Below, piece after piece: positions 1-64,000 of a stretch of 64,000 bases of DNA. Position numbers and translations under genes: made by a program. The notes beneath the pieces are model-generated. The model saw only the letters and a program-made list of their open reading frames with translations, was not told the origin of the DNA and made no database searches. The stretch's first letter is position 1. Every line of letters starts with the position of its first letter. The stretch covers positions 62,001-126,000 of the forward strand of contig NZ_JADYVD010000007.1 of NCBI RefSeq assembly GCF_020193575.1, read 5' to 3'. The stretch comes from Ensifer sp. IC4062 (GTDB lineage: Bacteria; Pseudomonadota; Alphaproteobacteria; Rhizobiales; Rhizobiaceae).

Positions 1-99
1 GGTATAGCCTACGCGGGTCGCGACGACGCCGGGGAGCTTGCGAATCAAGTCCTGCATCCCCCAGAAGCAGCCACCGGCCAAAATAGCTTTCTTGGTCAT
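1..99 (-). CDS. msrA: Peptide methionine-(S)-S-oxide reductase, N-terminus only
   Basis: The reverse strand from 99 to the window edge encodes an N-terminus with the MsrA signature GGCFWGM; Cys11 would be the catalytic cysteine that reduces the S-epimer of methionine sulfoxide. Only 33 residues lie in the window. The start codon directly abuts the stop of the upstream msrB gene, so the two are almost certainly co-transcribed and translationally coupled. This pairing covers both sulfoxide epimers. The gene is partial because the window ends, not because it is visibly damaged. Confidence 0.85.
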
Positions 100-543
100 T
101 CAGATATCCTCTACCTGGTTGATATAGGCGCCGTAGCCCTCGGCCTCCATTTCCTCACGCGGAATGAAGCGCAAGGAGGCGGAATTGATGCAGTAGCGCA
201 AGCCACCCCGGTCCTGCGGACCGTCGGGAAACACATGGCCGAGGTGACTGTCGCCATGCCTCGAGCGCACCTCGGTGCGGATCATACCATAGGAGTCGTC
301 CCTGAGTTCCTTGACGTTTGCCGGCACGATCGGTTTGGTGAAGCTCGGCCAGCCGCAGCCGGAATCGAACTTGTCCGCCGAGGCGAAGAGCGGCTCGCCG
401 GAAACGATGTCGACATAGATTCCCGGCCTCTTGTTATCATTATATTCCCCCGTGAAGGGGCGCTCGGTGCCGTTCTGCTGGGTCACCCGAAACTGCTCGG
501 GGGTCAGCTTCCTGACCGCTTCGTCGGTCTTCTTATAAGTCAT
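100..543 (-). CDS. msrB: Peptide methionine-(R)-S-oxide reductase, zinc-free type
   Basis: This 147-residue protein carries the SelR/MsrB fold signatures: SGCGWPSF (Cys63), [10 protein letters not shown] and RYCINSASL, where Cys118 is the catalytic cysteine reducing methionine-R-sulfoxide. The two CxxC pairs that bind structural zinc in many MsrBs are absent: the first site reads [11 protein letters not shown] and the second [12 protein letters not shown], so this is the zinc-lacking class. The ATG overlaps the stop of the upstream amidase by 4 bases, and its own stop abuts msrA, giving a tight amidase-msrB-msrA operon read leftward. A repair role in the cytoplasm is expected. Confidence 0.93.
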
Positions 544-2018
544 TGCCTGTCTCCGTTGTTTAATGGTGTTGTCATTCCGACGGCCGCTTCCACACGACGT
601 GCGAGTTCGAGGAGGCTGCTGTCACGCCCCTGCGAACCGTCAATCTCAAGCCCTAGCGGAAGCCCGTTTCTAGACAGGCCCGTAGGAATGCTGATACCCG
701 GCAAACCGGCCAGGCTCGCGGCGATGGTGTTCTTTGCCAGAACCAGATCGCTGACCTCCTGATCCGCGATTGAGAATTTCGACTGCTGCTCGATCAATGG
801 TGCTGTGCAGGGAGTCGTTGGAAAGAGGAGTGCAACAGCCCCGCTGCGAGTAAAGGCTTCGCTGAATCGGCGTTGGATTTCCGGACGATCGAGCGTCAGT
901 GCTGCCTCATATGTCTCGCGAGAAATATATCCAGCTCCGCTCGGTAAGACGACGTGCCCCCAAGCTTCTTTTAGGCCAGATTTCAAGCCGTTATAGATTG
1001 CGTCGAATGAAGTAGGAACTCCGTTGTGATGAACAAATTCCGAGATCGCTTCCATCGTCTCATGGAAAAAGATGTTCCATGTTGCCCTTTCAGTGATCGA
1101 GGAGAAGTCCTCCCCGAGGTCTATCGAGACAATCTCCGCACCGGCCTCGCGTAGCCGCCGAACCGTGTCGTTGAAATGCGCCTCGATGTCAGGCTCGACC
1201 AGATCAAGATATTGCCGAGGCGCGTAGGCTAACCTGACACCCTTGAGGTCAGACCGATCGGAACGTGCGGTCGCTTCAGCCTTCGTGACGATTTGATCGA
1301 TCAGGCCGCAGTCTTCGACATTGCGCGCAAGCACGCCTGTTGTATCGAGGGTATGAGAGATCGGCGCGACACCATTACCTGGCCACCGCCCCGTAGTCGG
1401 CTTGAAGCCAACCACGCCACACAGCGATGCAGGCACTCGGATCGAACCTACCGTATCGCCCCCAAGGGCCGCGGGCACGATTCGCGCCGCGACGGACGCG
1501 CCAGCCCCACTGGAGGAGCCCCCAGAGACATGATTGCGGTTCTGCGGGTTTTTCACCTGACCATAGGGGCTGTTGTTGCCGGTCAAGCCGTAGGACATCT
1601 CAACAAGGTTATTTTTGCCAAAGACGAAGCCGCCAGCATCCTTGATCGCGGCAACGACCTCGGCGTCCTTTTCCGGCACGAAACCTTCCAGATTCCGTAC
1701 CCCAAGCGTCGTTCGCAGTCCTTGAGTCAGATAGCTGTCCTTGACCGCCAACGGCACGCCGAGAAGGGGAGCAGTGAAACCAGCGGCGCGTGCCTTATCC
1801 GCATTTCTGGCCGCCGCCAGCGCAGCTGCTTCATCTATCGTGATGAACGCATTTAGATCGGAGTGCGTCCGGGCGCGCTTAAGGAGAGCGGCCGTATAGG
1901 ACTCCGACGAGATGTCGCCATTACGAATGGCGGCAGCCGCCGCGACGATGCCAAGACCGGCGAGCCCTTCCGCTTCCGGCCCCGCGGTGGTTTTAACGAA
2001 CACTTCGTTCTCGTGCAT
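540..2018 (-). CDS. Amidase-signature family amidohydrolase
   Basis: A 492-residue amidase-signature enzyme. The Ser-cisSer-Lys triad is visible: Lys93 in AVKDSY, the Gly/Ser-rich motif GGSSSG around 166-171, and the nucleophile Ser192 in [11 protein letters not shown]. Family members hydrolyse amides such as indoleacetamide or mandelamide; the FKPTTGRWP stretch after the nucleophile resembles that subgroup, but the substrate cannot be read from sequence. It is the first gene of the leftward amidase-msrB-msrA operon, with a 4-base overlap with msrB. No signal peptide is apparent, so it is probably cytoplasmic. Indoleacetamide hydrolase is one possibility, not a firm call. Confidence 0.88.
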
Positions 2019-2112
2019 GATAACCTCACTTTAGCCCAGGACGGCCAACGTCCCGTTGGCCATCACGTTCAGGACCGCGCCAACGGCGCGGCAGCGTATC
2101 GGAGAGCGATCC

Positions 2113-2577
2113 TCAGTGCGTGTGAGGAGCCGCCTTGTCAGGGACAGTGAACGTATGCGTCACCTCCTGCCCGGGGATCACGTTGTGATTGGCGTCCACC
2201 AACCGGATATTCACCTTGTGCGGGCCGGGCGGGAAATTGGCGATATCGACTGTGTTGTTGTCGCTCGCGTCGGCCCACCACCACGGCAGGTCGTCCACGA
2301 TAACGTGGAGATGCCCGATGCGCGGAGACACGTCGACGGCACCGGCTCCGAACACCGGCACGATGCGCAGGTTCTCCACCCGGTACTGGGCCCAGTAGAC
2401 ACCCTGGGCAATCCCTTCGGGAAGCGGCTGGTCCACGATCAGCTTGGGCGCGGGCTCGTTCTCGACGGCAACATAGGGCGAAGGGCCCCGGATCTCTCGC
2501 GCGCTCTGGGCGAAGGCGCCGGTTGCGAGCACAGTGGCGGCGGTGGCGGCGGCAAGCGTCTTGATGAGCAGGATCAT
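2113..2577 (-). CDS. Secreted DUF6130-like protein
   Basis: A 154-residue protein with an N-terminal signal peptide (hydrophobic residues 2-20, likely cleavage after AFA near residue 23). The mature part has repeated short beta-type motifs (PRIGHLHVIVDDLPWWW, then a PPGPHKVNIRLVDANHNVI-like segment), as in periplasmic proteins annotated DUF6130; the biochemical role is unknown to me. It lies 288 bases downstream of trxB on the same strand, with a strong palindrome between, so it may have its own promoter or be attenuated. Confidence 0.7.
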   Translation of the reverse strand: MILLIKTLAAATAATVLATGAFAQSAREIRGPSPYVAVENEPAPKLIVDQPLPEGIAQGVYWAQYRVENLRIVPVFGAGAVDVSPRIGHLHVIVDDLPWWWADASDNNTVDIANFPPGPHKVNIRLVDANHNVIPGQEVTHTFTVPDKAAPHTH

Positions 2578-2614
2578 TTCAATCGTTCCTTTGGTTCAGA
2601 GACCCATTTCCTCA

Positions 2615-2639
2615 TGCCGGGCTCAACATGAGCCCGGCA
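2615..2639. repeat. Perfect 11-bp inverted repeat (hairpin) between trxB and the DUF6130 gene
   Basis: TGCCGGGCTCA and its exact complement are separated by only three bases. On the leftward transcript it would sit about 40 bases before the DUF6130 start. No T-run follows, so it is a weak candidate for intrinsic termination; it may mark processing or a repeat remnant. The rest of 2640-2865 shows no gene. Confidence 0.6.
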
Positions 2640-2865
2640 GGCGAGGGACCGAATGGCCGCGTCACGGGAGCCAGCTCATACCTCGGTCTTACGGCTCGCG
2701 GGTCGGTCCGAACCGTTGGGCGAGACTGACGCATGCTCGTATCTTGAATGTGTTCACATGCCGGCAAACTGTATCGGTATGTAGGAACAAGACCGATCCA
2801 ACACCACGGACCACTGCGGGCCGGTCGGCGCTTTCCAGGGGGGCGGCTCGTGTCGTCGCCCATCC

Positions 2866-3864
2866 TTACGCTCCAACCATCTCGGTTTCACGCGTCTCGA
2901 CCGGCCGGGCGATCGGATCAGGTGAGTGCTCGGCGAGGAATTTCTCGGCTTCCAAGGCCGCCATGCACCCCATCCCAGCGGCGCTGATGGCCTGACGGAA
3001 TACCGGGTCGATGACATCGCCGGCGGCCAGAACCCCGGGGACGGTGGTTTTCGTCGACCAGGAGCCCACCTTGATGTAGCCGGCCTCATCCATGTCGAGC
3101 CGCCCACGGAAGAGTGCCGTTGCCGGATCATGGCCGATGGCGACGAAAAGGCCGTGTGTGGACAGATCCTTCACGTTGCCGGTGTTCACGTCACGGATCC
3201 GAACGCCGGTCACCGACTTCCTCGGCTCCTGCTCGCCGATAACCTCGTCGACGACGTGGTTCCAGATCACCTCGACATTCGGCTTCGCCAGGAGGCGGTC
3301 CTGCAGGATTTGCTCCGCGCGGAAACGGTCACGGCGATGGACGACTGTGACCTTGGAGGCAAGATTCGACAGATAAAGTGCTTCCTGCACGGCTGTGTTG
3401 CCGCCCCCGACCACGACCACTTCCTTGTTGCGATAGAAGAATCCGTCACAGGTTGCGCAGGCGGAGACGCCGAATCCATTGAATATCCGTTCCGAGGGAA
3501 GGCCAAGCCAGCGGGCCTGGGCTCCCGTTGCGATGATGACGGCATCGGCGATGTAAGTGTCGCCGGAGTCACCCTCGAGACGGAACGGGCGTTCGGAAAG
3601 ATCGACAGAAGTGATGATATCGTACACCACCTCGGTGCCGACATTTTCCGCCTGCAGCCGCATCTGCTCCATAAGCCAGGGTCCTTGGACGGGTTCGGCA
3701 AAGCCGGGATAGTTCTCGACATCGGTCGTGATGGTGAGCTGGCCGCCTGCCTGCAAGCCGGTTACGAGGAGCGGCTTCAGGTTGGCGCGGGCAGCGTAGA
3801 TGGCAGCGGTGTAGCCAGCCGGTCCGGCCCCGATGATCAGGACCCTGGTGCGATGCGTGTTCAT
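2866..3864 (-). CDS. trxB: Thioredoxin reductase
   Basis: A 332-residue low-molecular-weight thioredoxin reductase. The FAD-binding [10 protein letters not shown] lies at 12-21, the redox-active CATC at 136-139 (CATCDGFF), and the NADPH-binding [13 protein letters not shown] follows. It would transfer electrons from NADPH to thioredoxin in the cytoplasm, and thioredoxin in turn recycles the Msr enzymes encoded nearby. It follows the DUF1127 gene by 57 bases on the same strand, so the two probably form one leftward transcript controlled from the palindromic operators near 4120-4171. Rhizobia usually have another trxB, so this may be a paralogue under stress control. Confidence 0.93.
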
Positions 3865-3921
3865 GAGGCGATCTCCTTCTACGTCACAGTCCGTGGGCGA
3901 CTCTGGCGCAGCCTCGGGGGT

Positions 3922-4077
3922 TCATTGGTCGTACTGCCGGCGCGCGATGACGTCGATCTCGTTGCGGGAAATGCCGACATCCTCGAGCAAGTGATCATTC
4001 AATTGCGTGAACGTTCGGAGGGTCCGGCGATAGCGCTGGTGGGCGCGGATTCTCGACAGGATATGGGTCAAATACAT
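3922..4077 (-). CDS. Small DUF1127 (YjiS-like) protein
   Basis: This 51-residue arginine-rich protein begins MYLTHILSRIRAHQRYRR and contains the DUF1127 core, with a central hydrophilic helix, LLEDVGISRNEI, and a basic tail ending RRQYDQ. Short DUF1127 proteins in alphaproteobacteria have been linked to RNA turnover and phosphate or carbon metabolism; the role here is not known. A good ribosome site (AAAGGAAACG) precedes the ATG. It leads the trxB transcription unit, directly downstream of two TetR-type operator candidates. Confidence 0.85.
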   Translation of the reverse strand: MYLTHILSRIRAHQRYRRTLRTFTQLNDHLLEDVGISRNEIDVIARRQYDQ

Positions 4078-4119
4078 GGGACGTTTCCTTTGTTTGAGCG
4101 TTTCGTGTGTTGCTACTGA

Positions 4120-4171
4120 AACGATACCAATCTGTATCGTTCTGGTGATAAATAAACCGGTCTGTAGCGTT
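4120..4171. promoter_or_regulatory. Two adjacent operator candidates upstream of DUF1127-trxB
   Basis: Site 1 (4120-4141) is a perfect inverted repeat AACGATAC-N6-GTATCGTT. Site 2 (about 4150-4171) is imperfect and shares the core ACCGGTCTGTAGCG with the ACCAATCTGTATCG of site 1. A third copy with the same ACC-N2-TCTGT core lies just before the tetR gene at 4369-4390. The divergent layout suggests the TetR protein encoded at 4406 binds all three. Promoter hexamers were not assigned. Confidence 0.6.
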
Positions 4172-4368
4172 TTTCAACGGCATTCGTGGAAATCGCCGCC
4201 GCCATCTCTGACTTGAGCGGCGACTAGAACTCATGAGAGAAAATAAGTTATTGTTCCTACTGAAGGAATTTCCCCGCAGATGGATGATCGCAGCACTTCA
4301 CAATGTCGTGCGCAGAAGTGGCGGAACAGCATCACCCGTCTTGCATCAGGTTTTGGTTGACGCTATGT

Positions 4369-4390
4369 ATCAATACCGTTCTGTTTCAGT
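4369..4390. promoter_or_regulatory. Third operator candidate, upstream of tetR
   Basis: ATACCGTTCTGT lies 15-33 bases upstream of the tetR ATG and matches the ACC-N2-TCTGT core of the two sites at 4120-4171. Its position fits autoregulation. The rest of 4172-4368 shows no gene I can support. Confidence 0.5.
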
Positions 4391-4405
4391 ACTAATGAGG
4401 TTACC

Positions 4406-5038
4406 ATGCGTCGCTCAGAAATCCGCGGCCACCTGCTCGACACAGCGCTCCGGCTTTTCAACCAGCATGGCTACCACGCGACTGGCATCGATCTGATCAT
4501 CGCCGAGGCGGGGGTCGCCAAGACGACGCTGTACCGGCACTTCGAAACCAAGGAAGACCTGATCCTGGCCGCGCTGGAGCGGCGCGACGAGGAGGACCGG
4601 CTTGCTATGCGCACCTTTGTCGAGCAGCGTACGAGCGATCCCGTCGAACGCCTTCTGGCGACGTTCGATTTCCTCGAAACCACGGTCCGTGACAAGCAGT
4701 TCCGCGGCTGCATGTTCATGAGCGCGGCGGGGGAGCACAAGGACACGGTCGATCCGGTCTTCCGCGCTTCCTCGATGCACAAGCGCCTGGCGCTCGCCTA
4801 TTTCGAGGAGCTCGCCCATGCTGCGCGGTTTGCCGAGCCGAAGCGCATTGCGGCCGAGATCAACCTGCTGCACGAGGGGGCGGTCGCCGTCGCACAAATC
4901 ACCCGCATCGCCGAGCCCACCCGGCACGCCAAACGCATGGCGCAACAATTGCTCGCAACGGAAGAGCGGTTGACGCCGGCGGCCCGGGGAGGCGACAAGA
5001 CAGTTGGCCCGGCAGCCTCATCTCAAAACAGCGCGTAA
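4406..5038 (+). CDS. TetR/AcrR family repressor
   Basis: A 210-residue regulator. The N-terminal helix-turn-helix spans roughly residues 8-52 (LLDTALRLFNQHGYHATGID, then VAKTTLYRHFETKEDLI), the classic TetR recognition unit; the C-terminal half is a helical ligand/dimer domain with an FRGCMFMSA stretch seen in a subgroup sensing reactive or xenobiotic compounds. GAGG seven bases before the ATG serves as ribosome site. It is divergent from DUF1127-trxB, with related palindromes in both promoter regions, so it probably represses both. Its 3' end overlaps the convergent gene at 5023 by 16 bases. Confidence 0.88.
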   Translation: MRRSEIRGHLLDTALRLFNQHGYHATGIDLIIAEAGVAKTTLYRHFETKEDLILAALERRDEEDRLAMRTFVEQRTSDPVERLLATFDFLETTVRDKQFRGCMFMSAAGEHKDTVDPVFRASSMHKRLALAYFEELAHAARFAEPKRIAAEINLLHEGAVAVAQITRIAEPTRHAKRMAQQLLATEERLTPAARGGDKTVGPAASSQNSA

Positions 5039-5751
5039 TCCGACAGCTCGATTGTGACGGCGTTGAAACCGCGGTCGAGAGTGCCATCCGGCTTGAGAGC
5101 GAACACGCTGCGGCGGGTCGGGTACTTCAACCCGTCAACGTCGACGTAATCGGATATAAAGTGCGCGGCCGGCGTGTCCGCCCACACATCAACCGTATAG
5201 TCGTGACGGCGCAGCAGGCCGTCCGAGCCGAAGTAGAAGCGCTGTTCCCGCGTGTGGCTGTGTACGCTCTCGGGGAACCGTACGGCTACGCCACGAAGCA
5301 TCTCACCTTCGTTATCGACCGGGGCAACGTCGCGAGCTTCATAGCCGGGCTCGCCGAAAACAAACGGCGCCGCGTGGTACGTCCACATGGCATAGCCATT
5401 GAAGTAGGCGAGGTTCAGCGGGTCCCATTGTCCGTTGAAGCTGCGGTCGAACGCTTCACGCCCGTTGTTTCGATCGGCGATAACAGAGCCATCTCCGGCG
5501 GTGATCTCCACACGCTCGGGAGTCCAGGTCATCGTCCAATCCGGCTCTCCGAAGGGAGCAACTCGGGTCCATTGGCGGTGAAACTCGCTTGTCGCGCGCC
5601 GCGGCACGGGGATCAAAGGAGCGCCCTTCAGCTCCCATAGCTTTCCACCAGTTCGTATGGTCGAGGCAATACCCTTGAACTTGCGCCAGCGCTCGTGCCC
5701 GCCATGCGCGTCCAGAGCTTCTTTCAGAAGCGGGTGCAGCTTGCCACTCAT
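5023..5751 (-). CDS. Conserved protein of unknown function
   Basis: The preferred start at 5751 (MSGKLHPLL, preceded by GGGAGAAG) gives 242 residues; a longer reading to 5931 adds low-complexity sequence unlikely to be translated. The protein is rich in aromatic residues with alternating beta-type segments (WTMTWTPERVEI, REQRFYFGSDGLLRRHDY, LKYPTRRSVFAL) that suggest a beta-barrel or lipoprotein-carrier-like fold. No signal peptide is visible and I do not recognise a named family. It converges on tetR with a 16-base overlap; the YeeE gene lies upstream on the same strand, 70 bases away, so they may be co-transcribed. Confidence 0.7.
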   Translation of the reverse strand: MSGKLHPLLKEALDAHGGHERWRKFKGIASTIRTGGKLWELKGAPLIPVPRRATSEFHRQWTRVAPFGEPDWTMTWTPERVEITAGDGSVIADRNNGREAFDRSFNGQWDPLNLAYFNGYAMWTYHAAPFVFGEPGYEARDVAPVDNEGEMLRGVAVRFPESVHSHTREQRFYFGSDGLLRRHDYTVDVWADTPAAHFISDYVDVDGLKYPTRRSVFALKPDGTLDRGFNAVTIELSDYALF

Positions 5752-5821
5752 CGATCTTCTCCCGACCTTCAGTCCTGCGTCACAATACCACCTAACGATA
5801 GAAGCGGTCTTCGGCCGAGCG

Positions 5822-6781
5822 TCATGACCAAGCCTTTGCGATCGAGCCGAGTTTGACAATGAGTGCGGCGAGCGTCGCAACGAATAGCACGTAGGCGAGT
5901 GCTGCCTGCCAGGCTCCCGCGGGGAGCCCAATCAGCAGCAGCGTGTCGTTCCCGCCGGGAATGAGTAGCGCACCCGATCCCATGAGGATGCCCGCGAACG
6001 TTCTCTTGAGCATCGTCTTCACTGTCGGCCATTTCAGCATGAATCCGTGCCCCCTAAGTCTCGCGGAGAAAAGGCTGCCGCCGAACATGCTGAACGAAGC
6101 CACGGCACCCGCGACCGGTATCGAAGCGATCGGTCCAAACGATGCAGTGAGCGAGAACCCGGGCGCAAGGACCGAGAGGACCGTGGAGGTGATGCCGACC
6201 GCTCCCATCGACAGCGTCAGCCGCCGGAAACTTGCCTTGGATCTGCGTGACACGCCAAACCTCAGTGCCACGATGCCCAGCAATGCAAGCGCGGCAAGGG
6301 CCGCCCCAAGCGACGGGGGAGCACTTATCGCCGGCTGGTTCGCAAGCAGATCAAATAAAGTCTCGATATAGACGACCGCGTAGATGCCGAGAAACGTGAA
6401 CGCGAATTCGATTTCGCCGTTCCCGAGATGCCCAACAGATCCGAATACGCAAGCGCCGTTCACATAGGAGCCGATCCCAAGCAAAATGGCTGCGGGGACC
6501 AGGTAGCCGAGTGACGACCAGCCCTCTGGCATCATCGGTGCTGTTTCGAGAATTGCGTAGACGAGAGCCGCCCAGGCGGCACATTCGACCAGAGCGATGA
6601 AACGCGCTGGCCTTCTCTCCAATACCAACTCCCTCGTGGCGATGACGGTGCAGATCGATCCACGGTTCATCGCGAAACCGAGAACAAATCCCAGCGCCGC
6701 GATCAAGGCCATACTCGCCAAGATCTCCAAGCTGGCGGCGACAGGGGCAATGCCTGATATCGTAATGAGAAATTCGCTCAT
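5822..6781 (-). CDS. YeeE/YedE-family sulfur-compound permease
   Basis: A polytopic membrane protein of about 319 residues with nine or so hydrophobic segments. YeeE/YedE hallmarks are present: NRGSICTV in the first half, NGACVFGSVGHLGNGE in the middle and GGNDTLLLIGLP near the end. Conserved cysteines in such motifs carry thiosulfate in the characterised TsuA homologue, so import of thiosulfate or a related sulfur compound is a reasonable inference. The start at 6781 (MSEFLI) is preferred; an upstream ATG at 6835 would add 18 polar residues. No sulfurtransferase gene lies beside it. Confidence 0.82.
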   Translation of the reverse strand: MSEFLITISGIAPVAASLEILASMALIAALGFVLGFAMNRGSICTVIATRELVLERRPARFIALVECAAWAALVYAILETAPMMPEGWSSLGYLVPAAILLGIGSYVNGACVFGSVGHLGNGEIEFAFTFLGIYAVVYIETLFDLLANQPAISAPPSLGAALAALALLGIVALRFGVSRRSKASFRRLTLSMGAVGITSTVLSVLAPGFSLTASFGPIASIPVAGAVASFSMFGGSLFSARLRGHGFMLKWPTVKTMLKRTFAGILMGSGALLIPGGNDTLLLIGLPAGAWQAALAYVLFVATLAALIVKLGSIAKAWS

Positions 6782-6909
6782 TCGGCAAACGGCCTCGCCT
6801 AATGCTCCAGCATCACTCCCAAACGTGTTTTCCATCGGCCCGGGGCATGCAGGGGCAGGCCGGCGGGCGGATATCCGGATTCCGGCCTGTCCGGAACCAC
6901 TGCAAGAAG

Positions 6910-7878
6910 CTAGAGCAGAATCTCCGTGTAGAGCTCGGACGGATCAGGCTCCGGATCATGTGTGGCAAAATCCGCCGCCTCGTTGACGATCTCGCGAACC
7001 TTGGCGTCCAACGCCTTAAGTTCGTCCTCCGACAGCTTCCAATCCTCCAGCAGACGTCGGCGTACCAGGTCGATCGGATCCTGCTCCTCACGAACACGGG
7101 TCACCTCATCCTTCGAGCGATACTTCGCCGGGTCCGACATGGAGTGGCCGCGGTAGCGGTAGGTGTGCATCTCGAGGATGTACGGGCCCTTGCCGCTGCG
7201 GGCATGCTCGATGGCGCTCTTTCCCGCCGCATGGACGGCGCGGACGTCCATGCCGTCCACCGGCTCGCCGGGAATGCCGAAAGACACGCCGCGCTTGGAG
7301 AAATCGGTTTGGGCGGAAGCGCGGCTCGCCTCCGTGCCCATTGCATAGCGGTTGTTCTCGATCACATAGACAATGGGCAGCTTCCAGAGCGCGGCCATGT
7401 TGAAGCTCTCGTAGACCTGGCCCTGGTTGGCCGCACCTTCGCCGAAATAGGTCAGGCAGATACTGCCGTTTTCCCTGTAGCGGTTCGCAAACGCGATACC
7501 GGTGCCGAGCGACACCTGGGCGCCGACGATGCCATGGCCTCCATAGAAGTGTTTCTGCTTGGAGAACATGTGCATGGAGCCGCCCTTGCCCTTCGACAGG
7601 CCGCCGCGGCGTCCCGTCAACTCGGCCATGACCCCGGTCGGGTGCATGCCGCAGGCCAGCATGTGGCCGTGGTCGCGGTATCCGGTGATCACCTGGTCGC
7701 CGTCCGTCGTCGCCATCTGCATGCCGACGACGACGGCTTCCTGGCCGATATAGAGATGGCAGAAGCCGCGGATGAGACCCATGCCGTAGAGTTGGCCGGC
7801 CTTCTCCTCGAAGCGGCGGATCAGCAGCATCTCGCGATAGGCATGCAACTCTTCATTCCTGTCGAATCTCGACGCCAT
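6910..7878 (-). CDS. Pyruvate dehydrogenase E1 alpha-subunit paralogue, without E1 beta partner
   Basis: A 322-residue TPP-dependent E1 alpha subunit closely resembling rhizobial PdhA: YIGQEAVVVG, GYRDHGHMLACG, GGSMHMFSKQ, the TPP region with NQGQVYESFNMAALWKLP and ENNRYAMGT, and YRYRGHSMSDPAKYRSKDEV with the phosphorylation-loop-like segment. The usual GDG of the TPP/Mg motif reads GEG (TYFGEGAAN); the codon is GAA. No E1 beta, E2 or E3 gene follows: the next gene downstream is the YeeE permease. It is either a subunit borrowing PdhB from elsewhere or an enzyme for another 2-oxoacid or acetoin-type substrate. The start at 7878 has no strong Shine-Dalgarno. Confidence 0.85.
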   Translation of the reverse strand: MASRFDRNEELHAYREMLLIRRFEEKAGQLYGMGLIRGFCHLYIGQEAVVVGMQMATTDGDQVITGYRDHGHMLACGMHPTGVMAELTGRRGGLSKGKGGSMHMFSKQKHFYGGHGIVGAQVSLGTGIAFANRYRENGSICLTYFGEGAANQGQVYESFNMAALWKLPIVYVIENNRYAMGTEASRASAQTDFSKRGVSFGIPGEPVDGMDVRAVHAAGKSAIEHARSGKGPYILEMHTYRYRGHSMSDPAKYRSKDEVTRVREEQDPIDLVRRRLLEDWKLSEDELKALDAKVREIVNEAADFATHDPEPDPSELYTEILL

Positions 7879-8353
7879 GGTTCTCTCCCGAGCTCTTCCA
7901 TAAAAATCCGCATGCGCGCCGAACGCCAGTGGCAGTCCGTTTCTCGCGGGCAGGCCTATTTCGCGCGATGGAGCTATCGCCGCCGGCTCTTAATCCTTGG
8001 CTGAGGCTCCAATGCGCGGGTGCAATTTCTTCCGCGTACTAGAGCCGCTGGCGTTGGAGCGTAATATAAACCTTTGTGTAGTTTACGCTGTCACAAAGAG
8101 GCCGATTGCCCAAACTTAGCGATCTGTTTTCCCGCCCTTCTGAATTCGTTTGCGCCATCTTGCTCGGATAAACGAACGGTGCGTGGACCGGCAAAGCGCG
8201 ACGCGCCCCGACTAAGTCGAGCGGAGGCATGCGCGTCTGGTTGCTTTCAATGATAATGCATTTTTCTGGAAGCGGGAGGCCCGGGTTTCCGGCAACATAG
8301 TCCGGAAGCCCGGCGCAGGCTTGCCCGGTGGCGCCTCCATGAATGGCGAAGTG
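7879..8353. other. Intergenic region with one stem-loop
   Basis: No ORF here looks real. A 12-bp stem with one G-T wobble (8281-8292 with 8302-8313) lies just beyond the stop of the epimerase gene on the leftward strand and may end that transcript, although no T-run follows. The promoter of the E1 alpha gene should lie near its start at 7878, but no convincing hexamers were found. Confidence 0.45.
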
Positions 8354-9265
8354 TCAAGCGTTCTTCCACAGAAGCGGCCGCGGCGCGAAGCCGAGTTTTT
8401 CCTTCGCCAGGGCATTGGAAGCGCCGGTCAGGCGGGTGTGGTAGTAGACCGCTTCCTCGCCCGCCGACTTCAGCGCGTCCTCGACACTCACACGCTTGGG
8501 CTCCGGCGCATCGACCCACCGGGCGAAGGCGGGCAGCCATTTAGAGACGGGCAGGGGATCGTCGTCGACGACATTGTAGACGCCCGGCTCGGCTGTCAGC
8601 GACGCGACTGTCGCGGCGATCGCGTCATCGATGTGCACGAACGACCAGACGCCATTTCCATCGCCGATGATCGCCGACTCTCCCTTGCGCGCCTGATCCG
8701 CAATGGCTCCCTCTGGCCGGTACCAGGTGCCGGGACCGTAGAAGAAGCCGTAGCGCAGCACGACGCCGTTGAGCGATGGCGAGGCAAGCACCCGGTCCTC
8801 ATAGGCGCCGATGGTGCGTGTGCTCTCGCCGATCTCGCCGGGCGCGTCGTATCTCAGTCTGGCGCTCTCATCGGCGAGCTCTCCTGTCGGAGCCTCCAGG
8901 TAGAAGCCGCGAGACTGCATGATATAGCGGCGGACGCCGAGTTTTTCCGCCGCGGCAAGCAGATTGGCGCCGCCTTCGCGGTGAAGGCGCGTATCGTTCG
9001 GCATCGCCTTGATGATGTCCGCCGGATTGGCCGGAAGCCAGGTGAGCTGGTCGATCACCACGTCCGGCGCTGCCGCCTCGATCGCTTTATGAACAGCCTC
9101 GGGATCGAAGGCGTCCGCAAAAGACGCCTCCGCCCCGAGCTCACGCAGACGATCTGACCCCGGACCGGGGCGGGTCATGCCGGTCACCTGATGGCCGAGC
9201 GTCAAGAGCGCCCGGACGAGCGGGAGGCCGACGGCGCCAGTGGCACCTGCGATAAATATCTTCAT
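8354..9265 (-). CDS. NAD(P)-dependent epimerase/dehydratase (extended SDR)
   Basis: The start at 9265 (MKIFIAGATGAVG) is chosen because AAGGAG lies seven bases upstream; it gives 303 residues. The Rossmann GATGAVG glycine motif sits at residues 7-13, and the C-terminal half has substrate-domain motifs (VVLRYGFFYGPGTWYRPEG, FVHIDDAIAATV, YNVVDDDPLPV). The canonical catalytic YxxxK is not evident (the equivalent reads GAYEDRVL), so it belongs with atypical extended SDRs whose activity is uncertain. It stands alone, with a RIME-type repeat upstream. Confidence 0.8.
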   Translation of the reverse strand: MKIFIAGATGAVGLPLVRALLTLGHQVTGMTRPGPGSDRLRELGAEASFADAFDPEAVHKAIEAAAPDVVIDQLTWLPANPADIIKAMPNDTRLHREGGANLLAAAEKLGVRRYIMQSRGFYLEAPTGELADESARLRYDAPGEIGESTRTIGAYEDRVLASPSLNGVVLRYGFFYGPGTWYRPEGAIADQARKGESAIIGDGNGVWSFVHIDDAIAATVASLTAEPGVYNVVDDDPLPVSKWLPAFARWVDAPEPKRVSVEDALKSAGEEAVYYHTRLTGASNALAKEKLGFAPRPLLWKNA

Positions 9266-9362
9266 AGCCAACTCCTTGGTTGAGAGCATCTCACGGTTTC
9301 AGGTACACGGTGGCAGTCTGCTGCTGTCTCGTCCGTGCCGTGCAGCCGGACTTCTCCTTCCC

Positions 9363-9479
9363 CCTCATTCCTGTGCTTGTCACAGGAATCCAGCCAGCCC
9401 AAGTCTTTGGGCTGAAAGGAGTCTTCAGCGCCGCAGACGCGGCGCTGCTTGATCCCTGTGACGAGCACAGGGATGAGGG
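9363..9479. repeat. RIME-type palindromic repeat (copy a)
   Basis: About 117 bp made of nested palindromes. The outer arms are CATTCCTGTGCTTGTCACAGG and, at the other end, CCCTGTGACGAGCACAGGG-ATGAGG. The inner part holds CCCAAGTCTTTGGG and the GC-rich AGCGCCGCAGACGCGGCGCT. At least eight related copies or fragments occur in this window. A conserved flank (GAAAGCATCCGCCAAACC) follows the core here and at other copies, so the full unit is longer than the core. Confidence 0.88.
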
Positions 9480-9618
9480 CGGAGAAAGCATCCGCCAAAC
9501 CCATTACGCTGCGTTCATGTACGGTGCGGTGAAACCGCAATCGCTCTCACTCTTTGAAATAACGCAGTTCCTGACAGAAATCCCTGTGCTGGGATTGCGT
9601 AGAGCGCTTCGCCCGTCT

Positions 9619-10074
9619 CTAACTTTCCAGCGCGGCCTGTGGCGTATTGCGGAAACTGATCGCCATCCGGTTGTAGGTGTTCATCAGACCGATCGCGATC
9701 GTGAGATCGACGAGTTCGCGCTCGTCGAACACAGCCCGCACAGCCTCGTAGTCTTCGTTCGGCACGTTGGTCTCGGCCACGCGCGTCACCGTTTCGGCCC
9801 AGGCGAGGGCGGCCCGCTCACGCTCGTCGAAGAGATTGCCGGCTTCCCTCCACGCCTGCACCAGCGCGATCTTTTCGATTTTCTGGTCCTTTTTCATCAG
9901 GTCGCGCGTGTGCATGTCGAGGCAGTAGGCGCAGTTGTTGATCTGCGAGATACGAAGATAGACCAGATCGACCAGCACCGGAGGGAGGCTGCTCTGCATG
10001 ATGTAGCCGTAGACTCCGCCAAGCGCTTTGACGCCGGCCGGTGCGATCTGGTTGTAGTCGAGACGCTTGCTCAC
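9619..10074 (-). CDS. AhpD-like carboxymuconolactone-decarboxylase-fold peroxidase
   Basis: A 151-residue protein of the CMD/AhpD superfamily. The redox motif NNCAYCLDMH puts Cys48, Cys51 and His55 in the CxxC-x3-H arrangement typical of alkylhydroperoxidase-like members, which use the cysteines to reduce peroxides or disulfides. It is the second gene of a leftward operon with the cupin gene (19-base gap) and is divergent from the MocR regulator. Carboxymuconolactone decarboxylase itself is unlikely, because those proteins lack the CxxC. Confidence 0.88.
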   Translation of the reverse strand: MSKRLDYNQIAPAGVKALGGVYGYIMQSSLPPVLVDLVYLRISQINNCAYCLDMHTRDLMKKDQKIEKIALVQAWREAGNLFDERERAALAWAETVTRVAETNVPNEDYEAVRAVFDERELVDLTIAIGLMNTYNRMAISFRNTPQAALES

Positions 10075-10093
10075 TTGATTGCTTCCTTAAGAG

Positions 10094-10516
10094 TTAGTCT
10101 TGCTCGATGTTGGTGGTCAGGGCCTTTTCGTCGCTGTCGGCGACGAAAACGGCGAGCAGCTTTGCGGGCTTGGTCTTGCTCGCATTGCGGCTGACGAGGT
10201 GTTTGGCCGCCGGTGGTTCGTACCAGCTCTCGCCGGCGCGGTAGGTCTGTGTCGGGCCGTCATTGACCTTCGACTCGATTTCTCCGGAGAGGACGTAGGC
10301 GAAGATGAAGGACGAATCCGCGTGCGTGTGCGGGGCGGAGGCGCCACCCGGCGGGTAATCGACGATAAACGCGGTCAGCGTCTTGCCCGGAATGTTGGGT
10401 ATCGCCTTTTCAAAGTGCGGCGTGACAACATCGCCGGGGTCATGCGCCGCGGCCGGTATTGCGGTGGCGATTGCGAGGGCGGCGCCGACAGCGCCAATCA
10501 AAGATCGTATGGTCAT
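10094..10516 (-). CDS. Periplasmic cupin-domain protein
   Basis: A 140-residue protein: a signal peptide ending AIPAAAHDP (cleavage near residue 24), then a single small cupin domain with metal-ligand motifs PHTHADSSFIFAYVLSGEIE and a second His in PPAAKHLVS. It is expected in the periplasm, with unknown substrate; cupins of this size are often dioxygenase-like or binding proteins. It leads the operon with the AhpD-like gene and lies 105 bases from the divergent MocR gene, which probably controls it. Confidence 0.85.
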   Translation of the reverse strand: MTIRSLIGAVGAALAIATAIPAAAHDPGDVVTPHFEKAIPNIPGKTLTAFIVDYPPGGASAPHTHADSSFIFAYVLSGEIESKVNDGPTQTYRAGESWYEPPAAKHLVSRNASKTKPAKLLAVFVADSDEKALTTNIEQD

Positions 10517-10586
10517 GACGACGGTTCTCCTTTGCGTATGGTCATGATGACGTTTCTTCCTTGCCGCCTACAAATGACGGTATTCT

Positions 10587-10611
10587 GGTTCTAAAAAAAG
10601 CACCAAGAACC
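10587..10611. promoter_or_regulatory. Inverted-repeat operator candidate between cupin operon and mocR
   Basis: GGTTCT and AGAACC are separated by 13 bases, in the space between the divergent cupin operon and the MocR-type regulator gene. The location fits a site bound by that regulator. Confidence 0.4.
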
Positions 10612-10621
10612 GGCAAAAATC

Positions 10622-12043
10622 GTGTACCAAGAGAGCATGGACCAGCCGCTGAAACTGGAACTCGACCGGTCTGCGAAGACGCCGCTGGCCGAGCAGATAC
10701 GAAAGGGCATCAGCACCGCGATCGAAAGCGGGGTGCTCGCCCCGGGCGCGCGCCTGCCGTCCTGGCTCGATCTTGCGGCCCAGCTAGGTGTTGCGCGCGG
10801 CACAGTGCGCACCGCCTATGAGAAGCTCTCCGCTGCCCAGTTGATCATTGCCTCGCGCGCGGCCGGAACCCGTGTCGCGGAACAGCCTGCCGCGATTGCC
10901 CGGGGCGAACAGCCGCCCGATCCCGGCTCGTTCATGGAGCAGTATCTGGAAATGACGGCGGGCCCGGCGATCTTCCAGATGGGCGTGCCTGCGCAGGAAA
11001 CCTTTCCCGCGACGCTCTTCGCCAGGATCCGCTCGCAGGCCGTCCGGGCGGAGTCGAGCGCGCCGGCGATGTATCCCGACCCGCGCGGCGAACTCGAACT
11101 GCGGCGGGAAATCGCCGCCTATGTCGCCGTCGCGCGCCGGATCGAGTGCGCGCCTTCCGAGGTCATCATTACCGGCGGATACGCCAGCGGCCTCGGACTG
11201 GCGCTCCGTGTGCTCGGCCTCGAGGGACGGAAGGTGTGGATGGAAGAACCCGGCTTCCCATTCACCCGGCACGGGCTGGAGCTTGCGCGATTGTCGCTGG
11301 CGCCGATCCCGGTAGACGCCGACGGCATCGATGTCGACCACGGCATCCGCCATGCCCCGGATGCGGCGCTGGTCGTCGTAACGCCGGGCCAACAGGCACC
11401 GCTCGGGCCCACCTTGTCGCTGGCGCGGCGGCTGCGCCTTCTCGACTGGGCTGCCCGGAGCGAAGCCTGGGTGATCGAGGACGACTATCTCAGCGAATTG
11501 CAGCTCGATGGCCGCGCGGCGCCGGCGCTCGCCTCGCTCGATCGCGCCGGGCGCGTCATTCACATCGGCTCCTTCAGCAAGACGATCAGCCCGGCGCTGA
11601 GGCTCGGTTTTGTCGTCGCGCCGCCGGCGCTCGCATCCCGTTTTGCGGAGGTCGCGGCCTGCCTCGCGCCGCCTCCGGGACCATCCGTGCAGCTCGCAAC
11701 CGCCGAGTTCATGCGTGAGGGCCACTATATGCGGCACCTCAGACGCACCAAGCGCGTCTATGCTGCCCAACGCGACGCCCTGCTGAAATGCCTTCCGCCG
11801 GGCGCCGGGGAGGTGACGGTGGCCGGCCTAGCGGTGCTGCTGCACTTGCCGGAGGGGGCGCCGGACGTTTCCATCATCAGGGAAACGCTGGCATTCGGAA
11901 TGGCCCCGGCACCGCTTTCGGTCTGGTATGCGTCGCCGGATACCGCAAAATCCGGCTTGCTTCTGGGCCTCGCGACCGCGCCGCAACGGCAGCTCGCAAG
12001 ATCCTGCGACCGTCTGCTTGGGATAATAGGACGTTTCGCGTGA
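10622..12043 (+). CDS. MocR/PdxR-type GntR regulator with aminotransferase domain
   Basis: A 473-residue fusion of a GntR winged helix (about residues 10-80: PLAEQIRKGISTAIESG, LAAQLGVARGTVRTAYEKL) and a fold-type I aminotransferase domain. The PLP-binding lysine is Lys320 in GSFSKTISPALRLG; IEDDYLSEL and TPGQQAPLG are other family marks. MocR proteins sense PLP or PLP adducts and usually regulate a divergent neighbour, here the cupin/AhpD-like operon. The GTG at 10622 has AAGAACCGG at a good distance; an ATG at 10637 (MDQPLKLEL) is the alternative but has poor ribosome-site spacing. Confidence 0.88.
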   Translation: MYQESMDQPLKLELDRSAKTPLAEQIRKGISTAIESGVLAPGARLPSWLDLAAQLGVARGTVRTAYEKLSAAQLIIASRAAGTRVAEQPAAIARGEQPPDPGSFMEQYLEMTAGPAIFQMGVPAQETFPATLFARIRSQAVRAESSAPAMYPDPRGELELRREIAAYVAVARRIECAPSEVIITGGYASGLGLALRVLGLEGRKVWMEEPGFPFTRHGLELARLSLAPIPVDADGIDVDHGIRHAPDAALVVVTPGQQAPLGPTLSLARRLRLLDWAARSEAWVIEDDYLSELQLDGRAAPALASLDRAGRVIHIGSFSKTISPALRLGFVVAPPALASRFAEVAACLAPPPGPSVQLATAEFMREGHYMRHLRRTKRVYAAQRDALLKCLPPGAGEVTVAGLAVLLHLPEGAPDVSIIRETLAFGMAPAPLSVWYASPDTAKSGLLLGLATAPQRQLARSCDRLLGIIGRFA

Positions 12044-12324
12044 GGGCTCGGGGGGCATCCGGGAGCGCGCCGGCCCGGACCCTCTTCACCCACGCCCTCC
12101 CTTTCCGGAAGAGTGCGGAGCCGGGCCGTTGAAGCCGCATTTGGCCGCTCGGCTGGCGGGCCGGACTATTCGTATCAAAGTGTATCGAGATACCTCAGCT
12201 TCAGCATTCGATTACATTACTGAGGCAGTCGTGAAACATCCCATACACGAAAAACGAGCTTTGTGTTTCGTGGGCCGAAAGGCGGGAAGCCTCGGCAAAG
12301 TCGAACCACACAAAGGAAGAAACC
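12044..12324. other. Intergenic region with small palindromes upstream of the VOC gene
   Basis: No gene is supported. GTATC-GA-GATAC (12182-12193) and a CTCAG/CTGAG pair around 12195-12225 could be regulatory sites for the VOC gene, but nothing ties them to a regulator. Confidence 0.3.
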
Positions 12325-12741
12325 ATGGCCGCCAAAGCCGCACATCAGTTGCTGGGACATGCCGTTGTAGGAACCAACGACCTGGCCGCTGCAGCAAACT
12401 TCTATGACAAATTGTTCGCCCTGTTCGGAGTAGGACGCATTCTCGAACAGCCCGGCAGGGCAGTGTACTTCGGCACGACCGGTCTCGAGTTTGGCGTCAC
12501 CAATCCCTACAACGGCGAAGGTGCCACGATCGGCAACGGCAACATGGTTGCGCTCAGCGCGCGCTCCCGTGCGCACGTTGATGAAGTGCATGCGCTCGCC
12601 CTGAAGCTTGGTGGGACCGATGAGGGCGGGCCGGGGCCGCGTGGTCCCAACCAGGATGGTCCGTACTGTGCGTACTTCCGCGACCTCGACGGCAACAAGC
12701 TGCTCGTCTTCCGCGCCGGCCCGGACGAAGCCCAGGGCTAG
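12325..12741 (+). CDS. VOC-superfamily protein (glyoxalase/bleomycin-resistance fold)
   Basis: A 138-residue single-module VOC protein. It starts HQLLGHAVVGTNDLAAAANFYD-like, with a metal-ligand His near the N-terminus, and ends with YCAYFRDLDGNKLLVF, the typical C-terminal Glu/Asp-region strand. Substrates of such stand-alone VOC proteins range from glutathione adducts to antibiotics and cannot be inferred. An excellent ribosome site (AAAGGAAG) precedes the ATG. It appears monocistronic, with a RIME-type repeat downstream. Confidence 0.85.
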   Translation: MAAKAAHQLLGHAVVGTNDLAAAANFYDKLFALFGVGRILEQPGRAVYFGTTGLEFGVTNPYNGEGATIGNGNMVALSARSRAHVDEVHALALKLGGTDEGGPGPRGPNQDGPYCAYFRDLDGNKLLVFRAGPDEAQG

Positions 12742-12829
12742 GTCATTTCATTGTTTTGTTGAAACCACAGTACACGACAGTACGCGGCTGTACCTCGCCA
12801 GTTGCGGTGCGGTAAGGTTTTTCTCCGAT

Positions 12830-12948
12830 CCTCATTCCTGTGCTTGTCACAGGAATCCAGCCAGCCCAAGTCCCTGGGCCGAAAGAACTCTTCCGCGCCG
12901 CCGACGCGGCGCTGCTGGATCCCTGTGACAAGCACAGGGATGACGGCG
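12830..12948. repeat. RIME-type palindromic repeat (copy b)
   Basis: Full-length copy in the same orientation as copy a: CTCATTCCTGTGCTTGTCACAG on the left, a GC-rich inner palindrome GCGCCGCCGACGCGGCGC, and CCCTGTGACAAGCACAGGGAT on the right. A flank GTTGCGGTGCGGTAAGG precedes it and GAAAAGCATCCGCCAA follows; both recur at other copies. Confidence 0.88.
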
Positions 12949-13009
12949 GAGAAAAGCATCCGCCAATCCTATACGTTCCTGTCGTGTACTGTGTTGAAAC
13001 AGTGAAAAT

Positions 13010-13076
13010 CATCTAACTCTTTGAAACTACGCCATTCCAGACGGAAGACCTTTACACAACTTTCCTGGAATTGCTC
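13010..13076. repeat. Second-type intergenic repeat (GACGGAAAACCGTCACAC family)
   Basis: A moderately diverged copy with the landmarks CTCTTTGAAACTACGC, CCAGACGGAAGACC and TTTCCTGGAATTGC. Better copies occur at 17257-17314 and 50890-50952. This copy lies 80-150 bases upstream of the EamA gene start. Confidence 0.6.
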
Positions 13077-13083
13077 CAAAAAC

Positions 13084-13113
13084 CGATTGCTCAACCTTTC
13101 GATCGAGCAATCG
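13084..13113. promoter_or_regulatory. 9-bp inverted repeat upstream of the EamA gene
   Basis: CGATTGCTC and GAGCAATCG are separated by 12 bases and end 45 bases before the ATG of the broken EamA permease. It may be an operator or an mRNA hairpin; no regulator gene lies next to it. Confidence 0.4.
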
Positions 13114-13157
13114 CCTTCTCTGCAAGCACGCAACAACCCTTGAACCCAGGTGCTTCA

Positions 13158-14110
13158 ATGACGAGCTCCATGATGATCGGCGTCGTCGCCGCGCTTTTTG
13201 CCGCCTTTGCGTGGTCGCTGAATTTCATCGTTCCCTTCGTCATAGGCGACTATTCCGTTTTTGACTTTGCGCTGTTCCGGTTTGTGATCTCCGGCGTGCT
13301 GGGCTTGGGATTTCTGGCGTTCTCAAGAAAAGCCCTGCGCGGGCTAAGGTTTCACGACCTGTTGACAACAGCCTGGCTCGGTTCATCGGGTATCTCGGTT
13401 ATTTTCTGACCGTCGTTGGCGCCGCCATATTTGCGGGTCCGGTGATTGCACCCGCATTTCTGGCATTCGTGCCCGTAGTACTGGCGATCGTGGGCAATTT
13501 GCGCCAGCGAAGCGCGGCGTGGAATTCCCTGATCCTGCCGCTCACACTGGCTGTGGTTGGCTTGTCCCTCGTCAACATCAGTGTATTCGATCCAGACAGC
13601 TTGGCGACCAAGCGGTCACTCTCGATCGGCATTCCGCTGGCGATTGCCGCCGTATCGCTGTGGACGTGGTTCGGCATTGCCAATCAGAGTGCCCTTGCCA
13701 AACGCCCAGGCATGGATGCTGGGGTTTGGACCGCGCTCATCATGACTGGCGGCGGGATCGAGATGCTGGCCTTCATGCCTGTTGGTCTCGCCTTGGGCGT
13801 ATTCGAGATACCGCGGCTCGGTCTCGGCTGGGACGTCGCTGCTCCTCTCTACCTGTGGGGAACGGGTCTGGCCTTTCTGGCCTCGGTCGGCGGTGCATGG
13901 GCGTGGACGATTGCCTCGCAACGGCTGCCTGTCGCTCTTTCCGCCCAATTGATCGTGTCTGAAACAGTTTTCGGCACGATGTTCGGCCTTGCCGTGCATG
14001 GCCGTTCGCCAACGGTTCTGGAGATTGCCGGAATTGCGGTTCTGACGGCAGGCGTTTTGACCGCTGTCCGGGCCTTCCATGGAGGGGGCAGACAATCGGC
14101 GGTCGCTTGA
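13158..14110 (+). pseudogene. EamA/DMT-family permease, broken by one frameshift
   Basis: The ATG at 13158 opens a reading frame with EamA transmembrane segments (AALFAAFAWSLNFIVPFVIG) that ends early at 13409. Homology continues in another frame: around 13380-13382 the frame must shift by a one-base gain to read GFIGYLGYFLTVVGAAIFAG and on to the stop at 14110. Joined, the protein would be about 317 residues with ten helices, the normal length for this transporter family. A single-base deletion, either real or a sequencing error, explains everything. If real, the truncated product of 83 residues would not transport. Confidence 0.8.
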
Positions 14111-14328
14111 TATTTGCGGATGGAACTGGGCTGTCGCCATCTGCGCCGGATCGCCGAAATTACTGGGCATGTCCGGCGCTGGCGCCACAAGCGGATGCAA
14201 GAATGTTCGAGTATCTGATGCCGTTCCCATCGGCGCGGCGAAGGTTTATCGTACCGAGCATCGGAGCTGCCGGGCGAGGGGCGCCGCGGCGCGAACGATC
14301 ACGCACTGGAAAAAAGGGGGTACAGGCC

Positions 14329-14688
14329 ATGTACACGACCAGAATGCTCAGTGCCGCCATGCTTTTTCTCACCGGTCCAGCCTTCGCGGCCGACCTACTG
14401 CCGGACCTGGTGATGCCGGTCAGCCACGGCGTTTCGCGGGCTGACCGGCCGACCGTCGACCGCTGCAACGAGGCTATCGCCCAATGGGCCGCGCCATACA
14501 ATCCGGTCTCCGTCGAGACTAGCCTCGCCGAGCCGGTGCGCGCCGGCGCCGGCGGCGCGCGGATCGCCACGCTGGCGGTCAAGATCGACTACCTGCGCCA
14601 GGGTGGCATCGAGCCGCGCTCCGCGACTATCGCCTGCACGGTGGCTCGGAACGGCGAGGTCAGTGTCGCTGTCGTCAAGCAAGGATAG
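14329..14688 (+). CDS. Small secreted protein of unknown function
   Basis: The ATG at 14329, preceded by AAAAGGGGG, gives 119 residues. Residues 1-20 (MYTTRMLSAAMLFLTGPAFA) form a clear signal peptide, then a mature domain with two cysteines (DRCNEAI and TIACTVARNG), which could form a disulfide in the periplasm. I do not recognise the family. A longer in-frame reading to 14107 overlaps the EamA 3' end and lacks the signal-peptide logic. Confidence 0.65.
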   Translation: MYTTRMLSAAMLFLTGPAFAADLLPDLVMPVSHGVSRADRPTVDRCNEAIAQWAAPYNPVSVETSLAEPVRAGAGGARIATLAVKIDYLRQGGIEPRSATIACTVARNGEVSVAVVKQG

Positions 14689-14754
14689 ACCGGGGCAAGG
14701 GCAGGGGGCCAGGGCAACCCCCTGAGCCTCCGCCGGCACCGCGCTAGGTCAGCT

Positions 14755-14855
14755 CGCTACAGCGAGCATCCCGTTGGACGCGCAAGGTCGCCGTAGCGCT
14801 TTGAATTGCTGGATGATCTTCTCCCTACCGGTTCCGATTTAGAAAATGATGCAGT
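14755..14855. repeat. Two-palindrome intergenic repeat, degenerate, inverted orientation
   Basis: Decayed copy of the element best seen at 19385, 48573, 59200 and 62153. It keeps GTAGCGCTTTGAATTGCTG and part of the arm pairs (TTCCGATTT). The left end has a local hairpin GCTCGC-TACA-GCGAGC. No gene lies in 14689-14979. Confidence 0.55.
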
Positions 14856-14979
14856 AGAGCCTGCGACCTCGCGTGTGGGATCATCGAACGTTTGCCTGGC
14901 GGCTCGGGAGCATGCGAGAGCGCGGTCGGTGGTGCCGCCTTCATGAGCGGGGACGATCTCTCGGAACCCGAAGCCCCCT

Positions 14980-15318
14980 TTGGCCGTTGCATTCTCCATG
15001 ACAGGAGATTTGATACGGCGTTCACTCAGTGCATTGGCGATCGCGACCGCTCGTCCTCAAGCGTTTCTGATCGTCATCGCCTACGGTGCATTATGGCTTA
15101 TCCTTGAGCCTGAGACCTTCGACATGCACGGCCTGGCCACGCTTATCGTGTGGGTGATGACATTGATCATTCAGCGCGCCGAGCACGGCGACACCCAGGC
15201 GATCCACGCAAAGCTCGACGGACTGCTTCATTCCGACGAGCGGGCTCCGGACAGGCTTGCGGAGATCGACGCGGCGGAACCCGAAGACATCGAGGACGCG
15301 AGGCAAAAGAACAGCTAG
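14980..15318 (+). CDS. Small membrane protein of the low-affinity iron permease family
   Basis: A short protein (112 residues from TTG 14980, or 106 from ATG 14998) with two membrane segments (ARPQAFLIVIAYGALWLI and TLIVWVMTLIIQ). The C-terminal cytoplasmic tail (QRAEHGDTQAIHAKLDGLL, then LAEIDAAEPEDIEDARQ) is characteristic of small bacterial proteins assigned to the Fet4-like low-affinity iron permease family. Iron transport by such short homologues is not established. Neither start has a good ribosome site, and an upstream stop at 14944 limits the choice. Confidence 0.7.
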   Translation: MAVAFSMTGDLIRRSLSALAIATARPQAFLIVIAYGALWLILEPETFDMHGLATLIVWVMTLIIQRAEHGDTQAIHAKLDGLLHSDERAPDRLAEIDAAEPEDIEDARQKNS

Positions 15319-16245
15319 CCTCCCGTCCGCCTTCTCCCGGCAGCGCTGGCGCTTGAACTCTCGCGATGCGAGAGGGTTGCGACGTCCGAAGCACAGGACG
15401 GGCGCGAATGAGGGCTTGCCCTTATCGTAAAGGAGTCTCTTCGATCGCATACATGCGCCTTGGGCGCGAAGCAGAGGCCAGAGCTGCCGTCGCGAAGATG
15501 CTTGAAGCCGCTCGATCCAGCCCTCGTCCGCGATCCCTCCATCCTCGATCAAGCCGCCGCTGATCTCGCGCGCGCCGGGCTTCCGAGTGGCTCTCCACAA
15601 TAGCCTCGACTCCGCTCAGGTGATTGCCTTGGCCGGGAAGGTCCAAACAGCGGACCAGGGGACCGTGCTCGAACTCCACCAGTCGGGAAATTAGCAAGCC
15701 CGAACAAGCTTCAGCCGATTGCGCGGAACTAGTGCACGGCGAGCCGCGGTATGCTTGAGCGCGAACAACAACCGTTCGTGCAAAAAGATTGGTTGTACCC
15801 TTCGCCGTCGACACGCAAAAAGGGGGCTGGTCTATGGGTTGACGATGGTGCTTCGGCTTCTGCGCCGCTCTCATTCCACTTTCAGAGGGCGTTTCCGCGA
15901 ATGTTCAGGAATCCCTCCGACCGGAATGCCGCCCGAAACGAACTCATCGATCTCGTCTACCGGCACTGTACGGCGAATGGGCCTGTCGCTCGCCCCGTCA
16001 CCAATGGCCACGGTGCTCGTGGCTTCGTCTCCTGTCTTCTTTTTCCACTGTCATTCCTGTGTGCAGCCCCGAGCCGCGCTTTTCGCAGCGCGGAAGATCC
16101 CGCCTGTTCGCGGGCTACTTGGCACTCACCTTCGCCCCAGTGAATTTCCGGACGGACGATATTTACTTTTATAATTATATAATGCAAATTGCCTTCGTCT
16201 TGGCTCAGGAGGTGAGCCTCTCACGACGCGTGGAGGAGAATCGCG
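15319..16245. other. Decayed region with gene and repeat remnants
   Basis: No intact gene is supported. Besides the TPR-like remnant at 15451-15603, the strand continues in a third frame as HNSLDSAQVIALAGKV and ends at 15694, which may be another fragment. Around 16049-16110 there is a partial RIME-type repeat (GTCATTCCTGTG and a GC-rich inverted pair). The AT-rich segment 16160-16190 precedes tctC and probably holds its promoter. Confidence 0.45.
15451..15603 (+). pseudogene. Remnant of a TPR-containing regulator C-terminus
   Basis: One frame reads AYMRLGREAEARAAVAKMLEA, a tetratricopeptide helix pair; a neighbouring frame continues DPSILDQAAADLARAGLPSG and stops. This matches the C-terminal layout of rhizobial winged-helix or cyclase proteins with TPR tails (compare the DGLRLAGLPEA end of the gene at 56216). 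At least one frameshift and loss of the whole N-terminal part are needed, so it is a fragment. The assignment is by resemblance only. Confidence 0.4.
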
Positions 16246-17217
16246 ATGCGCAAATTTTTTGGACGTGGCCTTGCGGCCGTGGCGGTTGCAGGTTTGCTGG
16301 CGGCAAGCACGGGTCCGGTGGCTGCAAAGGATCTCGAGCTGACAATAACCGCACCGGCAGGCGCCGGCGGCGGGTGGGACTCGGCCGCTCGTTCGCTGCA
16401 GGAAGTGATGATGGCGACTGGCGAGGCAAAGAGCGTCCAGGTCGTCAACGTGCCGGGAGCAGGGGGCACGGTCGGCCTTGCCCAGTTCATCGGCTCGGCC
16501 AAGGGTAATCCGGATCAGCTGTTCGTCGCGGGCATCACGCTTGTCGGCGCGAGCATTTCGAACAAGTCGCCGGTCGACCTCACACAAATTACGCCGATCG
16601 CCCGCCTGACCGGCGATCCGCTCGTCATCGTCGTGCCGAAGGATTCTCCGATCCAGACGATAGACGACCTTCTGAAGACCATCAAGGAGGACGTTGCCAA
16701 GACGATCTGGGTTGGCGGATCGGCGGGCGGCGCCGATCACATTCTGGCGGCGCTCGTCACCAAGGCGGCCGGCGCGGATCCGAGCAAGATCAACTACGTT
16801 GCCTATTCCGGCGGCGGCGAATCGCTCGCTGCAATGCTCGGTGGGCAGGCGACGGCCGGCGTCTCCGGCTATGGCGAGTGGGAAGGCCAGATCAAGTCCG
16901 GCGACCTGCGCGCGCTTGCAATCTCCTATCCTGAGCCGATCGAAGGCATTGAGGCGCAGCCGCTCAAAGCGCAAGGCCTCGACATCGAGCTCGTCAACTG
17001 GCGCGGCGTGTTCGCCGCTCCCGAGCTCAATGGTGAGGATCTGGAGGCGCTGAAGACCGCGGTCGCCAACACGCTCAAGTCGCCGCAGTGGCAGGAGGTT
17101 CTGAAGACCCGCGGATGGACGGATTACTACGCGCCATCCGACGAGTTCAAGACCTTCATAGGCTCCGAAACCGAGCGCGTCAGAGGCATTCTGACCTCCA
17201 TCGGCCTCGCCAACTGA
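16246..17217 (+). CDS. tctC: Tripartite tricarboxylate transporter, periplasmic binding protein
   Basis: A 323-residue TctC/Bug-family receptor. The signal peptide (residues 1-27, ending PVAA) leads to ITAPAGAGGGWDSAARSL and VVNVPGAGGTVGLAQF, the two Bug-family loops that hold a carboxylate ligand. It would capture a tricarboxylate or related acid in the periplasm and hand it to TctAB. GGAGGAG lies upstream of the ATG. It is first of the tctC-tctB-tctA operon. The AT-rich leader contains ATGCAAAT (16182-16189), also present before the aconitase gene, possibly a site for the GntR regulator at 19524. Confidence 0.93.
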   Translation: MRKFFGRGLAAVAVAGLLAASTGPVAAKDLELTITAPAGAGGGWDSAARSLQEVMMATGEAKSVQVVNVPGAGGTVGLAQFIGSAKGNPDQLFVAGITLVGASISNKSPVDLTQITPIARLTGDPLVIVVPKDSPIQTIDDLLKTIKEDVAKTIWVGGSAGGADHILAALVTKAAGADPSKINYVAYSGGGESLAAMLGGQATAGVSGYGEWEGQIKSGDLRALAISYPEPIEGIEAQPLKAQGLDIELVNWRGVFAAPELNGEDLEALKTAVANTLKSPQWQEVLKTRGWTDYYAPSDEFKTFIGSETERVRGILTSIGLAN

Positions 17218-17256
17218 TGGTGTGACGCGCGGGGAGGAGTCTTAACCGACTCCTTC

Positions 17257-17314
17257 AACTCCTTGAAATTGCACAGTCCCGGACGGAAAACCGTCACACG
17301 CTTTTGCGGAATTG
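17257..17314. repeat. Second-type intergenic repeat (GACGGAAAACCGTCACAC family) between tctC and tctB
   Basis: A well-preserved copy: CCTTGAAATTGCACAGTCCC, then GGACGGAAAACCGTCACACG with an internal ACGGAAAACCGT palindrome, then GCGGAATTGC. It sits inside the tct operon between binding protein and small permease genes, where it could set different expression of tctC and tctBA. Confidence 0.7.
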
Positions 17315-17337
17315 CGTTCGGGTGACGAGGAATAACC

Positions 17338-17811
17338 ATGCAGCTCAAAACCATACAGACCGCGAACCGCCCGGCGGCGGTTGTCGCCGTCGTCCTGTTC
17401 GCGATTGCCGCCGTGACCTGGTGGGACGCAAGCCACATGACCGCCCGTGCGACCTACGGGATGAGCGCGAGTGCCGCGTCTTATCTGGTGGCTGTTTTCT
17501 TCGTCGCTCTCGGGCTTGCCCATCTGGTCAATGCCTTCAAGCCGGCCGACATCGAGGCCGAGGCCGCCGACTGGGGGGCGATCGGCTGGATCGGCGTCGC
17601 ACTCGCAGGCCTTATCGGCGCGATCTGGCTGGGTGGCGGGTTCGTCCTAGGCTCGACGCTGCTCTTCGCCTTCACGACGCGGGCCTTCGGGCGCCGAGCA
17701 TTGCTCGTCGATCTCTGTTTCGGCGCCGTTTTGGCCGTCCTTGTCTTTTTCCTGTTCAACAAGCTCCTGACCCTTGCCTTGCCGATGGGTCCGCTCGAGC
17801 GGCTGTTCTGA
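17338..17811 (+). CDS. tctB: Tripartite tricarboxylate transporter, small membrane subunit
   Basis: A 157-residue membrane protein with four hydrophobic segments (about 12-30, 45-63, 78-98 and 115-135). Low sequence conservation with this topology and length is typical of TctB. It pairs with TctA, whose gene starts 9 bases after its stop. The position between tctC and tctA is the standard gene order for this transporter class. Confidence 0.9.
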   Translation: MQLKTIQTANRPAAVVAVVLFAIAAVTWWDASHMTARATYGMSASAASYLVAVFFVALGLAHLVNAFKPADIEAEAADWGAIGWIGVALAGLIGAIWLGGGFVLGSTLLFAFTTRAFGRRALLVDLCFGAVLAVLVFFLFNKLLTLALPMGPLERLF

Positions 17812-17820
17812 GGTGCGCCG

Positions 17821-19320
17821 ATGGAATCCATAGGCTTTCTCATCGACGGCTTCGCCCTTGCGATCCAGCCGGTCAACGTCATCTATGCGGCGATCGGGGT
17901 CATAATCGGCACCGCCGTCGGCGTGCTTCCGGGCATCGGTCCGGCGCTGACGGTGGCGCTCCTGCTGCCGGTGACGTTCAAGCTCGATCCGGGCGGCTCG
18001 ATTATCATGTTCGCCGGCATCTACTACGGCGGCATGTATGGCGGTTCGACGACCGCGATCCTCCTGAATACGCCGGGCGAGAGCGCCTCCGTCGTTACCG
18101 CGCTCGAAGGCAACAGGATGGCGCGGTCAGGCCGCGGCGGGCCGGCGCTGGCGACGGCCGCCATCGGCTCCTTCGTGGCCGCGCTGATTGCGACCGGGGG
18201 TCTTGCTTTCCTCGCGCCGGTGCTGGTCAAGGTCGCCGTCAAGTTCGGCCCATGGGACTATTTCGGTCTGATGCTGATCGCCTTCGTCACCGTTTCGGCG
18301 ACCTTCGGCTCCTCACCGCTGCGCGGACTGACAAGCCTTGCTTTCGGTCTGTGGCTGGGTCTTATGGGGCTCGATCAACTGAGCGGCCAGGCGCGGTTGA
18401 CCTTTGGCGTACCCGAACTTCTCGACGGCGTCGAGGTTACGACGCTTGCTGTCGGGCTGTTTGCGATCGGTGAAGCCCTGCTTGTGGCGTCGCGCCATCT
18501 CTACAAGCCGGAAAAGCCGATCCCCGTGAAGGGATCGATCTGGATGACCCGGGAAGACTGGGGCCGCTCGTGGAGGCCGTGGCTGCGCGGCACCTTGCTC
18601 GGCTTCCCGATCGGCGCGCTCCCGGCAGGTGGTGCGGAGATCCCGACATTTCTCAGCTACAACATCGAGCGCAAGCTCAGCCGCAAGCCGGAGGAGTTCG
18701 GAAGCGGTGCGATCGAGGGCGTCGCCGGCCCGGAGGCGGCGAACAACGCCTCGGCCGCCGGCACACTGGTGCCGCTCCTGACCCTCGGCCTGCCGACATC
18801 GGCGACGGCCGCGGTCATGCTGGCCGGCTTCCAGCAATACAACATCCAGCCCGGTCCGCTGCTCTTCACGCAGCATGCGGATCTGGTGTGGGGGCTGGTG
18901 GCGAGCCTGTTCATCGCCAACGTCATGCTGCTCGTGCTGAATCTGCCGCTCGTCGGCCTCTGGGTGCGCCTCTTGGCGATCCCGCTGCCGTGGCTCTATG
19001 CCGGCATCCTCGTCTTCGCCTCGATGGGGACGATCGCGGCCAATCCGTCGGTGGTGGAACTGCTGCTCTTGACGGGCTTCGGCGCCGTCGGCTTCCTGAT
19101 GCGGCGCTACGACTACCCCGTGGCGCCGGCTGTCGTCGGGCTGATCCTCGGGCCGCTGGCGGACAGCGCGCTGCGCCGGTCGCTGCAGATGAGCCTTGGA
19201 GATCCGCTCATTCTTGTGCACCACCCGAGTTCTGCCATCATGATTGCCATTGCCGCCATCGCCCTGATCGCGCCGTTCATCTTCAAGGGACTATCGCGTT
19301 TCCGGCAGGACGAGGATTGA
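17821..19320 (+). CDS. tctA: Tripartite tricarboxylate transporter, large permease
   Basis: A 499-residue permease with about twelve membrane segments. TctA signatures are clear: [17 protein letters not shown] near residue 38, [20 protein letters not shown] near 65, and the second-half repeat [23 protein letters not shown] near 305. It would move the substrate delivered by TctC across the inner membrane using an ion gradient. The last gene of the operon, it is separated from the GntR gene by a two-palindrome repeat. Confidence 0.95.
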
Positions 19321-19384
19321 TGGGGGGAGGATTGACGCCCGGGTGGCTCTCTGATGAACGTTTCCGCATCGGAGTTGCCGCACG

Positions 19385-19490
19385 ACTGCATGTTTCCTTA
19401 GATCGTAGCCGATTTAAGGATAAAAAAGATGCAGCAATTCAAAGCGCTACAGCGGCCTTTGCGTGTCCCGAGAGCCGCGCGGCGCTGTAG
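19385..19490. repeat. Two-palindrome intergenic repeat, forward copy
   Basis: About 106 bp. Arm set I: CTGCATGTTTCCTTAGATC pairs with GATTTAAGGA and ATGCAG. Then the linker CAATTCAAAG, then arm set II: CGCTACAGCG pairs with CGGCGCTGTAG. It starts 65 bases after the tctA stop and could act as a transcript end. Other forward copies are at 48573 and 57777; inverted copies are at 59200 and 62153. Confidence 0.85.
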
Positions 19491-19523
19491 TCGACTCGGA
19501 AGCCTGAAATCGGATGCAAGGTC

Positions 19524-20408
19524 ATGGCACGAAACAGTCTCTCGCCTCAGATCAGCGCGAACATCGTCGAGTTCGTCAAGGCGAACAACATGCGCAAGGG
19601 ACAGCACCTGCCGCTGCAGATGCTGGCCGACACGTTCCGCGTCTCGCGCGCCCCGGTCCTGAGCGCACTTCAGAGTCTGGAGGCGTTGGGCGTTGTCCGC
19701 GCGGAGGCCAATCGTGGCTATTTCCTCGAGATCGACGGCGATGCGCTCGACGCCGCGAAGCGGGGCGCTGACCGGGAAAGCGACGGCGACGAGGCGCTCT
19801 ATTTCCGGATCGCCGAGGACCGGCTTGCCGGCAAGCTGCCGGAGCGGATGAGCGAAAACGAGCTCATGCGCCTCTACGACGTGCCGCGCACGCGGCTTTT
19901 GAAGATCCTGCACCGGATCGCGGACGAGGGCTGGATCGAGCGGCTTCCCGGCAACGGCTGGTGTTTTCGCCAGACGCTGACCTCGCGGCAGAGCTACGAG
20001 GACGGCTATGTCTTCCGCGCGGTGATCGAGCAACAGGCGATGCTGCTACCGACCTTCGAGCCGGATCCGGAAGGATTCCGCCGTGCCCGGGAGGTCCAGG
20101 CAGCGCTTCGCGACGGCGGCTATGAAAGCTGGTCGCGCGCCGAGATCTTCAAGGCGAACAACGATTTCCACGAAATGCTGGTCGCCTGCTCGCGAAACGA
20201 GTTCTTTCTCGACTCGGTGAAGCGGATCAATCGGCTGCGGCGGCTCATCGAATATCAGATCACCATCGATCGCAGCCGCCTGCCGAAACAGACGGCGGAG
20301 CACCTGCATATCCTCGACCTTCTGGAGGCGGGGCGGCGAACCGAGGCGGCGGCGTTCCTCTACACCCACATCATGGGCGCCGGCCGCATCAAGGTTCCGC
20401 AGATCTGA
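19524..20408 (+). CDS. GntR-family regulator with two winged-helix domains
   Basis: A 294-residue regulator. The first winged helix (about 8-68: LPLQMLADTFRVSRAPVLSALQSLEALGVV) is followed by a second helix-turn-helix-like segment (about 92-150: SENELMRLYDVPRTRLLKILHRIADEGWIERLPGNGW), then a C-terminal all-helical FCD-like ligand domain (FRAVIEQQAMLLP, FHEMLVACSRNEFF). Having both modules is unusual for the family. Located between tctCBA and the aconitase gene, it probably responds to a tricarboxylate and controls both. Palindromes at 20475-20510 are candidate targets. Confidence 0.85.
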   Translation: MARNSLSPQISANIVEFVKANNMRKGQHLPLQMLADTFRVSRAPVLSALQSLEALGVVRAEANRGYFLEIDGDALDAAKRGADRESDGDEALYFRIAEDRLAGKLPERMSENELMRLYDVPRTRLLKILHRIADEGWIERLPGNGWCFRQTLTSRQSYEDGYVFRAVIEQQAMLLPTFEPDPEGFRRAREVQAALRDGGYESWSRAEIFKANNDFHEMLVACSRNEFFLDSVKRINRLRRLIEYQITIDRSRLPKQTAEHLHILDLLEAGRRTEAAAFLYTHIMGAGRIKVPQI

Positions 20409-20474
20409 GCAGATAGCAGCAAACCCCGAGGAGAAGAATTCGCCCCACGGCGGGGCCGGAAGTCGGAGCATCTC

Positions 20475-20510
20475 ATGCAAATCAAGAATGCATTTTATGC
20501 TCATAATATG
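20475..20510. promoter_or_regulatory. Operator candidate upstream of the aconitase gene
   Basis: ATGCAAAT is followed by two short perfect palindromes, GCATTTTATGC (20490-20500) and CATAATATG (20502-20510). ATGCAAAT also occurs in the tctC leader at 16182-16189. This AT-rich block in GC-rich DNA, 75-110 bases before the start codon, is where the GntR regulator could act. Confidence 0.45.
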
Positions 20511-20583
20511 TGATCTTACACGGCGCTGTTGAAGCGAGAGCGCGCGGCGGATGAGCCCCGGCGGCTGGGGTAGCGGAGGACGA

Positions 20584-23196
20584 ATGGCGAAGCTGAACGT
20601 GAACGGGATCGAGTACGACATCGTCGATCTGCCGCTCGAGGCAGGCGAGCATCTCGATCGTCTTCCCTACATCCACCGCATCCTGCTTGAAAACGTCATC
20701 CGCACCGGCGGCGCGGATGCGGGGCGCGCAAAGGCCGCCATCCTCGGTTGGCTGGCAACCGGGACCAGCGAGGTGGAGATTCCGTTCCTGCCCAATCGCG
20801 TGCTGATGCACGACACGACCTGCGGCCCCGCGCTGGTGGATTTTGCCGGCATGCGCTCCGCGCTTGCGGAAGCGGGCGGCGACCCGGCTGTCCTCAATCC
20901 GGTCGTGCCTGTCGACGTCTCGACCGATCATTCGGTCGCCGTCGACGCATTCGGGGCGAGCGGCTCCGTCGAGCACAACATGAGGCGGGAGTTCGAGCGC
21001 AATGCCGAGCGCTATCGGTTCATGAAGTGGGCGAGCAACACCCTGGCCGACTTCCGCGTGCACCCGCCGGGCACGGGCATCATGCACACGCTGAACCTCG
21101 AGCGGCTTGCGACCGTCGTTGCAGCGCGCAAGGGGAACGGGACGTGCTGGGCCATGCCGGATACGCTGATCGGGACGGACAGCCACACGCCGATGATCAA
21201 CGGCATCGGCGTGCTTGCCTGGGGCGTTGGCGGACTGGAGGCCGAGAGCGTGCTTTTCGGCATGCCGGTGACGCTACGCGTGCCCGACGTCGTCGGCGTC
21301 CGGCTCACCGGCCGCCTCAAGGACGGGGTGCTCGCCACGGATTTGGCGCTGATGGTCACGCACATCCTGCGCAAGGCCGATCTCCAGGACAAATATGTCG
21401 AGTTCTTCGGACCGGGCGTGTCGACGCTGACGGCCGGCGACCGCGCGGTGGTGGCGAACATGACGCCCGAGTTCGGCGCCAACAGCGGCTATTTCCCGAT
21501 CGATGGCCGTACCATCGATTATCTGAAGGCGACCGGGCGCCCGGAGGCCGGGACCGAGCTCGTCGAAAGCTATTCGAAACGCGTCGGGTTGTGGTTCGAT
21601 CCATCCGCGGAGCCGAGATACACGAGCGTGGTCGACATCGACCTTTCTGCGGTGGAGCCGAGCCTTGCCGGCCCGAGACGCCCGCAGGACCGGATTGCCG
21701 TAAGCGCCACGGCTGGCGCGATCCGCGCCATGAAGAAGGATCATGCCTGGCAAAAGGGAGGCGGCGAGCCCGGTGACGGCGCGGTGGCGATTGCCGCGAT
21801 CACCAGCTGTACCAACACCACCGACCCGCGGCTGCTGATTGCCGCGGGGCTTCTGGCGAGGAAAGCCTGTGCCCTCGGGCTGCGCCCACCCCATTGGGTG
21901 AAGACGTCGCTGGCGCCGGGATCGCCGACGGCGGAACGATATCTCAGGCGGGCAGGGCTGCTCGCCGATCTCGAGGCGGTCGGCTTCGGCATCGTCGGCT
22001 ATGGCTGCACCACCTGCATCGGCAATTCCGGTCCGTTGACCGAGCCGATCTCTGAGGCGATGGCGAAGCGCGAGATCCTTCCTGCCGCGGTGCTTTCCGG
22101 CAACCGCAACTTTCCCGGCCGCGTTCATCCTCAGCTTGAGGCGGGCTTCCTGGCATCGCCCCCGTTGGTCGTCGCCTTTGCGCTCGCGGGCACGGTGGAT
22201 CTCGATCTGCTCACCGATCCGATCGGCGTCGCCGCCGACGGGCGGCCGGTCACGCTTTCCATGCTGTGGCCGACGGCCCTGGAGATCGACGCGGCGCTGG
22301 CGCACGCAGCCGATGTGGGTGATTACGCTCCGGCTTACGATGAGGCCGAAGCAAATCGGGTCTGGCAGGCGCTCGACGCCCCGACGACGACTCTCTTCCC
22401 GTGGGATGGGGCCTCGACCTACATCCGCCGCCCGCCCTTCGCGAGCTTCGGGTCGGGCACGCTTCTCGGTCACTATCGAGCCCATCCAATCCTGGTTCTC
22501 GGCGACGACATCACAACCGACCACATTTCGCCGGCGGGCGCGATCCCGGCGGCAAGCGAGGCGGGACGCTATCTGGTCGAGCACCGCGCCGACCCGGCGG
22601 ACCTTAACGTCTATTCCTCCCGCCGGGGCAACTTCGAGGTCATGGTGCGGGGGCTCTTTACCAACAGGACCGTGCGGAACATGGCAGGCTCGAACGTGCC
22701 GCCGGGCTCCACGCTTCACGTGCCGTCCGGCGAGGTCATGCCGCTCTGGGCGGCGGCCGAGAGATACAGGGCAGAGCGGCAGGCGGTGGTCGTCGTCGCC
22801 GGCGAGCGCTACGGCATGGGGTCTTCGCGGGACTGGGCCGCCAAGGGTGTCGCGATGCTCGGTGTCCGCGCCGTGTTGGCGCTGAGCTTCGAGCGCATCC
22901 ACCGCTGGAACCTGATCGGAATGGGCATCTTGCCGATGCGCCTGCCGACTGATTTCGGCCCCACGGAGCTGGCGCTCCAGCCGGGCGATCAGATCGAGGT
23001 GAAGGTGGCCGAGGCGGCGATCAGCCCGCGTTGTCCGGTCGAGATCGTGATCCGGCGGCGCGACGGCGACGATCTGCACTTTTCGGCCACAGCCGCGATC
23101 GAGACCACCGCCGAGGTCGAAATCCTGCGCGCCGGCGGCATCCTACCGCTGATACTAGGACGGGCGATGGCGCGGAGCGGTTCAGGGGATGCCTGA
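20584..23196 (+). CDS. acnA: Aconitate hydratase, AcnA type
   Basis: An 870-residue AcnA-type enzyme of normal length. The [4Fe-4S] ligands are Cys409 (ITSCTNTTDP), Cys475 and Cys478 (GYGCTTCIGNSG). Substrate-binding motifs include GTDSHTPMING, VLGDDITTDHISPAG and GERYGMGSSRDWAAKGV. It would interconvert citrate and isocitrate through cis-aconitate, or act on a related tricarboxylate. The start at 20584 follows GCGGAGG. Rhizobia normally have a chromosomal housekeeping aconitase, so this copy beside tctCBA and a GntR regulator is probably a catabolic paralogue. 2-methyl-cis-aconitate hydratase is an alternative that motifs alone cannot exclude. Confidence 0.9.
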   Translation: MAKLNVNGIEYDIVDLPLEAGEHLDRLPYIHRILLENVIRTGGADAGRAKAAILGWLATGTSEVEIPFLPNRVLMHDTTCGPALVDFAGMRSALAEAGGDPAVLNPVVPVDVSTDHSVAVDAFGASGSVEHNMRREFERNAERYRFMKWASNTLADFRVHPPGTGIMHTLNLERLATVVAARKGNGTCWAMPDTLIGTDSHTPMINGIGVLAWGVGGLEAESVLFGMPVTLRVPDVVGVRLTGRLKDGVLATDLALMVTHILRKADLQDKYVEFFGPGVSTLTAGDRAVVANMTPEFGANSGYFPIDGRTIDYLKATGRPEAGTELVESYSKRVGLWFDPSAEPRYTSVVDIDLSAVEPSLAGPRRPQDRIAVSATAGAIRAMKKDHAWQKGGGEPGDGAVAIAAITSCTNTTDPRLLIAAGLLARKACALGLRPPHWVKTSLAPGSPTAERYLRRAGLLADLEAVGFGIVGYGCTTCIGNSGPLTEPISEAMAKREILPAAVLSGNRNFPGRVHPQLEAGFLASPPLVVAFALAGTVDLDLLTDPIGVAADGRPVTLSMLWPTALEIDAALAHAADVGDYAPAYDEAEANRVWQALDAPTTTLFPWDGASTYIRRPPFASFGSGTLLGHYRAHPILVLGDDITTDHISPAGAIPAASEAGRYLVEHRADPADLNVYSSRRGNFEVMVRGLFTNRTVRNMAGSNVPPGSTLHVPSGEVMPLWAAAERYRAERQAVVVVAGERYGMGSSRDWAAKGVAMLGVRAVLALSFERIHRWNLIGMGILPMRLPTDFGPTELALQPGDQIEVKVAEAAISPRCPVEIVIRRRDGDDLHFSATAAIETTAEVEILRAGGILPLILGRAMARSGSGDA

Positions 23197-23334
23197 GAGT
23201 CACGTCAGAATTTGCAGAAGGAATGCGGTCTTGAGTGCTTTGACCATGATGTCCGCTTCCGCCGGTGGCGCGACAGGTTTCAGTTGTCGCGGTCCGTTTC
23301 CGCACTTCTAGATAGTGCTGAACGCTGGCGATCG

Positions 23335-23916
23335 CTAGATCCGGTTCAAAAACTCGAGCACCCGCCGGGTGAGCAGCGCGGCGGCGTCGGGGTCATATGA
23401 GGGGAGGGAGCTGTCGGCGAAGTAGTGCTGGTCGCCGGGGTAGAGGAAAAGCTCGGCATCCCTGACGTTTGCCACGATCTCGCGGGCGGCATCGATGTCG
23501 CCTTCGCCGACGAAGATCGGGTCGTTATCCATGCCGTGGATCTGGACCGGCACGCGGTCCGGCCATGGCCCGAAGGCCCAGGCTCCGCTGATCGGCAGGC
23601 AGGAGTGGAAGAGCAGCGCTCCGCGCGCTCCGGGCCGGGTTTGTGCAAGCTTCTGCGCCGGCAGCACGCCGAACGAGAACCCGGCATAGACGAGGTCGTT
23701 TGGCAGGTCGTCGGCGATGCGGACGCCGCGCTCGCGCATCTCGTCGAAGCCGATCCCTTCGATATAGGCGAGCCCCTCGGGGATGCTCTGGAACGCGCGC
23801 CCGTCGAAGAGGTCCGGCGTGTGGACGGTATGCCCGGCTTGCCGCAGCGCGTCGGCGAAGGCGTGCACGCCAGAGGTCAGCCCCTGGGCGTGATGGAACA
23901 GCAGGACCTCGGCCAT
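23335..23916 (-). CDS. Dienelactone hydrolase-family alpha/beta hydrolase
   Basis: The start at 23916 (MAEVLLFHHAQGL) follows CGGAGG and gives 193 residues. The fold shows VLLFHHAQG, the nucleophile elbow YAGFSFGVLPAQKL (Ser in place of the classical DLH Cys), and the C-terminal acid/His pair (GDQHYFADSS). The substrate is unknown. It appears monocistronic, in opposite orientation to the aconitase gene and 138 bases from it, with no gene between. Confidence 0.82.
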   Translation of the reverse strand: MAEVLLFHHAQGLTSGVHAFADALRQAGHTVHTPDLFDGRAFQSIPEGLAYIEGIGFDEMRERGVRIADDLPNDLVYAGFSFGVLPAQKLAQTRPGARGALLFHSCLPISGAWAFGPWPDRVPVQIHGMDNDPIFVGEGDIDAAREIVANVRDAELFLYPGDQHYFADSSLPSYDPDAAALLTRRVLEFLNRI

Positions 23917-24101
23917 GGGGCGCCTCCGGGCGGAATGGAAAGGAACACGCAGCGGGTCGTCATCCGCTAACCGCGAAGAGTGTGCCACTTTTGGGGACGC
24001 GCTCTCCTTCACCGCAGGGCTACCACAAGCGGACACGGACGCTCAAGGCCGTGGCCTGACGGCAACGGCCTGCCTGCTCAAGCATGCGTTAAATCGGCTC
24101 C

Positions 24102-25172
24102 CTATGCGGAAGCCCGCGCCAGCCCGTGCGCCACCAGCCGATCGATGAGCTCGGCATAGCCGACGCCGCTTGCCGCCATGGCTTTCGGATACATGCTGAT
24201 ATCGGTGAAGCCGGGAATGGTGTTGAGCTCGTTGATCAGGAAACGCATGTCCGGCGTCAGGAAGAAATCGACGCGTGCCATGCCGTCGCAGCCGACCGCC
24301 CGGAAGGCCATTGCGGCCGCCGCGCGGATGCGGACTTCGAGCTCTTCCGGCAATTCCGCCGGCACTTTCAAGGCCGCGCCGTCCTCGTCGATATATTTGG
24401 CGTCGTAGCTGTAGAAACCGTAGCTTGCGGCCGGCACGATCTCGCCGGGACGGGAAACGAAGAGGCCGCCTTCCGGATCCTCGAGCACGCTCAACTCGAT
24501 CTCGCGGCCGCGGATGAATTCCTCGGCCAGGAGCTTGCGGTCGTGCTTGAAGCCTTCCTCAAGTGCGGCCGTGTAGTCCTCCTCAGTCGAAACCTTGCTG
24601 ACGCCGACGGAGGAGCCCTGCCGGGCCGGCTTGATGAAAAGCGGAAGCCCGAGCGTGCGTTCAAGTTCGGCAAAGGCCGGCGCGACGCCCAGGTGGATGG
24701 TGACGGATCGCGCGGTCGGCAGACCCGCCTCGTTGAGGAGACGCTTGGCAATGTCCTTGTCGAGCGCGGCGGCGGAACCGAGAATACCGCAGCCGACGAG
24801 CGGCACGCGCGCCACCTCTGCGAGCCCCTGTACGGCGCCGTCCTCGCCATGGAGGCCGTGCAGCACCGGGAAGAGAAGATCGATCTGCGGCAGCGCATAG
24901 GGCGCGTCATCGATCGGGATCGCCAGGATACGTCCCTTGCCGCCCGGCACGAGCGAGACTTCCGTGCCGCTTGCGGGCTTCGCGAACGTGCCATTCTCGA
25001 AACGGCTCAGCAGCCATTGCCCCTCGCGGGTAATGAAGATGGGAACCGCATCGTATTTTTCGGGCTCCAGCGCGCGCATGACATTGGTTGCCGATAGTAC
25101 CGAAACGTCATGCTCGGCGGAGCGCCCGCCAAAGAGCACGGCAATGCGCAGTCTGTTCGAAGAAGTGGCCAC
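24102..25172 (-). CDS. ddlA: D-alanine--D-alanine ligase
   Basis: A 356-residue ATP-grasp ligase read from GTG 25172 (VATSSNRLRIAVLFGGRSAEHDVS). Motifs: GGRSAEHDVS, VLHGLHGEDGAVQG, PLFIKPARQGSSVGV, and the metal-binding VDFFLTPDMRFLINELNTIPGFT. It joins two D-Ala to make the peptidoglycan terminal dipeptide in the cytoplasm. The SAEHDVS variant and free-standing position, away from ftsQAZ-type genes, suggest the DdlA paralogue rather than the cell-division-cluster DdlB. A longer ATG reading to 25223 adds residues unlikely to belong to the enzyme. The region before it holds repeat fragments. Confidence 0.9.
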   Translation of the reverse strand: MATSSNRLRIAVLFGGRSAEHDVSVLSATNVMRALEPEKYDAVPIFITREGQWLLSRFENGTFAKPASGTEVSLVPGGKGRILAIPIDDAPYALPQIDLLFPVLHGLHGEDGAVQGLAEVARVPLVGCGILGSAAALDKDIAKRLLNEAGLPTARSVTIHLGVAPAFAELERTLGLPLFIKPARQGSSVGVSKVSTEEDYTAALEEGFKHDRKLLAEEFIRGREIELSVLEDPEGGLFVSRPGEIVPAASYGFYSYDAKYIDEDGAALKVPAELPEELEVRIRAAAAMAFRAVGCDGMARVDFFLTPDMRFLINELNTIPGFTDISMYPKAMAASGVGYAELIDRLVAHGLARASA

Positions 25173-25209
25173 GAAAAAAGCTCCCAGGAAATCGGGTTTG
25201 TAAGGCTTC

Positions 25210-25250
25210 CTGCATTTCCCCAAATCGCGACCGATTTAAGGAGAAAATTG
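25210..25250. repeat. Partial two-palindrome repeat (arm set I only)
   Basis: CTGCATTTCCCCAAATCG and CGATTTAAGGAGAAAA match the first hairpin of the 106-bp element; the second hairpin is missing. It overlaps the leader of the ddl gene. Confidence 0.5.
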
Positions 25251-25675
25251 TGGGGCGGCGCGCAAGTCAGCTTCGCGCCCCGGAGTCGCCATTTTACCTA
25301 CAACCTTAAAGGTCGGGACCGGGGTGTGCCCCGGTCGCAAGATCAAGCCGTGGTTCGGCAGGCGGGTCACCCACATTCCCTCAGCGCGCCCCGGAGTCAC
25401 CAGCAGATCTCCCTCAGGCGTCGCGAGCCTATTGGGCGTCGCTTTGCCTGGGCCCGCGCTTAGGCTCCTAGCCGCTGATCGCCGGCAGACAGATCGGCGC
25501 GAACCATTCCCCTTGTTGCTCCAATCACGACGCGGGGCGTGCCGGTGAGTATCTCAAGCCGGCGCTCCTCCATGGCCGTGGTGGGCGCAAAAGCCTGTGG
25601 TCCCACAGACCCGAGCGTCACAATCAAACAGGCGATCCGGCAGTGGGTAAAACGACGAATTCATCAACAATGGCG
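25251..25675. other. Intergenic region with one GC hairpin
   Basis: GACCGGGG-TGTG-CCCCGGTC (25317-25336) is a perfect 8-bp stem with a 4-base loop but no T-run. No reading frame in the remainder looks coding. It separates the divergently placed ends of the ddl leader and the last Rnk-like gene. Confidence 0.45.
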
Positions 25676-26290
25676 TCAGCCAATCGAACGGTTGACCCGC
25701 CCGCCCGGCGATCGTTCGGGCGCGCCACCTTCATTCTCCCACACAGCCAATGATTCTGCTTCCCATGTCGCAACTTCTTCGCCGTGGCTGCGAATGTAAC
25801 CAGCAGACGGGCCAGGAGGATCCGCGTCCGGATTGCCAGGATTTGTCGCCCCTTCAATGCGGTGCGATCCGAAATCGTGGACAATCTGCCTGGTCGTGCG
25901 ACCCTTTTCTGCCGCCTCCGGCTGATAGACGACCTTCTCGACCGTAATCCTCTCCACGGCCTCTCCTGGCCGCTGCAGAATGACGCTTTGTCCCTCTGCA
26001 AGACCCAACATTGCCAATCTGCGCGGATTGGTAATGGACAACGTCAGACCGACCCGCCCGCGCATCGCATCGTGGGTTGCCGCAGTACCGCCCTCGATAC
26101 GATGGCTGACGTGGCTGTTAAGTGTCACAATGGTCGAAGGGATGTCCTTCCGGAACATGACTATTACCTTCGTCAGTTTGTGCTGCAGGATTGCGCGCAC
26201 CAGGTCATCGTTGCTCGGCCATCGTTCCTGCAAGATCTTCAAGAGAGTGAAGTCCCTGGTCGTGAGTCGACAGACATCGGATATGAACAT
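25676..26290 (-). CDS. Rnk-like protein (divergent GreA/B C-terminal fold)
   Basis: The start at 26290 (MFISDVCRLTTRDF) has GGGAG upstream and gives 204 residues. Residues 5-125 resemble the nucleoside-diphosphate-kinase-regulator fold: an N-terminal helical pair (FTLLKILQERW), then the beta domain with IVTLNSHVSHRI and LSITNPRRLAMLGLAEGQSVIL. The C-terminal 70 residues are low-complexity and not recognised. It is the most divergent and last of three Rnk-like genes in the leftward operon beginning with the PtsN-like gene. It may bind RNA polymerase or other targets, as GreA-like proteins do; this is an inference. Confidence 0.65.
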   Translation of the reverse strand: MFISDVCRLTTRDFTLLKILQERWPSNDDLVRAILQHKLTKVIVMFRKDIPSTIVTLNSHVSHRIEGGTAATHDAMRGRVGLTLSITNPRRLAMLGLAEGQSVILQRPGEAVERITVEKVVYQPEAAEKGRTTRQIVHDFGSHRIEGATNPGNPDADPPGPSAGYIRSHGEEVATWEAESLAVWENEGGAPERSPGGRVNRSIG

Positions 26291-26468
26291 GGTACGTCTC
26301 CCGCCGACCCGCCCCAAACGGTGCCGGCGACAAGTGTTGCTTGTGTTCGGGGTGATCCCCTGCGCCGCAACCAGATCTGGGACAGGACCGGCGCAGGGGT
26401 CATGCTCCTGCGATGAGACGGTCCCTGTAAGCGAGCGGGCGGAGACCATGCGTGACGGCCAACATCAT

Positions 26469-26927
26469 CTAGGCTCCGGACAGGATTACATGGCGAGGAT
26501 CATCCGATCCCCGGTGAGTTGACGAAGCTGGTGGCGCCTGACCGACCGACAGCACGATCAATTCGTGCTTCTGGCTATGATGGTCGGTCCAAGTAGCTGA
26601 CTGCCCAGCCGAAAGACCCAAGAGAGCGGTCCCGATGGGGTTGAGCACTGATATCTTTCCTACGGAGAGGTCGGCATCGCGGGGAAAGACAAGCGTGATC
26701 GTCCGCGTATCGCCTCTGTCGGTCTTGTAGCGGACGGTCGATCCCATCCGCACAATGTTCTCCAGATCCGAGTCAACAACGACATGTCCGCGGTCGAGTT
26801 TGAGAAGCAACGCTTCGGATTCCACCGCCAACCGCGCGGCGGCGAGCGCCAGTTTTGCAAGGCGCTTGTAGTCCCCGGCGTTAATGGTGATGGTCGGCTT
26901 AAGACGAATATCGGTTCTATTGTGCAT
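26469..26927 (-). CDS. Rnk-like nucleoside-diphosphate-kinase-regulator family protein
   Basis: A 152-residue protein starting MHNRTDIRLKPTITI. It shows the Rnk layout: an N-terminal coiled segment (YKRLAKLALAAARLAVESEAL), then VRMGSTVRYKTDRGDTRTI, LVFPRDADLSVGKISVLNPIGTA-like strands and LLGLSAGQSATW. It is closely similar to the gene at 27475 in the motif order GSTV-Y-TD-GD-RT-TLVFP-DAD-S-GKIS. Its ATG lies within the last codons of the upstream small membrane-protein gene (11-base overlap), implying coupling. Confidence 0.8.
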   Translation of the reverse strand: MHNRTDIRLKPTITINAGDYKRLAKLALAAARLAVESEALLLKLDRGHVVVDSDLENIVRMGSTVRYKTDRGDTRTITLVFPRDADLSVGKISVLNPIGTALLGLSAGQSATWTDHHSQKHELIVLSVGQAPPASSTHRGSDDPRHVILSGA

Positions 26928-27327
26928 TTTCTGATACCCATGCGTTTCCCGCGGCCAATCCGCAGGGCACTGGCTGGCCGTTGCCGGCGTTGTTACATGA
27001 CTGCGGCCATCCCGAGTGCCTGGCATGCTCCGTCTGTGTAGGCCTGCGATGCACGTGGAACGAGGGTTCGTCTGCGGCGCGACTGCGAGCAAGCGACGTG
27101 GTCGTCCGCGAGGCTTCCGCCGTCCTCCTCGGCTGGCAATGGTCATTTGCCTGCCGGAACGCTGCGTGCCGCGTCTCCGGTGCGGAGAATTTCGTTTCTG
27201 GTGCGAAAGCGGCCTTTTCGTTGCTTTCCGTTTCACGCTGGTCCAACCGGGGGAGCTTCAGCGATATCCTGAAGACGAAATACACGGCAACCAGGACGAT
27301 GAAGGCAAAGAGATCGAACTTGTGCAT
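26917..27327 (-). CDS. Small membrane-anchored protein of unknown function
   Basis: A 136-residue reading frame with a very good ribosome site (GAAGGAGC, spacing 7). Residues 3-20 (KFDLFAFIVLVAVYFVFR) form one membrane helix; the remainder is polar, Arg- and Thr-rich and without recognisable domains. It sits between two Rnk-like genes and overlaps the start of the downstream one. The strong initiation signal argues for translation of at least the N-terminal helix, but the tail has weak coding character, so the length is uncertain. Confidence 0.5.
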   Translation of the reverse strand: MHKFDLFAFIVLVAVYFVFRISLKLPRLDQRETESNEKAAFAPETKFSAPETRHAAFRQANDHCQPRRTAEASRTTTSLARSRAADEPSFHVHRRPTQTEHARHSGWPQSCNNAGNGQPVPCGLAAGNAWVSENAQ

Positions 27328-27474
27328 GTCGATGTGCTCCTTCTTTCAAGCGCCTGCACAGATCCGGGCATTTGTATGCGCCAGCCTCGTTTCAAGGACG
27401 CTGTAGTCCTTAGACGTCAGTTGCCAGCAATCGGCGACGGGCACAGCCGCCTCCAATTGCCCCTGGGCGGAAAC

Positions 27475-28008
27475 CTAATCCGGCCCAGGGTTCAGGCTCC
27501 TGCGATCAGGCTGCCCGCTGGTTTTCAAGAAGGCCGGAGGAGCCCCATTGTCTCGTCTCCCGCTCTCGAGAGCACCGGCGTGTCGCCAGCTTCCATCCTC
27601 GTCCAGCGCCGGCTCGCCGACGGAAATCACAGACAGTCGATGTAGGCGACCGTCCCGCGCCGTCCACATGATTGATCGACCGACCGAGACGCCGACAAGG
27701 GCAGTGCCGATTGGCGTCAGAATGGAGATCTTTCCCTCGGAAATATCGGCGTCTATTGGGAACACGAGCGTCACTGTTCGCCGATCTCCGGTGTCGGTTT
27801 CATACTCCACCGTCGATCCCATTCGGACGACATCCCCAGGTACCGAGCTGTCCGAAACGACGCGTGCGCGTTCGAGCTCCAGCAACAGACCATCGGCAAT
27901 CTCGGGAAGGCGATCAGCGGCGGCGAGCGCGAGCTTGTTCAATCGCTGGTGATCCGTCTCGCCAATCACGATCGAGGGCTTTCGTGGTGTCTGGATGTGT
28001 TTCTTCAT
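27475..28008 (-). CDS. Rnk-like nucleoside-diphosphate-kinase-regulator family protein
   Basis: The start at 28008 (MKKHIQTPRKPSIVIG) has AAGGAG and gives 177 residues. It contains the full Rnk pattern: ETDHQRLNKLALAAADRLPE, DVVRMGSTVEYETDTGD, TLVFPIDADISEGKISILT, PIGTALVGVSVGRSIMW. Rnk in E. coli binds RNA polymerase through this GreA-like domain. It follows the PtsN-like gene by 25 bases and is the best-conserved of the three paralogues. About 40 residues after the core are polar and unassigned. Confidence 0.82.
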   Translation of the reverse strand: MKKHIQTPRKPSIVIGETDHQRLNKLALAAADRLPEIADGLLLELERARVVSDSSVPGDVVRMGSTVEYETDTGDRRTVTLVFPIDADISEGKISILTPIGTALVGVSVGRSIMWTARDGRLHRLSVISVGEPALDEDGSWRHAGALESGRRDNGAPPAFLKTSGQPDRRSLNPGPD

Positions 28009-28033
28009 TCTTTGCGTTCTCCTTTGGTTCACC

Positions 28034-28534
28034 TTACCGCCCGCTTTGAGCGCCATTGGTACGGGATGGGATCTCGTTGATCGACCATGCCTCGCTCTGC
28101 AGAATCGCCATCACCTCCTCGGGCGACCGGGCCAGCCGGAGCCCCTCCTGGATCAGCGGCGCCCGCACGAGCCGAAACAGTTGCGAAAGCGCGGGCAAGA
28201 AGGTGCGAGCCTCGGAGCGCGGCCAAAGCAGCGGAAAGACGAGATCGACGGGAACGAGATCGGGGCTTTTGAAATCGATCGGAGGAGCTAGTCGCGTAAA
28301 CGACGCTACGGGCGACGAGATCGAGAGCAGCAACGCGTGCGGGACGGCGATGCCACGACCAATGGCGGTCGAGCCGAGTCTTTCCCGCCGCCAAATGCCC
28401 CGAAGAACAGCCCGATCATCAAGCCCGGTTCTCCGCGCAATTTTCACAGCGATCCTGGATAGCGCCGAGTGCTTTCCCTTTGTCGCAAGATCAAGGGTAA
28501 TGTCGTCTTCCGACAGGTTTCTGAAAATCAGCAT
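28034..28534 (-). CDS. PtsN-like PTS EIIA (nitrogen-regulatory type) domain protein
   Basis: A 166-residue EIIA-Ntr fold protein. The phosphoacceptor is His66 in GRGIAVPHALLLS, and the pattern around it (GSTAIGRGIAVPHA) is diagnostic; FKSPDLVPVDLVFPLLWP and FLPALSQLFRL are further family marks. It would be phosphorylated through PTS-Ntr and act by protein contact, not sugar transport. It heads the leftward operon with three Rnk-like genes, separate from the rpoN-linked ptsN that rhizobia carry, so it is an accessory paralogue. The link to Rnk-like proteins suggests control of transcription or nucleotide pools, which is an inference. Confidence 0.85.
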   Translation of the reverse strand: MLIFRNLSEDDITLDLATKGKHSALSRIAVKIARRTGLDDRAVLRGIWRRERLGSTAIGRGIAVPHALLLSISSPVASFTRLAPPIDFKSPDLVPVDLVFPLLWPRSEARTFLPALSQLFRLVRAPLIQEGLRLARSPEEVMAILQSEAWSINEIPSRTNGAQSGR

Positions 28535-28615
28535 GGTCGCCTCTTAGCCGACTACGTGCCAGTGCCCGCCGAAGTGCGTTCGGCACTCCGTCTGCAGCGG
28601 TCGCGCGTTGAGTTG

Positions 28616-28667
28616 AAAAAAACGGCTGACCCGGACGCGAAGCCAGTAGAGTTCGCGTCCGGGTTAG
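28616..28667 (-). terminator. Strong rho-independent terminator on the reverse strand with no assigned gene
   Basis: A perfect 13-bp stem (28629-28641 with 28652-28664, extended by three pairs including a G-T) encloses a 10-base loop. On the reverse strand it is followed after three bases by seven T (28622-28616). No convincing gene lies upstream on that strand, so it may end a small RNA starting near 28700-28800 or shield the ptsN operon from read-through. Confidence 0.75.
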
Positions 28668-29154
28668 AGGCCTGCTTTGAGGCGTTGTGGCTCTCGATGT
28701 GGTATGTAAATAACCATCATACATGAAAGATGGTGAGAGAATTTTTTAAATCAAGCGTTCGGCAGCTAAAGGTGCACCGCGCTTGAATTCTGGATACGCG
28801 GCGCTCATTAGCCTTGAACAATCTAAGGCCGTTAATCGGTAACCTTTGCCGAAATACAGAAATATTGCATTCGAATGTTATTTTATTTCGTTGGATTTGT
28901 ATTGCCGCCTGGTTTTTGGATGGCTCCACGCTGCAGGCCGAGCAAGCAGCCCGTTGGCTGCCGCGGTTTGGTCGATCCGAGTTTCACAGGGATTCCCCGA
29001 TGAAACACTCCTGCTGGTGAGCACGCTGAAACGGTGGGCCGCATCCATAGTAGGCGGACCAGAAGCACATGGCGGCTGGGTCGTCGTGCCCTCGCAAGCG
29101 GCTGCCGAAAGGGCCTCCTCGCCAGCGCCGATGCCGCCATTCGGGCAAGCATTC
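28668..29154. other. AT-richer intergenic region
   Basis: No protein gene is supported; reading frames are short, without ribosome sites or family motifs. AT content rises in 28700-28910. Any promoter for a leftward RNA ending at 28616 should lie here. Confidence 0.4.
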
Positions 29155-29423
29155 CAATCGAAAAAGCGTGCGCAGATTTGATTCTCGTTGCGGGAGGCGA
29201 CGACGCTCTGTGGCCATCACATATCTTCGCGCGAGACCTCGTCCGTCGTCGGGCGGCATACGGCAAGCCAGTATCGCTTATCTTTGAACAGGGCGCAGGG
29301 CACCGCATCCTGTTGCCTGGTGAGGCGACGCCACGGTCAACCCTGCATGCCCATGGTGGTAACGATGAGGCGGACGCGAGACTAGGTCAGAACGCCTGGC
29401 AAGCGATGGCGGCGCTGCTTTAG
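29155..29423 (+). pseudogene. C-terminal fragment of a BAAT/acyl-CoA thioesterase-like hydrolase
   Basis: The frame encodes IPIEKACADLILVAGGDDAL, WPSHIFARDLV, QGAGHRILLPGE and GGNDEADARLGQNAWQAMAA, matching the C-terminal alpha/beta-hydrolase part of BAAT-family thioesterases, including the Asp (GGDDALWPS) and His (GAGHRI). The nucleophile elbow and N-terminal domain are absent, and no matching sequence lies directly upstream. It is a leftover 3' end. Confidence 0.6.
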
Positions 29424-29643
29424 GCGATGCCTTGGCAGGCCGCGTTCCCGTTCGCCTCCCGTGTCGCGAAGCTTGAGCACGATTTGTCCAGTCGATCCGC
29501 TCGGAAGCCATATGCAGCAGCCGAACCCACCCCGCCTCGCGCCATGCGGCCGGATCAGCGCGCTTCGGATTGCCGGCACCGATCTATGAGAGCAATATAA
29601 GCAATAAAAAATATTCATCTGGCGGTCTGGGGGCTCGGCCATC

Positions 29644-32600
29644 ATGCTACGGCACCGCTTAATCTTCCCCGTTGCCGGCATCGTTCTCGTTCTAAGTCTG
29701 GTCCTAGCCGGCCTATGGGTTTGGACCGGAAACGTCATGGTCTCGATCATGTCCGAGCGCCTGATCCGAGAGGTGACGCAAGCCGTGCATCGCGATGTCG
29801 GTCACTTGGTGCGCGGCGCCGAAAAGGCAGTTTCGCGATTGGCCAACGGCCTTGTTCGCCACGACGTATCACTCGCCGACCAGCATGCTGTCGCACGAGA
29901 GCTCTATGCTTTGCTGGCCGAGGAACCCGACGTCGATTGGATGTTTTTTGCCAACGAGGCCGGCGGACTCGTTTCGGCCGGGCGATTGGCAGACTCAAGC
30001 AGCGTATTTCTGATGAGCGATGGCTTTCACGCCGGCGTCGTGCGCGAGTTCGAAGCATTGCCAAGCGGCAGGGTTGGCCGCTTGCGAAAGTCGGAAGGCG
30101 CGTTCGATTCACGCGAGAGGGTCTGGTACACGCAGGCGAAGGAGACGGGCGAGCGATACTGGACCGAGCCCTATCTCGGCTTGGTCGAGCCCGTCTTGGG
30201 CATCTCGCTCTCCGCCCCGGTCTTCGACAACGACGGCAATTTCGTCGGGGTGTGCGGGATCGATCTCATTCTGACGCAGCTTTCCAGGTTCCTGCAGACA
30301 CTTGATGTCGGCGAGAATGGACGGGCCTTTATCGTCGATGCGACGGGACATTTGATTGGCGCGTCGGGAGGTGTGTCACCCGTCGCTATCGGCGCCGATG
30401 GCGGGCATCTGCGCCTGCAGGCATCAGAGGCCACCGATCCCATCGTCCGAGAAACTGCCCGCTATCTTCGTCGTAACCCAGGGATCGCCGAGTCAGCGGG
30501 GCCGCGCGTATTCTCTTTCAATAACCCTGAGCGCGGAAGGATCTACGCGGCTGTCGATCGCGCTGCACCCGGCGCACTTAAGTGGACCATCGTCTCCGCG
30601 GTGCCAGCCTTGGATTTCCTGCAACCCGTGTATCGCGCTGCCTATCTTTCGATTGTCGTCGGTGCGGGCATTGTCGCAGTCTTCGTGGTCTTCGGACTAT
30701 GGATGGTTGGACGCACGTTGCGACCGCTGACAGCCCTCACCCAGGCGGCGCATGCGGTCGCAAAAGGGGAATGGAGAGAGGTGCCCAGGGTTCGTCAAAA
30801 TGATGAAGTCGGCCTGCTCGCGCAGGCGTTCGCTCTCATGATGTCCCGCCTCAAGGATACGTTGGAGGGTCTGCGTCGAAGCGAGGCGAACTTCGCGGAA
30901 GCTCAACGCGTCGCTCACGTCGGCTACTGGGAACGTGATCTCGGCACAGACTGTCTTACCTGGTCAGACGAGACCTACCGCATCTTTGGGCTGACGCCCC
31001 GTGCCGGCACGCCGGTCAGTCTGGCCGAAGCAACTGAGCGGATACATCCCGAGGATCGGCCGAGCTGGAGCCAGGCCGCGGCGCGGGCCTTGCGTGGTGA
31101 AGGCCGCTACGAATTGGAATACCGCATCTTCCGGCCCAACGGCGAACTGCGCATCGTTCACAGCCAGGGCGATCTGACAAGGGACGCATCGGGCCGGCCG
31201 CACAGCATGTTCGGTACGATCCAGGACATTACCGAGCGCAAGCGGGCGGAAGAGGCACTGCGAGACAGCGAGGAGCAGTGGAGGGCCGTATTCGAGAACA
31301 ATCCGACGATGTACTTCATGGTGGACGCGACCGGCACGATCGTGTCCGTAAATCCCTTTGGAGCAGAGCAACTCGGCTATACGGTCGACGAACTGATCGG
31401 CAGTCCCGTAGAGGACGTCTTTCACGAGGCGGACCGAGACGCCGTCCAACGGCATGCGGCCGCCTGCCTCGATCGTCTTGGCGAAGCCATGAGCTGGGAG
31501 CTGCGCAAGATTCGCAAGGACGGTTCGATGCTCTGGGTCCGCGAGACGGCCCGGGCGATGGTAATCAAGAAGCGACCCGTCATCCTGATCGTGTGCGAGG
31601 ATGTCACCGAGCGCAAGCGCGCCGAAGAGGCGGCCCGACGGAGCGAGGACGAGCTTCGCTCCGTCATCGAGACGGTTCCCGCGATGGTGTGGACCGCGCT
31701 GCCCGACGGCCGTGTCGATTTCATCAATCGGCGATGGCAGGAGTTCACAGGCTTGTCGCTGGACGGAATGTCAGAAGGGAGCTGGACGCCCGAAGCCCGA
31801 TTTCATCCTGATGACGTCGAGCAGTATAGAGACAGGTGGCGCGTGTCCTTGGCCACGGGCCATCCGTTCGAGGCGGAGGTCAGGATTTGTCGCGCGGCCG
31901 ACGGCGAATATCGCTGGTGGTTTGAAAGTGCCGTCCCGCTCAGGGATGAGCACGGAAATATTCTTAAATGGTATGGTTTTCTCGTCGACATCGAGGACCG
32001 CAAGCGGGCAGAGGAGGCGCTGCAGAAGACGCAGGCCGAGCTTGCACACGTCACGCGCGTGACGACGATGGGCGCGCTGACCTCCTCGATCGCACACGAG
32101 GTAAACCAGCCGCTGGCCGCTGTGGTCACCAACGCGAATGCAGCCCTGCGCTGGCTCGCGACCGAGCCACCCAATATTGGCGAGGCGCGAGAGACGCTGG
32201 AGCGGATCGTCCGGGACGGCCACCGGGCCGGCGAGGTGATCGGCCGGATGCGCGCACTCCTTAAGAAGACGCCCACCGTCACGGCGCCGGTGGACCTGAA
32301 TGGCCTCATCGAAGATTCAGTGGCCCTCGTCCAGGGGGAGATCCGCCGCCACCGGATACTGCTGCGGACGGAGCTGGCGCACGACCTCCCACCCGTTACA
32401 GGCGACCGGGTCCAGCTGCAGCAGGTCATTCTGAACCTGGTGATGAACGGCATCGAGGCCATGAAGAAGGTGACGGACCGGCCTCGCGAGCTGCTTATCA
32501 GGTCTCGACGTGACCCATCCGAGGCCGTGCATGCGGCGGTACAGGACGCCGGCGTGGGGCTGGAACCCGACAGCGCGGAACGGGTGTTCGAGGCATTTTA

Positions 32601-32763
32601 CACGACCAAGGCGGAGGGGCTGGGCATGGGCTTGGCCATCTGCCGTTCGATCATCGAGGCGCATGGAGGACGGCTATGGGCCGAGGCGAACGAACCTGCG
32701 GGGGCTGTGTTCCAATTCACCCTGCCTTCAGACCGGGACGACAGCGCTTCTACCGCGCCGTGA
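29644..32763 (+). CDS. Membrane PAS-domain sensor histidine kinase, FixL/DctB type
   Basis: A 1039-residue hybrid-free sensor kinase. Two membrane helices (about 7-29 and 334-358) bracket a periplasmic dCache-like domain; a HAMP linker follows (WMVGRTLRPLTALTQAAHAV). Then come three PAS/PAC units, each ending in DITERKRAEEAL-, DVTERKRAEEAA- or DIEDRKRAEEAL-like linkers. The kinase core has His818 in SSIAHEVNQPLAAV, the HisKA variant shared by FixL, DctB and ThcS-type kinases, then NLVMNGIEAM and GLGMGLAICRSI. The ligand is unknown. The partner is probably the FixJ-like regulator at 33717 and/or the stand-alone receiver at 32906. The start has only a weak ribosome site. Confidence 0.9.
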   Translation: MLRHRLIFPVAGIVLVLSLVLAGLWVWTGNVMVSIMSERLIREVTQAVHRDVGHLVRGAEKAVSRLANGLVRHDVSLADQHAVARELYALLAEEPDVDWMFFANEAGGLVSAGRLADSSSVFLMSDGFHAGVVREFEALPSGRVGRLRKSEGAFDSRERVWYTQAKETGERYWTEPYLGLVEPVLGISLSAPVFDNDGNFVGVCGIDLILTQLSRFLQTLDVGENGRAFIVDATGHLIGASGGVSPVAIGADGGHLRLQASEATDPIVRETARYLRRNPGIAESAGPRVFSFNNPERGRIYAAVDRAAPGALKWTIVSAVPALDFLQPVYRAAYLSIVVGAGIVAVFVVFGLWMVGRTLRPLTALTQAAHAVAKGEWREVPRVRQNDEVGLLAQAFALMMSRLKDTLEGLRRSEANFAEAQRVAHVGYWERDLGTDCLTWSDETYRIFGLTPRAGTPVSLAEATERIHPEDRPSWSQAAARALRGEGRYELEYRIFRPNGELRIVHSQGDLTRDASGRPHSMFGTIQDITERKRAEEALRDSEEQWRAVFENNPTMYFMVDATGTIVSVNPFGAEQLGYTVDELIGSPVEDVFHEADRDAVQRHAAACLDRLGEAMSWELRKIRKDGSMLWVRETARAMVIKKRPVILIVCEDVTERKRAEEAARRSEDELRSVIETVPAMVWTALPDGRVDFINRRWQEFTGLSLDGMSEGSWTPEARFHPDDVEQYRDRWRVSLATGHPFEAEVRICRAADGEYRWWFESAVPLRDEHGNILKWYGFLVDIEDRKRAEEALQKTQAELAHVTRVTTMGALTSSIAHEVNQPLAAVVTNANAALRWLATEPPNIGEARETLERIVRDGHRAGEVIGRMRALLKKTPTVTAPVDLNGLIEDSVALVQGEIRRHRILLRTELAHDLPPVTGDRVQLQQVILNLVMNGIEAMKKVTDRPRELLIRSRRDPSEAVHAAVQDAGVGLEPDSAERVFEAFYTTKAEGLGMGLAICRSIIEAHGGRLWAEANEPAGAVFQFTLPSDRDDSASTAP

Positions 32764-32905
32764 GCCTTATCAGACGCCACCGTACGCGATGGAGCCTGCT
32801 ACGCCTCGTCGGTTGCGGTACAGCAAGGCTCTCGTGGCGGTTCAGACGACACCTGACCTCCCGCCTCTCACCTGCAGAAAGGCCGGTATGAGCGGCCGCG
32901 ATCAA

Positions 32906-33292
32906 TCACTCTTGCTGTCGCTTCCGCGCCAGCGCAGAACTGATGCAGTCCAGTAGATCCTGCTCCCCAAACGGCTTTTCCAGATAGCCGACAATGTCCG
33001 GATCCAATCCACGGGCGCGCAGATTTTCATTCGGATAGGCCGTGACCAGAACCGTCGGAATGCTCTCGCCTAGCGCAACGAGCCGGCGGTGCAGATCAAG
33101 CCCGCTCATCCCTGGCATATGAATGTCCGTTACCAGGCAAGCCGTGCTGCGGAGATTGGGGAATTTCAAGAAATCGTCGGCAGATGAAAAAGCCTCGGCA
33201 TCAAATCCGAGCGATCTCATGAGGCCCTTGGTAGCCTCGCGCATCGACTGGTCGTCATCGACAATCGCAATCAGAGGCTTCTTGGTTGGCAC
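32906..33292 (-). CDS. Single-domain response regulator (receiver only)
   Basis: A 128-residue receiver without output domain: acidic pocket VDDD (11-14), phosphoacceptor Asp56 in LVTDIHMPGMSG, Thr in VLVTAYP and Lys in YLEKPFGEQDLL. It resembles FixJ-type receivers. It lies on the opposite strand from the kinase gene, tail to tail. It could be a phosphate sink or competitor in signalling from the kinase, or act through protein contacts. Confidence 0.88.
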   Translation of the reverse strand: MPTKKPLIAIVDDDQSMREATKGLMRSLGFDAEAFSSADDFLKFPNLRSTACLVTDIHMPGMSGLDLHRRLVALGESIPTVLVTAYPNENLRARGLDPDIVGYLEKPFGEQDLLDCISSALARKRQQE

Positions 33293-33716
33293 TGCCGCCC
33301 TCCAAATCGCGATAGGCGTTCTGCAACAAGTTGACGTTGCGGCACAGTCGTTAACTTACATCAGCAAGCAAGGCCGACAAAGGCAAGGGAAGTTATACGA
33401 TGGTATAGCGTTATTTGGACTGGGGGTCGTCGCGACGAGTGTGAGCTGCCGAGTGGCGGATCCTTTGGTCCAGTCGGCCGCCCGTTTGGCATGCCTGCGA
33501 TCTAAGTCGGCGGAGGGGAGTTCATCTCGCAATTGGCCTTGTGGCTGAGGTAATTAGGGCGCATTCTCATGTGCAACGCGGCTCGTTCCCGGACTGGCGG
33601 AGGAGGAGTGTTCTCATTGCATCATCGGAGCTCTGTCGATTGGGCTCGCCTCGAGGCCGCAGCAGCGGGTATAACCGCTTCGCATCCAAAGCCGGGTCCG
33701 CGAGAGGGGCGCTGAC
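33293..33716. other. Divergent promoter region between two response regulators
   Basis: No gene is supported in this 424-base space. TATAC-GATG-GTATA at 33394-33407 is a short palindrome that might be an operator. Promoters for both regulators must lie here. Confidence 0.4.
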
Positions 33717-34352
33717 ATGACCGAGATGCGCGCAACCGTCATCGTCATCGATGATGATCCGGCGATCCGCGAGGCGCTAGGCAGCCTGCTGCGATCCGTG
33801 GGCTTTGACGTGAAACTCCTCGCCTCAGTGGGCGACTTCCTCAAGTCCGGTCGACCTGACGGGCCGACCTGCCTCGTGCTGGATGTCCGGCTGCCGGGAC
33901 AAAGCGGCTTGGAATTTCAACGAGAGTTATCGCGGCGAAACATTCACGTCCCGATCGTCTTCATCACTGGGCATGGCGACATTCCGATGTCCGTCCAAGC
34001 CATGAAGGGGGGTGCGATCGAGTTCCTGACGAAGCCGTTCCGCGACCAGGATCTGCTCGACGCCGTTCACGTAGGCCTCGCCCGCGACCGCGTTTCGCTT
34101 GAGAATGAAAAGGCGTTGGCGACGTTGCGTGCGAGTTACGATAGTCTGACCCCGCGTGAACGCGAGGTATTGGTCTTGGTGGTGGCGGGACGGCTGAACA
34201 AGCAGATCGCCGCCGACCTGGGCGTGAGCGAAATAACCGTAAAAGTCCACCGCAGCCAGGTCATGCAGAAGATGCGTGCCAAGTCCTTGCCGGAACTCGC
34301 CCGCATGGCGGACAAGTTGAAGCTCGCGCCAGGAAGGCCGCAAAACTCATAG
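33717..34352 (+). CDS. FixJ-like response regulator with LuxR-type DNA-binding domain
   Basis: A 211-residue regulator. The receiver (1-125) has VIDDD, phosphoacceptor Asp56 in CLVLDVRLPGQSG, FITGHGDIPMSVQAMKGGAIEF and LTKPFRDQDLL; the output domain (about 140-203) has the LuxR/GerE helices SLTPREREVLVLVVAGRLNKQIAADLG-like and VSEITVKVHRSQVMQKM. GHGDIPM and the overall pattern are typical of FixJ/TodT-type partners of HEVNQPL kinases such as the one at 29644. GAGAGGGG precedes the ATG. An RNA-like element and strong terminator follow. Confidence 0.92.
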   Translation: MTEMRATVIVIDDDPAIREALGSLLRSVGFDVKLLASVGDFLKSGRPDGPTCLVLDVRLPGQSGLEFQRELSRRNIHVPIVFITGHGDIPMSVQAMKGGAIEFLTKPFRDQDLLDAVHVGLARDRVSLENEKALATLRASYDSLTPREREVLVLVVAGRLNKQIAADLGVSEITVKVHRSQVMQKMRAKSLPELARMADKLKLAPGRPQNS

Positions 34353-34360
34353 GTTCGTAT

Positions 34361-34536
34361 AGAGCATTTGAACCGGCGTATAGGTGATCCCCTCCGCGTT
34401 GGTAACCGATCCTTCCTCCCGGTCAATAGTGCTTTCGGGAGCGCACTGTTATGGTCAGGGAACTTCTTCCCGTGGGCCATTTTCCTTAAATCGGCCCCCC
34501 CTCAAACCCCTCCCGGTTCTCGGGAGGGGTTTTTTG
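34361..34536 (+). ncRNA. Candidate trans-acting small RNA with anti-Shine-Dalgarno motif (copy 1)
   Basis: The segment after the FixJ-like gene contains TCCTTCCTCCCG (34410-34421) in a loop-prone position, an 8-bp stem AATAGTGC/GCACTGTT (34425-34450, one G-T), a GGGAA-CTTC-TTCCC hairpin (34458-34471) and an intrinsic terminator. About 115 bases are clearly homologous, in reverse orientation, to 35622-35737. Conservation of a CU-rich motif, stems and terminator without a reading frame suggests an RNA that base-pairs with ribosome-binding sites. It resembles my recollection of the alpha-r14 (NfeR1) class; that identity was not checked. The 5' end is unknown. Confidence 0.5.
34504..34535 (+). 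terminator. Rho-independent terminator
   Basis: AAACCCCTCCCG pairs perfectly with CGGGAGGGGTTT around a 5-base loop and is followed by more T (to 34535). It would end the FixJ-like gene transcript and any small RNA initiating between 34353 and 34450. Confidence 0.9.
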
Positions 34537-34797
34537 TCTCGATAGCAGCTGCGCAGGCATAGCTGAGAGCAGTGACTGGCTCACGATCTCGGATCAGCCC
34601 CCATTCAGATGTTGAGCATCATCGAGCACCAAGCCGACGGTGGGAAACAACAAGGGAAATCAATCGCGGTTTGAAGTCGAGCGACCGGAAGTGGTTCGCA
34701 GCGACCGGGTATCAAACCGTCGCGACCCGCATGGGCGCTTGGGGCAAGAATCGATGATCTCAGGCGCGGGCAAGCAGGAGATGCCGGCCGCCAGGGC

Positions 34798-35148
34798 CTA
34801 ATGTATCGTTAAGGAATGCTGCAAAGGGTAAAGCTCCTCGAAGTCCTCTACAACGCGTAGAAGCTCGAGAGAGTAGAGCGAAAGACTGAACAGCGTGTCA
34901 GTGACATACAGGGTGAACGCAGTTGTCCGGGCGGGCAAGGCTTGCCCTCCACGAGGCCCGATTGCATGCCGTGGCGTGACGCAGATCGTCATTAGATGTG
35001 CTTCAGAGTGAGTATCCGGCCGCGCTGGATAGTTTGTCGGCATGTAGAACGGATGACTGGGTAGAGTGCTCCAGCCATCCGATACGCGCTGGGAGAACAA
35101 CTGCAACGGGAGCAGATCGATTTCTATGCGGTTGAGTTCCTGTGTCAT
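34798..35148 (-). CDS. Hypothetical protein
   Basis: A 116-residue reading frame starting MTQELNRIEIDLLPLQLFSQ, 11 bases after the stop of the secreted-protein gene upstream, with AGGGATTG before the ATG. It has no signal peptide, membrane segment or recognisable domain; the C-terminal third is Leu-rich (LFSLSLYSLELLRVVEDFEEL) and could be helical. The tight spacing argues for co-transcription. The function is unknown. The stretch 34537-34797 shows nothing I can support. Confidence 0.5.
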   Translation of the reverse strand: MTQELNRIEIDLLPLQLFSQRVSDGWSTLPSHPFYMPTNYPARPDTHSEAHLMTICVTPRHAIGPRGGQALPARTTAFTLYVTDTLFSLSLYSLELLRVVEDFEELYPLQHSLTIH

Positions 35149-35159
35149 CGTCACAATCC

Positions 35160-35480
35160 CTAGAAGGAACGCGGAGGAACGAAGAGGCAAATGGTGCGCC
35201 CTTTAGGCTCGCCGGCCACCGTGCAATGATGAAACTGCCCGTCCGGGCTGTTCTTGATGCGAGTATCTCGTGACGTGATAAGCTCGCCAGTGAGCTTGAT
35301 CACATAGCCTTGTGGGCCTTCGAGAACCGCTTGATCTCTAATCTCGCGGCAGTCCATTCCGCTGCAGCAGGAGAACGGGTATGTCCATCCGTTCGGCTGT
35401 GCCGCCGTTGGCGTCGCATCATGCGCCGCTGCCGGCGCAGCGATCACGACTGCGAAGAGAATAACTGCTGGCTTGCTCAT
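35160..35480 (-). CDS. Small secreted cysteine-containing protein
   Basis: The start at 35480 (MSKPAVILFAVVIAAPAAAHD) gives 106 residues with a clear signal peptide of about 20. The mature protein has FSCCSGMDCREI and a late FHHCTVAG and TICLFVPPRSF, five cysteines in all, suggesting disulfides or a metal site in the periplasm. The motif order is familiar from unnamed rhizobial proteins, but no function is known to me. It probably leads a two-gene leftward unit with the gene ending at 34798. Confidence 0.7.
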   Translation of the reverse strand: MSKPAVILFAVVIAAPAAAHDATPTAAQPNGWTYPFSCCSGMDCREIRDQAVLEGPQGYVIKLTGELITSRDTRIKNSPDGQFHHCTVAGEPKGRTICLFVPPRSF

Positions 35481-35942
35481 GATCCGCACCTCGATGCTGA
35501 ATTACGCCAGCTTCCTTTCGAATCTTCCTTCGAGCGAGATTGAGCCGCTGTGAACAGCGTCTCCGTCCTTTCAGGCGGTCCGCCTCTGGGAAGCGCCGGA
35601 TGAGGTATGAGTCATTCGGCCCACCGGAGGATGTACTGAAGATAGCAGCGCGCTCCCGGACGGGGCTATTGATCGGGAGGAAGGACCCGGTACCAACGAG
35701 GAGGAGATCACTTATACGGGGGTCTAATGCTTTTATGCGCGGGGCAGGGCGCCGGTGCCGCCGGTCTCCGGCTTAGCCGGACGAACACGCCAGTACCTGA
35801 GTTCGCGAACACCAGCAGCGGCTGCCAACGCCGCGGGACGCCGCTCGACGTTTTCGCACACGAAGCTATCTACCTTCTTGAGCAGCGGGACGCCTCTGTC
35901 GCGTAGTTGCCGCTCTGCCATCTGATGGGAGGAAAGGCCGAT
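35481..35942. other. Intergenic region containing the second RNA-like element
   Basis: Outside 35622-35737 no feature is seen. No coding frame is convincing. The ABC-importer promoter should lie between about 35740 and 35920. Confidence 0.4.
35622..35737 (-). ncRNA. Homologue of the 34361 small-RNA element (copy 2), possibly decayed
   Basis: Read on the reverse strand, the segment matches copy 1 over about 115 bases, including GTATA-AGTGATC, CTCGTTGGTACC, the invariant TCCTTCCTCCCG (35674-35685), CGGGAGCGC and GTGGGCC. It has an additional CTCCTCCTC run, again anti-Shine-Dalgarno-like. In the AATAG stem one pair changes T-A to C-G while another is lost. No terminator follows, so it may be a relic or depend on processing. 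Confidence 0.4.
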
Positions 35943-37172
35943 ATGCTGTCCCGTCCTGCGAGAGCCCTCGCCGCAGCGACCATGCTCCTTGGCTTGCCGG
36001 CGTTCGCTGAGGAGACCGTGCGGATATCGGGCTGGGGCGGGTCCGAGGTCGCGATTGTCAACGGACTATTGACGAACGTTCTTGCCGAAAAGCTCGCGAA
36101 AGAGGGAATAACGGTAGAGTACGAGCCCGTTGATGGCGACTTTTCGCAATTCATTCTCAACGGCCTGTCCGCGGGCACGGCTCCGGACCTTTTTTACGTC
36201 GATATCTTCTGGGCGCGCTCCATATTCAGCGCCGGTCAAGCGGCACCGGTAACGCAGGATGTTTCTGGTTTTGCAGCGAATCTCCTCGAGGCCTTCACCT
36301 ATGATGGGAAGCTTTACGCCGTCCCGAAGGACTTCAACGCTCTGGCGGTTCATTTCAACAAGGACATCTTTGACGATGCGCGGGTAGCCTATCCGAGCGA
36401 CGACGACACCTGGACAACCCTGCAACAGAAGCTGGTAGCGGTGCACAAGGCCCTTCCGGAGGTCGACGGCCTTTGCGTCGTTCCGGAATACGCCCGGTTC
36501 GGCGCCTTTGCATTGTCGACAGGCTGGTCCCCTTTCGATAATCAGGGAAAAACCGTGCTCGACGAACATTTTCGTCGGGCTTTCGATTTCTACACGGGTC
36601 TCGTGAAGTCTGGGGCTGCCGTCATGGCCACCGACGCAGGCCAAGGCTGGTCCGGTGGTTGCCTGGCGTCCGAACGGGCTGCCATAGCGATCGAGGGCGC
36701 CTGGATCATCAGCGCTCTGCGCGATAGTGCTCCCAACATGAATCTCGGCACTGTCCGGATGCCGAAAGACCCTGAAAGCGGCAAACGAGGCAATATCGTC
36801 TTTACCGTCGGATGGACCGTCAACGCGGCCTCAAAGGTCAGTAGGGCCGCTGCAAAAGTCGCCGAGCTCCTGACCACAGAGGAGGCCCAGCAATGGGTTT
36901 TGGAGCAGGGGCTGGCGCTGCCGAGCCGGACCGCCCTGGCTGACGACCCTTGGCTACGGGGCGGGCAGCCCGAACAGATGGCAAGCCGAGTGGTTCTCGA
37001 AGGCCTGTCGGACGATCACGTCGCGCCGTATTTCTTCGGAGAAGTCGGAGGGAGTTGGATGCAGCCGATCAATGCCGCGCTCAATTCCGTCATCCTCGGG
37101 GAGGTGGATGCCGACACAGCTTTGGCATCGGCACAAAGCGCGTTTGACCGGATGCTCGCAAAGCAACGCTGA
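35943..37172 (+). CDS. ABC sugar-type transporter, periplasmic binding protein
   Basis: The start at 35943 (MLSRPARALAAATMLLGLPAFA) follows GGGAGGAAAGG and gives 409 residues with a signal peptide of about 22. It has the cluster-B/MalE-type layout: WGGSEVAIVNGLL, GTAPDLFYVDIFWA, KDFNALAVHFNKDIF, AAIAIEGAWIIS, and a C-terminal GGSWMQPINAALN. Substrates of such proteins are mono- or oligosaccharides or glycosides; the specific one is unknown. It leads the operon with two permease genes. Confidence 0.9.
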   Translation: MLSRPARALAAATMLLGLPAFAEETVRISGWGGSEVAIVNGLLTNVLAEKLAKEGITVEYEPVDGDFSQFILNGLSAGTAPDLFYVDIFWARSIFSAGQAAPVTQDVSGFAANLLEAFTYDGKLYAVPKDFNALAVHFNKDIFDDARVAYPSDDDTWTTLQQKLVAVHKALPEVDGLCVVPEYARFGAFALSTGWSPFDNQGKTVLDEHFRRAFDFYTGLVKSGAAVMATDAGQGWSGGCLASERAAIAIEGAWIISALRDSAPNMNLGTVRMPKDPESGKRGNIVFTVGWTVNAASKVSRAAAKVAELLTTEEAQQWVLEQGLALPSRTALADDPWLRGGQPEQMASRVVLEGLSDDHVAPYFFGEVGGSWMQPINAALNSVILGEVDADTALASAQSAFDRMLAKQR

Positions 37173-37235
37173 CTTGCCCTGGGCTCCAACGGTTAGAGGG
37201 CGCGTGAGGCACGGGCATCCGCGGGAGGAGCATGC

Positions 37236-38324
37236 ATGTCGCGAACAAGTTCGGAAGAGAGGAGCGGCTGGCTCTTCGTGTTGCCTTTCACAATCTCAAT
37301 GGCGCTGTTTTTTGTCTACGCGATCGTCCGGACAGCCTTCTACAGCTTCGCCGATTACGACTTGTTCAAGGCTCCAGGCTTCGTCGGGCTCTCCAACTAC
37401 GCAGCATTAATCTCCGATGAACTCTTCCTCATCGCCCTGCGAAATACGATCGGCTTCTCGATCCTCGTCACAACGGTCCAGACGGTGCTTGCGCTTGCCC
37501 TGGCGGTTCTCGTGAACCACGCCGTCCGGGCGAGGGGACTCGTACGGACCGTGTTTTACCTGCCATCGATCATGTCCAGTGCGGCGATGACGCTTATCTT
37601 TCTCTGGCTCTTTCAGAGAGATGGCTTCATGACCGCAATCGTGAGCGTCGTGCTTGCTTATCGCCACCACATCCTTTTGTTCTTCGTCGGCTTCACGGCA
37701 CTGCAGGGCGTGCTCGTTCTCAACGCACGGCGCACGTACGAAGGTGTTTCGATCTTCGATCCCTTCTTTCTGCTCATCGCTGCCATTGGCGCGCTGGCGC
37801 TTGTCGGTGCTTGTGGCCTCGCGGGATTGCTGCCGGTTTTCGACAACCATCTACGTATCTCCTGGCTAAATACCCAGCGGCATTTCCTTTTCATGCCGGT
37901 GACGTTGTGGTCGGTGGCGTTGATGAATGTCTTTACGACGGTCCCAACGCTGATGCTGCTGTTCTTGGCGGGCCTACAGTCGATCCCGAGCGCGTTGTAC
38001 GACGCGGCCGAGATCGACGGAGCCAACGCCTTCCAGCGATTTCGCCACATAACCGTGCCCGCGCTCAGGCCGGTGACCTTTGCCGTCGTTACGATGGGCA
38101 TCATCGGTACGCTGCAGATGTTCGACCAGGTCGCGATTCTGGGAGATGCGGCGCCCCTCGCGAGTCGAGTGACGCTTGCCTACTACGTTTACGAAAATGC
38201 CTTTCCGGCAGGCGCCTCTTCGCGGATCGGAATGGCGAGTGCTGCGGCGCTCGTCCTTGGCATTCTCACAATTGCGGTCGTCTACGTGCAGAAGTCGATC
38301 GGCGTGAGGGAAAGGGGCGACTGA
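37236..38324 (+). CDS. ABC transporter permease, MalF type, enlarged
   Basis: A 362-residue inner-membrane permease, about 70 residues longer than the usual 290. The EAA loop YDAAEIDGANAFQRFRHITVPAL is intact near residue 255 and marks contact with an ATPase. An extra hydrophobic hairpin (about 145-205, HHILLFFVGFTALQGVLVL and FLLIAAIGALALVGACGLAG) interrupts the normal six-helix core. Its TGA overlaps the ATG of the second permease (TGATG). Confidence 0.88.
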   Translation: MSRTSSEERSGWLFVLPFTISMALFFVYAIVRTAFYSFADYDLFKAPGFVGLSNYAALISDELFLIALRNTIGFSILVTTVQTVLALALAVLVNHAVRARGLVRTVFYLPSIMSSAAMTLIFLWLFQRDGFMTAIVSVVLAYRHHILLFFVGFTALQGVLVLNARRTYEGVSIFDPFFLLIAAIGALALVGACGLAGLLPVFDNHLRISWLNTQRHFLFMPVTLWSVALMNVFTTVPTLMLLFLAGLQSIPSALYDAAEIDGANAFQRFRHITVPALRPVTFAVVTMGIIGTLQMFDQVAILGDAAPLASRVTLAYYVYENAFPAGASSRIGMASAAALVLGILTIAVVYVQKSIGVRERGD

Positions 38325-39721
38325 TGGCGAGGGTGACTGCTGCCGATGCTTCGCCCTCGCGTCGCCGTCTGCCTGCCGGCGCGCTGCGCCGGCGGCAGCT
38401 TGCGGCAAGCGCCTGGCTGTATCTGATCTTTCTTGCCGTGGCGGCCATCATGGCGGGCGCATTCGTTCTTGCCTTTATGGCGAGCTTGAAGGTCGATCCA
38501 CTAGAGAGACCCTTCCGTTTCCATTTCGATCAGCTCAACCCGGCCGCATGGATCGCCGCCGCGCGTTTGGGGCAGGAGGGGGCGGATGACGCTTTGTGGG
38601 GAGGGCTCTCTCCTGGCGCCAAAGTTGACTTCAGCGTCACTTACGCAGCACCCGCCGGGACTACGATCGTGGAACCGAGAGCCGAGATTCCGCGCCGCCG
38701 CCCGGGCTCGGGCGTCGCCGCGGCGCTCATGCGGTATTATGCGGCGGATTACGCGTCAATTGCGCTGAAAACGTCCAGTTCGGCAATGATGCAGGTCCGT
38801 GACGAGACGGGAATTTTGCAAGCGTGGCAGACGCGGACATTCGTCTATGAGATCACCTACCGCCGCGATCGCCAGAACGGACCTCGGATCGAACGCACAC
38901 CCCTCAACCTCACCGCTCCGCCCTCTCAAACGCTTGTCGACAGTCCCATTTCCCCATCGCGCGCCGAGCGCCGCGGACGTCTGTTGAGTTGGGACAACAT
39001 CACACCGGGCGCTCTCGGGCTGATCTTCAACAACTACCGCCGGGTGATAAACGAGACGGCTGACCTGCAGACCGGGAAAAGCCTGTTCGGAAGCTGGCTG
39101 GTCAACAGCTTTGTCATCGCCATCGGGCGCCTGCTCCTGACGCTCGTCGTCGCCAGCCTTGCGGGATATGCGCTTGCGCGGCTCAAGTTCAGGGGCAGCC
39201 GGTTACTGTTCGCAGCACTGCTTTTCTCGATGACAATTCCGGCGCAAGTGACCTTCGTCTCGAACTATCTGATCTTCAGGGATCTGTCGCTTCTAAACAC
39301 GCCCTGGGCCGTGATCGTCGTCGTCGTCGCCTCGGCCAATGTCCTGTTAATGAAGCAGTTTTTCGAGGGCTTCCCAAGAGAGATAGAGGAAGCCGCAATC
39401 GTCGACGGCGCCAACCGCTTTCAGGTGTTCTGGAAGATCATCCTGCCAAACGCCAGGCCGGCTTTGTTGGTCAACGCGATTCTCGCCTTTCAAGGCGCTT
39501 GGAACGACTTCTTTTGGCCCCTCGTCCTTATCACCAGCCCACCCGAAGCGCTGACGGTTCAAGTCGGGCTTCTCAGCCTGCGTCGTTCGTTCGGGGGTGC
39601 GCAGGGCGATTGGGGACTCGTTCTGGCAGGTGCGTTCCTCTCGGTCGTGCCGGTCCTTATCCTTTTCGCGCTCTTCCAGCGGCACATTGTCTCCACCGAG
39701 TTCACCAAGGGCATCACATAG
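38324..39721 (+). CDS. ABC transporter permease, MalG type, with large periplasmic insertion
   Basis: A 465-residue permease, far longer than the usual 280. After the first helix (WLYLIFLAVAAIMAGAFVLAFM) comes a polar insertion of roughly 165 residues (about 50-215) before the standard permease core; the EAA loop is EEAAIVDGANRFQVFWKIILPNA. The insertion has beta-type and charged sequence (KVDFSVTYAAPAGTTIVEPR) and would face the periplasm. No ABC ATPase gene follows: the next gene is a cyclase. The importer must share an ATPase encoded elsewhere. Confidence 0.88.
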   Translation: MARVTAADASPSRRRLPAGALRRRQLAASAWLYLIFLAVAAIMAGAFVLAFMASLKVDPLERPFRFHFDQLNPAAWIAAARLGQEGADDALWGGLSPGAKVDFSVTYAAPAGTTIVEPRAEIPRRRPGSGVAAALMRYYAADYASIALKTSSSAMMQVRDETGILQAWQTRTFVYEITYRRDRQNGPRIERTPLNLTAPPSQTLVDSPISPSRAERRGRLLSWDNITPGALGLIFNNYRRVINETADLQTGKSLFGSWLVNSFVIAIGRLLLTLVVASLAGYALARLKFRGSRLLFAALLFSMTIPAQVTFVSNYLIFRDLSLLNTPWAVIVVVVASANVLLMKQFFEGFPREIEEAAIVDGANRFQVFWKIILPNARPALLVNAILAFQGAWNDFFWPLVLITSPPEALTVQVGLLSLRRSFGGAQGDWGLVLAGAFLSVVPVLILFALFQRHIVSTEFTKGIT

Positions 39722-39928
39722 AGCTCCCAGTGTGATGGTGGCTTTCCAGAAGCGATCGTCCAGGCCGGACATTACGACATACGCCTTGCACCGCAGCCCG
39801 CATATTGACGAGCGCTTGATCGAAATCGGCGAGATGTTCCTTTTGGTCCTTTCCGATGTGTCTTCGAAAGATTTTCCGACGAAGATGTGCGAGAATCACG
39901 GGCGACACCAATAGGGAGCCGCGGCGAC

Positions 39929-40660
39929 ATGTCGTTTTCTCGATCGAGAATCTGCAAGGGCTGCTGGGAGCAGATGCGTCTCCCCGTGCCTTTGCGTGGG
40001 CCAGCGTCCATTCCCTTCCGCGCGTTCGGCATCCGGCCAAGCCGGATGAATCCGAACACCTGCACGGTTTGCGAACTCATGTTCACCCGGGTGATGAAGG
40101 CTCGCAAGATTACGGTTGACGTGTCTGTACTTTTTGCAGATTTGAGGGGCTATACGACGCTGTCGCAGTCGCTTTCGGCAGATACAGTCTCGTCCCTACT
40201 TGACGATTTTTACGATGAATGTGCTGCAGCCATTTGGGAATTCGATGGTCTGCTTAACAAGACCGTCGGTGATGCGGTCATGGCGATTTTCAACTTTCCG
40301 ATCCCCCACCAGGACCACGCCGAACGTGCCGTGCTGGCTGCAAGGGAGATTCAGCGTCGCTGTCAATTGCGTCGCGAGCAGCACGTGGCTGAAGGCTTCG
40401 ATGGAAGCGAATTCGGCGTCGGCATCGGCATCGACTCGGGTGAGGCCAGCTTTGGAGAGTTCGGTCGGTCGCATCGAGACCTGACTGCTATTGGAACGGT
40501 GGTGAATACTGCCGCTCGCGCCCAGGCAGCCGCTGAAGCGGGCCGGATTCTCGTCACCAGGGCCGTTCGCGATCGGGCGCAGGGTCAGACGGCGGCAAGC
40601 ATAAGCCGGGAATACCGTCTGAAAGGTTTTGAGAAGCCGGTTGAGCTTTACGCCATGTGA
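39929..40660 (+). CDS. Class III adenylate/guanylate cyclase with N-terminal CxxC pairs
   Basis: The start at 39929 (MSFSRSRICKGCWEQMRLP) follows GGGAG and gives 243 residues. An N-terminal module has ICKGCWEQ and, 30 residues on, NTCTVCELMF, two CxxC pairs suited to metal binding or redox sensing. The catalytic domain (about 60-235) has the metal Asp in LFADLRGYT, NKTVGDAVMAIF, and DLTAIGTVVNTAARAQ with the transition-state Asn and Arg. It should make a cyclic nucleotide in the cytoplasm. It lies 207 bases after the ABC permease genes, without overlap, so may be independent. Confidence 0.88.
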   Translation: MSFSRSRICKGCWEQMRLPVPLRGPASIPFRAFGIRPSRMNPNTCTVCELMFTRVMKARKITVDVSVLFADLRGYTTLSQSLSADTVSSLLDDFYDECAAAIWEFDGLLNKTVGDAVMAIFNFPIPHQDHAERAVLAAREIQRRCQLRREQHVAEGFDGSEFGVGIGIDSGEASFGEFGRSHRDLTAIGTVVNTAARAQAAAEAGRILVTRAVRDRAQGQTAASISREYRLKGFEKPVELYAM

Positions 40661-40753
40661 GAAACGTTGGGTGGCTGGAACCGGCGGGTCAGGTTCGATT
40701 TCTTCAAGGAGAGGAATGAAACAGTCACTTCTGGCAGTAGGCGCAGCTTGCGG

Positions 40754-42364
40754 CTACTGCCCGATCCGGATCTCACCCTCTATCCGGGTGATCTCGAAAT
40801 CGCTGATCAATATATCGAGCCGGATTTTCCAAAGGCCGGGGAGGGGCAGCAGGAGGTCGGAGGTGCGCCAGGTTCCGTCCGTCGCCTTGCTCGCGTTGCG
40901 TTTTATCTCGGCGATGCCGGCGGACGGGTTGGAGAAGACGAAGGTGACCTCCTTCGGATCCAGGGCGGAGAAGTCGCCGGCCATGACGAGGGCGGAGGCT
41001 TCCACCGGTCCCGGTCGGCCGGGTGCAATCGTCATTTCCGCCATCGCCTTGTCGCCGTGAATGTGGACGGAAGCCGGCTCCGCGGCGACGGTTGCGAGTG
41101 CGCGCGGTGGCGGCGTGAAACGCCAGGAGGCCGCCACGCCGAAAACCAGCAGCACCACCAGCGTCTCCGCGGCGACCGAGCGAAGAAGATACCGGGTTGC
41201 GCCTTGGTCGCCTGCTTCGACGCGGTCGGTCAGCACCCATCGATTGATTGCCGCCAGAACGAAAAGGATGAGGAGGAGAGCGAGCTTGACCAGGAATACA
41301 TTGCCATAGGCCGTGTCGAGAAGCGCCGACGGCTGTCCCACCTGCACGACCAGGAGCACGATACCGGCCGCCACGAGAAGGGCGAGGGAGAAGGGGATGA
41401 AAGCGGAGAAACGACGTAGTGTCTTGGGGGCATGCGCGTGACTGGCCTGGAGCAGCCTTGCGATGGGTACAAGCGCACCGACCCACAGCGCGATCGCGAT
41501 CGCATGCAGGAAGACACTCGGGCGCATCAGCCATTGCGGTTCGGCGGCGCTGGCGTGGCCGCTGAGGGAGAGAGCGAGCGAGCCCGCAAACAGCGCCAGC
41601 AGCGAAGTCCACCGCGCGACCCGCTGGCGGCGCGAGACGAGCGCGACGCCTGCAAGGGCGAGCGCGGCGAGCATCACGACAACAGTTCTGCCAAAGCTCG
41701 TTCCGAGCCCGGTCGACCACAGCGAGGGTTCGACGAGGGCCGACAGCGGCCTGCCGAGTGCGTCCAGTCCCTGAAGCCCAGCGGAAAGAGCGGTCCCGGT
41801 AAGCCCGATGCCAAGCATTGCCGCGACGAAGCGCAGCCCAGCGCGCGCGCCATGCAGAAACCAGTTCAAGGCGAAGACGCCGCCGATGCCGAAGAACAGA
41901 CCCGCATAGAGCGCGACCCGGCTTGTCCAGAGCGCGGCGCGCACCTGCCAGTCGATCGCCTCGCCGGTGTAAGCCGACCCGCTTGGCGACCCTATCGAAA
42001 AGAGGATCGAGCCGCCGACCGGATGCCCGTCTTCGGAGACGACGCGCCAGGAAAGCACGTGCGTGCCCACGGAAAGATCAGGCGGCACCTCTATTTCCAC
42101 CGTGCGGTCGCGAAGCGTAAACCGCTCGAGCGCGATTGCGGAGCCGTCCGGCTTGACCAGTTTCAACGCCAGAGGGGAGACCGGTTCGCTGAAGGTAAGC
42201 GCCAGTCTTGCGGGCGCGGCAGGAACGACCGCGCCGTCCCGGGGCTCGGTCGCAGTCAGCGACGCATGGCCAAGGGCCGCGGTCGCTAGAAAAAGCCAAG
42301 CGAGAACGGCGATCGTTGCCCGGCCGAGACAGGGTAGGAGTTTTATGGTCGCGAGCGTGTACAC
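40754..42364 (-). CDS. Copper resistance protein, CopC-CopD fusion
   Basis: Read from GTG 42364 the product has 536 residues: a signal peptide ending ALG, then a CopC domain whose mature N-terminus is His (HASLTATEPRDGAVV) and which keeps SEDGHPVGG, the usual copper ligands, then a CopD domain with about eight helices (WSTGLGTSFGRTVVVML, VFLHAIAIALWVGALVP). A C-terminal extracytoplasmic domain of about 90 residues follows (ASVHIHGDKAMAEMTI). It would bind periplasmic copper and move it across the inner membrane. It is last in the operon with YcnI and DUF2946 genes. The start codon is uncertain. Confidence 0.87.
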   Translation of the reverse strand: MYTLATIKLLPCLGRATIAVLAWLFLATAALGHASLTATEPRDGAVVPAAPARLALTFSEPVSPLALKLVKPDGSAIALERFTLRDRTVEIEVPPDLSVGTHVLSWRVVSEDGHPVGGSILFSIGSPSGSAYTGEAIDWQVRAALWTSRVALYAGLFFGIGGVFALNWFLHGARAGLRFVAAMLGIGLTGTALSAGLQGLDALGRPLSALVEPSLWSTGLGTSFGRTVVVMLAALALAGVALVSRRQRVARWTSLLALFAGSLALSLSGHASAAEPQWLMRPSVFLHAIAIALWVGALVPIARLLQASHAHAPKTLRRFSAFIPFSLALLVAAGIVLLVVQVGQPSALLDTAYGNVFLVKLALLLILFVLAAINRWVLTDRVEAGDQGATRYLLRSVAAETLVVLLVFGVAASWRFTPPPRALATVAAEPASVHIHGDKAMAEMTIAPGRPGPVEASALVMAGDFSALDPKEVTFVFSNPSAGIAEIKRNASKATDGTWRTSDLLLPLPGLWKIRLDILISDFEITRIEGEIRIGQ

Positions 42365-42429
42365 CGGATGATCCAGATGTCGAAGGGAGCCGGCGCCGAA
42401 GCGCCGGCTTATTGCCTCAATATCCAGGC

Positions 42430-42960
42430 TCAATGTCCAGCGGCTTTTTCGAGCAGCTTGAGGCCCGGCGCCGGCAATTCGAGATCGTCGGAGGTCTGGC
42501 CGGCAGCCGGAATCTCGATCCAGCGTTCGGTGAGGCCATCTGGGCACTCCTGCACGACGGGGAAATACAGCATCTCGCCGGCCTTGAGGTCGGGCGTCAG
42601 GAAGACGCGCAGCGCGAATTCGTCATACTCATCGTCGGCGAGGCTTCCGCCGCTCCAGATCAGCTCCTTCACGCCCTCGCTGGTCGGCGTGCCGTAGTAG
42701 TCGTAGGACTTCGCGTAAGGGCCCTTGACCTTCTCGATGGTCCAGCCGGCCTTCGGCTGGGGCTTGACCGCAATGACGCCTTCCGGGATCTGAACCCGGA
42801 CGGCCGTCGTCGGCTTGCCCTCGCAACCATGCGGCACCTGCAGGATTGCCTTGTAGGTCGAGCCGACGGGCGCCTCCTTGACCTGCAGGGTGACATGCGC
42901 CAGCGCGGCGCCGGTTCCGAGCGCCAGAATGGCTGCGGTCGCAATGAGCGTCTTGAACAT
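42430..42960 (-). CDS. YcnI-family (DUF1775) periplasmic copper-binding protein
   Basis: A 176-residue protein: a signal peptide (cleavage after ALA) exposes an N-terminal HVTLQV, with VPHGCEGKPTTAVRVQIPEG and KPKAGWTI-type motifs of the YcnI family; the mature N-terminal His plus a tryptophan bind Cu(II) in studied homologues. It lies 65 bases upstream of the CopC-CopD gene on the same strand and is probably a periplasmic copper chaperone for it. Confidence 0.9.
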   Translation of the reverse strand: MFKTLIATAAILALGTGAALAHVTLQVKEAPVGSTYKAILQVPHGCEGKPTTAVRVQIPEGVIAVKPQPKAGWTIEKVKGPYAKSYDYYGTPTSEGVKELIWSGGSLADDEYDEFALRVFLTPDLKAGEMLYFPVVQECPDGLTERWIEIPAAGQTSDDLELPAPGLKLLEKAAGH

Positions 42961-43138
42961 ATTTCTTCTCCATGTCGCCGGCGGTTCAGCGCGGCGGTGA
43001 TTTTAATCGGCACTAGGGCCTGACGAGATGCCGAGTGTCTTCCGCCTGCGAATGCCAGGCGCTGTTCTTCGGCTTCGTATTGGATTGGATGCGCTGATAC
43101 GATCATACGTTCGCGGAATCAGCGTGGTGCAGATATTT

Positions 43139-43522
43139 TCACGCCTTGCGCGGAGGTGCCCTTGGGCTTCCCAAAAACTCTTCCAGCCATTGCGGAAGGT
43201 CGGGACCATCCTTTGCAACAGGGAGATCGATGGGCGCCGCAGGCGCCGCGTCGAAAACGTAAAGCTGTCTTCCCGGGATTGCCGCCTGCGCGAACATCCC
43301 GCAAGCAAGCATGCAGCAGTCCGGCATTCCCGAGTGATCGGTCGATGGCGCGGGCTCGTGATGCCCGTGATCCGCGTCCGAGATGCAAAGCGGGTTTCCG
43401 AAGATATCAAGCTCGACCGGCTTGGTGGCGGCCGCAAATCCGATTGCAGTCTGCAGGACGAGCATGCAGGCGGCGACAAGCGCCACCCAAATGGTCTTTC
43501 TCGTCCGCAGGTGCTTCAACAT
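43139..43522 (-). CDS. DUF2946-like secreted protein, probably copper-related
   Basis: A 127-residue protein with a signal peptide (WVALVAACMLVLQTAIGFAA), then a His/Cys/Met-rich patch (DADHGHH, DHSGMPDCCMLACGMF) suited to copper binding. This matches the DUF2946 type found next to copper genes in proteobacteria. It leads the leftward operon with YcnI and CopCD (178-base gap to YcnI, with no gene between). Confidence 0.75.
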   Translation of the reverse strand: MLKHLRTRKTIWVALVAACMLVLQTAIGFAAATKPVELDIFGNPLCISDADHGHHEPAPSTDHSGMPDCCMLACGMFAQAAIPGRQLYVFDAAPAAPIDLPVAKDGPDLPQWLEEFLGSPRAPPRKA

Positions 43523-43707
43523 GATTGCTCCGATCGATCACCCGTCTATCAGGGGAAACGCCATTTGAACATGCTCTCGATCAAACAAGATCGACGGAAA
43601 TGTCGATCCCGGAGAGAAAACCGGTGGAGATCCGCAGCATACGTTCCTTGGCCGATTTCGAAGAGGCACATGCGCGCTTATTGGGGCCATGAGCATTGGG
43701 GCGTCCA

Positions 43708-45169
43708 TCAAAGCGTATTCTTGTAGATCCGCCCGTCCTTCATGATGACTTTCAAATTGTTTCGGTCGGCGATCAGCGAGATGTCCGCCAGCGGGTCGCC
43801 ACCGATCACCAGCAAATCGGCAAGCGCGTCCGCTTCGATGACGCCGAGCTTGCCGATGTAGGGGCTGCGCGGCCCGGAGAGGTCAAGCAGCTCCGCATTG
43901 TCTGCCGTCGCCATCTTCAGCACTTCCGCCGGCGCATGCCAGCGGGTGAGCTTGGCGAGCTGCGCTCCCTGGCGGGCCGCGATCCTTTCCGAGAACAACG
44001 TGTCGGTGCCGAAAGCCGTCTTGACCCCGTGGTTCTTCGCCAGCGCAAAGGCGGTGTCCGTGCCGCTGATGATCTGCAGCTGGGAGAAGCGTTGCTGCGT
44101 TCCCTCTGGAACGGCGCCGCGTCCTCGTCGTCAGAAACGGCTGAAGGCTCCACCAGATGCTCTTCTCCGCCATCAGCCTGGCGGTCTCCTCGTCGGCGAG
44201 ATGCCCGTGCTCGATGCATTTGACGCCCGCCGCGAGCGCGAGCCGGATCGCCTTCGGCGTGTAGGCGTGCACCGTCACGTAAGTGTTCCAGCCCTCCGCC
44301 GCCTCGACCGCGGCGCGAAGCTCGCCTCCGGTATATTGGGTGGAGTCGAGCGGATCATGGTCGGAGGTGACCCCGCCGCCCGCCATCACCTTGATGTGGC
44401 TGGCGCCGAGGAAGAGTTGTTCTCGCGTACGCCGGAGCACTTCGTCGACGCCATCGGCGATGGCAGCCGCTCCGCTGCGCTCGGAAAAATGCAGCCGGTC
44501 ACCATCTTCGCGGGGCAAATCGTGACGGGTGCGGAAGTCTCCGTGGCCGGACGTCTGCGATATCATCGCTCCGGCCGGCCAAATGCGGGGGCCGATGACG
44601 GTGCCATCGTCGATCGCCCGCTTCAGTGCGAACACGGGCCCACCGACATCCCGTGCGGTCGTAAAGCCCTGCATCAGGAAGTCGCCGGCGGCTGTGGCGG
44701 AACGCAACGCCAGATAACTGGGATCGGCGGTCAGTGCCACCGCCAGGGGAACCGTCGAGAAGGCGAGATGCGTGTGGGCGTCGATCAGCCCCGGCATCAG
44801 CACGCCGCCGGCGCCGTCGATCGTCAGCGCTTCATCGGGCGCGGCCGCGCCGCCATCGTCTACCGATTTGATCCGGGTGCCCTCGACGAGCACTCTTGCA
44901 CCCACGCGAAGGGTCGGGGAGGTGCCATCGAAGAGGCGGATGTTGGTGAAGAGGATCGGTCGCGCCGGCGCCGGCGGAGACGGCTGCAGGTGCGCCGACG
45001 CGGTTGTTCCCAGGCCGGCACCGGTCGCCATTGCCGCCAGTCCGGTCATGAAGGTGCGGCGGGAAAAGCCAAGCTTGACGCGCTCGGCGACGTATCGGAT
45101 TTCCGGCCTGTGGCAGAGGCATCCAATATGGCCGGGTGTATCTGTCCTTGCCGCCGAGCAGTCAAACAT
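43708..45169 (-). pseudogene. Tat-exported metal-dependent amidohydrolase, broken by two frameshifts
   Basis: The N-terminal frame (start 45169, AGGGGGAG ribosome site) carries a twin-arginine signal (FSRRTFMTGLAAMATGAGLG) and imidazolonepropionase-like amidohydrolase motifs: PGLIDAHTHLAFS, GASHIKVMAGGG, VHAYTPKAIRLALAAG, CIEHGHLAD. After SLQPFL the frame is lost: one base is missing near 44131-44133 and another near 44107-44112, after which a third frame continues with FSERIAARQGAQLAK to the end (ADLLVIGGDPLADISLI). Joined, it would be a normal protein of about 485 residues. The cause is either recent inactivation or sequencing error in a GC-rich run. Confidence 0.82.
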
Positions 45170-45228
45170 GGCACTCCCCCTACTGCATGTTTCCTTCGGC
45201 TACGGTACAGCAAGGCTTCTCCTCCGCC

Positions 45229-45344
45229 GTCATTCCTGTGCTTTTCACAGGAATCCAGCCAGCCCGAGTCTTTGAGCTGAACGCACTCTTCCGCGCCGCA
45301 GACGCGGCGCTGCTGGATCCCTGTGACAAGCACAGGGATGAGGG
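45229..45344. repeat. RIME-type palindromic repeat (copy c)
   Basis: Full-length copy (GTCATTCCTGTGCTTTTCAC on the left, GCGCCGCAGACGCGGCGC inside, CCCTGTGACAAGCACAGGG on the right). It is preceded by the recurrent flank GGTACAGCAAGGCTTCTCC and, just outside, a truncated CTGCATGTTTCCTT from the other repeat family; it is followed by AAGCATCCGCCAAAC. Confidence 0.88.
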
Positions 45345-45417
45345 AGAAGAAGCATCCGCCAAACTCTTTAGGCGCTGTCATGTACTGCAGCGTCTGGAAA
45401 ACACGCGGCGCCGTAGG

Positions 45418-45615
45418 TTACTTGTGTTGATTGCGACGGAGGACTTTGCCCATCAGCAGCAGCATGCCTATGGCGATGAATACGACGCCTGCGGCCATAT
45501 ATCCGGCCGCCCCATAGCGGTAGCCTGACGCCGCCAGGAGGAAACCGATCACGACCAAAATCAAACCGCCGACCTTGCCTATAAACAGGTTGGACTTCTC
45601 ATCCTCTAAGGCCAT
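45418..45615 (-). CDS. Small two-helix membrane protein
   Basis: The ATG at 45615 (MALEDEKSNLFIGKVGGL) follows AGGGAGG and gives 65 residues with two membrane helices (about 15-32 and 36-56). The C-terminus is basic (KVLRRNQHK). The function is unknown. The longer frame to 45693 is unlikely, given this ribosome site. Confidence 0.65.
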   Translation of the reverse strand: MALEDEKSNLFIGKVGGLILVVIGFLLAASGYRYGAAGYMAAGVVFIAIGMLLLMGKVLRRNQHK

Positions 45616-45715
45616 GGCGACCTCCCTGTCGCGTGGAGCCATCTTCAATCTATATACAACGTCAGCGCGCTCCGGTCGAGCAAAAGTGGACACGCATACC
45701 TTGTGCCGGCGGCCG

Positions 45716-45823
45716 CCCTAAAGCGCGTCGCGTTCAATCGGACTCATGCGACGCTCTTTAGGTCCTTGTTTTTATGCATGTCGTTGTCCAAAACCGCCGC
45801 ACACTCTTGGGCGACATGGACTA
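45716..45823. repeat. Third-type intergenic repeat (TAAAGCGCGTCGCGTTCAATC family)
   Basis: Landmarks are CTAAAGCGCGTCGCG pairing with CGACGCTCTTTAG, then TCCTTGTTTTTATGCATGTCG, TTGTCCAAAACCGC and CTTGGGCGACATGG. I recall this motif as common between rhizobial genes; only one copy is present in this window. The following 45824-46021 shows no gene. Confidence 0.55.
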
Positions 45824-46021
45824 GGTCAATACGGCCGCTGCGTTGTCGGCCCGCCCGTTCCGGCGACGGTCCGGCCCGTCCAGCACCCAGTGGGCGCTGG
45901 CAGCCGAGGGGCGCGCGATGACGCATTGATGGCGGGCGAGGTCCGCCGGACTGGGCGCGGGCGTTCGATTGGAACGTCCTCGACCGGGCGTCCGCTGTCA
46001 GCTGTGTTCCCCTGCGGCGAC

Positions 46022-46126
46022 CGTCATTCCCGTGCTCGTCGGAGGAGAGGGCGATCGAGCGTGAAAGTCCGCCGCGCCGCGGACGCGGCGCTGCTGGATT
46101 CCTGTGGCAAGCACAGGAATGAGGGA
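46022..46126. repeat. RIME-type palindromic repeat (copy d, left arm damaged)
   Basis: The left arm starts GTCATTCCCGTGCTCGTCGG but then diverges; the inner GCCGCGCCGCGGACGCGGCG and right arm CTGTGGCAAGCACAGGAATGAG are kept. Confidence 0.75.
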
Positions 46127-46175
46127 ATTCGGGACTATGGCCGAGCCGGATCGCACCAACTGAACTGTGCAGCCG

Positions 46176-47021
46176 TCACCCAAGAAACTCCCGGATGGCG
46201 GCGGCAATCTCAGCCGCGTGGGTCTCCAATGCGAAGTGGCCGGTGTCGAAGAAGACCACCTGCGCCTCCGGTATATCGCGCTTGAAGGCCTCGGCGCCGG
46301 GCGGCAGGAAGAAGGGATCGTTGCGGCCCCAGGTCGCGAGGAACCGCGGTCTGTGGGTGCGGAAATATTCCTGGAACACCGGATAGAGCGCGACATTGCT
46401 CTTGTAGTCGCCGAAGAGGTCGAGCTGGACCTCGGCGGCCCGCGGGCGGCCGAGGTAATGATTGTCCAGCGTGTAGCCGTCCGGCGAGACTCTCGTTACA
46501 TCAGGCACGCCGTGCGTATACTGAAAGCGCGTCGTCTCCGGCGTCAGCAGCATGCGAAGCGCCTCGCGATTGGCGTCCGAAGCCTCCTGCCAATAGGCGC
46601 GGATCGGGTTCCAGCCGTCGCTCAGGCCCTCGACATAGGCGTTGCCGTTCTGGGAGATGATTGCGGTGATCCGCTCCGGATGGCGGACGGCGAGGCGAAA
46701 GCCGGTCGGCGCGCCGTAGTCGAAGACATAGACGGCAAAGCGGTCGAAGCCGACGATCTCGGTGAAGCGCTCGATCGTCTCGGCGATCGAGTCGAAGGTG
46801 TTTGACCTTGGGTCGTCCGATTGGCCGAATCCCGGCAGGTCGGGTGCGATGATATGATAGCGGTCGGCAAGGTGCGGGATCAGGTCCCGGAACATGTGGC
46901 TCGAGGTCGGAAAGCCGTGCAGCAGCAGGAGCTTCGGTGCGCCCAGCGCGCCTGCCTCGCGATAGAAAATCTTCAGCCCATCGACCTCGGTGTTTCGATA
47001 ACGGATCTCGGTCATCGTCAT
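46176..47021 (-). CDS. Alpha/beta hydrolase with Asp nucleophile (haloalkane dehalogenase/epoxide hydrolase type)
   Basis: A 281-residue hydrolase: oxyanion region LLHGFPTSSHMFRDL, PDLPGFGQSD, nucleophile Asp101 in YVFDYGAPTGFRLA, acidic partner in FLATWGRNDPF and His262 in DTGHFALETH. An Asp nucleophile points to dehalogenase or epoxide-hydrolase chemistry rather than esterase; the halide-stabilising residues were not resolved. It is divergent from the LysR gene at 47151, separated by 129 bases, the usual arrangement for a LysR-controlled target. Confidence 0.85.
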   Translation of the reverse strand: MTMTEIRYRNTEVDGLKIFYREAGALGAPKLLLLHGFPTSSHMFRDLIPHLADRYHIIAPDLPGFGQSDDPRSNTFDSIAETIERFTEIVGFDRFAVYVFDYGAPTGFRLAVRHPERITAIISQNGNAYVEGLSDGWNPIRAYWQEASDANREALRMLLTPETTRFQYTHGVPDVTRVSPDGYTLDNHYLGRPRAAEVQLDLFGDYKSNVALYPVFQEYFRTHRPRFLATWGRNDPFFLPPGAEAFKRDIPEAQVVFFDTGHFALETHAAEIAAAIREFLG

Positions 47022-47150
47022 TCTCCTTGCTGGTTTGCTGCGCGAACCGTTGCCCGCCCTGGTGAAGTGGATGAGCGCAAGATATAGCCTTCCGGCAGGT
47101 GTGATAATCAGCTACCACCGACAAGGACAGTTTCATTCAGTGAGATAATC

Positions 47151-48065
47151 ATGGACCGGTTCGAAGCGATGTCGATCCTTGTTGCGGTGGTGGAGGCGGG
47201 CAGCCTTACCGCCGCCGGCCGCCGGCTGAATTTGCCGCTGCCGTCCGTCAGCCGAAAGCTCGCCGAACTGGAGGATTACCTCGGGACCCGGCTTTTGACG
47301 CGCACGACCCGCAAGCTGACGCTGACCGATGCAGGAAATGACTATTTCCATTCCTGCAAACGCATCCTCGAAGAGGTGGGCGATGCCGAGCGGAAGGCGG
47401 CGGGCGAGCAGAGCACGCCGAAGGGCGAACTCGTGGTAACGGCGCCGATCGTGTTCGGCCGGCTGCATGTGTTGCCGGTCGTCAGCGCATTCCTTTCGAT
47501 CTATCCCGATATCAATGTCCGCATGCTGCTTTCCGACCGCAACGTCCATCTGCTCGAAGACGATATCGACCTTGCCGTTCGCATCGGCGCGCTGCCCGAC
47601 AGTTCGATGGTGGCGAAGCGCGTCGGTTCCGTGCGACGTGTGGCTTGCGGAAGCCCCGCCTGTTTCGAGCGGCATGGCGTACCCGCAAGCCCGGCGGATC
47701 TCGAGCGCCTGCCCTGCGTCACATTCGACATGATGGCTTCGCCAAGCCCCTGGATCTTCGGCAAGGGCGGCAATACGCGCGAGCCGGTCGTGCAGATCCG
47801 TCCGCGCCTTTGCGTCAACACCGCGGAAGCGGCGCTGGACGCGGCGATCGCCGGCATCGGCGTGACCCGCGTTCTCTCTTACCAGGCAGCCCACGGGGTC
47901 AAGGAGGGGCTTCTACAGGTGGTGCTGCAGGACTTCGAGCCGGCACCGCTGCCGGTCCATATTGTCCACCAGGGACGGGGCGAACTGCCGTTCAAGATGC
48001 GCAGCTTCCTCGACTTCGCGGCCCCGCGCTTGCGCGAGCGGCTGGAGGAGGTGGCGCTGGGGTGA
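47151..48065 (+). CDS. LysR-family transcriptional regulator
   Basis: A 304-residue regulator with a LysR N-terminal helix-turn-helix (residues 2-60: FEAMSILVAVVEAGSLTAAG, LPSVSRKLAELEDYLGTRLL) and a substrate-binding effector domain (GELVVTAPIVFGRLHVLPVV, DLAVRIGALPDSSMV). It resembles the CrgA/AaeR-like subgroup. It is divergent from the hydrolase at 46176, which it probably controls; the shared gap contains two copies of GATAATC (about 47103 and 47145). Confidence 0.93.
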   Translation: MDRFEAMSILVAVVEAGSLTAAGRRLNLPLPSVSRKLAELEDYLGTRLLTRTTRKLTLTDAGNDYFHSCKRILEEVGDAERKAAGEQSTPKGELVVTAPIVFGRLHVLPVVSAFLSIYPDINVRMLLSDRNVHLLEDDIDLAVRIGALPDSSMVAKRVGSVRRVACGSPACFERHGVPASPADLERLPCVTFDMMASPSPWIFGKGGNTREPVVQIRPRLCVNTAEAALDAAIAGIGVTRVLSYQAAHGVKEGLLQVVLQDFEPAPLPVHIVHQGRGELPFKMRSFLDFAAPRLRERLEEVALG

Positions 48066-48196
48066 CGGGGCAGGGGCGCACCGAGCAGCATTTCCCCAGC
48101 CCCCCGCTCGACCTGCGCTCTGCGCGCCGACATGACGATAGGCGCGATACCGCAGCCGCTACGGCGCGAAGGCCTGACGCGGTGATCCCTCTCGAC

Positions 48197-48402
48197 CCTC
48201 ATTCCCGTGCTCGTCACAGGAATCCAGCAGCGCCGCGTCCGCGGCGCGGAAGACTCCGCCGGAGCGCGGGCGTACTTCGGGCCGTTCGCCGGACGGCCGT
48301 CCGGTTGGCATTACCTCTGCCGCGTCTCAAGCGCTGAAAACAAGTTATTCACGGCGCCGACGCGCCGTGGCTGGATTCCTGTGACGAGCACAGGAATGAG
48401 GA
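48197..48402. repeat. RIME-type repeat split into two halves (copy e)
   Basis: The left half (48197-48262: CCTCATTCCCGTGCTCGTCAC, CAGCGCCGCGTCCGCGGCGCG) and the right half (48346-48402: CACGGCGCCGACGCGCCGTGG, TTCCTGTGACGAGCACAGGA) are separated by about 85 bases of unrelated sequence. The right half with its preceding AGCGCTGAAA resembles 51048-51118. Confidence 0.7.
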
Positions 48403-48496
48403 AGGCGGGTCCGGCATAGGAACAGGCGGGGAGCGGAAGAAGGTGGGCGCCAGCCAGTTTCGGCCTCGTCTGTTGCGGTACGGCGAGGCTTCTCAG

Positions 48497-48713
48497 CCTC
48501 ATTCCTGTGCTTGTCACAGGAATCCAGCCAGCCCAAGTCCTTGGGCTGAAAAGACACTTCCCCGCCGCGGACAACTGCATGCTTCCTTAAAGCGTAGACG
48601 AGTTAAGGATAAAAACATGCAGCAATGCAAAGCGCTACTGCGTCCTTTGCGCGCCTGATAAGGCGCGTGGCGCTGTAGGGCGCTGCTGATCCCTATGACA
48701 AGCACAGGGATCG
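48497..48713. repeat. RIME-type repeat interrupted by a second repeat element (copy f)
   Basis: The left half (48497-48571) runs from CCTCATTCCTGTGCTTGTCA to CCCGCCGCGGA; the right half resumes at GGCGCTGCTGATCCCTATGA (about 48678) and ends CAAGCACAGGGAT. The intervening 106 bases are a complete two-palindrome element. Confidence 0.85.
48573..48678. repeat. Two-palindrome intergenic repeat inserted in RIME copy f
   Basis: A complete forward copy: CTGCATGCTTCCTTAAAGCG with GAGTTAAGGA and CATGCAG, linker CAATGCAAAG, then CGCTACTGCG with GGCGCTGTAG. Its ends coincide with the break in the host repeat. Confidence 0.85.
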
Positions 48714-48801
48714 GGGCCGTATCCTCCAGCCGATTGCATTACCGTGGCGTCCCACGCGGCGCTTTAGAGCGAACCCAAACTTTCCAGCCAGGATAGAAAC
48801 C

Positions 48802-49344
48802 TCAAACTTCTGCACTTTGAATCCACTCTGCAATTTCGGTCGCCGCGTCTGTCGGGGACAAACGCGTCACGTCAAGCTTTAGTAGGTTCGTCTCGTCGAT
48901 ACCTGCGAGGACTTTGCCATTTGCGTGGTTTCTCCTCGCCATTTCGGCATCGCGTGGCTTCCTCTTGGCAGCTCGCCCGGCCGCCTCGATACGCCGGATG
49001 TTCTCTTCAACATCGCAGTGTATGTGCACAACGAATAACGGACCCCGCTCACGACCAAGGCGCACAATCCGTTGCCATTCCCTATCACCCCAATCACTGC
49101 TTCCGGCAAGGACCGTCGTAAGTACGACCGGTATTTCGGCGGGGAGTTTTAGTATCAGGTCATGCGCGATTGCTTCGATCTTTTCGACTGTTTCGATGAA
49201 ATCCGGCGATTTGAACTCCGTCAATGCAAAGGCGACGTTGTAGACACTGTGAATGTCCAGCAGGCGACCCGAAATCTTTGATATGAGTTCTTGACCGATC
49301 GTGAGCTTCCCCACTCCCGGATAGCCGTTCAAGACAATGATCAT
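48802..49344 (-). CDS. AAA/P-loop kinase-like protein
   Basis: The ATG at 49344 (MIIVLNGYPGVGKLTIGQEL) gives 180 residues; an upstream frame to 49500 lacks support. The Walker A is GYPGVGKLT at residues 7-15; IPVVLTTVLAGSSDW and FVVHIHCDVEENIRRIEAAGR are typical of small adenylylate-kinase-like or Zeta/shikimate-kinase-like proteins that phosphorylate small molecules. The substrate is unknown. It is monocistronic. Confidence 0.78.
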   Translation of the reverse strand: MIIVLNGYPGVGKLTIGQELISKISGRLLDIHSVYNVAFALTEFKSPDFIETVEKIEAIAHDLILKLPAEIPVVLTTVLAGSSDWGDREWQRIVRLGRERGPLFVVHIHCDVEENIRRIEAAGRAAKRKPRDAEMARRNHANGKVLAGIDETNLLKLDVTRLSPTDAATEIAEWIQSAEV

Positions 49345-49529
49345 GGATTGCTCGCCGCTCAAGCCAACGCAAATTTCAGTCGTATAGTGCTGATCTAACC
49401 CGCAACAGCAAGTCAATTGAGTCATGCTGCCAGGTCTGGTGACACGGTTAAAGCATCCCTTGGCGCCAGCGCGAGGTTCTGGAGACCAGCCGACAGGCAT
49501 GGCTAATTTTCGCTACTTTGAGATGCGAC

Positions 49530-49645
49530 GCCCCGGTGGCAAACTCAAGTCAGACGGGAAATTTTCTCCCGCATTTCGCCCACACCGGCCCCCCTCCCAA
49601 TGGGCGAAAGACTTGAAGCCCCGGGTTCCCCTACCGGGGCTTTTT
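49530..49645 (+). ncRNA. Candidate AbcR-like small RNA
   Basis: On the forward strand: an exposed TTTTCTCCC (about 49562-49570), then an 8-bp stem TTCGCCCA/TGGGCGAA (49575-49582, 49601-49608) whose 18-base loop contains CCCCCCTCCC (49589-49598), then an intrinsic terminator. Two unpaired CU-rich anti-Shine-Dalgarno motifs, a hairpin and a terminator in about 115 bases match my recollection of the AbcR/alpha-r15 RNAs that repress ABC-transporter mRNAs. No reading frame or neighbouring gene explains the terminator. The 5' end is estimated from family length. Confidence 0.55.
49616..49645 (+). terminator. Rho-independent terminator
   Basis: AAGCCCCGG pairs with CCGGGGCTT across a 9-base loop and is followed by T. 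It serves the candidate RNA at 49530; the protein genes on both sides read leftward, so it is not theirs. Confidence 0.88.
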
Positions 49646-49695
49646 CGTCAGTACACTTGAAAAACAATTGGTCTTCACGCCGTGTTGCGTGCCTT

Positions 49696-50733
49696 TCACT
49701 CGAATAAGATCAGGCTCGCCGGCGAAGGCGGCAGGGGTTTTGCGATCGCTGTGCTGAAGCCGGCGCGGCGGGCGATTTCGGCGAGCTCCTTCTCGGTATA
49801 GGCTTCGCCCGCGGGCGTCGTCGCAAGCATTTCAAAGGAGAAGGCGGCCGGGAAGGGCGGCGAGACGCGATCTTCGTTCGGCACGAAATCCACCGCCACC
49901 ACGCGGCCTCCGGGGCCGAGCGTCTCCTTGCATTTTTTCAAAAGCCCGGCGCAGGTGTCGATGTCGAAGTGATGCAGGAAGTTCGGCAGCAGGATCAGGT
50001 CGTAGCCGCTGCCCCAGTTGACGTCGAAGGCGCTGCCGGGGATGGTCCGGTATCGCTCGGCGACGCCGAATTCGCCGGCGTTGTGTTCGGCGAGTTCCAG
50101 CACGGCGCGCCAGTCGACCGCGACGATCTCGGTCTCCGGAAAGGTTTTGGCGATCTCGATGCCGAAGCGCCCGTGCCCAGCGGCGATGTCGAGCACCTTC
50201 TTAGGCTTCGTCGGCAATGCTGCCATCTCGTCGGCCAATGCCATCGCGCTGCGGGCGACGAGCGGGCCCATGGCCCGGGCGAACTTCACCCAGACCGGAT
50301 TGTCGGCGGAGAGATTGGCGAGGCCCAGCGATCCGCCGTTGTGCACGCAGGCCGCAGGATCGTCGAGGAACTGCGAAAGCATCTCGGGCGCGGCAATGAA
50401 TTGGATTGCGTCGCCGATGTACGCCGGCGAGTGGCGGACGAGGAACGTACGGCTCGACGGCGTCGCCCGGTACGTATCGTCCTCCTTCAAGAGGAAGCCG
50501 TTGACGACGAGGTAGTCGGCGAGGATGCGCACGCCGCGCTCGGAAGCGTTTGCGGCCGTCGCGAGCGCTGCCGCCGTGCTGCCTTCGCCAATCAGCGTGA
50601 AAAGATCGAGCTCGATCGCGGCCCTGAGCGCAGCCGTCTTGCGGCATGCAAACATCGTATCGATCGCGAGATCGGGCGAGACCTCGCCCATGTCCGCGCC
50701 CGTACCCATAACCGTTTCTTCCAGCGATGCCAT
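49696..50733 (-). CDS. SAM-dependent O-methyltransferase family protein
   Basis: A 345-residue protein with the two-part layout of plant-type/hydroxyneurosporene-type O-methyltransferases: an N-terminal winged-helix dimerisation domain (ALRAAIELDLFTLIGEGSTA, LADYLVVNGFLL) and a Rossmann SAM domain with VLDIAAGHGRFGIEIA, LPNFLHHF and GGRVVAVDFVPNEDR. The acceptor is unknown. GGGAGGAC precedes the ATG. It is monocistronic. Confidence 0.87.
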   Translation of the reverse strand: MASLEETVMGTGADMGEVSPDLAIDTMFACRKTAALRAAIELDLFTLIGEGSTAAALATAANASERGVRILADYLVVNGFLLKEDDTYRATPSSRTFLVRHSPAYIGDAIQFIAAPEMLSQFLDDPAACVHNGGSLGLANLSADNPVWVKFARAMGPLVARSAMALADEMAALPTKPKKVLDIAAGHGRFGIEIAKTFPETEIVAVDWRAVLELAEHNAGEFGVAERYRTIPGSAFDVNWGSGYDLILLPNFLHHFDIDTCAGLLKKCKETLGPGGRVVAVDFVPNEDRVSPPFPAAFSFEMLATTPAGEAYTEKELAEIARRAGFSTAIAKPLPPSPASLILFE

Positions 50734-51284
50734 TTTGTCCTCCCGCTTCGAAAACTGCCCGCCTTGCCTCTCCGCGGAGGGCGCAAGAACCGGCCGTCAA
50801 ATGTCGAATTGCATTACGGTGTCCGGAACGCCCGACGCGCGACTCAACGGCCTGCCTCGCCCAAGGCATGTCACCGTTTTATCGAAATACTGAAATGCTC
50901 TAACGCCGTGAGACCACGGACGGAAACCGTCACGCGCTTTCTGGAACTTGTCTCAAGCAAACCACAGGTCGTAAATGCGTGATCGCTACAGTACACCAGC
51001 CGTCGCGCTCGCGTCGAAGGAAAAAGCGGGGGAGCGCCTGTCTGTTGAAGCGCTGAAAGCCATTCACGGCGCCGACCGCCGCGGCTGGATTCCTGTGACG
51101 AGCACAGGAATGAGGGAGTTTGACGCTTCCGACGAATGTGCGGTGACCAGTTGCTGGCGTCGCCTGGCCAACGAGCACCCCGCCATTCCCGTGCTCGTCA
51201 CAGGGCTCCGGCGCGCCCAAGTCCTTGGGCGCGGGAGACTCCCGCCCGGGTCGACCGCGCGAACGGCGAGGGGCCCGTTTCCGC
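50734..51284. repeat. Intergenic cluster of repeat fragments
   Basis: 50890-50952 is a copy of the GACGGAAAACCGTCACGC family (GGACGGAAACCGTCACGCGC, CTGGAACTTG). 51063-51118 is the right half of a RIME-type repeat (GGCGCCGACC, TTCCTGTGACGAGCACAGGA). 51182-51245 is a left half (GCCATTCCCGTGCTCGTCAC, CCCAAGTCCTTGGGCG). No gene is seen. Confidence 0.65.
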
Positions 51285-52352
51285 TCAGCTCCGTCGCAGC
51301 ACCCATCGGAGTACGGCGGCAATCGAGAGGCCGAGGAGCGGCCAGACGGCCCAGAAGGTTCCGTCAAAGGTGAGGAGGTTGACGGTGACGACTATGAGGG
51401 CGGTGATGGCGAGCAAGCCGAAGACGCGATCGATGTCCTTTCTTCTCCTGAGCCAGAGGAGGGCGTAGGCGATCGCAAGGCCGAGCAGTGGCCAGACGGC
51501 CCAGAGAACCCCGTCCCAGGTGAGGAGGTTTATTGCGACGAGGCCTGCGGCGATGACGGCGAAGACGGCGAACTTGCGGTTGCTTGGCGCTGTGGGAGAG
51601 GCGGCCGTCTCGGAAGGCGCTTGCGGCCGGGTGGCTCCGGCATCGGATTGTCGCCCCCAGGTGCCGGCGCGCTGCGCTGGTCCCGGGCGTTGAGGCGCTG
51701 TGCTTTTCTCGGTGGACGCCTGCGGGCGTACAGCATCGGCAGTGGGTTGTTGGTCGCGGGGGCCGGCGGGCCTCGCCGCGCCGTTGCCGCGGTCGCTGTC
51801 TTGCGCGGAACCACTGTGCGGTGCGCCCCGGCTGCCGATCCTGACCGCGTAGCTCGCCACGCCGCCCTCGATGTTCTTGACCTCGAGCTGGCCCAGGAAG
51901 TCGAAGCTGACGGCGACCTTGTTGCGCACCTGGTCGTAGACGGTGTTGGAGATGACGATGCCGCCGGCGGGCGCCGAAGCCTGCAGGCGGGCGGCGATGT
52001 TCACGCCGTCGCCATAGAGGTCGTCGCCCTCGGCGATCACGTCGCCGAGATTGATGCCGATGCGAAAGCGCATCTGCGTCTCGCTCGGCCGCTCGGCGTT
52101 GAGCCCCGCGAGCTCGTTCTGGACGTCGACCGCCGCGCGCACCGCCTCGACCACGCTCGGAAATTCGGCGATCAGCCCGTCGCCCCAGGTGTTGACCACC
52201 CGGCCGTCATGCACCTCGATCAGCCGCGCCATCCCATCGCGGTAGCGCTTCAGCGTCGCCAGCGTGCCTTCCTCGTCCGCCCCCATCAGGCGTGAGTAGT
52301 CCTGGACGTCGGCGGAGAGGATCGTCGTCAGCTTACGGCGGGTCTCGGACAT
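51285..52352 (-). CDS. Class III adenylate cyclase with duplicated C-terminal membrane module
   Basis: A 355-residue protein. Its N-terminal cyclase domain (about 8-165) has ILSADVQDYSRLMG with the first metal Asp, VNTWGDGLIAEF with the second, and LYGDGVNIAARLQA. A Pro/Ala/Gln-rich linker (about 172-255) leads to two repeats of about 48 residues, each a helix pair: INLLTWDGVLWAVWPLLGLA and VNLLTFDGTFWAVWPLLGLS. The duplication is visible in the DNA as well. The result is a C-terminally anchored cytoplasmic cyclase, the reverse of the usual topology. Confidence 0.88.
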   Translation of the reverse strand: MSETRRKLTTILSADVQDYSRLMGADEEGTLATLKRYRDGMARLIEVHDGRVVNTWGDGLIAEFPSVVEAVRAAVDVQNELAGLNAERPSETQMRFRIGINLGDVIAEGDDLYGDGVNIAARLQASAPAGGIVISNTVYDQVRNKVAVSFDFLGQLEVKNIEGGVASYAVRIGSRGAPHSGSAQDSDRGNGAARPAGPRDQQPTADAVRPQASTEKSTAPQRPGPAQRAGTWGRQSDAGATRPQAPSETAASPTAPSNRKFAVFAVIAAGLVAINLLTWDGVLWAVWPLLGLAIAYALLWLRRRKDIDRVFGLLAITALIVVTVNLLTFDGTFWAVWPLLGLSIAAVLRWVLRRS

Positions 52353-52397
52353 GACCGCTCGTCCTTCTTCGGGTCCGCCTACGGCGCCCGCACGTCT

Positions 52398-52440
52398 TTC
52401 TTATCCTTAAATCAGTTAGGATTTAAGGAACATGGAGTAG
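52398..52440. repeat. Partial two-palindrome repeat (arm set I)
   Basis: TTATCCTTAAATC-AGTTAG-GATTTAAGGAACAT forms the first hairpin of the 106-bp element; the second half is missing. It lies just upstream of the cyclase gene. From here to 52745 no other feature is evident. Confidence 0.6.
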
Positions 52441-52745
52441 GCGCCAGGCGGAGGCGCGTGTTTCAGGCAGAAGGCGTGCCACTTTGGATTGCGCAAGTCC
52501 AGAGCTTTTCATAACCAGAGGGGGAACATCCTGCCGAGCAGGGTTCCTCACGGCCGACGCGATCGCCTCTGGCCGGGGGAACTGCCTCGCACGTCTATTT
52601 CGTGCGTGATCCGACAGGGTAGCAAAGGCCAAAATCGAGAGGGGTGCAGCCGGGGCTCGGAGATCCGCCGACGCGCGAAGCCGGCGGCCGGATCTCGCTC
52701 TGCAGAACCATCTGGCGGAACAAGTTCGGCCATTCCGGAATTGTG

Positions 52746-53735
52746 ATGTTCATGAAGAACATGGCTTTTCTTGTGGCATCGCTGACCTTCAGCCTCTGCG
52801 GCGGCGCCAGTGCCGAGGAGCTTCGGCCGGAAGATATCAACAAGGCTGCGCTCGCCTCCATCCCGCCCGAACGGCCGCGCGAAGCCTCGCCGCGACCGGA
52901 GCCGGCCATCGTCCATCTCCAGGTTCTCCTCGATCGCGCGGGTTCGTCTCCCGGAGTGATAGACGGCTACTATGGCGAGAACGTCAGCAAGGCGATCGCC
53001 GGGTTCGAGGCCATGCAGCATCTTCCCGTTGATGGAAAGCTGGATCCGGAAGTCATCGGCAGGCTTCCCGCCGGCAAGCCCGCCATCGAACCCTATGTCG
53101 TCACGGAAGAGGATGCCAAGGACCTCGTCGAGAGTATCCCCGAAGACTACGCCAAGCAGGCCAAGATGAAGCATCTTGGATATACCAGCGTGGCGGAAAA
53201 GCTGTCCGAGCGGTTCCACATGGACATTGACCTCCTGAAGGCGCTCAATCCGGGCTCGGCATTTGCCGTTGGTGACACGGTGTCGGTTGCGATCCCCGGC
53301 GCCGCGCAGGAGGGCAAGGGGAGGGTCAAGCGGATCGAAGCGCGCCGGCGAGCGGGCCAGGTCGCGGCGTTCGCGGAAGACGGCTCGCTGATCGTCGTTT
53401 ATCCGGCCACGATCGGCAGCGAAGAGACGCCTTCGCCCTCCGGCACGCACAAGGTGAAAGGGGTCGCTCGAAAGCCCGTCTATGTCTACGACCCCAAAGT
53501 CAACTTCAAGCAAGGCGACAACAACGAGCGTCTGGAGCTGCCCAGCGGCCCCAACGGTCCGGTTGGAAGCGTCTGGATCGACTTGACCGAGCCCACCTAC
53601 GGCATCCACGGCACGCCGGAACCCTCGCTCATCGACAAGGTGGGGTCACATGGATGCGTTCGCATGGCAAACTGGGACGCCGAGGAACTGGCGGGGATGG
53701 TCAAGCCGGGAGTCGTCGTCGAGTTCATCGACTGA
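52746..53735 (+). CDS. Secreted L,D-transpeptidase (YkuD) with peptidoglycan-binding domain
   Basis: From ATG 52746 (MFMKNMAFLVASLTFSLCGG; an ATG at 52752 is equally possible) the product has 329 residues: signal peptide, a PG_binding_1-like module (LQVLLDRAGSSPGVIDGYYG, AIAGFEAMQHLPVDGKL), a linker with a LysM-like stretch (LLKALNPGSAFAVGDTVSV), then the YkuD catalytic domain with HGTPEPSLI and SHGCVRMANWD, which holds the active-site His and Cys. It would form 3-3 crosslinks or attach proteins to peptidoglycan in the periplasm. It is convergent with the FMN-reductase gene; a RIME fragment occurs at 53757-53790. Confidence 0.9.
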   Translation: MFMKNMAFLVASLTFSLCGGASAEELRPEDINKAALASIPPERPREASPRPEPAIVHLQVLLDRAGSSPGVIDGYYGENVSKAIAGFEAMQHLPVDGKLDPEVIGRLPAGKPAIEPYVVTEEDAKDLVESIPEDYAKQAKMKHLGYTSVAEKLSERFHMDIDLLKALNPGSAFAVGDTVSVAIPGAAQEGKGRVKRIEARRRAGQVAAFAEDGSLIVVYPATIGSEETPSPSGTHKVKGVARKPVYVYDPKVNFKQGDNNERLELPSGPNGPVGSVWIDLTEPTYGIHGTPEPSLIDKVGSHGCVRMANWDAEELAGMVKPGVVVEFID

Positions 53736-53858
53736 CGGTATCATGAGCGACCGACGTCTGCGGCGCGAGGGGCTTTCAGCCCAAGTCCTTGGCCGCAGCA
53801 GACTGCTTTCCGCTTGACGGCAAGGCTTCGCGTTTTCCCGAAGAGCAACCCCGCCCGT

Positions 53859-54968
53859 TTACTTCTGTCGTGGCTGCGAGAGCTTTCCTCCAGCCGAGGA
53901 CAGCTTTCCAGACCGCTTCGCCGCGACCGCTTCGACCAATGTCCTTGCCGCGTTGCGGACCTCTTCCTGCACTGCCTCGTCGGCATCCAGCTCCTCATGG
54001 CTTGACGCGTAAGGTTTCCAGTAGCCGATGTAGCGATCCAGTTCCGCCAAAGGACCGGCCGGTTCGAGATGCATGTAGCAAAGCCAATCCGACAGGCTGC
54101 GTCGAACGTTCTCGACGCCCTCCACGTCACCGTGGACGATTACGGAAAAGAGCCGCCCGGCCAGATGCCGAGGATAGCTCCAACCGTCGAGTTCGATCGC
54201 CTTGGCGAGCTTCGCATCCTTGCCTTGGGTCAAGGTCGGATCGGGGTTGCCCCCGTCGGCGCAAACCAGCCGGTCCATCATCAGTTTTACCGGGGAGGAG
54301 ACGTGATACCAGTTGACCGGCGTGACGATCATGATGCCGTGTGCCTCGACCCACATCGGATAGATCTCATTCATCCAATCGTCGACCTGCCCGAGCGAAT
54401 AGTTCGGATAGCAGGAGCACGGCCAGTGACAGAGCGCGGGAGAGGTGGAGAAGCACGCCTTGCAGGGGTGGATCATCCGTCCATATTCCGAGGCGAGGCG
54501 ATGCAATTCGAGCACGCTCGTCTTCACCCCAGCCGTCTGGTCGATCGTCTCCTGCGCGATCTTCATCAGCCGATAGGACTTCGACATTTCGCCGGGACAG
54601 GTGTGTTCGCTGCGGGACGATCCAGATATCAACAGGATGCGCGCCGGACCCTCGGCGTCCAGATGACGCTCTTGCGCGGCGTGAATCGCATCACGGGCCG
54701 CAAGCCAATCGACGGACAGGTCGTAATTCGCATCGCTGAACGCAGCACCGGCCTTGCGGGTACGAGGTGCTTTTCGCTCGTGCTCATAGGCATCCCATGC
54801 CGCCGAAGCGATCTTGTCCAGTTCGGATCGAAGGCTATCGAATGCCGGATCCTGAAACCGGCTGAGGAAGCGGCGGCGAAACTCGGTCTCGGCGAGCCTC
54901 GGACTTGGCGTTCCCTTTCGCGGTTCGATTGCGGTCGGCGACGGCGTTGTGTTGGAGCTTTTGGACAT
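53859..54968 (-). CDS. NADPH-dependent FMN reductase/flavodoxin-fold protein
   Basis: The start at 54968 (MSKSSNTTPSPT) gives 369 residues. A disordered and helical N-terminal 130 residues precede the flavodoxin-like domain: ILLISGSSRSEHTCPGEMSK binds the FMN phosphate, then HPCKACFSTSPALCHWPCSC (a cysteine cluster of five), MIVTPVNWYHVSSPVKLMMD and a C-terminal FSVIVHGDVEGVENV. The Cys-rich segment suggests an iron-sulfur or thiol site as in iron-sulfur flavoproteins. The electron partner is unknown. The long N-terminal extension is unusual for the family. Confidence 0.82.
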   Translation of the reverse strand: MSKSSNTTPSPTAIEPRKGTPSPRLAETEFRRRFLSRFQDPAFDSLRSELDKIASAAWDAYEHERKAPRTRKAGAAFSDANYDLSVDWLAARDAIHAAQERHLDAEGPARILLISGSSRSEHTCPGEMSKSYRLMKIAQETIDQTAGVKTSVLELHRLASEYGRMIHPCKACFSTSPALCHWPCSCYPNYSLGQVDDWMNEIYPMWVEAHGIMIVTPVNWYHVSSPVKLMMDRLVCADGGNPDPTLTQGKDAKLAKAIELDGWSYPRHLAGRLFSVIVHGDVEGVENVRRSLSDWLCYMHLEPAGPLAELDRYIGYWKPYASSHEELDADEAVQEEVRNAARTLVEAVAAKRSGKLSSAGGKLSQPRQK

Positions 54969-55209
54969 CGTATACCTGCGTCGTTCGAATGCTTTGGATC
55001 TGTAATCGAGCACTATGCCGATTGTTCCACCGCCCACTTCGGGCGCCATCTATGAGGGCGCGACGAGCTGCGGGGTCCTTGGTTTGTCCCAGGCCGGTTC
55101 GAGACGTTCTCGCCGTCTGATGCTAGAGTGCCGCCTTGATCGGAGGGTGCCCATTTCCGGCTCTGTATCCGAGCGCGAGGTCGAAACCAGCACAGACGAG
55201 GTCAGGGCC

Positions 55210-55425
55210 ATGCACAAGTTCACAGTCATCGTCAGGCAAGAGTTCGAGGCAGACACGGCCGAGGAGGCTGCCTTGCTCATGTATCAACAACTGACCAAAG
55301 GCCCGGCGCCGCTGGAGTATTCGGTCACGGATGAGACGAAGGCTACAACGAGCCTGACACTCGAGCGGGAAAAGGCGGACGAGTTTGCCAGTGTCGATCA
55401 CACGGCAGATCCCGGCAATTGGTAG
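55210..55425 (+). CDS. Small conserved hypothetical protein
   Basis: A 71-residue protein (MHKFTVIVRQEFEADTAEEA) from ATG 55210, with GAGGTCAGGG upstream. The pattern of a beta strand, then an AEEAALLMYQQL helix, then SVTDETKATTSLTL strand suggests a compact alpha/beta fold similar to small DUF proteins that carry the AxxAEEAA motif. It has no membrane segment. The function is unknown. Confidence 0.6.
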   Translation: MHKFTVIVRQEFEADTAEEAALLMYQQLTKGPAPLEYSVTDETKATTSLTLEREKADEFASVDHTADPGNW

Positions 55426-56215
55426 CGCCGGCTCAAGAAGTGCGTAGCGGCGCCTTGGTCCAGATCGCCCGGCTTTCTTGCTCTGCGACCACCGCATGCA
55501 CCCCTGTGCCTGTGACAGGGACCCAGCAGCGCCGCGTCGGCGGCGCGGGGACGGCTACCATGGTGGCCAATTGTTGGTGCTGCGCGGCCAACAGCACTCC
55601 GTGATTCCTGTCGCCGCAGGCCGAGAATGTACGCAGTGATAATTTCCCGGACGCGGGGCTAACGACACGCCGAAAGCACTTCGATATAAATTGTCTAAGC
55701 TTCAAATGGCTGAAGTGCGAGACGGCTTATACTCCTTTCGACTTAGAGTACTACTCAGAAATATTCGTTTCCTGAACTATTGAATATGGCAGGAAATACA
55801 AGGGGATAGGGGATTCTACTCGGATGGCTGACGTGCCACCGTGAGCGCAGCCGAGGGGATCAAAACAAATTTTCAGATGTTGCCGGACCAGCCATTTGAA
55901 CGCGCTGGTCGGGGAGGGCGAGGGCGTGCGTACAGTACTTTCGCCCGATGAGGGGCCCCCGGCTTTAGCGAGGGGAGACCGGCCGCCATTGGCCGGTTTC
56001 CCACCTCTTCGAGAACGCGACTTCGTCGCGACGAAAGCCTCGGGGGGAACGATCGACAGCGGTTCGTTCAGCATTGTCGGCACTGATTCTAACAGCACCT
56101 CAACGGAAACCCTGAAGCCTTACTCCAAAACGGTGCCCATCGGCGCTGAAGATCGCCGCCATAAGCGGTTGTCCTCATCGGTTGTCATCTTCAACCGTGG
56201 GAATATAAATGTGGC
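55426..56215. other. Intergenic region with repeat fragment and hairpin
   Basis: 55500-55553 is a half RIME-type repeat (CCCTGTGCCTGTGACAGGG, GCGCCGCGTCGGCGGCGCGG). 55973-56002 is a 12-bp stem (GGGAGACCGGCC with GGCCGGTTTCCC, 6-base loop, one G-T), without T-run. No gene is supported; reading frames here are low-complexity. Confidence 0.5.
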
Positions 56216-57739
56216 ATGGATGAGCAACGATACGCTTTTGGACGGTTCGTGCTCGACCCTGGCAGCGGTGTGCTTCGCCGGGACGGCCAGCCCGTCGCGC
56301 TTGGCCAGCGCGGTATCGCCCTCCTCAAGACATTGCTCGAGGCTCACAATCAGCCGGTGGAAAAAGGCGCGCTGATCGATGCCGGTTGGCCCGGACTCAC
56401 GGTTGAGGAGAGCAACCTGTCCGTGCAGATCGCGCATCTGCGCAAAGCCCTTGGACAACGGGAGGATGGCCAGGACTGGATCGTGACGGTGCCGCGCCGG
56501 GGCTACCGCCTTCTCAAGGCTTCGGGATTTCGGCCGGAGGCAGAGATCTTTCCGTCGCTCGCGGTGTTGCCCTTCGCAAATCTCAGCGGCGATCCCGAGC
56601 AGCAGTATTTCGCGGACGGCGTCGTCGAGGACATCATCACCGCGCTCAGCCGGTTCAAATCCTTCGCGGTCATTGCCCGCAACACCAGCTTCGTCTACCG
56701 GGACGCCGGTGACAGCAGGAAAATCTCGGAGGAGCTTGGCGTCAGGTATGTGCTCGAAGGCAGCCTGCGCAAGTGGGGCAAACGGCTTAGGATTTCCGCC
56801 CAACTCGTCGATGCGGTCGCCAATGTGCCGCTTTGGGCGCAGAACTTCGATGGCGATCTTGAAGACGTCTTCGAATTCCAGGACCGGATCGCCGAGTCCG
56901 TCGTCATCTCGATCGAGCCGCAGGTGCAGAAGGCCGAGCTCGCACGCTCGCGGCGGGAGCGGCCGGAGAGCATTTCCGTCTACGACATATATCTGCGAAT
57001 CTTGCCGAAGATCCTCGCCGAGACTGCAGACCAGAATGCGGAAGCGCACGCGCTCCTGACCGGAGCGCTGGCGCAGGAGCCGGAAAACCCGCTCATTCTG
57101 GCACTCTCCTCCTATGTCATCGAGCATCGCAGGACGATGGGTTGGCCTCCGTTCGGGCCGGACGATACTCCGAGGTGCATCGAACTCGCCCGGCGTGGCA
57201 TCGAACGCGCCAACGGCGACGCCCTGGTGCTGGCCATGTGCGGCATAACGCTCATTATCGTGGCACGAGACTATAGCTGGGGCCTGGCGGTGATTCAGGC
57301 GGCCGTAGACACGAACCCGCACAATCTGGCGGTCGTCGTCCGGGCAGGGGTGGCAAACCTCTACTGCGGGAACCTTGACGCAGCGTTGGATTATTTCATG
57401 CGGGCGCGGCGCCTGAGCCCGCTCGATCCCCATGCTCACATGACCTTCTGCGGTCTTGCCGACATCGAGATGATCCGCGGCAACTATGAGCAATCGCTGC
57501 TCTGGGCGTCGAAATCGCTGGCGCTCAACCCGAATTTCGATCCGACCTTGTGGCTTCTGATCGCGAACAATGCGCATCTCGGGCGCATCGACGAGGCGAG
57601 GCGATATCTACAGCATCTATTGCTCATCGCTCCTGACAGCACCATCGCCAGCATTGCGAACGGCCAAACAGCCAAGGTCAACGATCGCCTCCGGATTATC
57701 GTGGATGGTCTCCGGCTGGCCGGCCTGCCGGAAGCTTGA
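56216..57739 (+). CDS. Winged-helix (OmpR/CadC-type) regulator with TolB-like and TPR domains
   Basis: A 507-residue protein. The N-terminal winged helix (1-103: RYAFGRFVLDPGSGVLRRDG, LTVEESNLSVQIAHLRKALG, VPRRGYRL) is followed by a TolB-like segment (PSLAVLPFANLSGDPEQQYF, FVYRDAG, GVRYVLEGSLRK, LVDAVANVPLWAQNFDG), then TPR helices to the end (DPHAHMTFCGLADIEMIRGN, DEARRYLQHLL). Such proteins are abundant in rhizobia, often beside cyclases; targets are unknown. No membrane segment is seen, unlike CadC. The start is tight against the preceding intergenic DNA, with a weak ribosome site. Confidence 0.87.
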   Translation: MDEQRYAFGRFVLDPGSGVLRRDGQPVALGQRGIALLKTLLEAHNQPVEKGALIDAGWPGLTVEESNLSVQIAHLRKALGQREDGQDWIVTVPRRGYRLLKASGFRPEAEIFPSLAVLPFANLSGDPEQQYFADGVVEDIITALSRFKSFAVIARNTSFVYRDAGDSRKISEELGVRYVLEGSLRKWGKRLRISAQLVDAVANVPLWAQNFDGDLEDVFEFQDRIAESVVISIEPQVQKAELARSRRERPESISVYDIYLRILPKILAETADQNAEAHALLTGALAQEPENPLILALSSYVIEHRRTMGWPPFGPDDTPRCIELARRGIERANGDALVLAMCGITLIIVARDYSWGLAVIQAAVDTNPHNLAVVVRAGVANLYCGNLDAALDYFMRARRLSPLDPHAHMTFCGLADIEMIRGNYEQSLLWASKSLALNPNFDPTLWLLIANNAHLGRIDEARRYLQHLLLIAPDSTIASIANGQTAKVNDRLRIIVDGLRLAGLPEA

Positions 57740-57776
57740 GGCCGCTTCCGTTCCTTGGAACTTTTGGGCTTCCGCT

Positions 57777-57870
57777 GCTGCATGTTTCCTTAAATCGTAC
57801 TCGATTCAAGGATAAAAACATGTGGCAATTCAAAGCGTTATAGTGTGCGCGTCTGGTCACACTGCACAAC
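57777..57870. repeat. Two-palindrome intergenic repeat, forward, second half decayed
   Basis: CTGCATGTTTCCTTAAATCG and CGATTCAAGGATAAAAACATG are clear; the second hairpin is degraded to TATAGTGTGCGCG with CACACTGC. It lies 37 bases after the TPR regulator stop. Confidence 0.75.
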
Positions 57871-57906
57871 GGTTGCGTAATGGATTTGGCGGGTGCTTTT
57901 TATCGC

Positions 57907-58021
57907 CCTCATCCCTGTGCTTGTCACAGGGATCCAGCAGCGCCGCGTCTGCGGCGCGGAAGAGTCTCTTCAGCCAAGGACTTGGGCTGGCTGGATTCCT
58001 GTGACAAGCACAGGAATGAGG
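57907..58021. repeat. RIME-type palindromic repeat (copy i, inverted)
   Basis: Full-length and in opposite orientation to copies a-c: CTCATCCCTGTGCTTGTCAC, GCGCCGCGTCTGCGGCGCGG, CCAAGGACTTGGGCTGG, TTCCTGTGACAAGCACAGG. The inverted flanks GGATTTGGCGGGTGCTTTT (before) and CAAGCCTTGCCGTACCGCAG (after) confirm that the mobile or amplified unit exceeds the core. Confidence 0.88.
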
Positions 58022-58153
58022 TTGGAGGACAAGCCTTGCCGTACCGCAGCCGACGAGCCCGAAGCAAACAGGGCAGGGTCTTCTGACGGTGGAATGTGGG
58101 AGTGGCGAGGACGGGTTGACGGAGAGCCACGGCGCGTCGCTGCCGGGGACACA

Positions 58154-59116
58154 TCACCCATAATGATGCGTGTACTCGCCAGCCCGAAAATCCACGAACC
58201 CCTGGGACCAGCGCTTGCCGGGCCAGACATAATCCACCCGGCCTTCCTCGGGCCGGTAGACGGCGGTGTAGAGGGTCGGGGAGCGCGGATTTCGCGCATG
58301 GACCGGCGGCTGGAGGAAGCAGTCGGTCAGGCCCTCGAGCGACATCGAAGGTTCGCTGAGCGCCTGCAGGAGCGCGCGCTGCCGCGCCAGAGAATTTGGC
58401 GGGGCTCGTTCGCTGCGCTGATGGTTCGCGCATGCCTTGAGGCGGGTGATGACCGGCCGCTGGCCGGGGCCGAGGAGGAGAGTGGCGTAGGTGCCCGATC
58501 GGTCGACCAGGGTGACGTTCTGCGAAAGCGCCACCGGGATACGGCAAAGGGCATCCACGGCCTGGCTGACGCGACGGCAGGTCTCAAGCACGTAGCGGAT
58601 CATGAGAATGATCGAGAAGCCGCGGCGCTGAACGCGGCCGCCGCCGAGCGTGACGCTCGCGACCAGCCCTTCCTCGTTCATGCCGTCGACGCAGCCTCCC
58701 CAAGGACGCTGCGCCTTCGCGATCACCTTCAGGCCCGACCAGGCGGTCAGCTCGAAGCGATCCGAGACGATATCGGGCGGATAGTCGAAATTGCGGATAA
58801 GTGCCGGGCCTTCCTGTCCGAGCCAGACCGCCTGGCTGCAGCCATAGCCCTCCGGTGCGGGGCGGTAGTGGCTGAGCATCCGGTGGGCGAGCTCGTCATC
58901 TCCGACGAGAGCGCAGACGTGCTCATAGTGCGGGACGAGCTCGGGCATGTGCTGCGCAAGCGCCGCGCGACATTCGCTCGCGGTGGGGGCGGTGGGGCGC
59001 GACGTCACGGCATGCCCGAAATACCAGCTCTCCACGCCGGCCCGACCGGCCGTGAAGCGGGAAAGCCAGTCTTCCCCGGGCCGATCCTCCCGCGCTGAGA
59101 CGAAGGTCTTGTGCAT
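58154..59116 (-). CDS. C45-type autoproteolytic acyltransferase/hydrolase
   Basis: A 320-residue Ntn-hydrolase of the acyl-coenzyme A:6-aminopenicillanic-acid acyltransferase type. The predicted self-cleavage site is before Cys93 in PEGYGCSQAVWLG, which would free the nucleophile; ALIRNFDYPPD, GGCVDGMNEEGLVAS and RYVLETCRRVSQAVDAL follow the family pattern. Homologues hydrolyse or transfer acyl groups of peptides or N-acyl amino compounds. It has no signal peptide, so is probably cytoplasmic. It is monocistronic. Confidence 0.83.
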   Translation of the reverse strand: MHKTFVSAREDRPGEDWLSRFTAGRAGVESWYFGHAVTSRPTAPTASECRAALAQHMPELVPHYEHVCALVGDDELAHRMLSHYRPAPEGYGCSQAVWLGQEGPALIRNFDYPPDIVSDRFELTAWSGLKVIAKAQRPWGGCVDGMNEEGLVASVTLGGGRVQRRGFSIILMIRYVLETCRRVSQAVDALCRIPVALSQNVTLVDRSGTYATLLLGPGQRPVITRLKACANHQRSERAPPNSLARQRALLQALSEPSMSLEGLTDCFLQPPVHARNPRSPTLYTAVYRPEEGRVDYVWPGKRWSQGFVDFRAGEYTHHYG

Positions 59117-59199
59117 GGCGAAGTATAGGGAGGGACTTGCCCTGTTGGCAACGCGAGGCGTTGGGGGCCGCTTGCGAGGGCAAGCAGACCCCCCGGCCG

Positions 59200-59305
59200 C
59201 TACAGTGTCGCGCGTCCTATCAGACGCGCAAAGGACGCTGTAGCACTTTGAATTGCTGCATGTTCTTGTCCTTTAATCGGCTACGATTAAAGGCGACATG
59301 CAGTA
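59200..59305. repeat. Two-palindrome intergenic repeat, inverted copy
   Basis: Complete 106-bp element in reverse: CTACAGTGTCGCGCGTC with GACGCGCAAAGGACGCTGTAG, linker CACTTTGAATTG, then CTGCATGTTCTTGTCCTTTA with TAAAGGCGACATGCAG. It ends 10 bases before the stop of the TetR remnant. Confidence 0.88.
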
Positions 59306-59314
59306 AACGCGCCT

Positions 59315-59420
59315 TTAGGAAGAGAGCGCCGCCACCGCTTCATCGAACGCTGAGGGCCTGGAAAGAACGTTTGCCAGCAACATGGCGCCTTCCAATGTGG
59401 CCAGCAACCTGCGTGGCCCT
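59315..59420 (-). pseudogene. C-terminal remnant of a TetR-family regulator
   Basis: The reverse strand reads RRLLATLEGAMLLANVLSRP then SAFDEAVAALSS and a stop, a typical end of a TetR ligand domain. The DNA-binding N-terminus is gone: a few dozen bases away the sequence becomes the opposite-strand dehydrogenase gene. It is the residue of a regulator once divergent from that gene. Confidence 0.6.
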
Positions 59421-59473
59421 CTTCTGCCGTGCATTTTGGCGCGACGCCGGCCTGTCGGGCACTGCGCAAAAGC

Positions 59474-60458
59474 ATGGTCGGGCCGCTTGTCGAGATGCAT
59501 GATGCGACGACCGCTGCTGATCGAGGTCGAAGCCTGCGGTATCTGCGGCGCCGACGTCTCCGACATCGAGCGGGCAGACCCGTCTTTGCAGCCGCCGCGC
59601 GTGCCCGGCCATGAGGTCGTCGGCCGCGTCGTCGCCCTTGGCGAGGGCGCTCCCTCGCGCTGGAAGCTGAGACAGCGCGTCGGCGTTGGTCGGCTGGGCG
59701 GCCATTGCAACGAATGCGACGAGTGCCGTCAGGCTCAGTTCCAGCTCTGCCGGAATCAGCCCCTCGTCGGCGCCACCTGCGATGACGGTTATGCCGAAAT
59801 GATGCTGGCGCGCGGCACGGGCCTCGTGTCGATCCCCGACGAGTTCGATTCAGTTGAGGCCGCGCCGATCCTCTGCGCCGGGATCGCCACATTCAACGCG
59901 CTGAAGAAGTGGGGCGCTGAGGCCGGCGACCTGATCGCCGTGCTCGGCATCGGCGGCCTCGGGCACATGGCGCTGCAATACGCCCGCAAGATGGGCTTCA
60001 AGGTTGCAGCAGTCGGTCACGGCCAGGACGTCGCCGAAGATGCGCTGACGCTCGGCGCGCATCTCTATATCGACACCAGCGAGGAGGATGCGGCCAGGAA
60101 GCTCAACGCGATGGGCGGGGCAAAGGCCATCATCACTACCATCGGCAATGCGGAAGCGGTATCGTCGTGTGGCGGGACTTGCCCCGCGCGGCAGGCTGGT
60201 GCTGCTTGGTGCGGGCAGGGACCCGTTGCCCGTGTCGGCCGGTCATCTCGTCGTCGGCGAGCGCAGTTTGCTCGGATCGATCACCGGCACGCCTTACGAA
60301 AACGAAAGAACCTCGACTTCGGCGTCCTGACCGGTGTGCGCCCCAAAATCGAGACGATGCCGCTCAAGAAGGCATCCGAAGCCTACCGGAAGATGAAGCC
60401 TGGTGACGTCAAGTTCCGGATGGTTCTAACCATGAAGGAGACCCGCCATGCGCATTAA
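59474..60458 (+). pseudogene. Zinc-dependent alcohol dehydrogenase, truncated and frameshifted
   Basis: A GroES-like/Rossmann MDR dehydrogenase with catalytic-zinc motifs EVEACGICGADVSD and PGHEVVGRV, the structural-zinc cysteines in GGHCNECDECRQAQFQLC, and the cofactor motif AVLGIGGLGHMALQYA. The N-terminus is disrupted (GPLVEMHD appears in another frame). Near 60162-60170 the frame slips to read VAGLAPRGRLVLLGAGRD up to ENERT, and near 60310 it slips back to LDFGVLTGVRPKIETMPL. About 48 residues are thus scrambled. The end overlaps the start of the cupin gene by 11 bases. Confidence 0.8.
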
Positions 60459-61128
60459 CGACGATCTGTCGAAACCAGTCATCGTCCATGGCGCGAAGCT
60501 GGACTGGGTGCCAAGTCCCGCGGCCGGCGTGGACCGGCGCATGCTTTTCCGCGTCGGCGGCGAGGTCGCCCGCGCCACCTCGATCGTGCGCTATGCCCCC
60601 GGCAGCGCTTTTCCTCGCCACATACACAGCGGCGGCGAAGAGATCCTCGTGCTGGAAGGCGTCTTCCAGGATGAGCATGGCGACTATCCGGCAGGCAGCT
60701 ACTTCCGCAATCCGCCCGGCACCTCGCATATCCCCGCCGCGAAAGAGGGCTGCATCATCTTCGTCAGGCTCTGGCAGTACCGTGACGGAGATCAGACTCA
60801 AATCGTTCGCCAGCCCGGCGAGGGCCATCGTGCGACACCGCGCCCGGGCGCCAGCGCCGCAACCATCCTGTTCGATGATGGCCGTGAGGAAGTCCGGCTC
60901 GAAGACTGGCAGGCCGACGAAACCGTCGCGGTCGCAAACACGCGCGGGTTGGAGTTCCTCGTCCTCTCGGGCGGGCTGACCATCGGCGGCGAAACACTGG
61001 CGCCACAGAGTTGGGGCCGTTTGCCCGCGGGCACCGACCTGACCGCGATCATCGGCCCGGAAGGCGCACGGATCTGGCTGAAGGACGCGCCTCTGATGCA
61101 CCCGGATGTGCTCCAGATGCCAGAATAG
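60448..61128 (+). CDS. ChrR-like bicupin protein
   Basis: A 226-residue protein with two cupin halves. The first has the full metal signature FPRHIHSGGEEILVLEGVFQDE (His, His, Glu) plus a late SHIP histidine; the second (about 130-215, EFLVLSGGLTIGGETLAPQS) lacks histidines and is probably structural. Similar to the cupin anti-sigma domain of ChrR but without the zinc anti-sigma N-terminus, so more likely a stand-alone metal enzyme or sensor. AAGGAG lies before the ATG inside the broken dehydrogenase reading frame, so it was once co-translated with it. Confidence 0.85.
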   Translation: MRINDDLSKPVIVHGAKLDWVPSPAAGVDRRMLFRVGGEVARATSIVRYAPGSAFPRHIHSGGEEILVLEGVFQDEHGDYPAGSYFRNPPGTSHIPAAKEGCIIFVRLWQYRDGDQTQIVRQPGEGHRATPRPGASAATILFDDGREEVRLEDWQADETVAVANTRGLEFLVLSGGLTIGGETLAPQSWGRLPAGTDLTAIIGPEGARIWLKDAPLMHPDVLQMPE

Positions 61129-61269
61129 TCCCGGTCGCGTCGAAGTCCGGTTGGTTGACTACGTCCGCTCGATTGGCGCTACAGCGAACTTTGTGCGTCT
61201 GATCACAGCACACGACGAGGCCAGCTTCGGCCTCGTCGACTGCGATACTGTAGCGCGTCTCCTCCTGCC

Positions 61270-61386
61270 CTCATTCCTGTGCGTGTCACAGGAATCCAGT
61301 CAACCCAAGTCCTTGGGCTGAAAATACTCTTCCGCGCCGCAGACGCGGCGCCGCTGGATTCCTGTGACGAGCACAGGAATGAGGGC
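61270..61386. repeat. RIME-type palindromic repeat (copy j)
   Basis: Full length: CTCATTCCTGTGCGTGTCAC, CCCAAGTCCTTGGGCTG, GCGCCGCAGACGCGGCGC, TTCCTGTGACGAGCACAGGA. It is followed by AAAGCATTCGCCAAACC as at copies a-c. Confidence 0.88.
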
Positions 61387-61455
61387 AAAAAAAAGCATTC
61401 GCCAAACCAACTGAGCTGTCCCGCCGGCATCAGCAGCGCTCGATAAGATTTCAAT

Positions 61456-61497
61456 CACCATCTATTCTTGACTGATAGATGGTGGTCGCCATATAAA
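61456..61497 (+). promoter_or_regulatory. Promoter and overlapping operator of the TetR gene at 61531
   Basis: A perfect 10-bp inverted repeat CACCATCTAT-N9-ATAGATGGTG (61456-61484) overlaps a good -35 box TTGACT (61468-61473); ATATAA at 61491-61496 gives a 17-base spacer. The geometry fits repression by the encoded TetR protein. Confidence 0.7.
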
Positions 61498-61530
61498 CTT
61501 CTGGGCAAAGTTGACAGGTCAGGAGCAAGC

Positions 61531-62172
61531 ATGAGAGTCAGCCGCGCACAGGCGGAAGAAAACCGCCGCACGGTTATTGAGGTCGCCGGTCGTCTCTTTC
61601 GGGAGCGCGGTTTTGACGGCATCGGCCTGAATGACCTGATGAAAGGCGCCGGCCTTACACAGGGCGGCTTCTACAAGCAGTTCGAGTCGAAGGAAGATCT
61701 CATCGTCCAGGCATCTGCCAAGGCTCTCGAGAACGGCGCAGCGAATTGGGCGAGGGTCATTGCAAAGGCAGCCCAAAAGCCGCTCAGCGCGCTCGTTCGA
61801 TTTTATCTTTCCGAACCGCATCGCCAGGAAAAGGCGGAAGGCTGCGCCCTGGCTGCGCTCGCGCCGGACGCTGCCCGACGCAGCCCCGCGCTACGCCAGA
61901 CTTTTGAAGCCGCGATCAAGCACCATCTCGACATTCTCGACGGACTGGTCGCGCCGTCTCCGGGAGACGATGCTCGAGACAGGTCGATTGTCGCGCTCTC
62001 GACCATGGTCGGCGCGCTGGTCCTTTCGCGCGCCGTGGACGATGAGCAGCTATCGAGACGATTCCTGCAAGCGGCCGCCGATGGAGTGCTGGAAGGCGTC
62101 GACGGCGATGCTTCTGAAAGGGAGCTCCAATGTCAGGCGGAGACACTCCTACCTACAGCGCCGCGCGTCTAA
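61531..62172 (+). CDS. TetR/AcrR family regulator
   Basis: The start at 61531 (MRVSRAQAEENRRTVIEVAG) follows CAGGAG and gives 213 residues. The helix-turn-helix (about 10-58) contains LFRERGFDGIGLNDLMKGAG and LTQGGFYKQFESKEDLI; the C-terminal domain has EGCALAALAPDAARRSPALR, as in the TetR_C group near quinone or aldehyde genes. The last residues (LLPTAPRV) and stop are encoded by an inserted intergenic repeat, so the native C-terminus was replaced. It is likely to act on its own promoter palindrome. Confidence 0.9.
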   Translation: MRVSRAQAEENRRTVIEVAGRLFRERGFDGIGLNDLMKGAGLTQGGFYKQFESKEDLIVQASAKALENGAANWARVIAKAAQKPLSALVRFYLSEPHRQEKAEGCALAALAPDAARRSPALRQTFEAAIKHHLDILDGLVAPSPGDDARDRSIVALSTMVGALVLSRAVDDEQLSRRFLQAAADGVLEGVDGDASERELQCQAETLLPTAPRV

Positions 62173-62260
62173 TCAGACGCGCAAAGGACGCTGTAGCGCT
62201 TTGAAATTACTGCATGTCTTAGTCCCTAAATCGGGGTCGATTCCAGGAGACATGCAGTAG
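62153..62260. repeat. Two-palindrome intergenic repeat, inverted, entering the TetR gene
   Basis: Complete element: CTACAGCGCCGCGCGTC with GACGCGCAAAGGACGCTGTAG, linker CGCTTTGAAATTA, CTGCATGTCTTAGTCCCTAA with GGAGACATGCAG. Its first 20 bases form the end of the TetR coding sequence, including the TAA. Confidence 0.88.
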
Positions 62261-62297
62261 CCTTTACCGCTTTTCCTCCAACCGGAAGGGGCCTTGC

Positions 62298-63491
62298 ATG
62301 TCCAATCCATCTGATCCGATTGTCATCGTCTCCGCTGTGAGGTCGCCGCTTGGCCGCTTCATAGGAGATCTTGCGCCAATCACGGCGAGCGCTCTCGGCG
62401 CCCATGTCATTCGCGCCGCCCTCGAACGGGCGCAATTGTCCCCCGATCGGCCGGACGAGGTTTTGATGGGCTGCGTGCTTCCTGCGGGCCAGGGACAGGC
62501 GCCAGCCCGCCAGGCGGCGCGCGGCGCAGGCCTGCCCGATGGCGTCGGCGCGACGACGATCAACAAGGTTTGCGGTTCGGGCATGAAGGCGACCATGCTG
62601 GCGCATGATCTTGTTCGCGCCGGGTCGGCCGATGTCGTTATCGCCGGCGGCATGGAGTCGATGTCGAACGCGCCCTACCTGCTTGCCAAGGCACGCGCCG
62701 GCCTTCGTGCCGGGCATGACCGGATCTTCGATCACATGATGCTCGACGGGCTGGAGGATGCCTATGAACCGGGCCGTCCGATGGGTGACTTCGGCGAGGC
62801 TGCAGCCGAGGCCTACCAGTTCACGCGGGCCGATCAGGACGCCTATGCGGTCGAAACGCTGACCCGCGCCCGCAATGCTATCGAAACAAATGCCTTTGCC
62901 GGCGAGATCGCGCCGGTCACCGTCGCCGGCAAGGGCGGCGAGAAGATTGTCGACACCGACGAACATCCGCTGAAGGTGTCACCGGAGAAGATCCCGAACC
63001 TGAAGCCGGCTTTTCGCGCCAATGGCACGATCACCGCGGCCAGTGCATCTGCCAACGCCGATGGCGCCGCGGCGCTCGTCTTGACCCGCCGCTCCATCGC
63101 CGAGCGCGAGGGCTTGCCGATTCTTGCCGAGATCAAGGGACATGCGACGCATAGCCAGGAGCCGGCTTGGTATACGACAGCGCCGATTCCCGCGATCCGC
63201 AAGTTGCTGGAGAAGACCGGTTGGGGCGTCGATGACGTCGACCTCTTCGAAATCAACGAAGCCTTTGCCGTTGTGGCGATGGCGGCGGCCAAGGACCTCG
63301 GGATCGCTCGCGACCGGCTGAACGTCAACGGCGGCGCCTGCGCGCTCGGTCATCCGATCGGCGCCACCGGAGCGAGGCTGATCGTCACCCTGCTGCATGC
63401 CTTGGCGCGGCGAGGCTTGTCGAAAGGTGTCGCGGCACTATGCATCGGCGGCGGCGAGGCCACCGCGATCGCCATTGAGCGCCCGCGTTGA
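62298..63491 (+). CDS. Acetyl-CoA C-acyltransferase (thiolase)
   Basis: A 397-residue thiolase of normal length. The acylated Cys92 lies in NKVCGSGMKA, NEAFAVVAMA holds the middle motif, and GGACALGHPIGATGAR and CIGGGEATAI give the second catalytic His and Cys. It condenses or cleaves 3-ketoacyl-CoA; whether biosynthetic (PhaA-like) or beta-oxidative cannot be decided here. It is followed after 100 bases by a KAS II gene, an unusual neighbour that suggests a polyketide- or fatty-acid-related function. Confidence 0.93.
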   Translation: MSNPSDPIVIVSAVRSPLGRFIGDLAPITASALGAHVIRAALERAQLSPDRPDEVLMGCVLPAGQGQAPARQAARGAGLPDGVGATTINKVCGSGMKATMLAHDLVRAGSADVVIAGGMESMSNAPYLLAKARAGLRAGHDRIFDHMMLDGLEDAYEPGRPMGDFGEAAAEAYQFTRADQDAYAVETLTRARNAIETNAFAGEIAPVTVAGKGGEKIVDTDEHPLKVSPEKIPNLKPAFRANGTITAASASANADGAAALVLTRRSIAEREGLPILAEIKGHATHSQEPAWYTTAPIPAIRKLLEKTGWGVDDVDLFEINEAFAVVAMAAAKDLGIARDRLNVNGGACALGHPIGATGARLIVTLLHALARRGLSKGVAALCIGGGEATAIAIERPR

Positions 63492-63591
63492 GAGCACTGC
63501 GACCGAGGCAGTTATCAACCTAGTTAAAAACAAGGCATCCCGTGCTGCCGACAGTACGGGCCGTAAGCCGGCATGTCAGGAAGGAAAACCG

Positions 63592-64000
63592 ATGCGTCGC
63601 ATTGTGGTAACGGGGATGGGGGCGGTCAGCCCTCTTGCAGCAGGAGTGGAGGCGACCTGGTCGCGGCTCCTTGCCGGAAATTCAGGGATAAGACCTCTGC
63701 CTGAGGAGACTGTTGCCGATCTCGGCTGCAAGATCGGCGGCACAGTGCCCTCCCGAGCGGATGATCCTGCGGCTGGTTTCGATCCCGATGTGATCGTTCC
63801 GCCAAAGGATCAGCGCAAGATGGACCGCTTTATCCTCTTCGCCCTTGCAGCCGCGGAGGAGGCAATCGCGCAATCGGGCTGGAAAGCGGTTACGGCACGC
63901 GAGCAGACCCGGATAGCGACGGTGATAGCGTCCGGCATCGGCGGATTCCCGGCTATTTCGGAAGCCGTACGCACGGCGGATCAGCGCGGCGTGCGGCGGC
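63592..64000 (+). CDS. fabF: Beta-ketoacyl-ACP synthase II, N-terminal part
   Basis: From ATG 63592 (AGGAAGG upstream) the frame runs open to the window end: RRIVVTGMGAVSPLAAGVEA, LAGNSGIRPLPEE, DQRKMDRFILFALAAAEEAI and TVIASGIGGFPAISEAV, all typical of the KAS I/II N-terminal half. The catalytic Cys would lie beyond the window. It elongates acyl chains on ACP by condensing malonyl-ACP. This copy follows a thiolase gene rather than acpP, so it may be an accessory FabF paralogue. Confidence 0.88.
   Translation, partial: MRRIVVTGMGAVSPLAAGVEATWSRLLAGNSGIRPLPEETVADLGCKIGGTVPSRADDPAAGFDPDVIVPPKDQRKMDRFILFALAAAEEAIAQSGWKAVTAREQTRIATVIASGIGGFPAISEAVRTADQRGVRR

Follow-up and report, generated by a model that had tools for sequence, protein, structure and literature searches.

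Cuckoo RNAs and CcsR (CIN1 locus) are reportedly alphaproteobacterial small RNAs (sRNAs) with CCUCCUCCC-type motifs. CcsR-like sRNAs often lie beside short DUF1127 proteins, according to the available part of the source (PMC10253847). AbcR1, AbcR2 and MmgR, which are SuhB-like aSD sRNAs, are characterized in the accessible portion of another account as short rhizobial RNAs that act in trans and carry CU-rich anti-Shine-Dalgarno (anti-SD) motifs (PMC7143759). For alpha-r14, excerpts of two papers give three hairpins, each bearing an identical CCUCCUCCC motif (PMC10746234, PMC7143759). In Listeria, the available text on the LisR-LhrC1-5 system presents response-regulator-dependent sRNAs whose unpaired CU-rich regions bind SD sequences (PMC5880928).

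Here we analyze a pair of inverted elements in a stretch of 64,000 nucleotides from Ensifer sp. IC4062 (contig NZ_JADYVD010000007.1), called the window in the following. Both matching stretches look like copies of a single conserved promoter linked to the neighbouring two-component regulator, and not like a duplicated sRNA. A literature search found no title or abstract opening that describes this unit, which does not imply its absence from print.

The inverted pair and its neighbourhood

A BLAST search within the genome aligned 34363-34478 (+) and 35731-35618 (-) with an identity of 78% (E 2.5e-17), confirming the inverted similarity reported by the first-pass annotation. In the 7.1 Mb genome these two are the only strong copies, the remaining BLAST rows having E values of 0.9 or worse, and a profile search at E<=10, in which 150 of 2350 first-look candidates were scored, returned the same two only. 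The similarity fades shortly past a promoter-like -10 box and is not spread over an RNA. Copy 1 begins about 20 nt past the stop codon of a response regulator gene, directly downstream of it as had been claimed, and a strong intrinsic terminator follows copy 1 and none follows copy 2, also as described before. The pair had further been said to flank two small genes; it does enclose two small minus-strand ORFs, but copy 2 is on their strand and directly upstream of both, which is more than a flanking position. No coding signal was found on either strand of the core, in agreement with the initial view that neither element holds a plausible reading frame. The supposedly invariant motif TCCTTCCTCCCG is present in both window copies (in copy 2 as the complement of 35674-35685), but Rhizobium relatives carry TCCTTCCTGGTG.

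The regulator is FixJ-like, not FixJ: its best NCBIfam model is FixJ, with 203.4 bits against a cut-off of 255, and the upstream kinase scores 308.7 bits against the 850-bit FixL equivalog cut-off. The inverted pair is tightly linked with this FixJ-type regulator; both proteins of what had been called a FixL/FixJ-type system resemble FixL/FixJ but miss the equivalog cut-offs. Judging from the neighbourhood, the kinase and a single-domain receiver protein are probable partners of the regulator (Table 1). Beyond the pair, a sugar ABC transporter set was identified by eye at 35907-39721, the domain scan having covered its binding protein only, and an ORF with an adenylate/guanylate cyclase catalytic domain lies behind it at 39887-40660 (+).

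Table 1. Positions in the window of the genes, core copies and predicted RNA features discussed in the text
Feature	Position	Strand	Basis or remark
Histidine kinase (dCache, HAMP, PAS, HisKA, HATPase)	29644..32763	+	Domain and family profile matches
Single-domain receiver protein, between kinase and regulator	32906..33292	-	Pfam
FixJ/NarL-type response regulator	33717..34352	+	Pfam Response_reg 7.2e-27, GerE 2.8e-22
Copy 1 of shared core	34371..34458	+	Predicted activator-dependent sRNA promoter; profile R1 88.1 bits, not independent because the training set included this copy
Motif TCCTTCCTCCCG of copy 1	34410-34421	+	About -52 to -41 of predicted start; read as promoter DNA from distance to -10 box
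Extended -10 box TGtTATGGT, copy 1	34447..34455	+	Position at core end
Predicted sRNA, ~75 nt	34461..34535	+	Predicted start at 34461-34463; fold z -4.10; covariance model R2 73.1 bits, not independent because R2 was trained partly on this sRNA
CU-rich unpaired 5' end CUUCUUCCCG, candidate seed	34463..34472	+	Predicted structure, relatives' alignment
Hairpin 1 of predicted sRNA	34474..34497	+	Predicted fold and model
Intrinsic terminator of predicted sRNA	34504..34532	+	U-run to 34535; fold and terminator prediction
p130, second small gene	34798..35148	-	Start taken at ATG 35148
p109, 106-aa small cysteine-containing protein	35160..35480	-	First gene behind copy 2; ATG 164 nt after -10 box
Copy 2 of shared core	35636..35724	-	Predicted small-gene operon promoter; R1 76.0 bits; relatives before same genes
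Extended -10 box TGcTATCTT, copy 2	35639..35647	-	Position at core end

The shared core as predicted promoter DNA

Across 41 distinct copies, RNAalifold predicted no pair in a consensus structure of the ~90-nt core and mutual information revealed no helix-forming covariation. Mean fold z was -0.36 for 30 sRNA-type and -0.48 for 26 gene-type cores, and copy 2 alone folded no better than its shuffles (z +0.78). The core is nearly gap-free and contains eleven invariant columns, among which are GTATA close to its start and, close to its end, the A and the final T of TA...T. The TAnnnT box at this end keeps to the same columns in 40 of the 41 copies aligned; if a shift of up to five bases is allowed it is present in 59 of 60. 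It is preceded by a TG extension in 43 of 60 and fits an extended -10 element (TGnTAnnnT). Because no consensus structure was found and the core ends in this near-invariant box, we read it as probable promoter DNA with a predicted start site. A generic sigma-70 consensus scan of the locus found 0 promoters where 0.6 were expected, which suggests that the core lacks a recognizable -35 element and, if a promoter, is probably activator-dependent. With a start at about 34462, TCCTTCCTCCCG would fall near -52 to -41, probably upstream of the start site and outside the RNA, where it could not serve as the anti-SD motif for which it had been taken.

Two context classes

The 62 distinct copies that we compared fall mainly into two contexts. 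Twenty-nine come directly after a regulator gene and share its strand, L123 being included only by a 39% single-domain receiver homolog; 26 of these have a terminator, L112, L124 and L125 being the exceptions, and in 26 of the 29 the core begins 15-35 nt past the end of the regulator match. Three copies from Bradyrhizobium, all with a terminator, stand divergent from the regulator. Another 27 precede p109 and/or p130 on the strand of these genes, and a terminator was called in three of the 27 (L030, L119, L146). Four copies have neither neighbour, and one (L112, Rhizobium indicum) is counted in both classes. In the latter (L112:8000-8088), regulator, one core and p109 succeed one another on a single strand, which looks like a fusion of the two classes by recombination. 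Neither class accommodates the second L031 copy, L122 and L151, and L022 fits by its RNA only. Two copies often face each other at a distance of about 1.1-1.9 kb, as in the window.

The position of the sRNA unit varies. It is found after the regulator in Rhizobiaceae and L044, divergent from it in Bradyrhizobium (L046, L047, L051, L075, L163, L164 and L168, with L165 a duplicate of L051), and on another contig in L022; the unit moves as one piece. In two genomes of the genus (L022:2013-3017, L123:59-988) the neighbour of the unit is not p109 but an ORF that looks by eye like a MoxR-type AAA ATPase. In L044 a second, weak promoter-profile match (3868-3933, 17.3 bits) occurs behind the sRNA, upstream of an ORF near 4026 that resembles a sigma-32-type factor by eye.

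A predicted small RNA behind copy 1

Copy 1 leads into a likely small RNA. The segments downstream of copy-1-type cores share a layout of ~11-17 mostly unpaired and usually C/U-rich nucleotides, followed by a hairpin, a linker and a terminator. Their fold z is -4.10 in the window (34460-34535), -4.96 in L035, -5.13 in L075, -3.50 in L022 and -4.17 in L109 from Sinorhizobium fredii CCBAU 45436. The means are -3.73 for the sRNA class versus -0.49 for the gene class (Mann-Whitney p 2.6e-9), with values below -2 in 28 of 30 versus 3 of 26 copies, a contrast inflated by the fact that the sRNA class was partly chosen by terminator presence. When only the first 46 nt are folded, essentially without the terminator, the means are -1.98 and +0.03. 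The covariance model R2, built on 25 of these sRNAs, also matches outside its training set in L034, L144, L118, L123, L046, L047, L163, L164, L168 and the Acetobacteraceae MAG locus L044, and weakly in L051.

Comparison across relatives for compensatory changes, as the first-pass annotation had proposed, yielded none in the core and modest pair covariation in the sRNA part. Counted on an alignment fitted to the R2 model, 92.2% of cells are paired with 9 two-sided changes, values that 0 of 500 shuffles reach; four of nine pairs changed on both sides, which 30 of 500 shuffles reach as well. A control with partners slid by one column gave 10 two-sided cells versus the 9 true ones, and with a MAFFT alignment the covariation term was zero.

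The CU run at the 5' end is long in Rhizobium sRNAs (for example TTCCTTTCCTCCTCCC). Bradyrhizobium copies read CTCTCCTCCC or similar, L044 reads TTTCCTCCC, and CTTCTTCCC is shared by several Sinorhizobium copies including that of the window. Several relatives have UCCUCCC or CCUCCUCCC in this place, and in the Bosea copy L031 a run of C takes the place of the CU-rich seed. Judged from these runs, relatives show a clear predicted anti-SD character at the 5' end, and the window shows a weaker one. Pairing of the seed with the starts of p109, p130 and the regulator (up to three local genes at 12 loci) was not better than that of shuffles, and therefore targets, if any, are probably elsewhere in the genome.

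The small genes behind copy 2

Neither p109, whose N-terminus looks signal-peptide-like by eye, nor p130 matched a Pfam or NCBIfam family at E<=0.01. In the 19 copies where the p109 start is complete, its ATG is located 30-176 nt past the core match. Where p109 is lost or a remnant (L110, L111, L133, L149, L150, L152, L153) the core stands before p130, which argues that copy 2 is a promoter or leader of the small-gene operon and not an sRNA. In two further loci (L146:939-1334, L148:948-1334) the p109 C-terminus has diverged and the promoter core is still in front.

Homologs of p109 occur in all 33 genomes of the genus that were searched, at about 45-65% identity besides the orthologs at 85% or more. 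Among seven plasmid loci with p109 homologs a core is present in one (L161, 92% identical over the matched part), and R2 matches none of the seven. Since p109 is found in every genome and six of these plasmid loci are coreless, the gene alone does not bring the core with it.

Gene-type leaders often keep a CU tract near the start, the longest run averaging 6.1, as compared with 4.0 for control stretches and 10.0 for the regulator-adjacent class; this CU-richness is outside what a simple promoter model explains. The predicted p109 leader of the window likewise begins with a CU-rich stretch followed by GGGCC (35635-35611, -) that resembles the 5' end of the sRNA, and gene-type leaders elsewhere do so too.

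Co-occurrence with the regulator and distribution

In the genus of the window the element was detected in 13 of 33 genomes by BLAST and in 18 by profile. A regulator ortholog (85-100% identity) and the core are found in the same 18 of the 33, and the other 15 have neither (two with paralogs of 66-67% identity, 13 with no match at that threshold); these genomes are not independent, and shared descent of one module may account for part of the co-occurrence and weakens the statistics. The p109 promoter lies on another contig than the regulator in G021, 66 kb away in G025 and 37 kb away in G001, and in G012 (L022) it is the sRNA that is on a different contig. As these unlinked units have nevertheless been retained, linkage alone does not explain retention. 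An in-frame stop was considered in the regulators of G001 and G025; in G025 (L124), the one that was checked, it is the natural protein end.

Regulator and sRNA are not inseparable. The sole core found in G017 and G030 is of the gene type, and among 13 loci with a regulator of 82-90% identity (L029-L041, with L032 counted through its duplicate L016) a core is present in 12 and an sRNA-type core in 11, L030 having the gene type only and L036 no core. Among 67 regulator loci at 57-76% identity (L042-L108), accepted matches were confined to L044, L046, L047, L051 and L075. R2 scored weakly on L084 (E 0.012) and on L074 (E 0.47), and neither match was accepted. Most of the 67 loci had no match, among them two at 75-76% identity.

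Outside the genus, the predicted sRNA recurs next to the regulator in Rhizobium, Bradyrhizobium and one Acetobacteraceae MAG. Plasmid records with the element number 29, of which 28 are from Rhizobium and 1 is from Sinorhizobium, and 15 of 18 genomes with chosen regulator homologs have it as well. In the genus of a Bradyrhizobium carrier the promoter matched in 7 of 146 genomes, two of these matches (L166 and L167) being weak and having no regulator hit in the locus. A family-wide search with strict filters and even sampling recovered at least 6 of 394 genomes.

Proposed mechanism and alternative explanations

We consider it likely that the two copies are paralogous, convergent promoters of one regulator-linked regulon, copy 1 driving the ~75-nt sRNA and copy 2 the p109-p130 operon. 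This proposal draws on sequence comparison, namely the shared core, the -10-like box, the RNA structure behind copy-1-type cores only, the small genes behind copy-2-type cores and the co-occurrence with the regulator. The kinase would phosphorylate the response regulator, which could then bind the ~70 bp of conserved sequence ahead of each -10 box and, acting as activator and not as repressor, switch on sRNA and operon together from the predicted start sites near 34462 and 35632. The CU-rich 5' end of the sRNA might pair in trans with the ribosome-binding sites of mRNAs encoded elsewhere, and the operon would supply p109, a small secreted-looking protein, and p130, a small protein without known family. 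A tentative addition, with a low chance of being correct, is that the sRNA and the operon mRNA each begin with a related CU-rich, anti-SD-like tag, whereby the operon leader may compete or partner with the sRNA.

The original proposal, in which both copies are trans-acting anti-SD sRNAs duplicated with inversion, draws strength from the similarity of the pair, the CU-rich motifs and the terminator behind copy 1. Parts of it survive: the locally inverted pair is conserved, and copy 1 does contain a predicted sRNA. As a whole we find it improbable, given that copy 2 has neither RNA structure (z +0.78) nor terminator, the core is unstructured in 41 copies, the segments downstream of gene-type cores average z -0.49 with no terminator call in 24 of 27, and a small gene starts 30-176 nt past the match in all 19 copies where the p109 start is complete. 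Alternatively, the RNA of copy 1 might be the 3' UTR of the regulator mRNA with its terminator, possibly processed and without a promoter of its own. The absence of a predicted terminator between the regulator stop codon and copy 1 and the short spacing of 15-35 nt in 26 of 29 copies would suit such an origin, which nevertheless seems unlikely: in Bradyrhizobium core and sRNA are divergent from the regulator, in L022 (G012) they are on another contig, and the same core also precedes p109.

It is also conceivable that the whole core is transcribed, as a 5' leader or regulatory RNA of both transcripts that starts upstream of or near GTATA and whose CU motifs 1 and 2 act in the RNA. The conservation of these motifs in sequence and the invariant GTATA, which could itself be a -10, speak for this arrangement; the core however has no structure and ends in the near-invariant TAnnnT, with structure beginning just past that box, and we therefore hold it to be doubtful. 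Finally, conservation could reside on the opposite strand, in a small peptide antisense to the core (frame ..IDREEGSDTNAEGITYT), and by eye many copies do keep one frame open across this stretch, which is nearly gap-free. Stop-free frames nevertheless number 20, 20 and 1 of 41 against 16.2 +/- 3.0 by shuffle (17, 22 and 1 on the other strand), no clear three-base periodicity is seen, and the 1-nt length difference between the classes shifts the frame. On frame counts and periodicity this candidate was rejected, and we give it hardly any chance.

If the preferred reading of two paralogous promoters is true, it would add to rhizobial two-component systems an sRNA family with no Rfam 15 match that comes with a ready regulator hypothesis, and would provide a testable binding site for a FixJ-like regulator. 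It would also illustrate that a conserved promoter with CU-rich DNA motifs can pass for a duplicated RNA.

Comparison with known systems

A search of the pair and ten relatives against Rfam at relaxed thresholds, of the kind the first-pass annotation had suggested for alpha-r14 and other families, and a scan of the whole window at gathering thresholds brought no family to threshold on the sRNA. Scores below threshold that overlap the RNA or its terminator came from anti-hemB (L022, L123), 6C (L031) and aspS (L075). In Bosea sp. LC85, sub-threshold matches to the Brucella sRNA CI27 (L031:2563-2699 and L031:4083-4240; 42.6 and 36.4 bits, threshold 59.8) lie in inverted orientation around the same regulator.

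With alpha-r14 the predicted sRNA shares a CU-rich, anti-SD-like unpaired stretch in a rhizobial RNA. The suggested membership in an alpha-r14/NfeR1-type family is not supported: alpha-r14 (RF02344) scores 16.0 bits (E 3.6) against a gathering threshold of 58.8, a scan of the window at gathering thresholds gave no alpha-r14 hit, and the match rests by eye largely on the terminator. Where the available descriptions of alpha-r14 give three CCUCCUCCC hairpins, the RNA here has a single 5' CU stretch, CUUCUUCCC, and two hairpins. AbcR1/AbcR2 and MmgR are similar in being short rhizobial sRNAs with a CU-rich anti-SD motif, but are portrayed in the accessible text with three stem-loops and a placement of the motifs in loops or in unpaired sequence of another kind, and they gave no Rfam match at the window locus or in the relatives scanned. 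As to the Cuckoo/CIN1 type, no short DUF1127 gene was found among the flanking genes scanned; neither of the small genes matches a Pfam family at E<=0.01, and the remaining scanned neighbours are regulators, the kinase, a transporter protein and the cyclase.

The Listeria LisR-LhrC1-5 system, as far as its available description goes, offers a likeness in organization, a response regulator together with a CU-rich sRNA; we claim no sequence relation, and dependence on the regulator is a prediction in our case. The unpaired CU-rich stretch within a short terminated RNA recurs here in the predicted structure. Unlike in LisR-LhrC, one sRNA and one operon would share a promoter in the system described here, and the sRNA gene usually adjoins the regulator gene.
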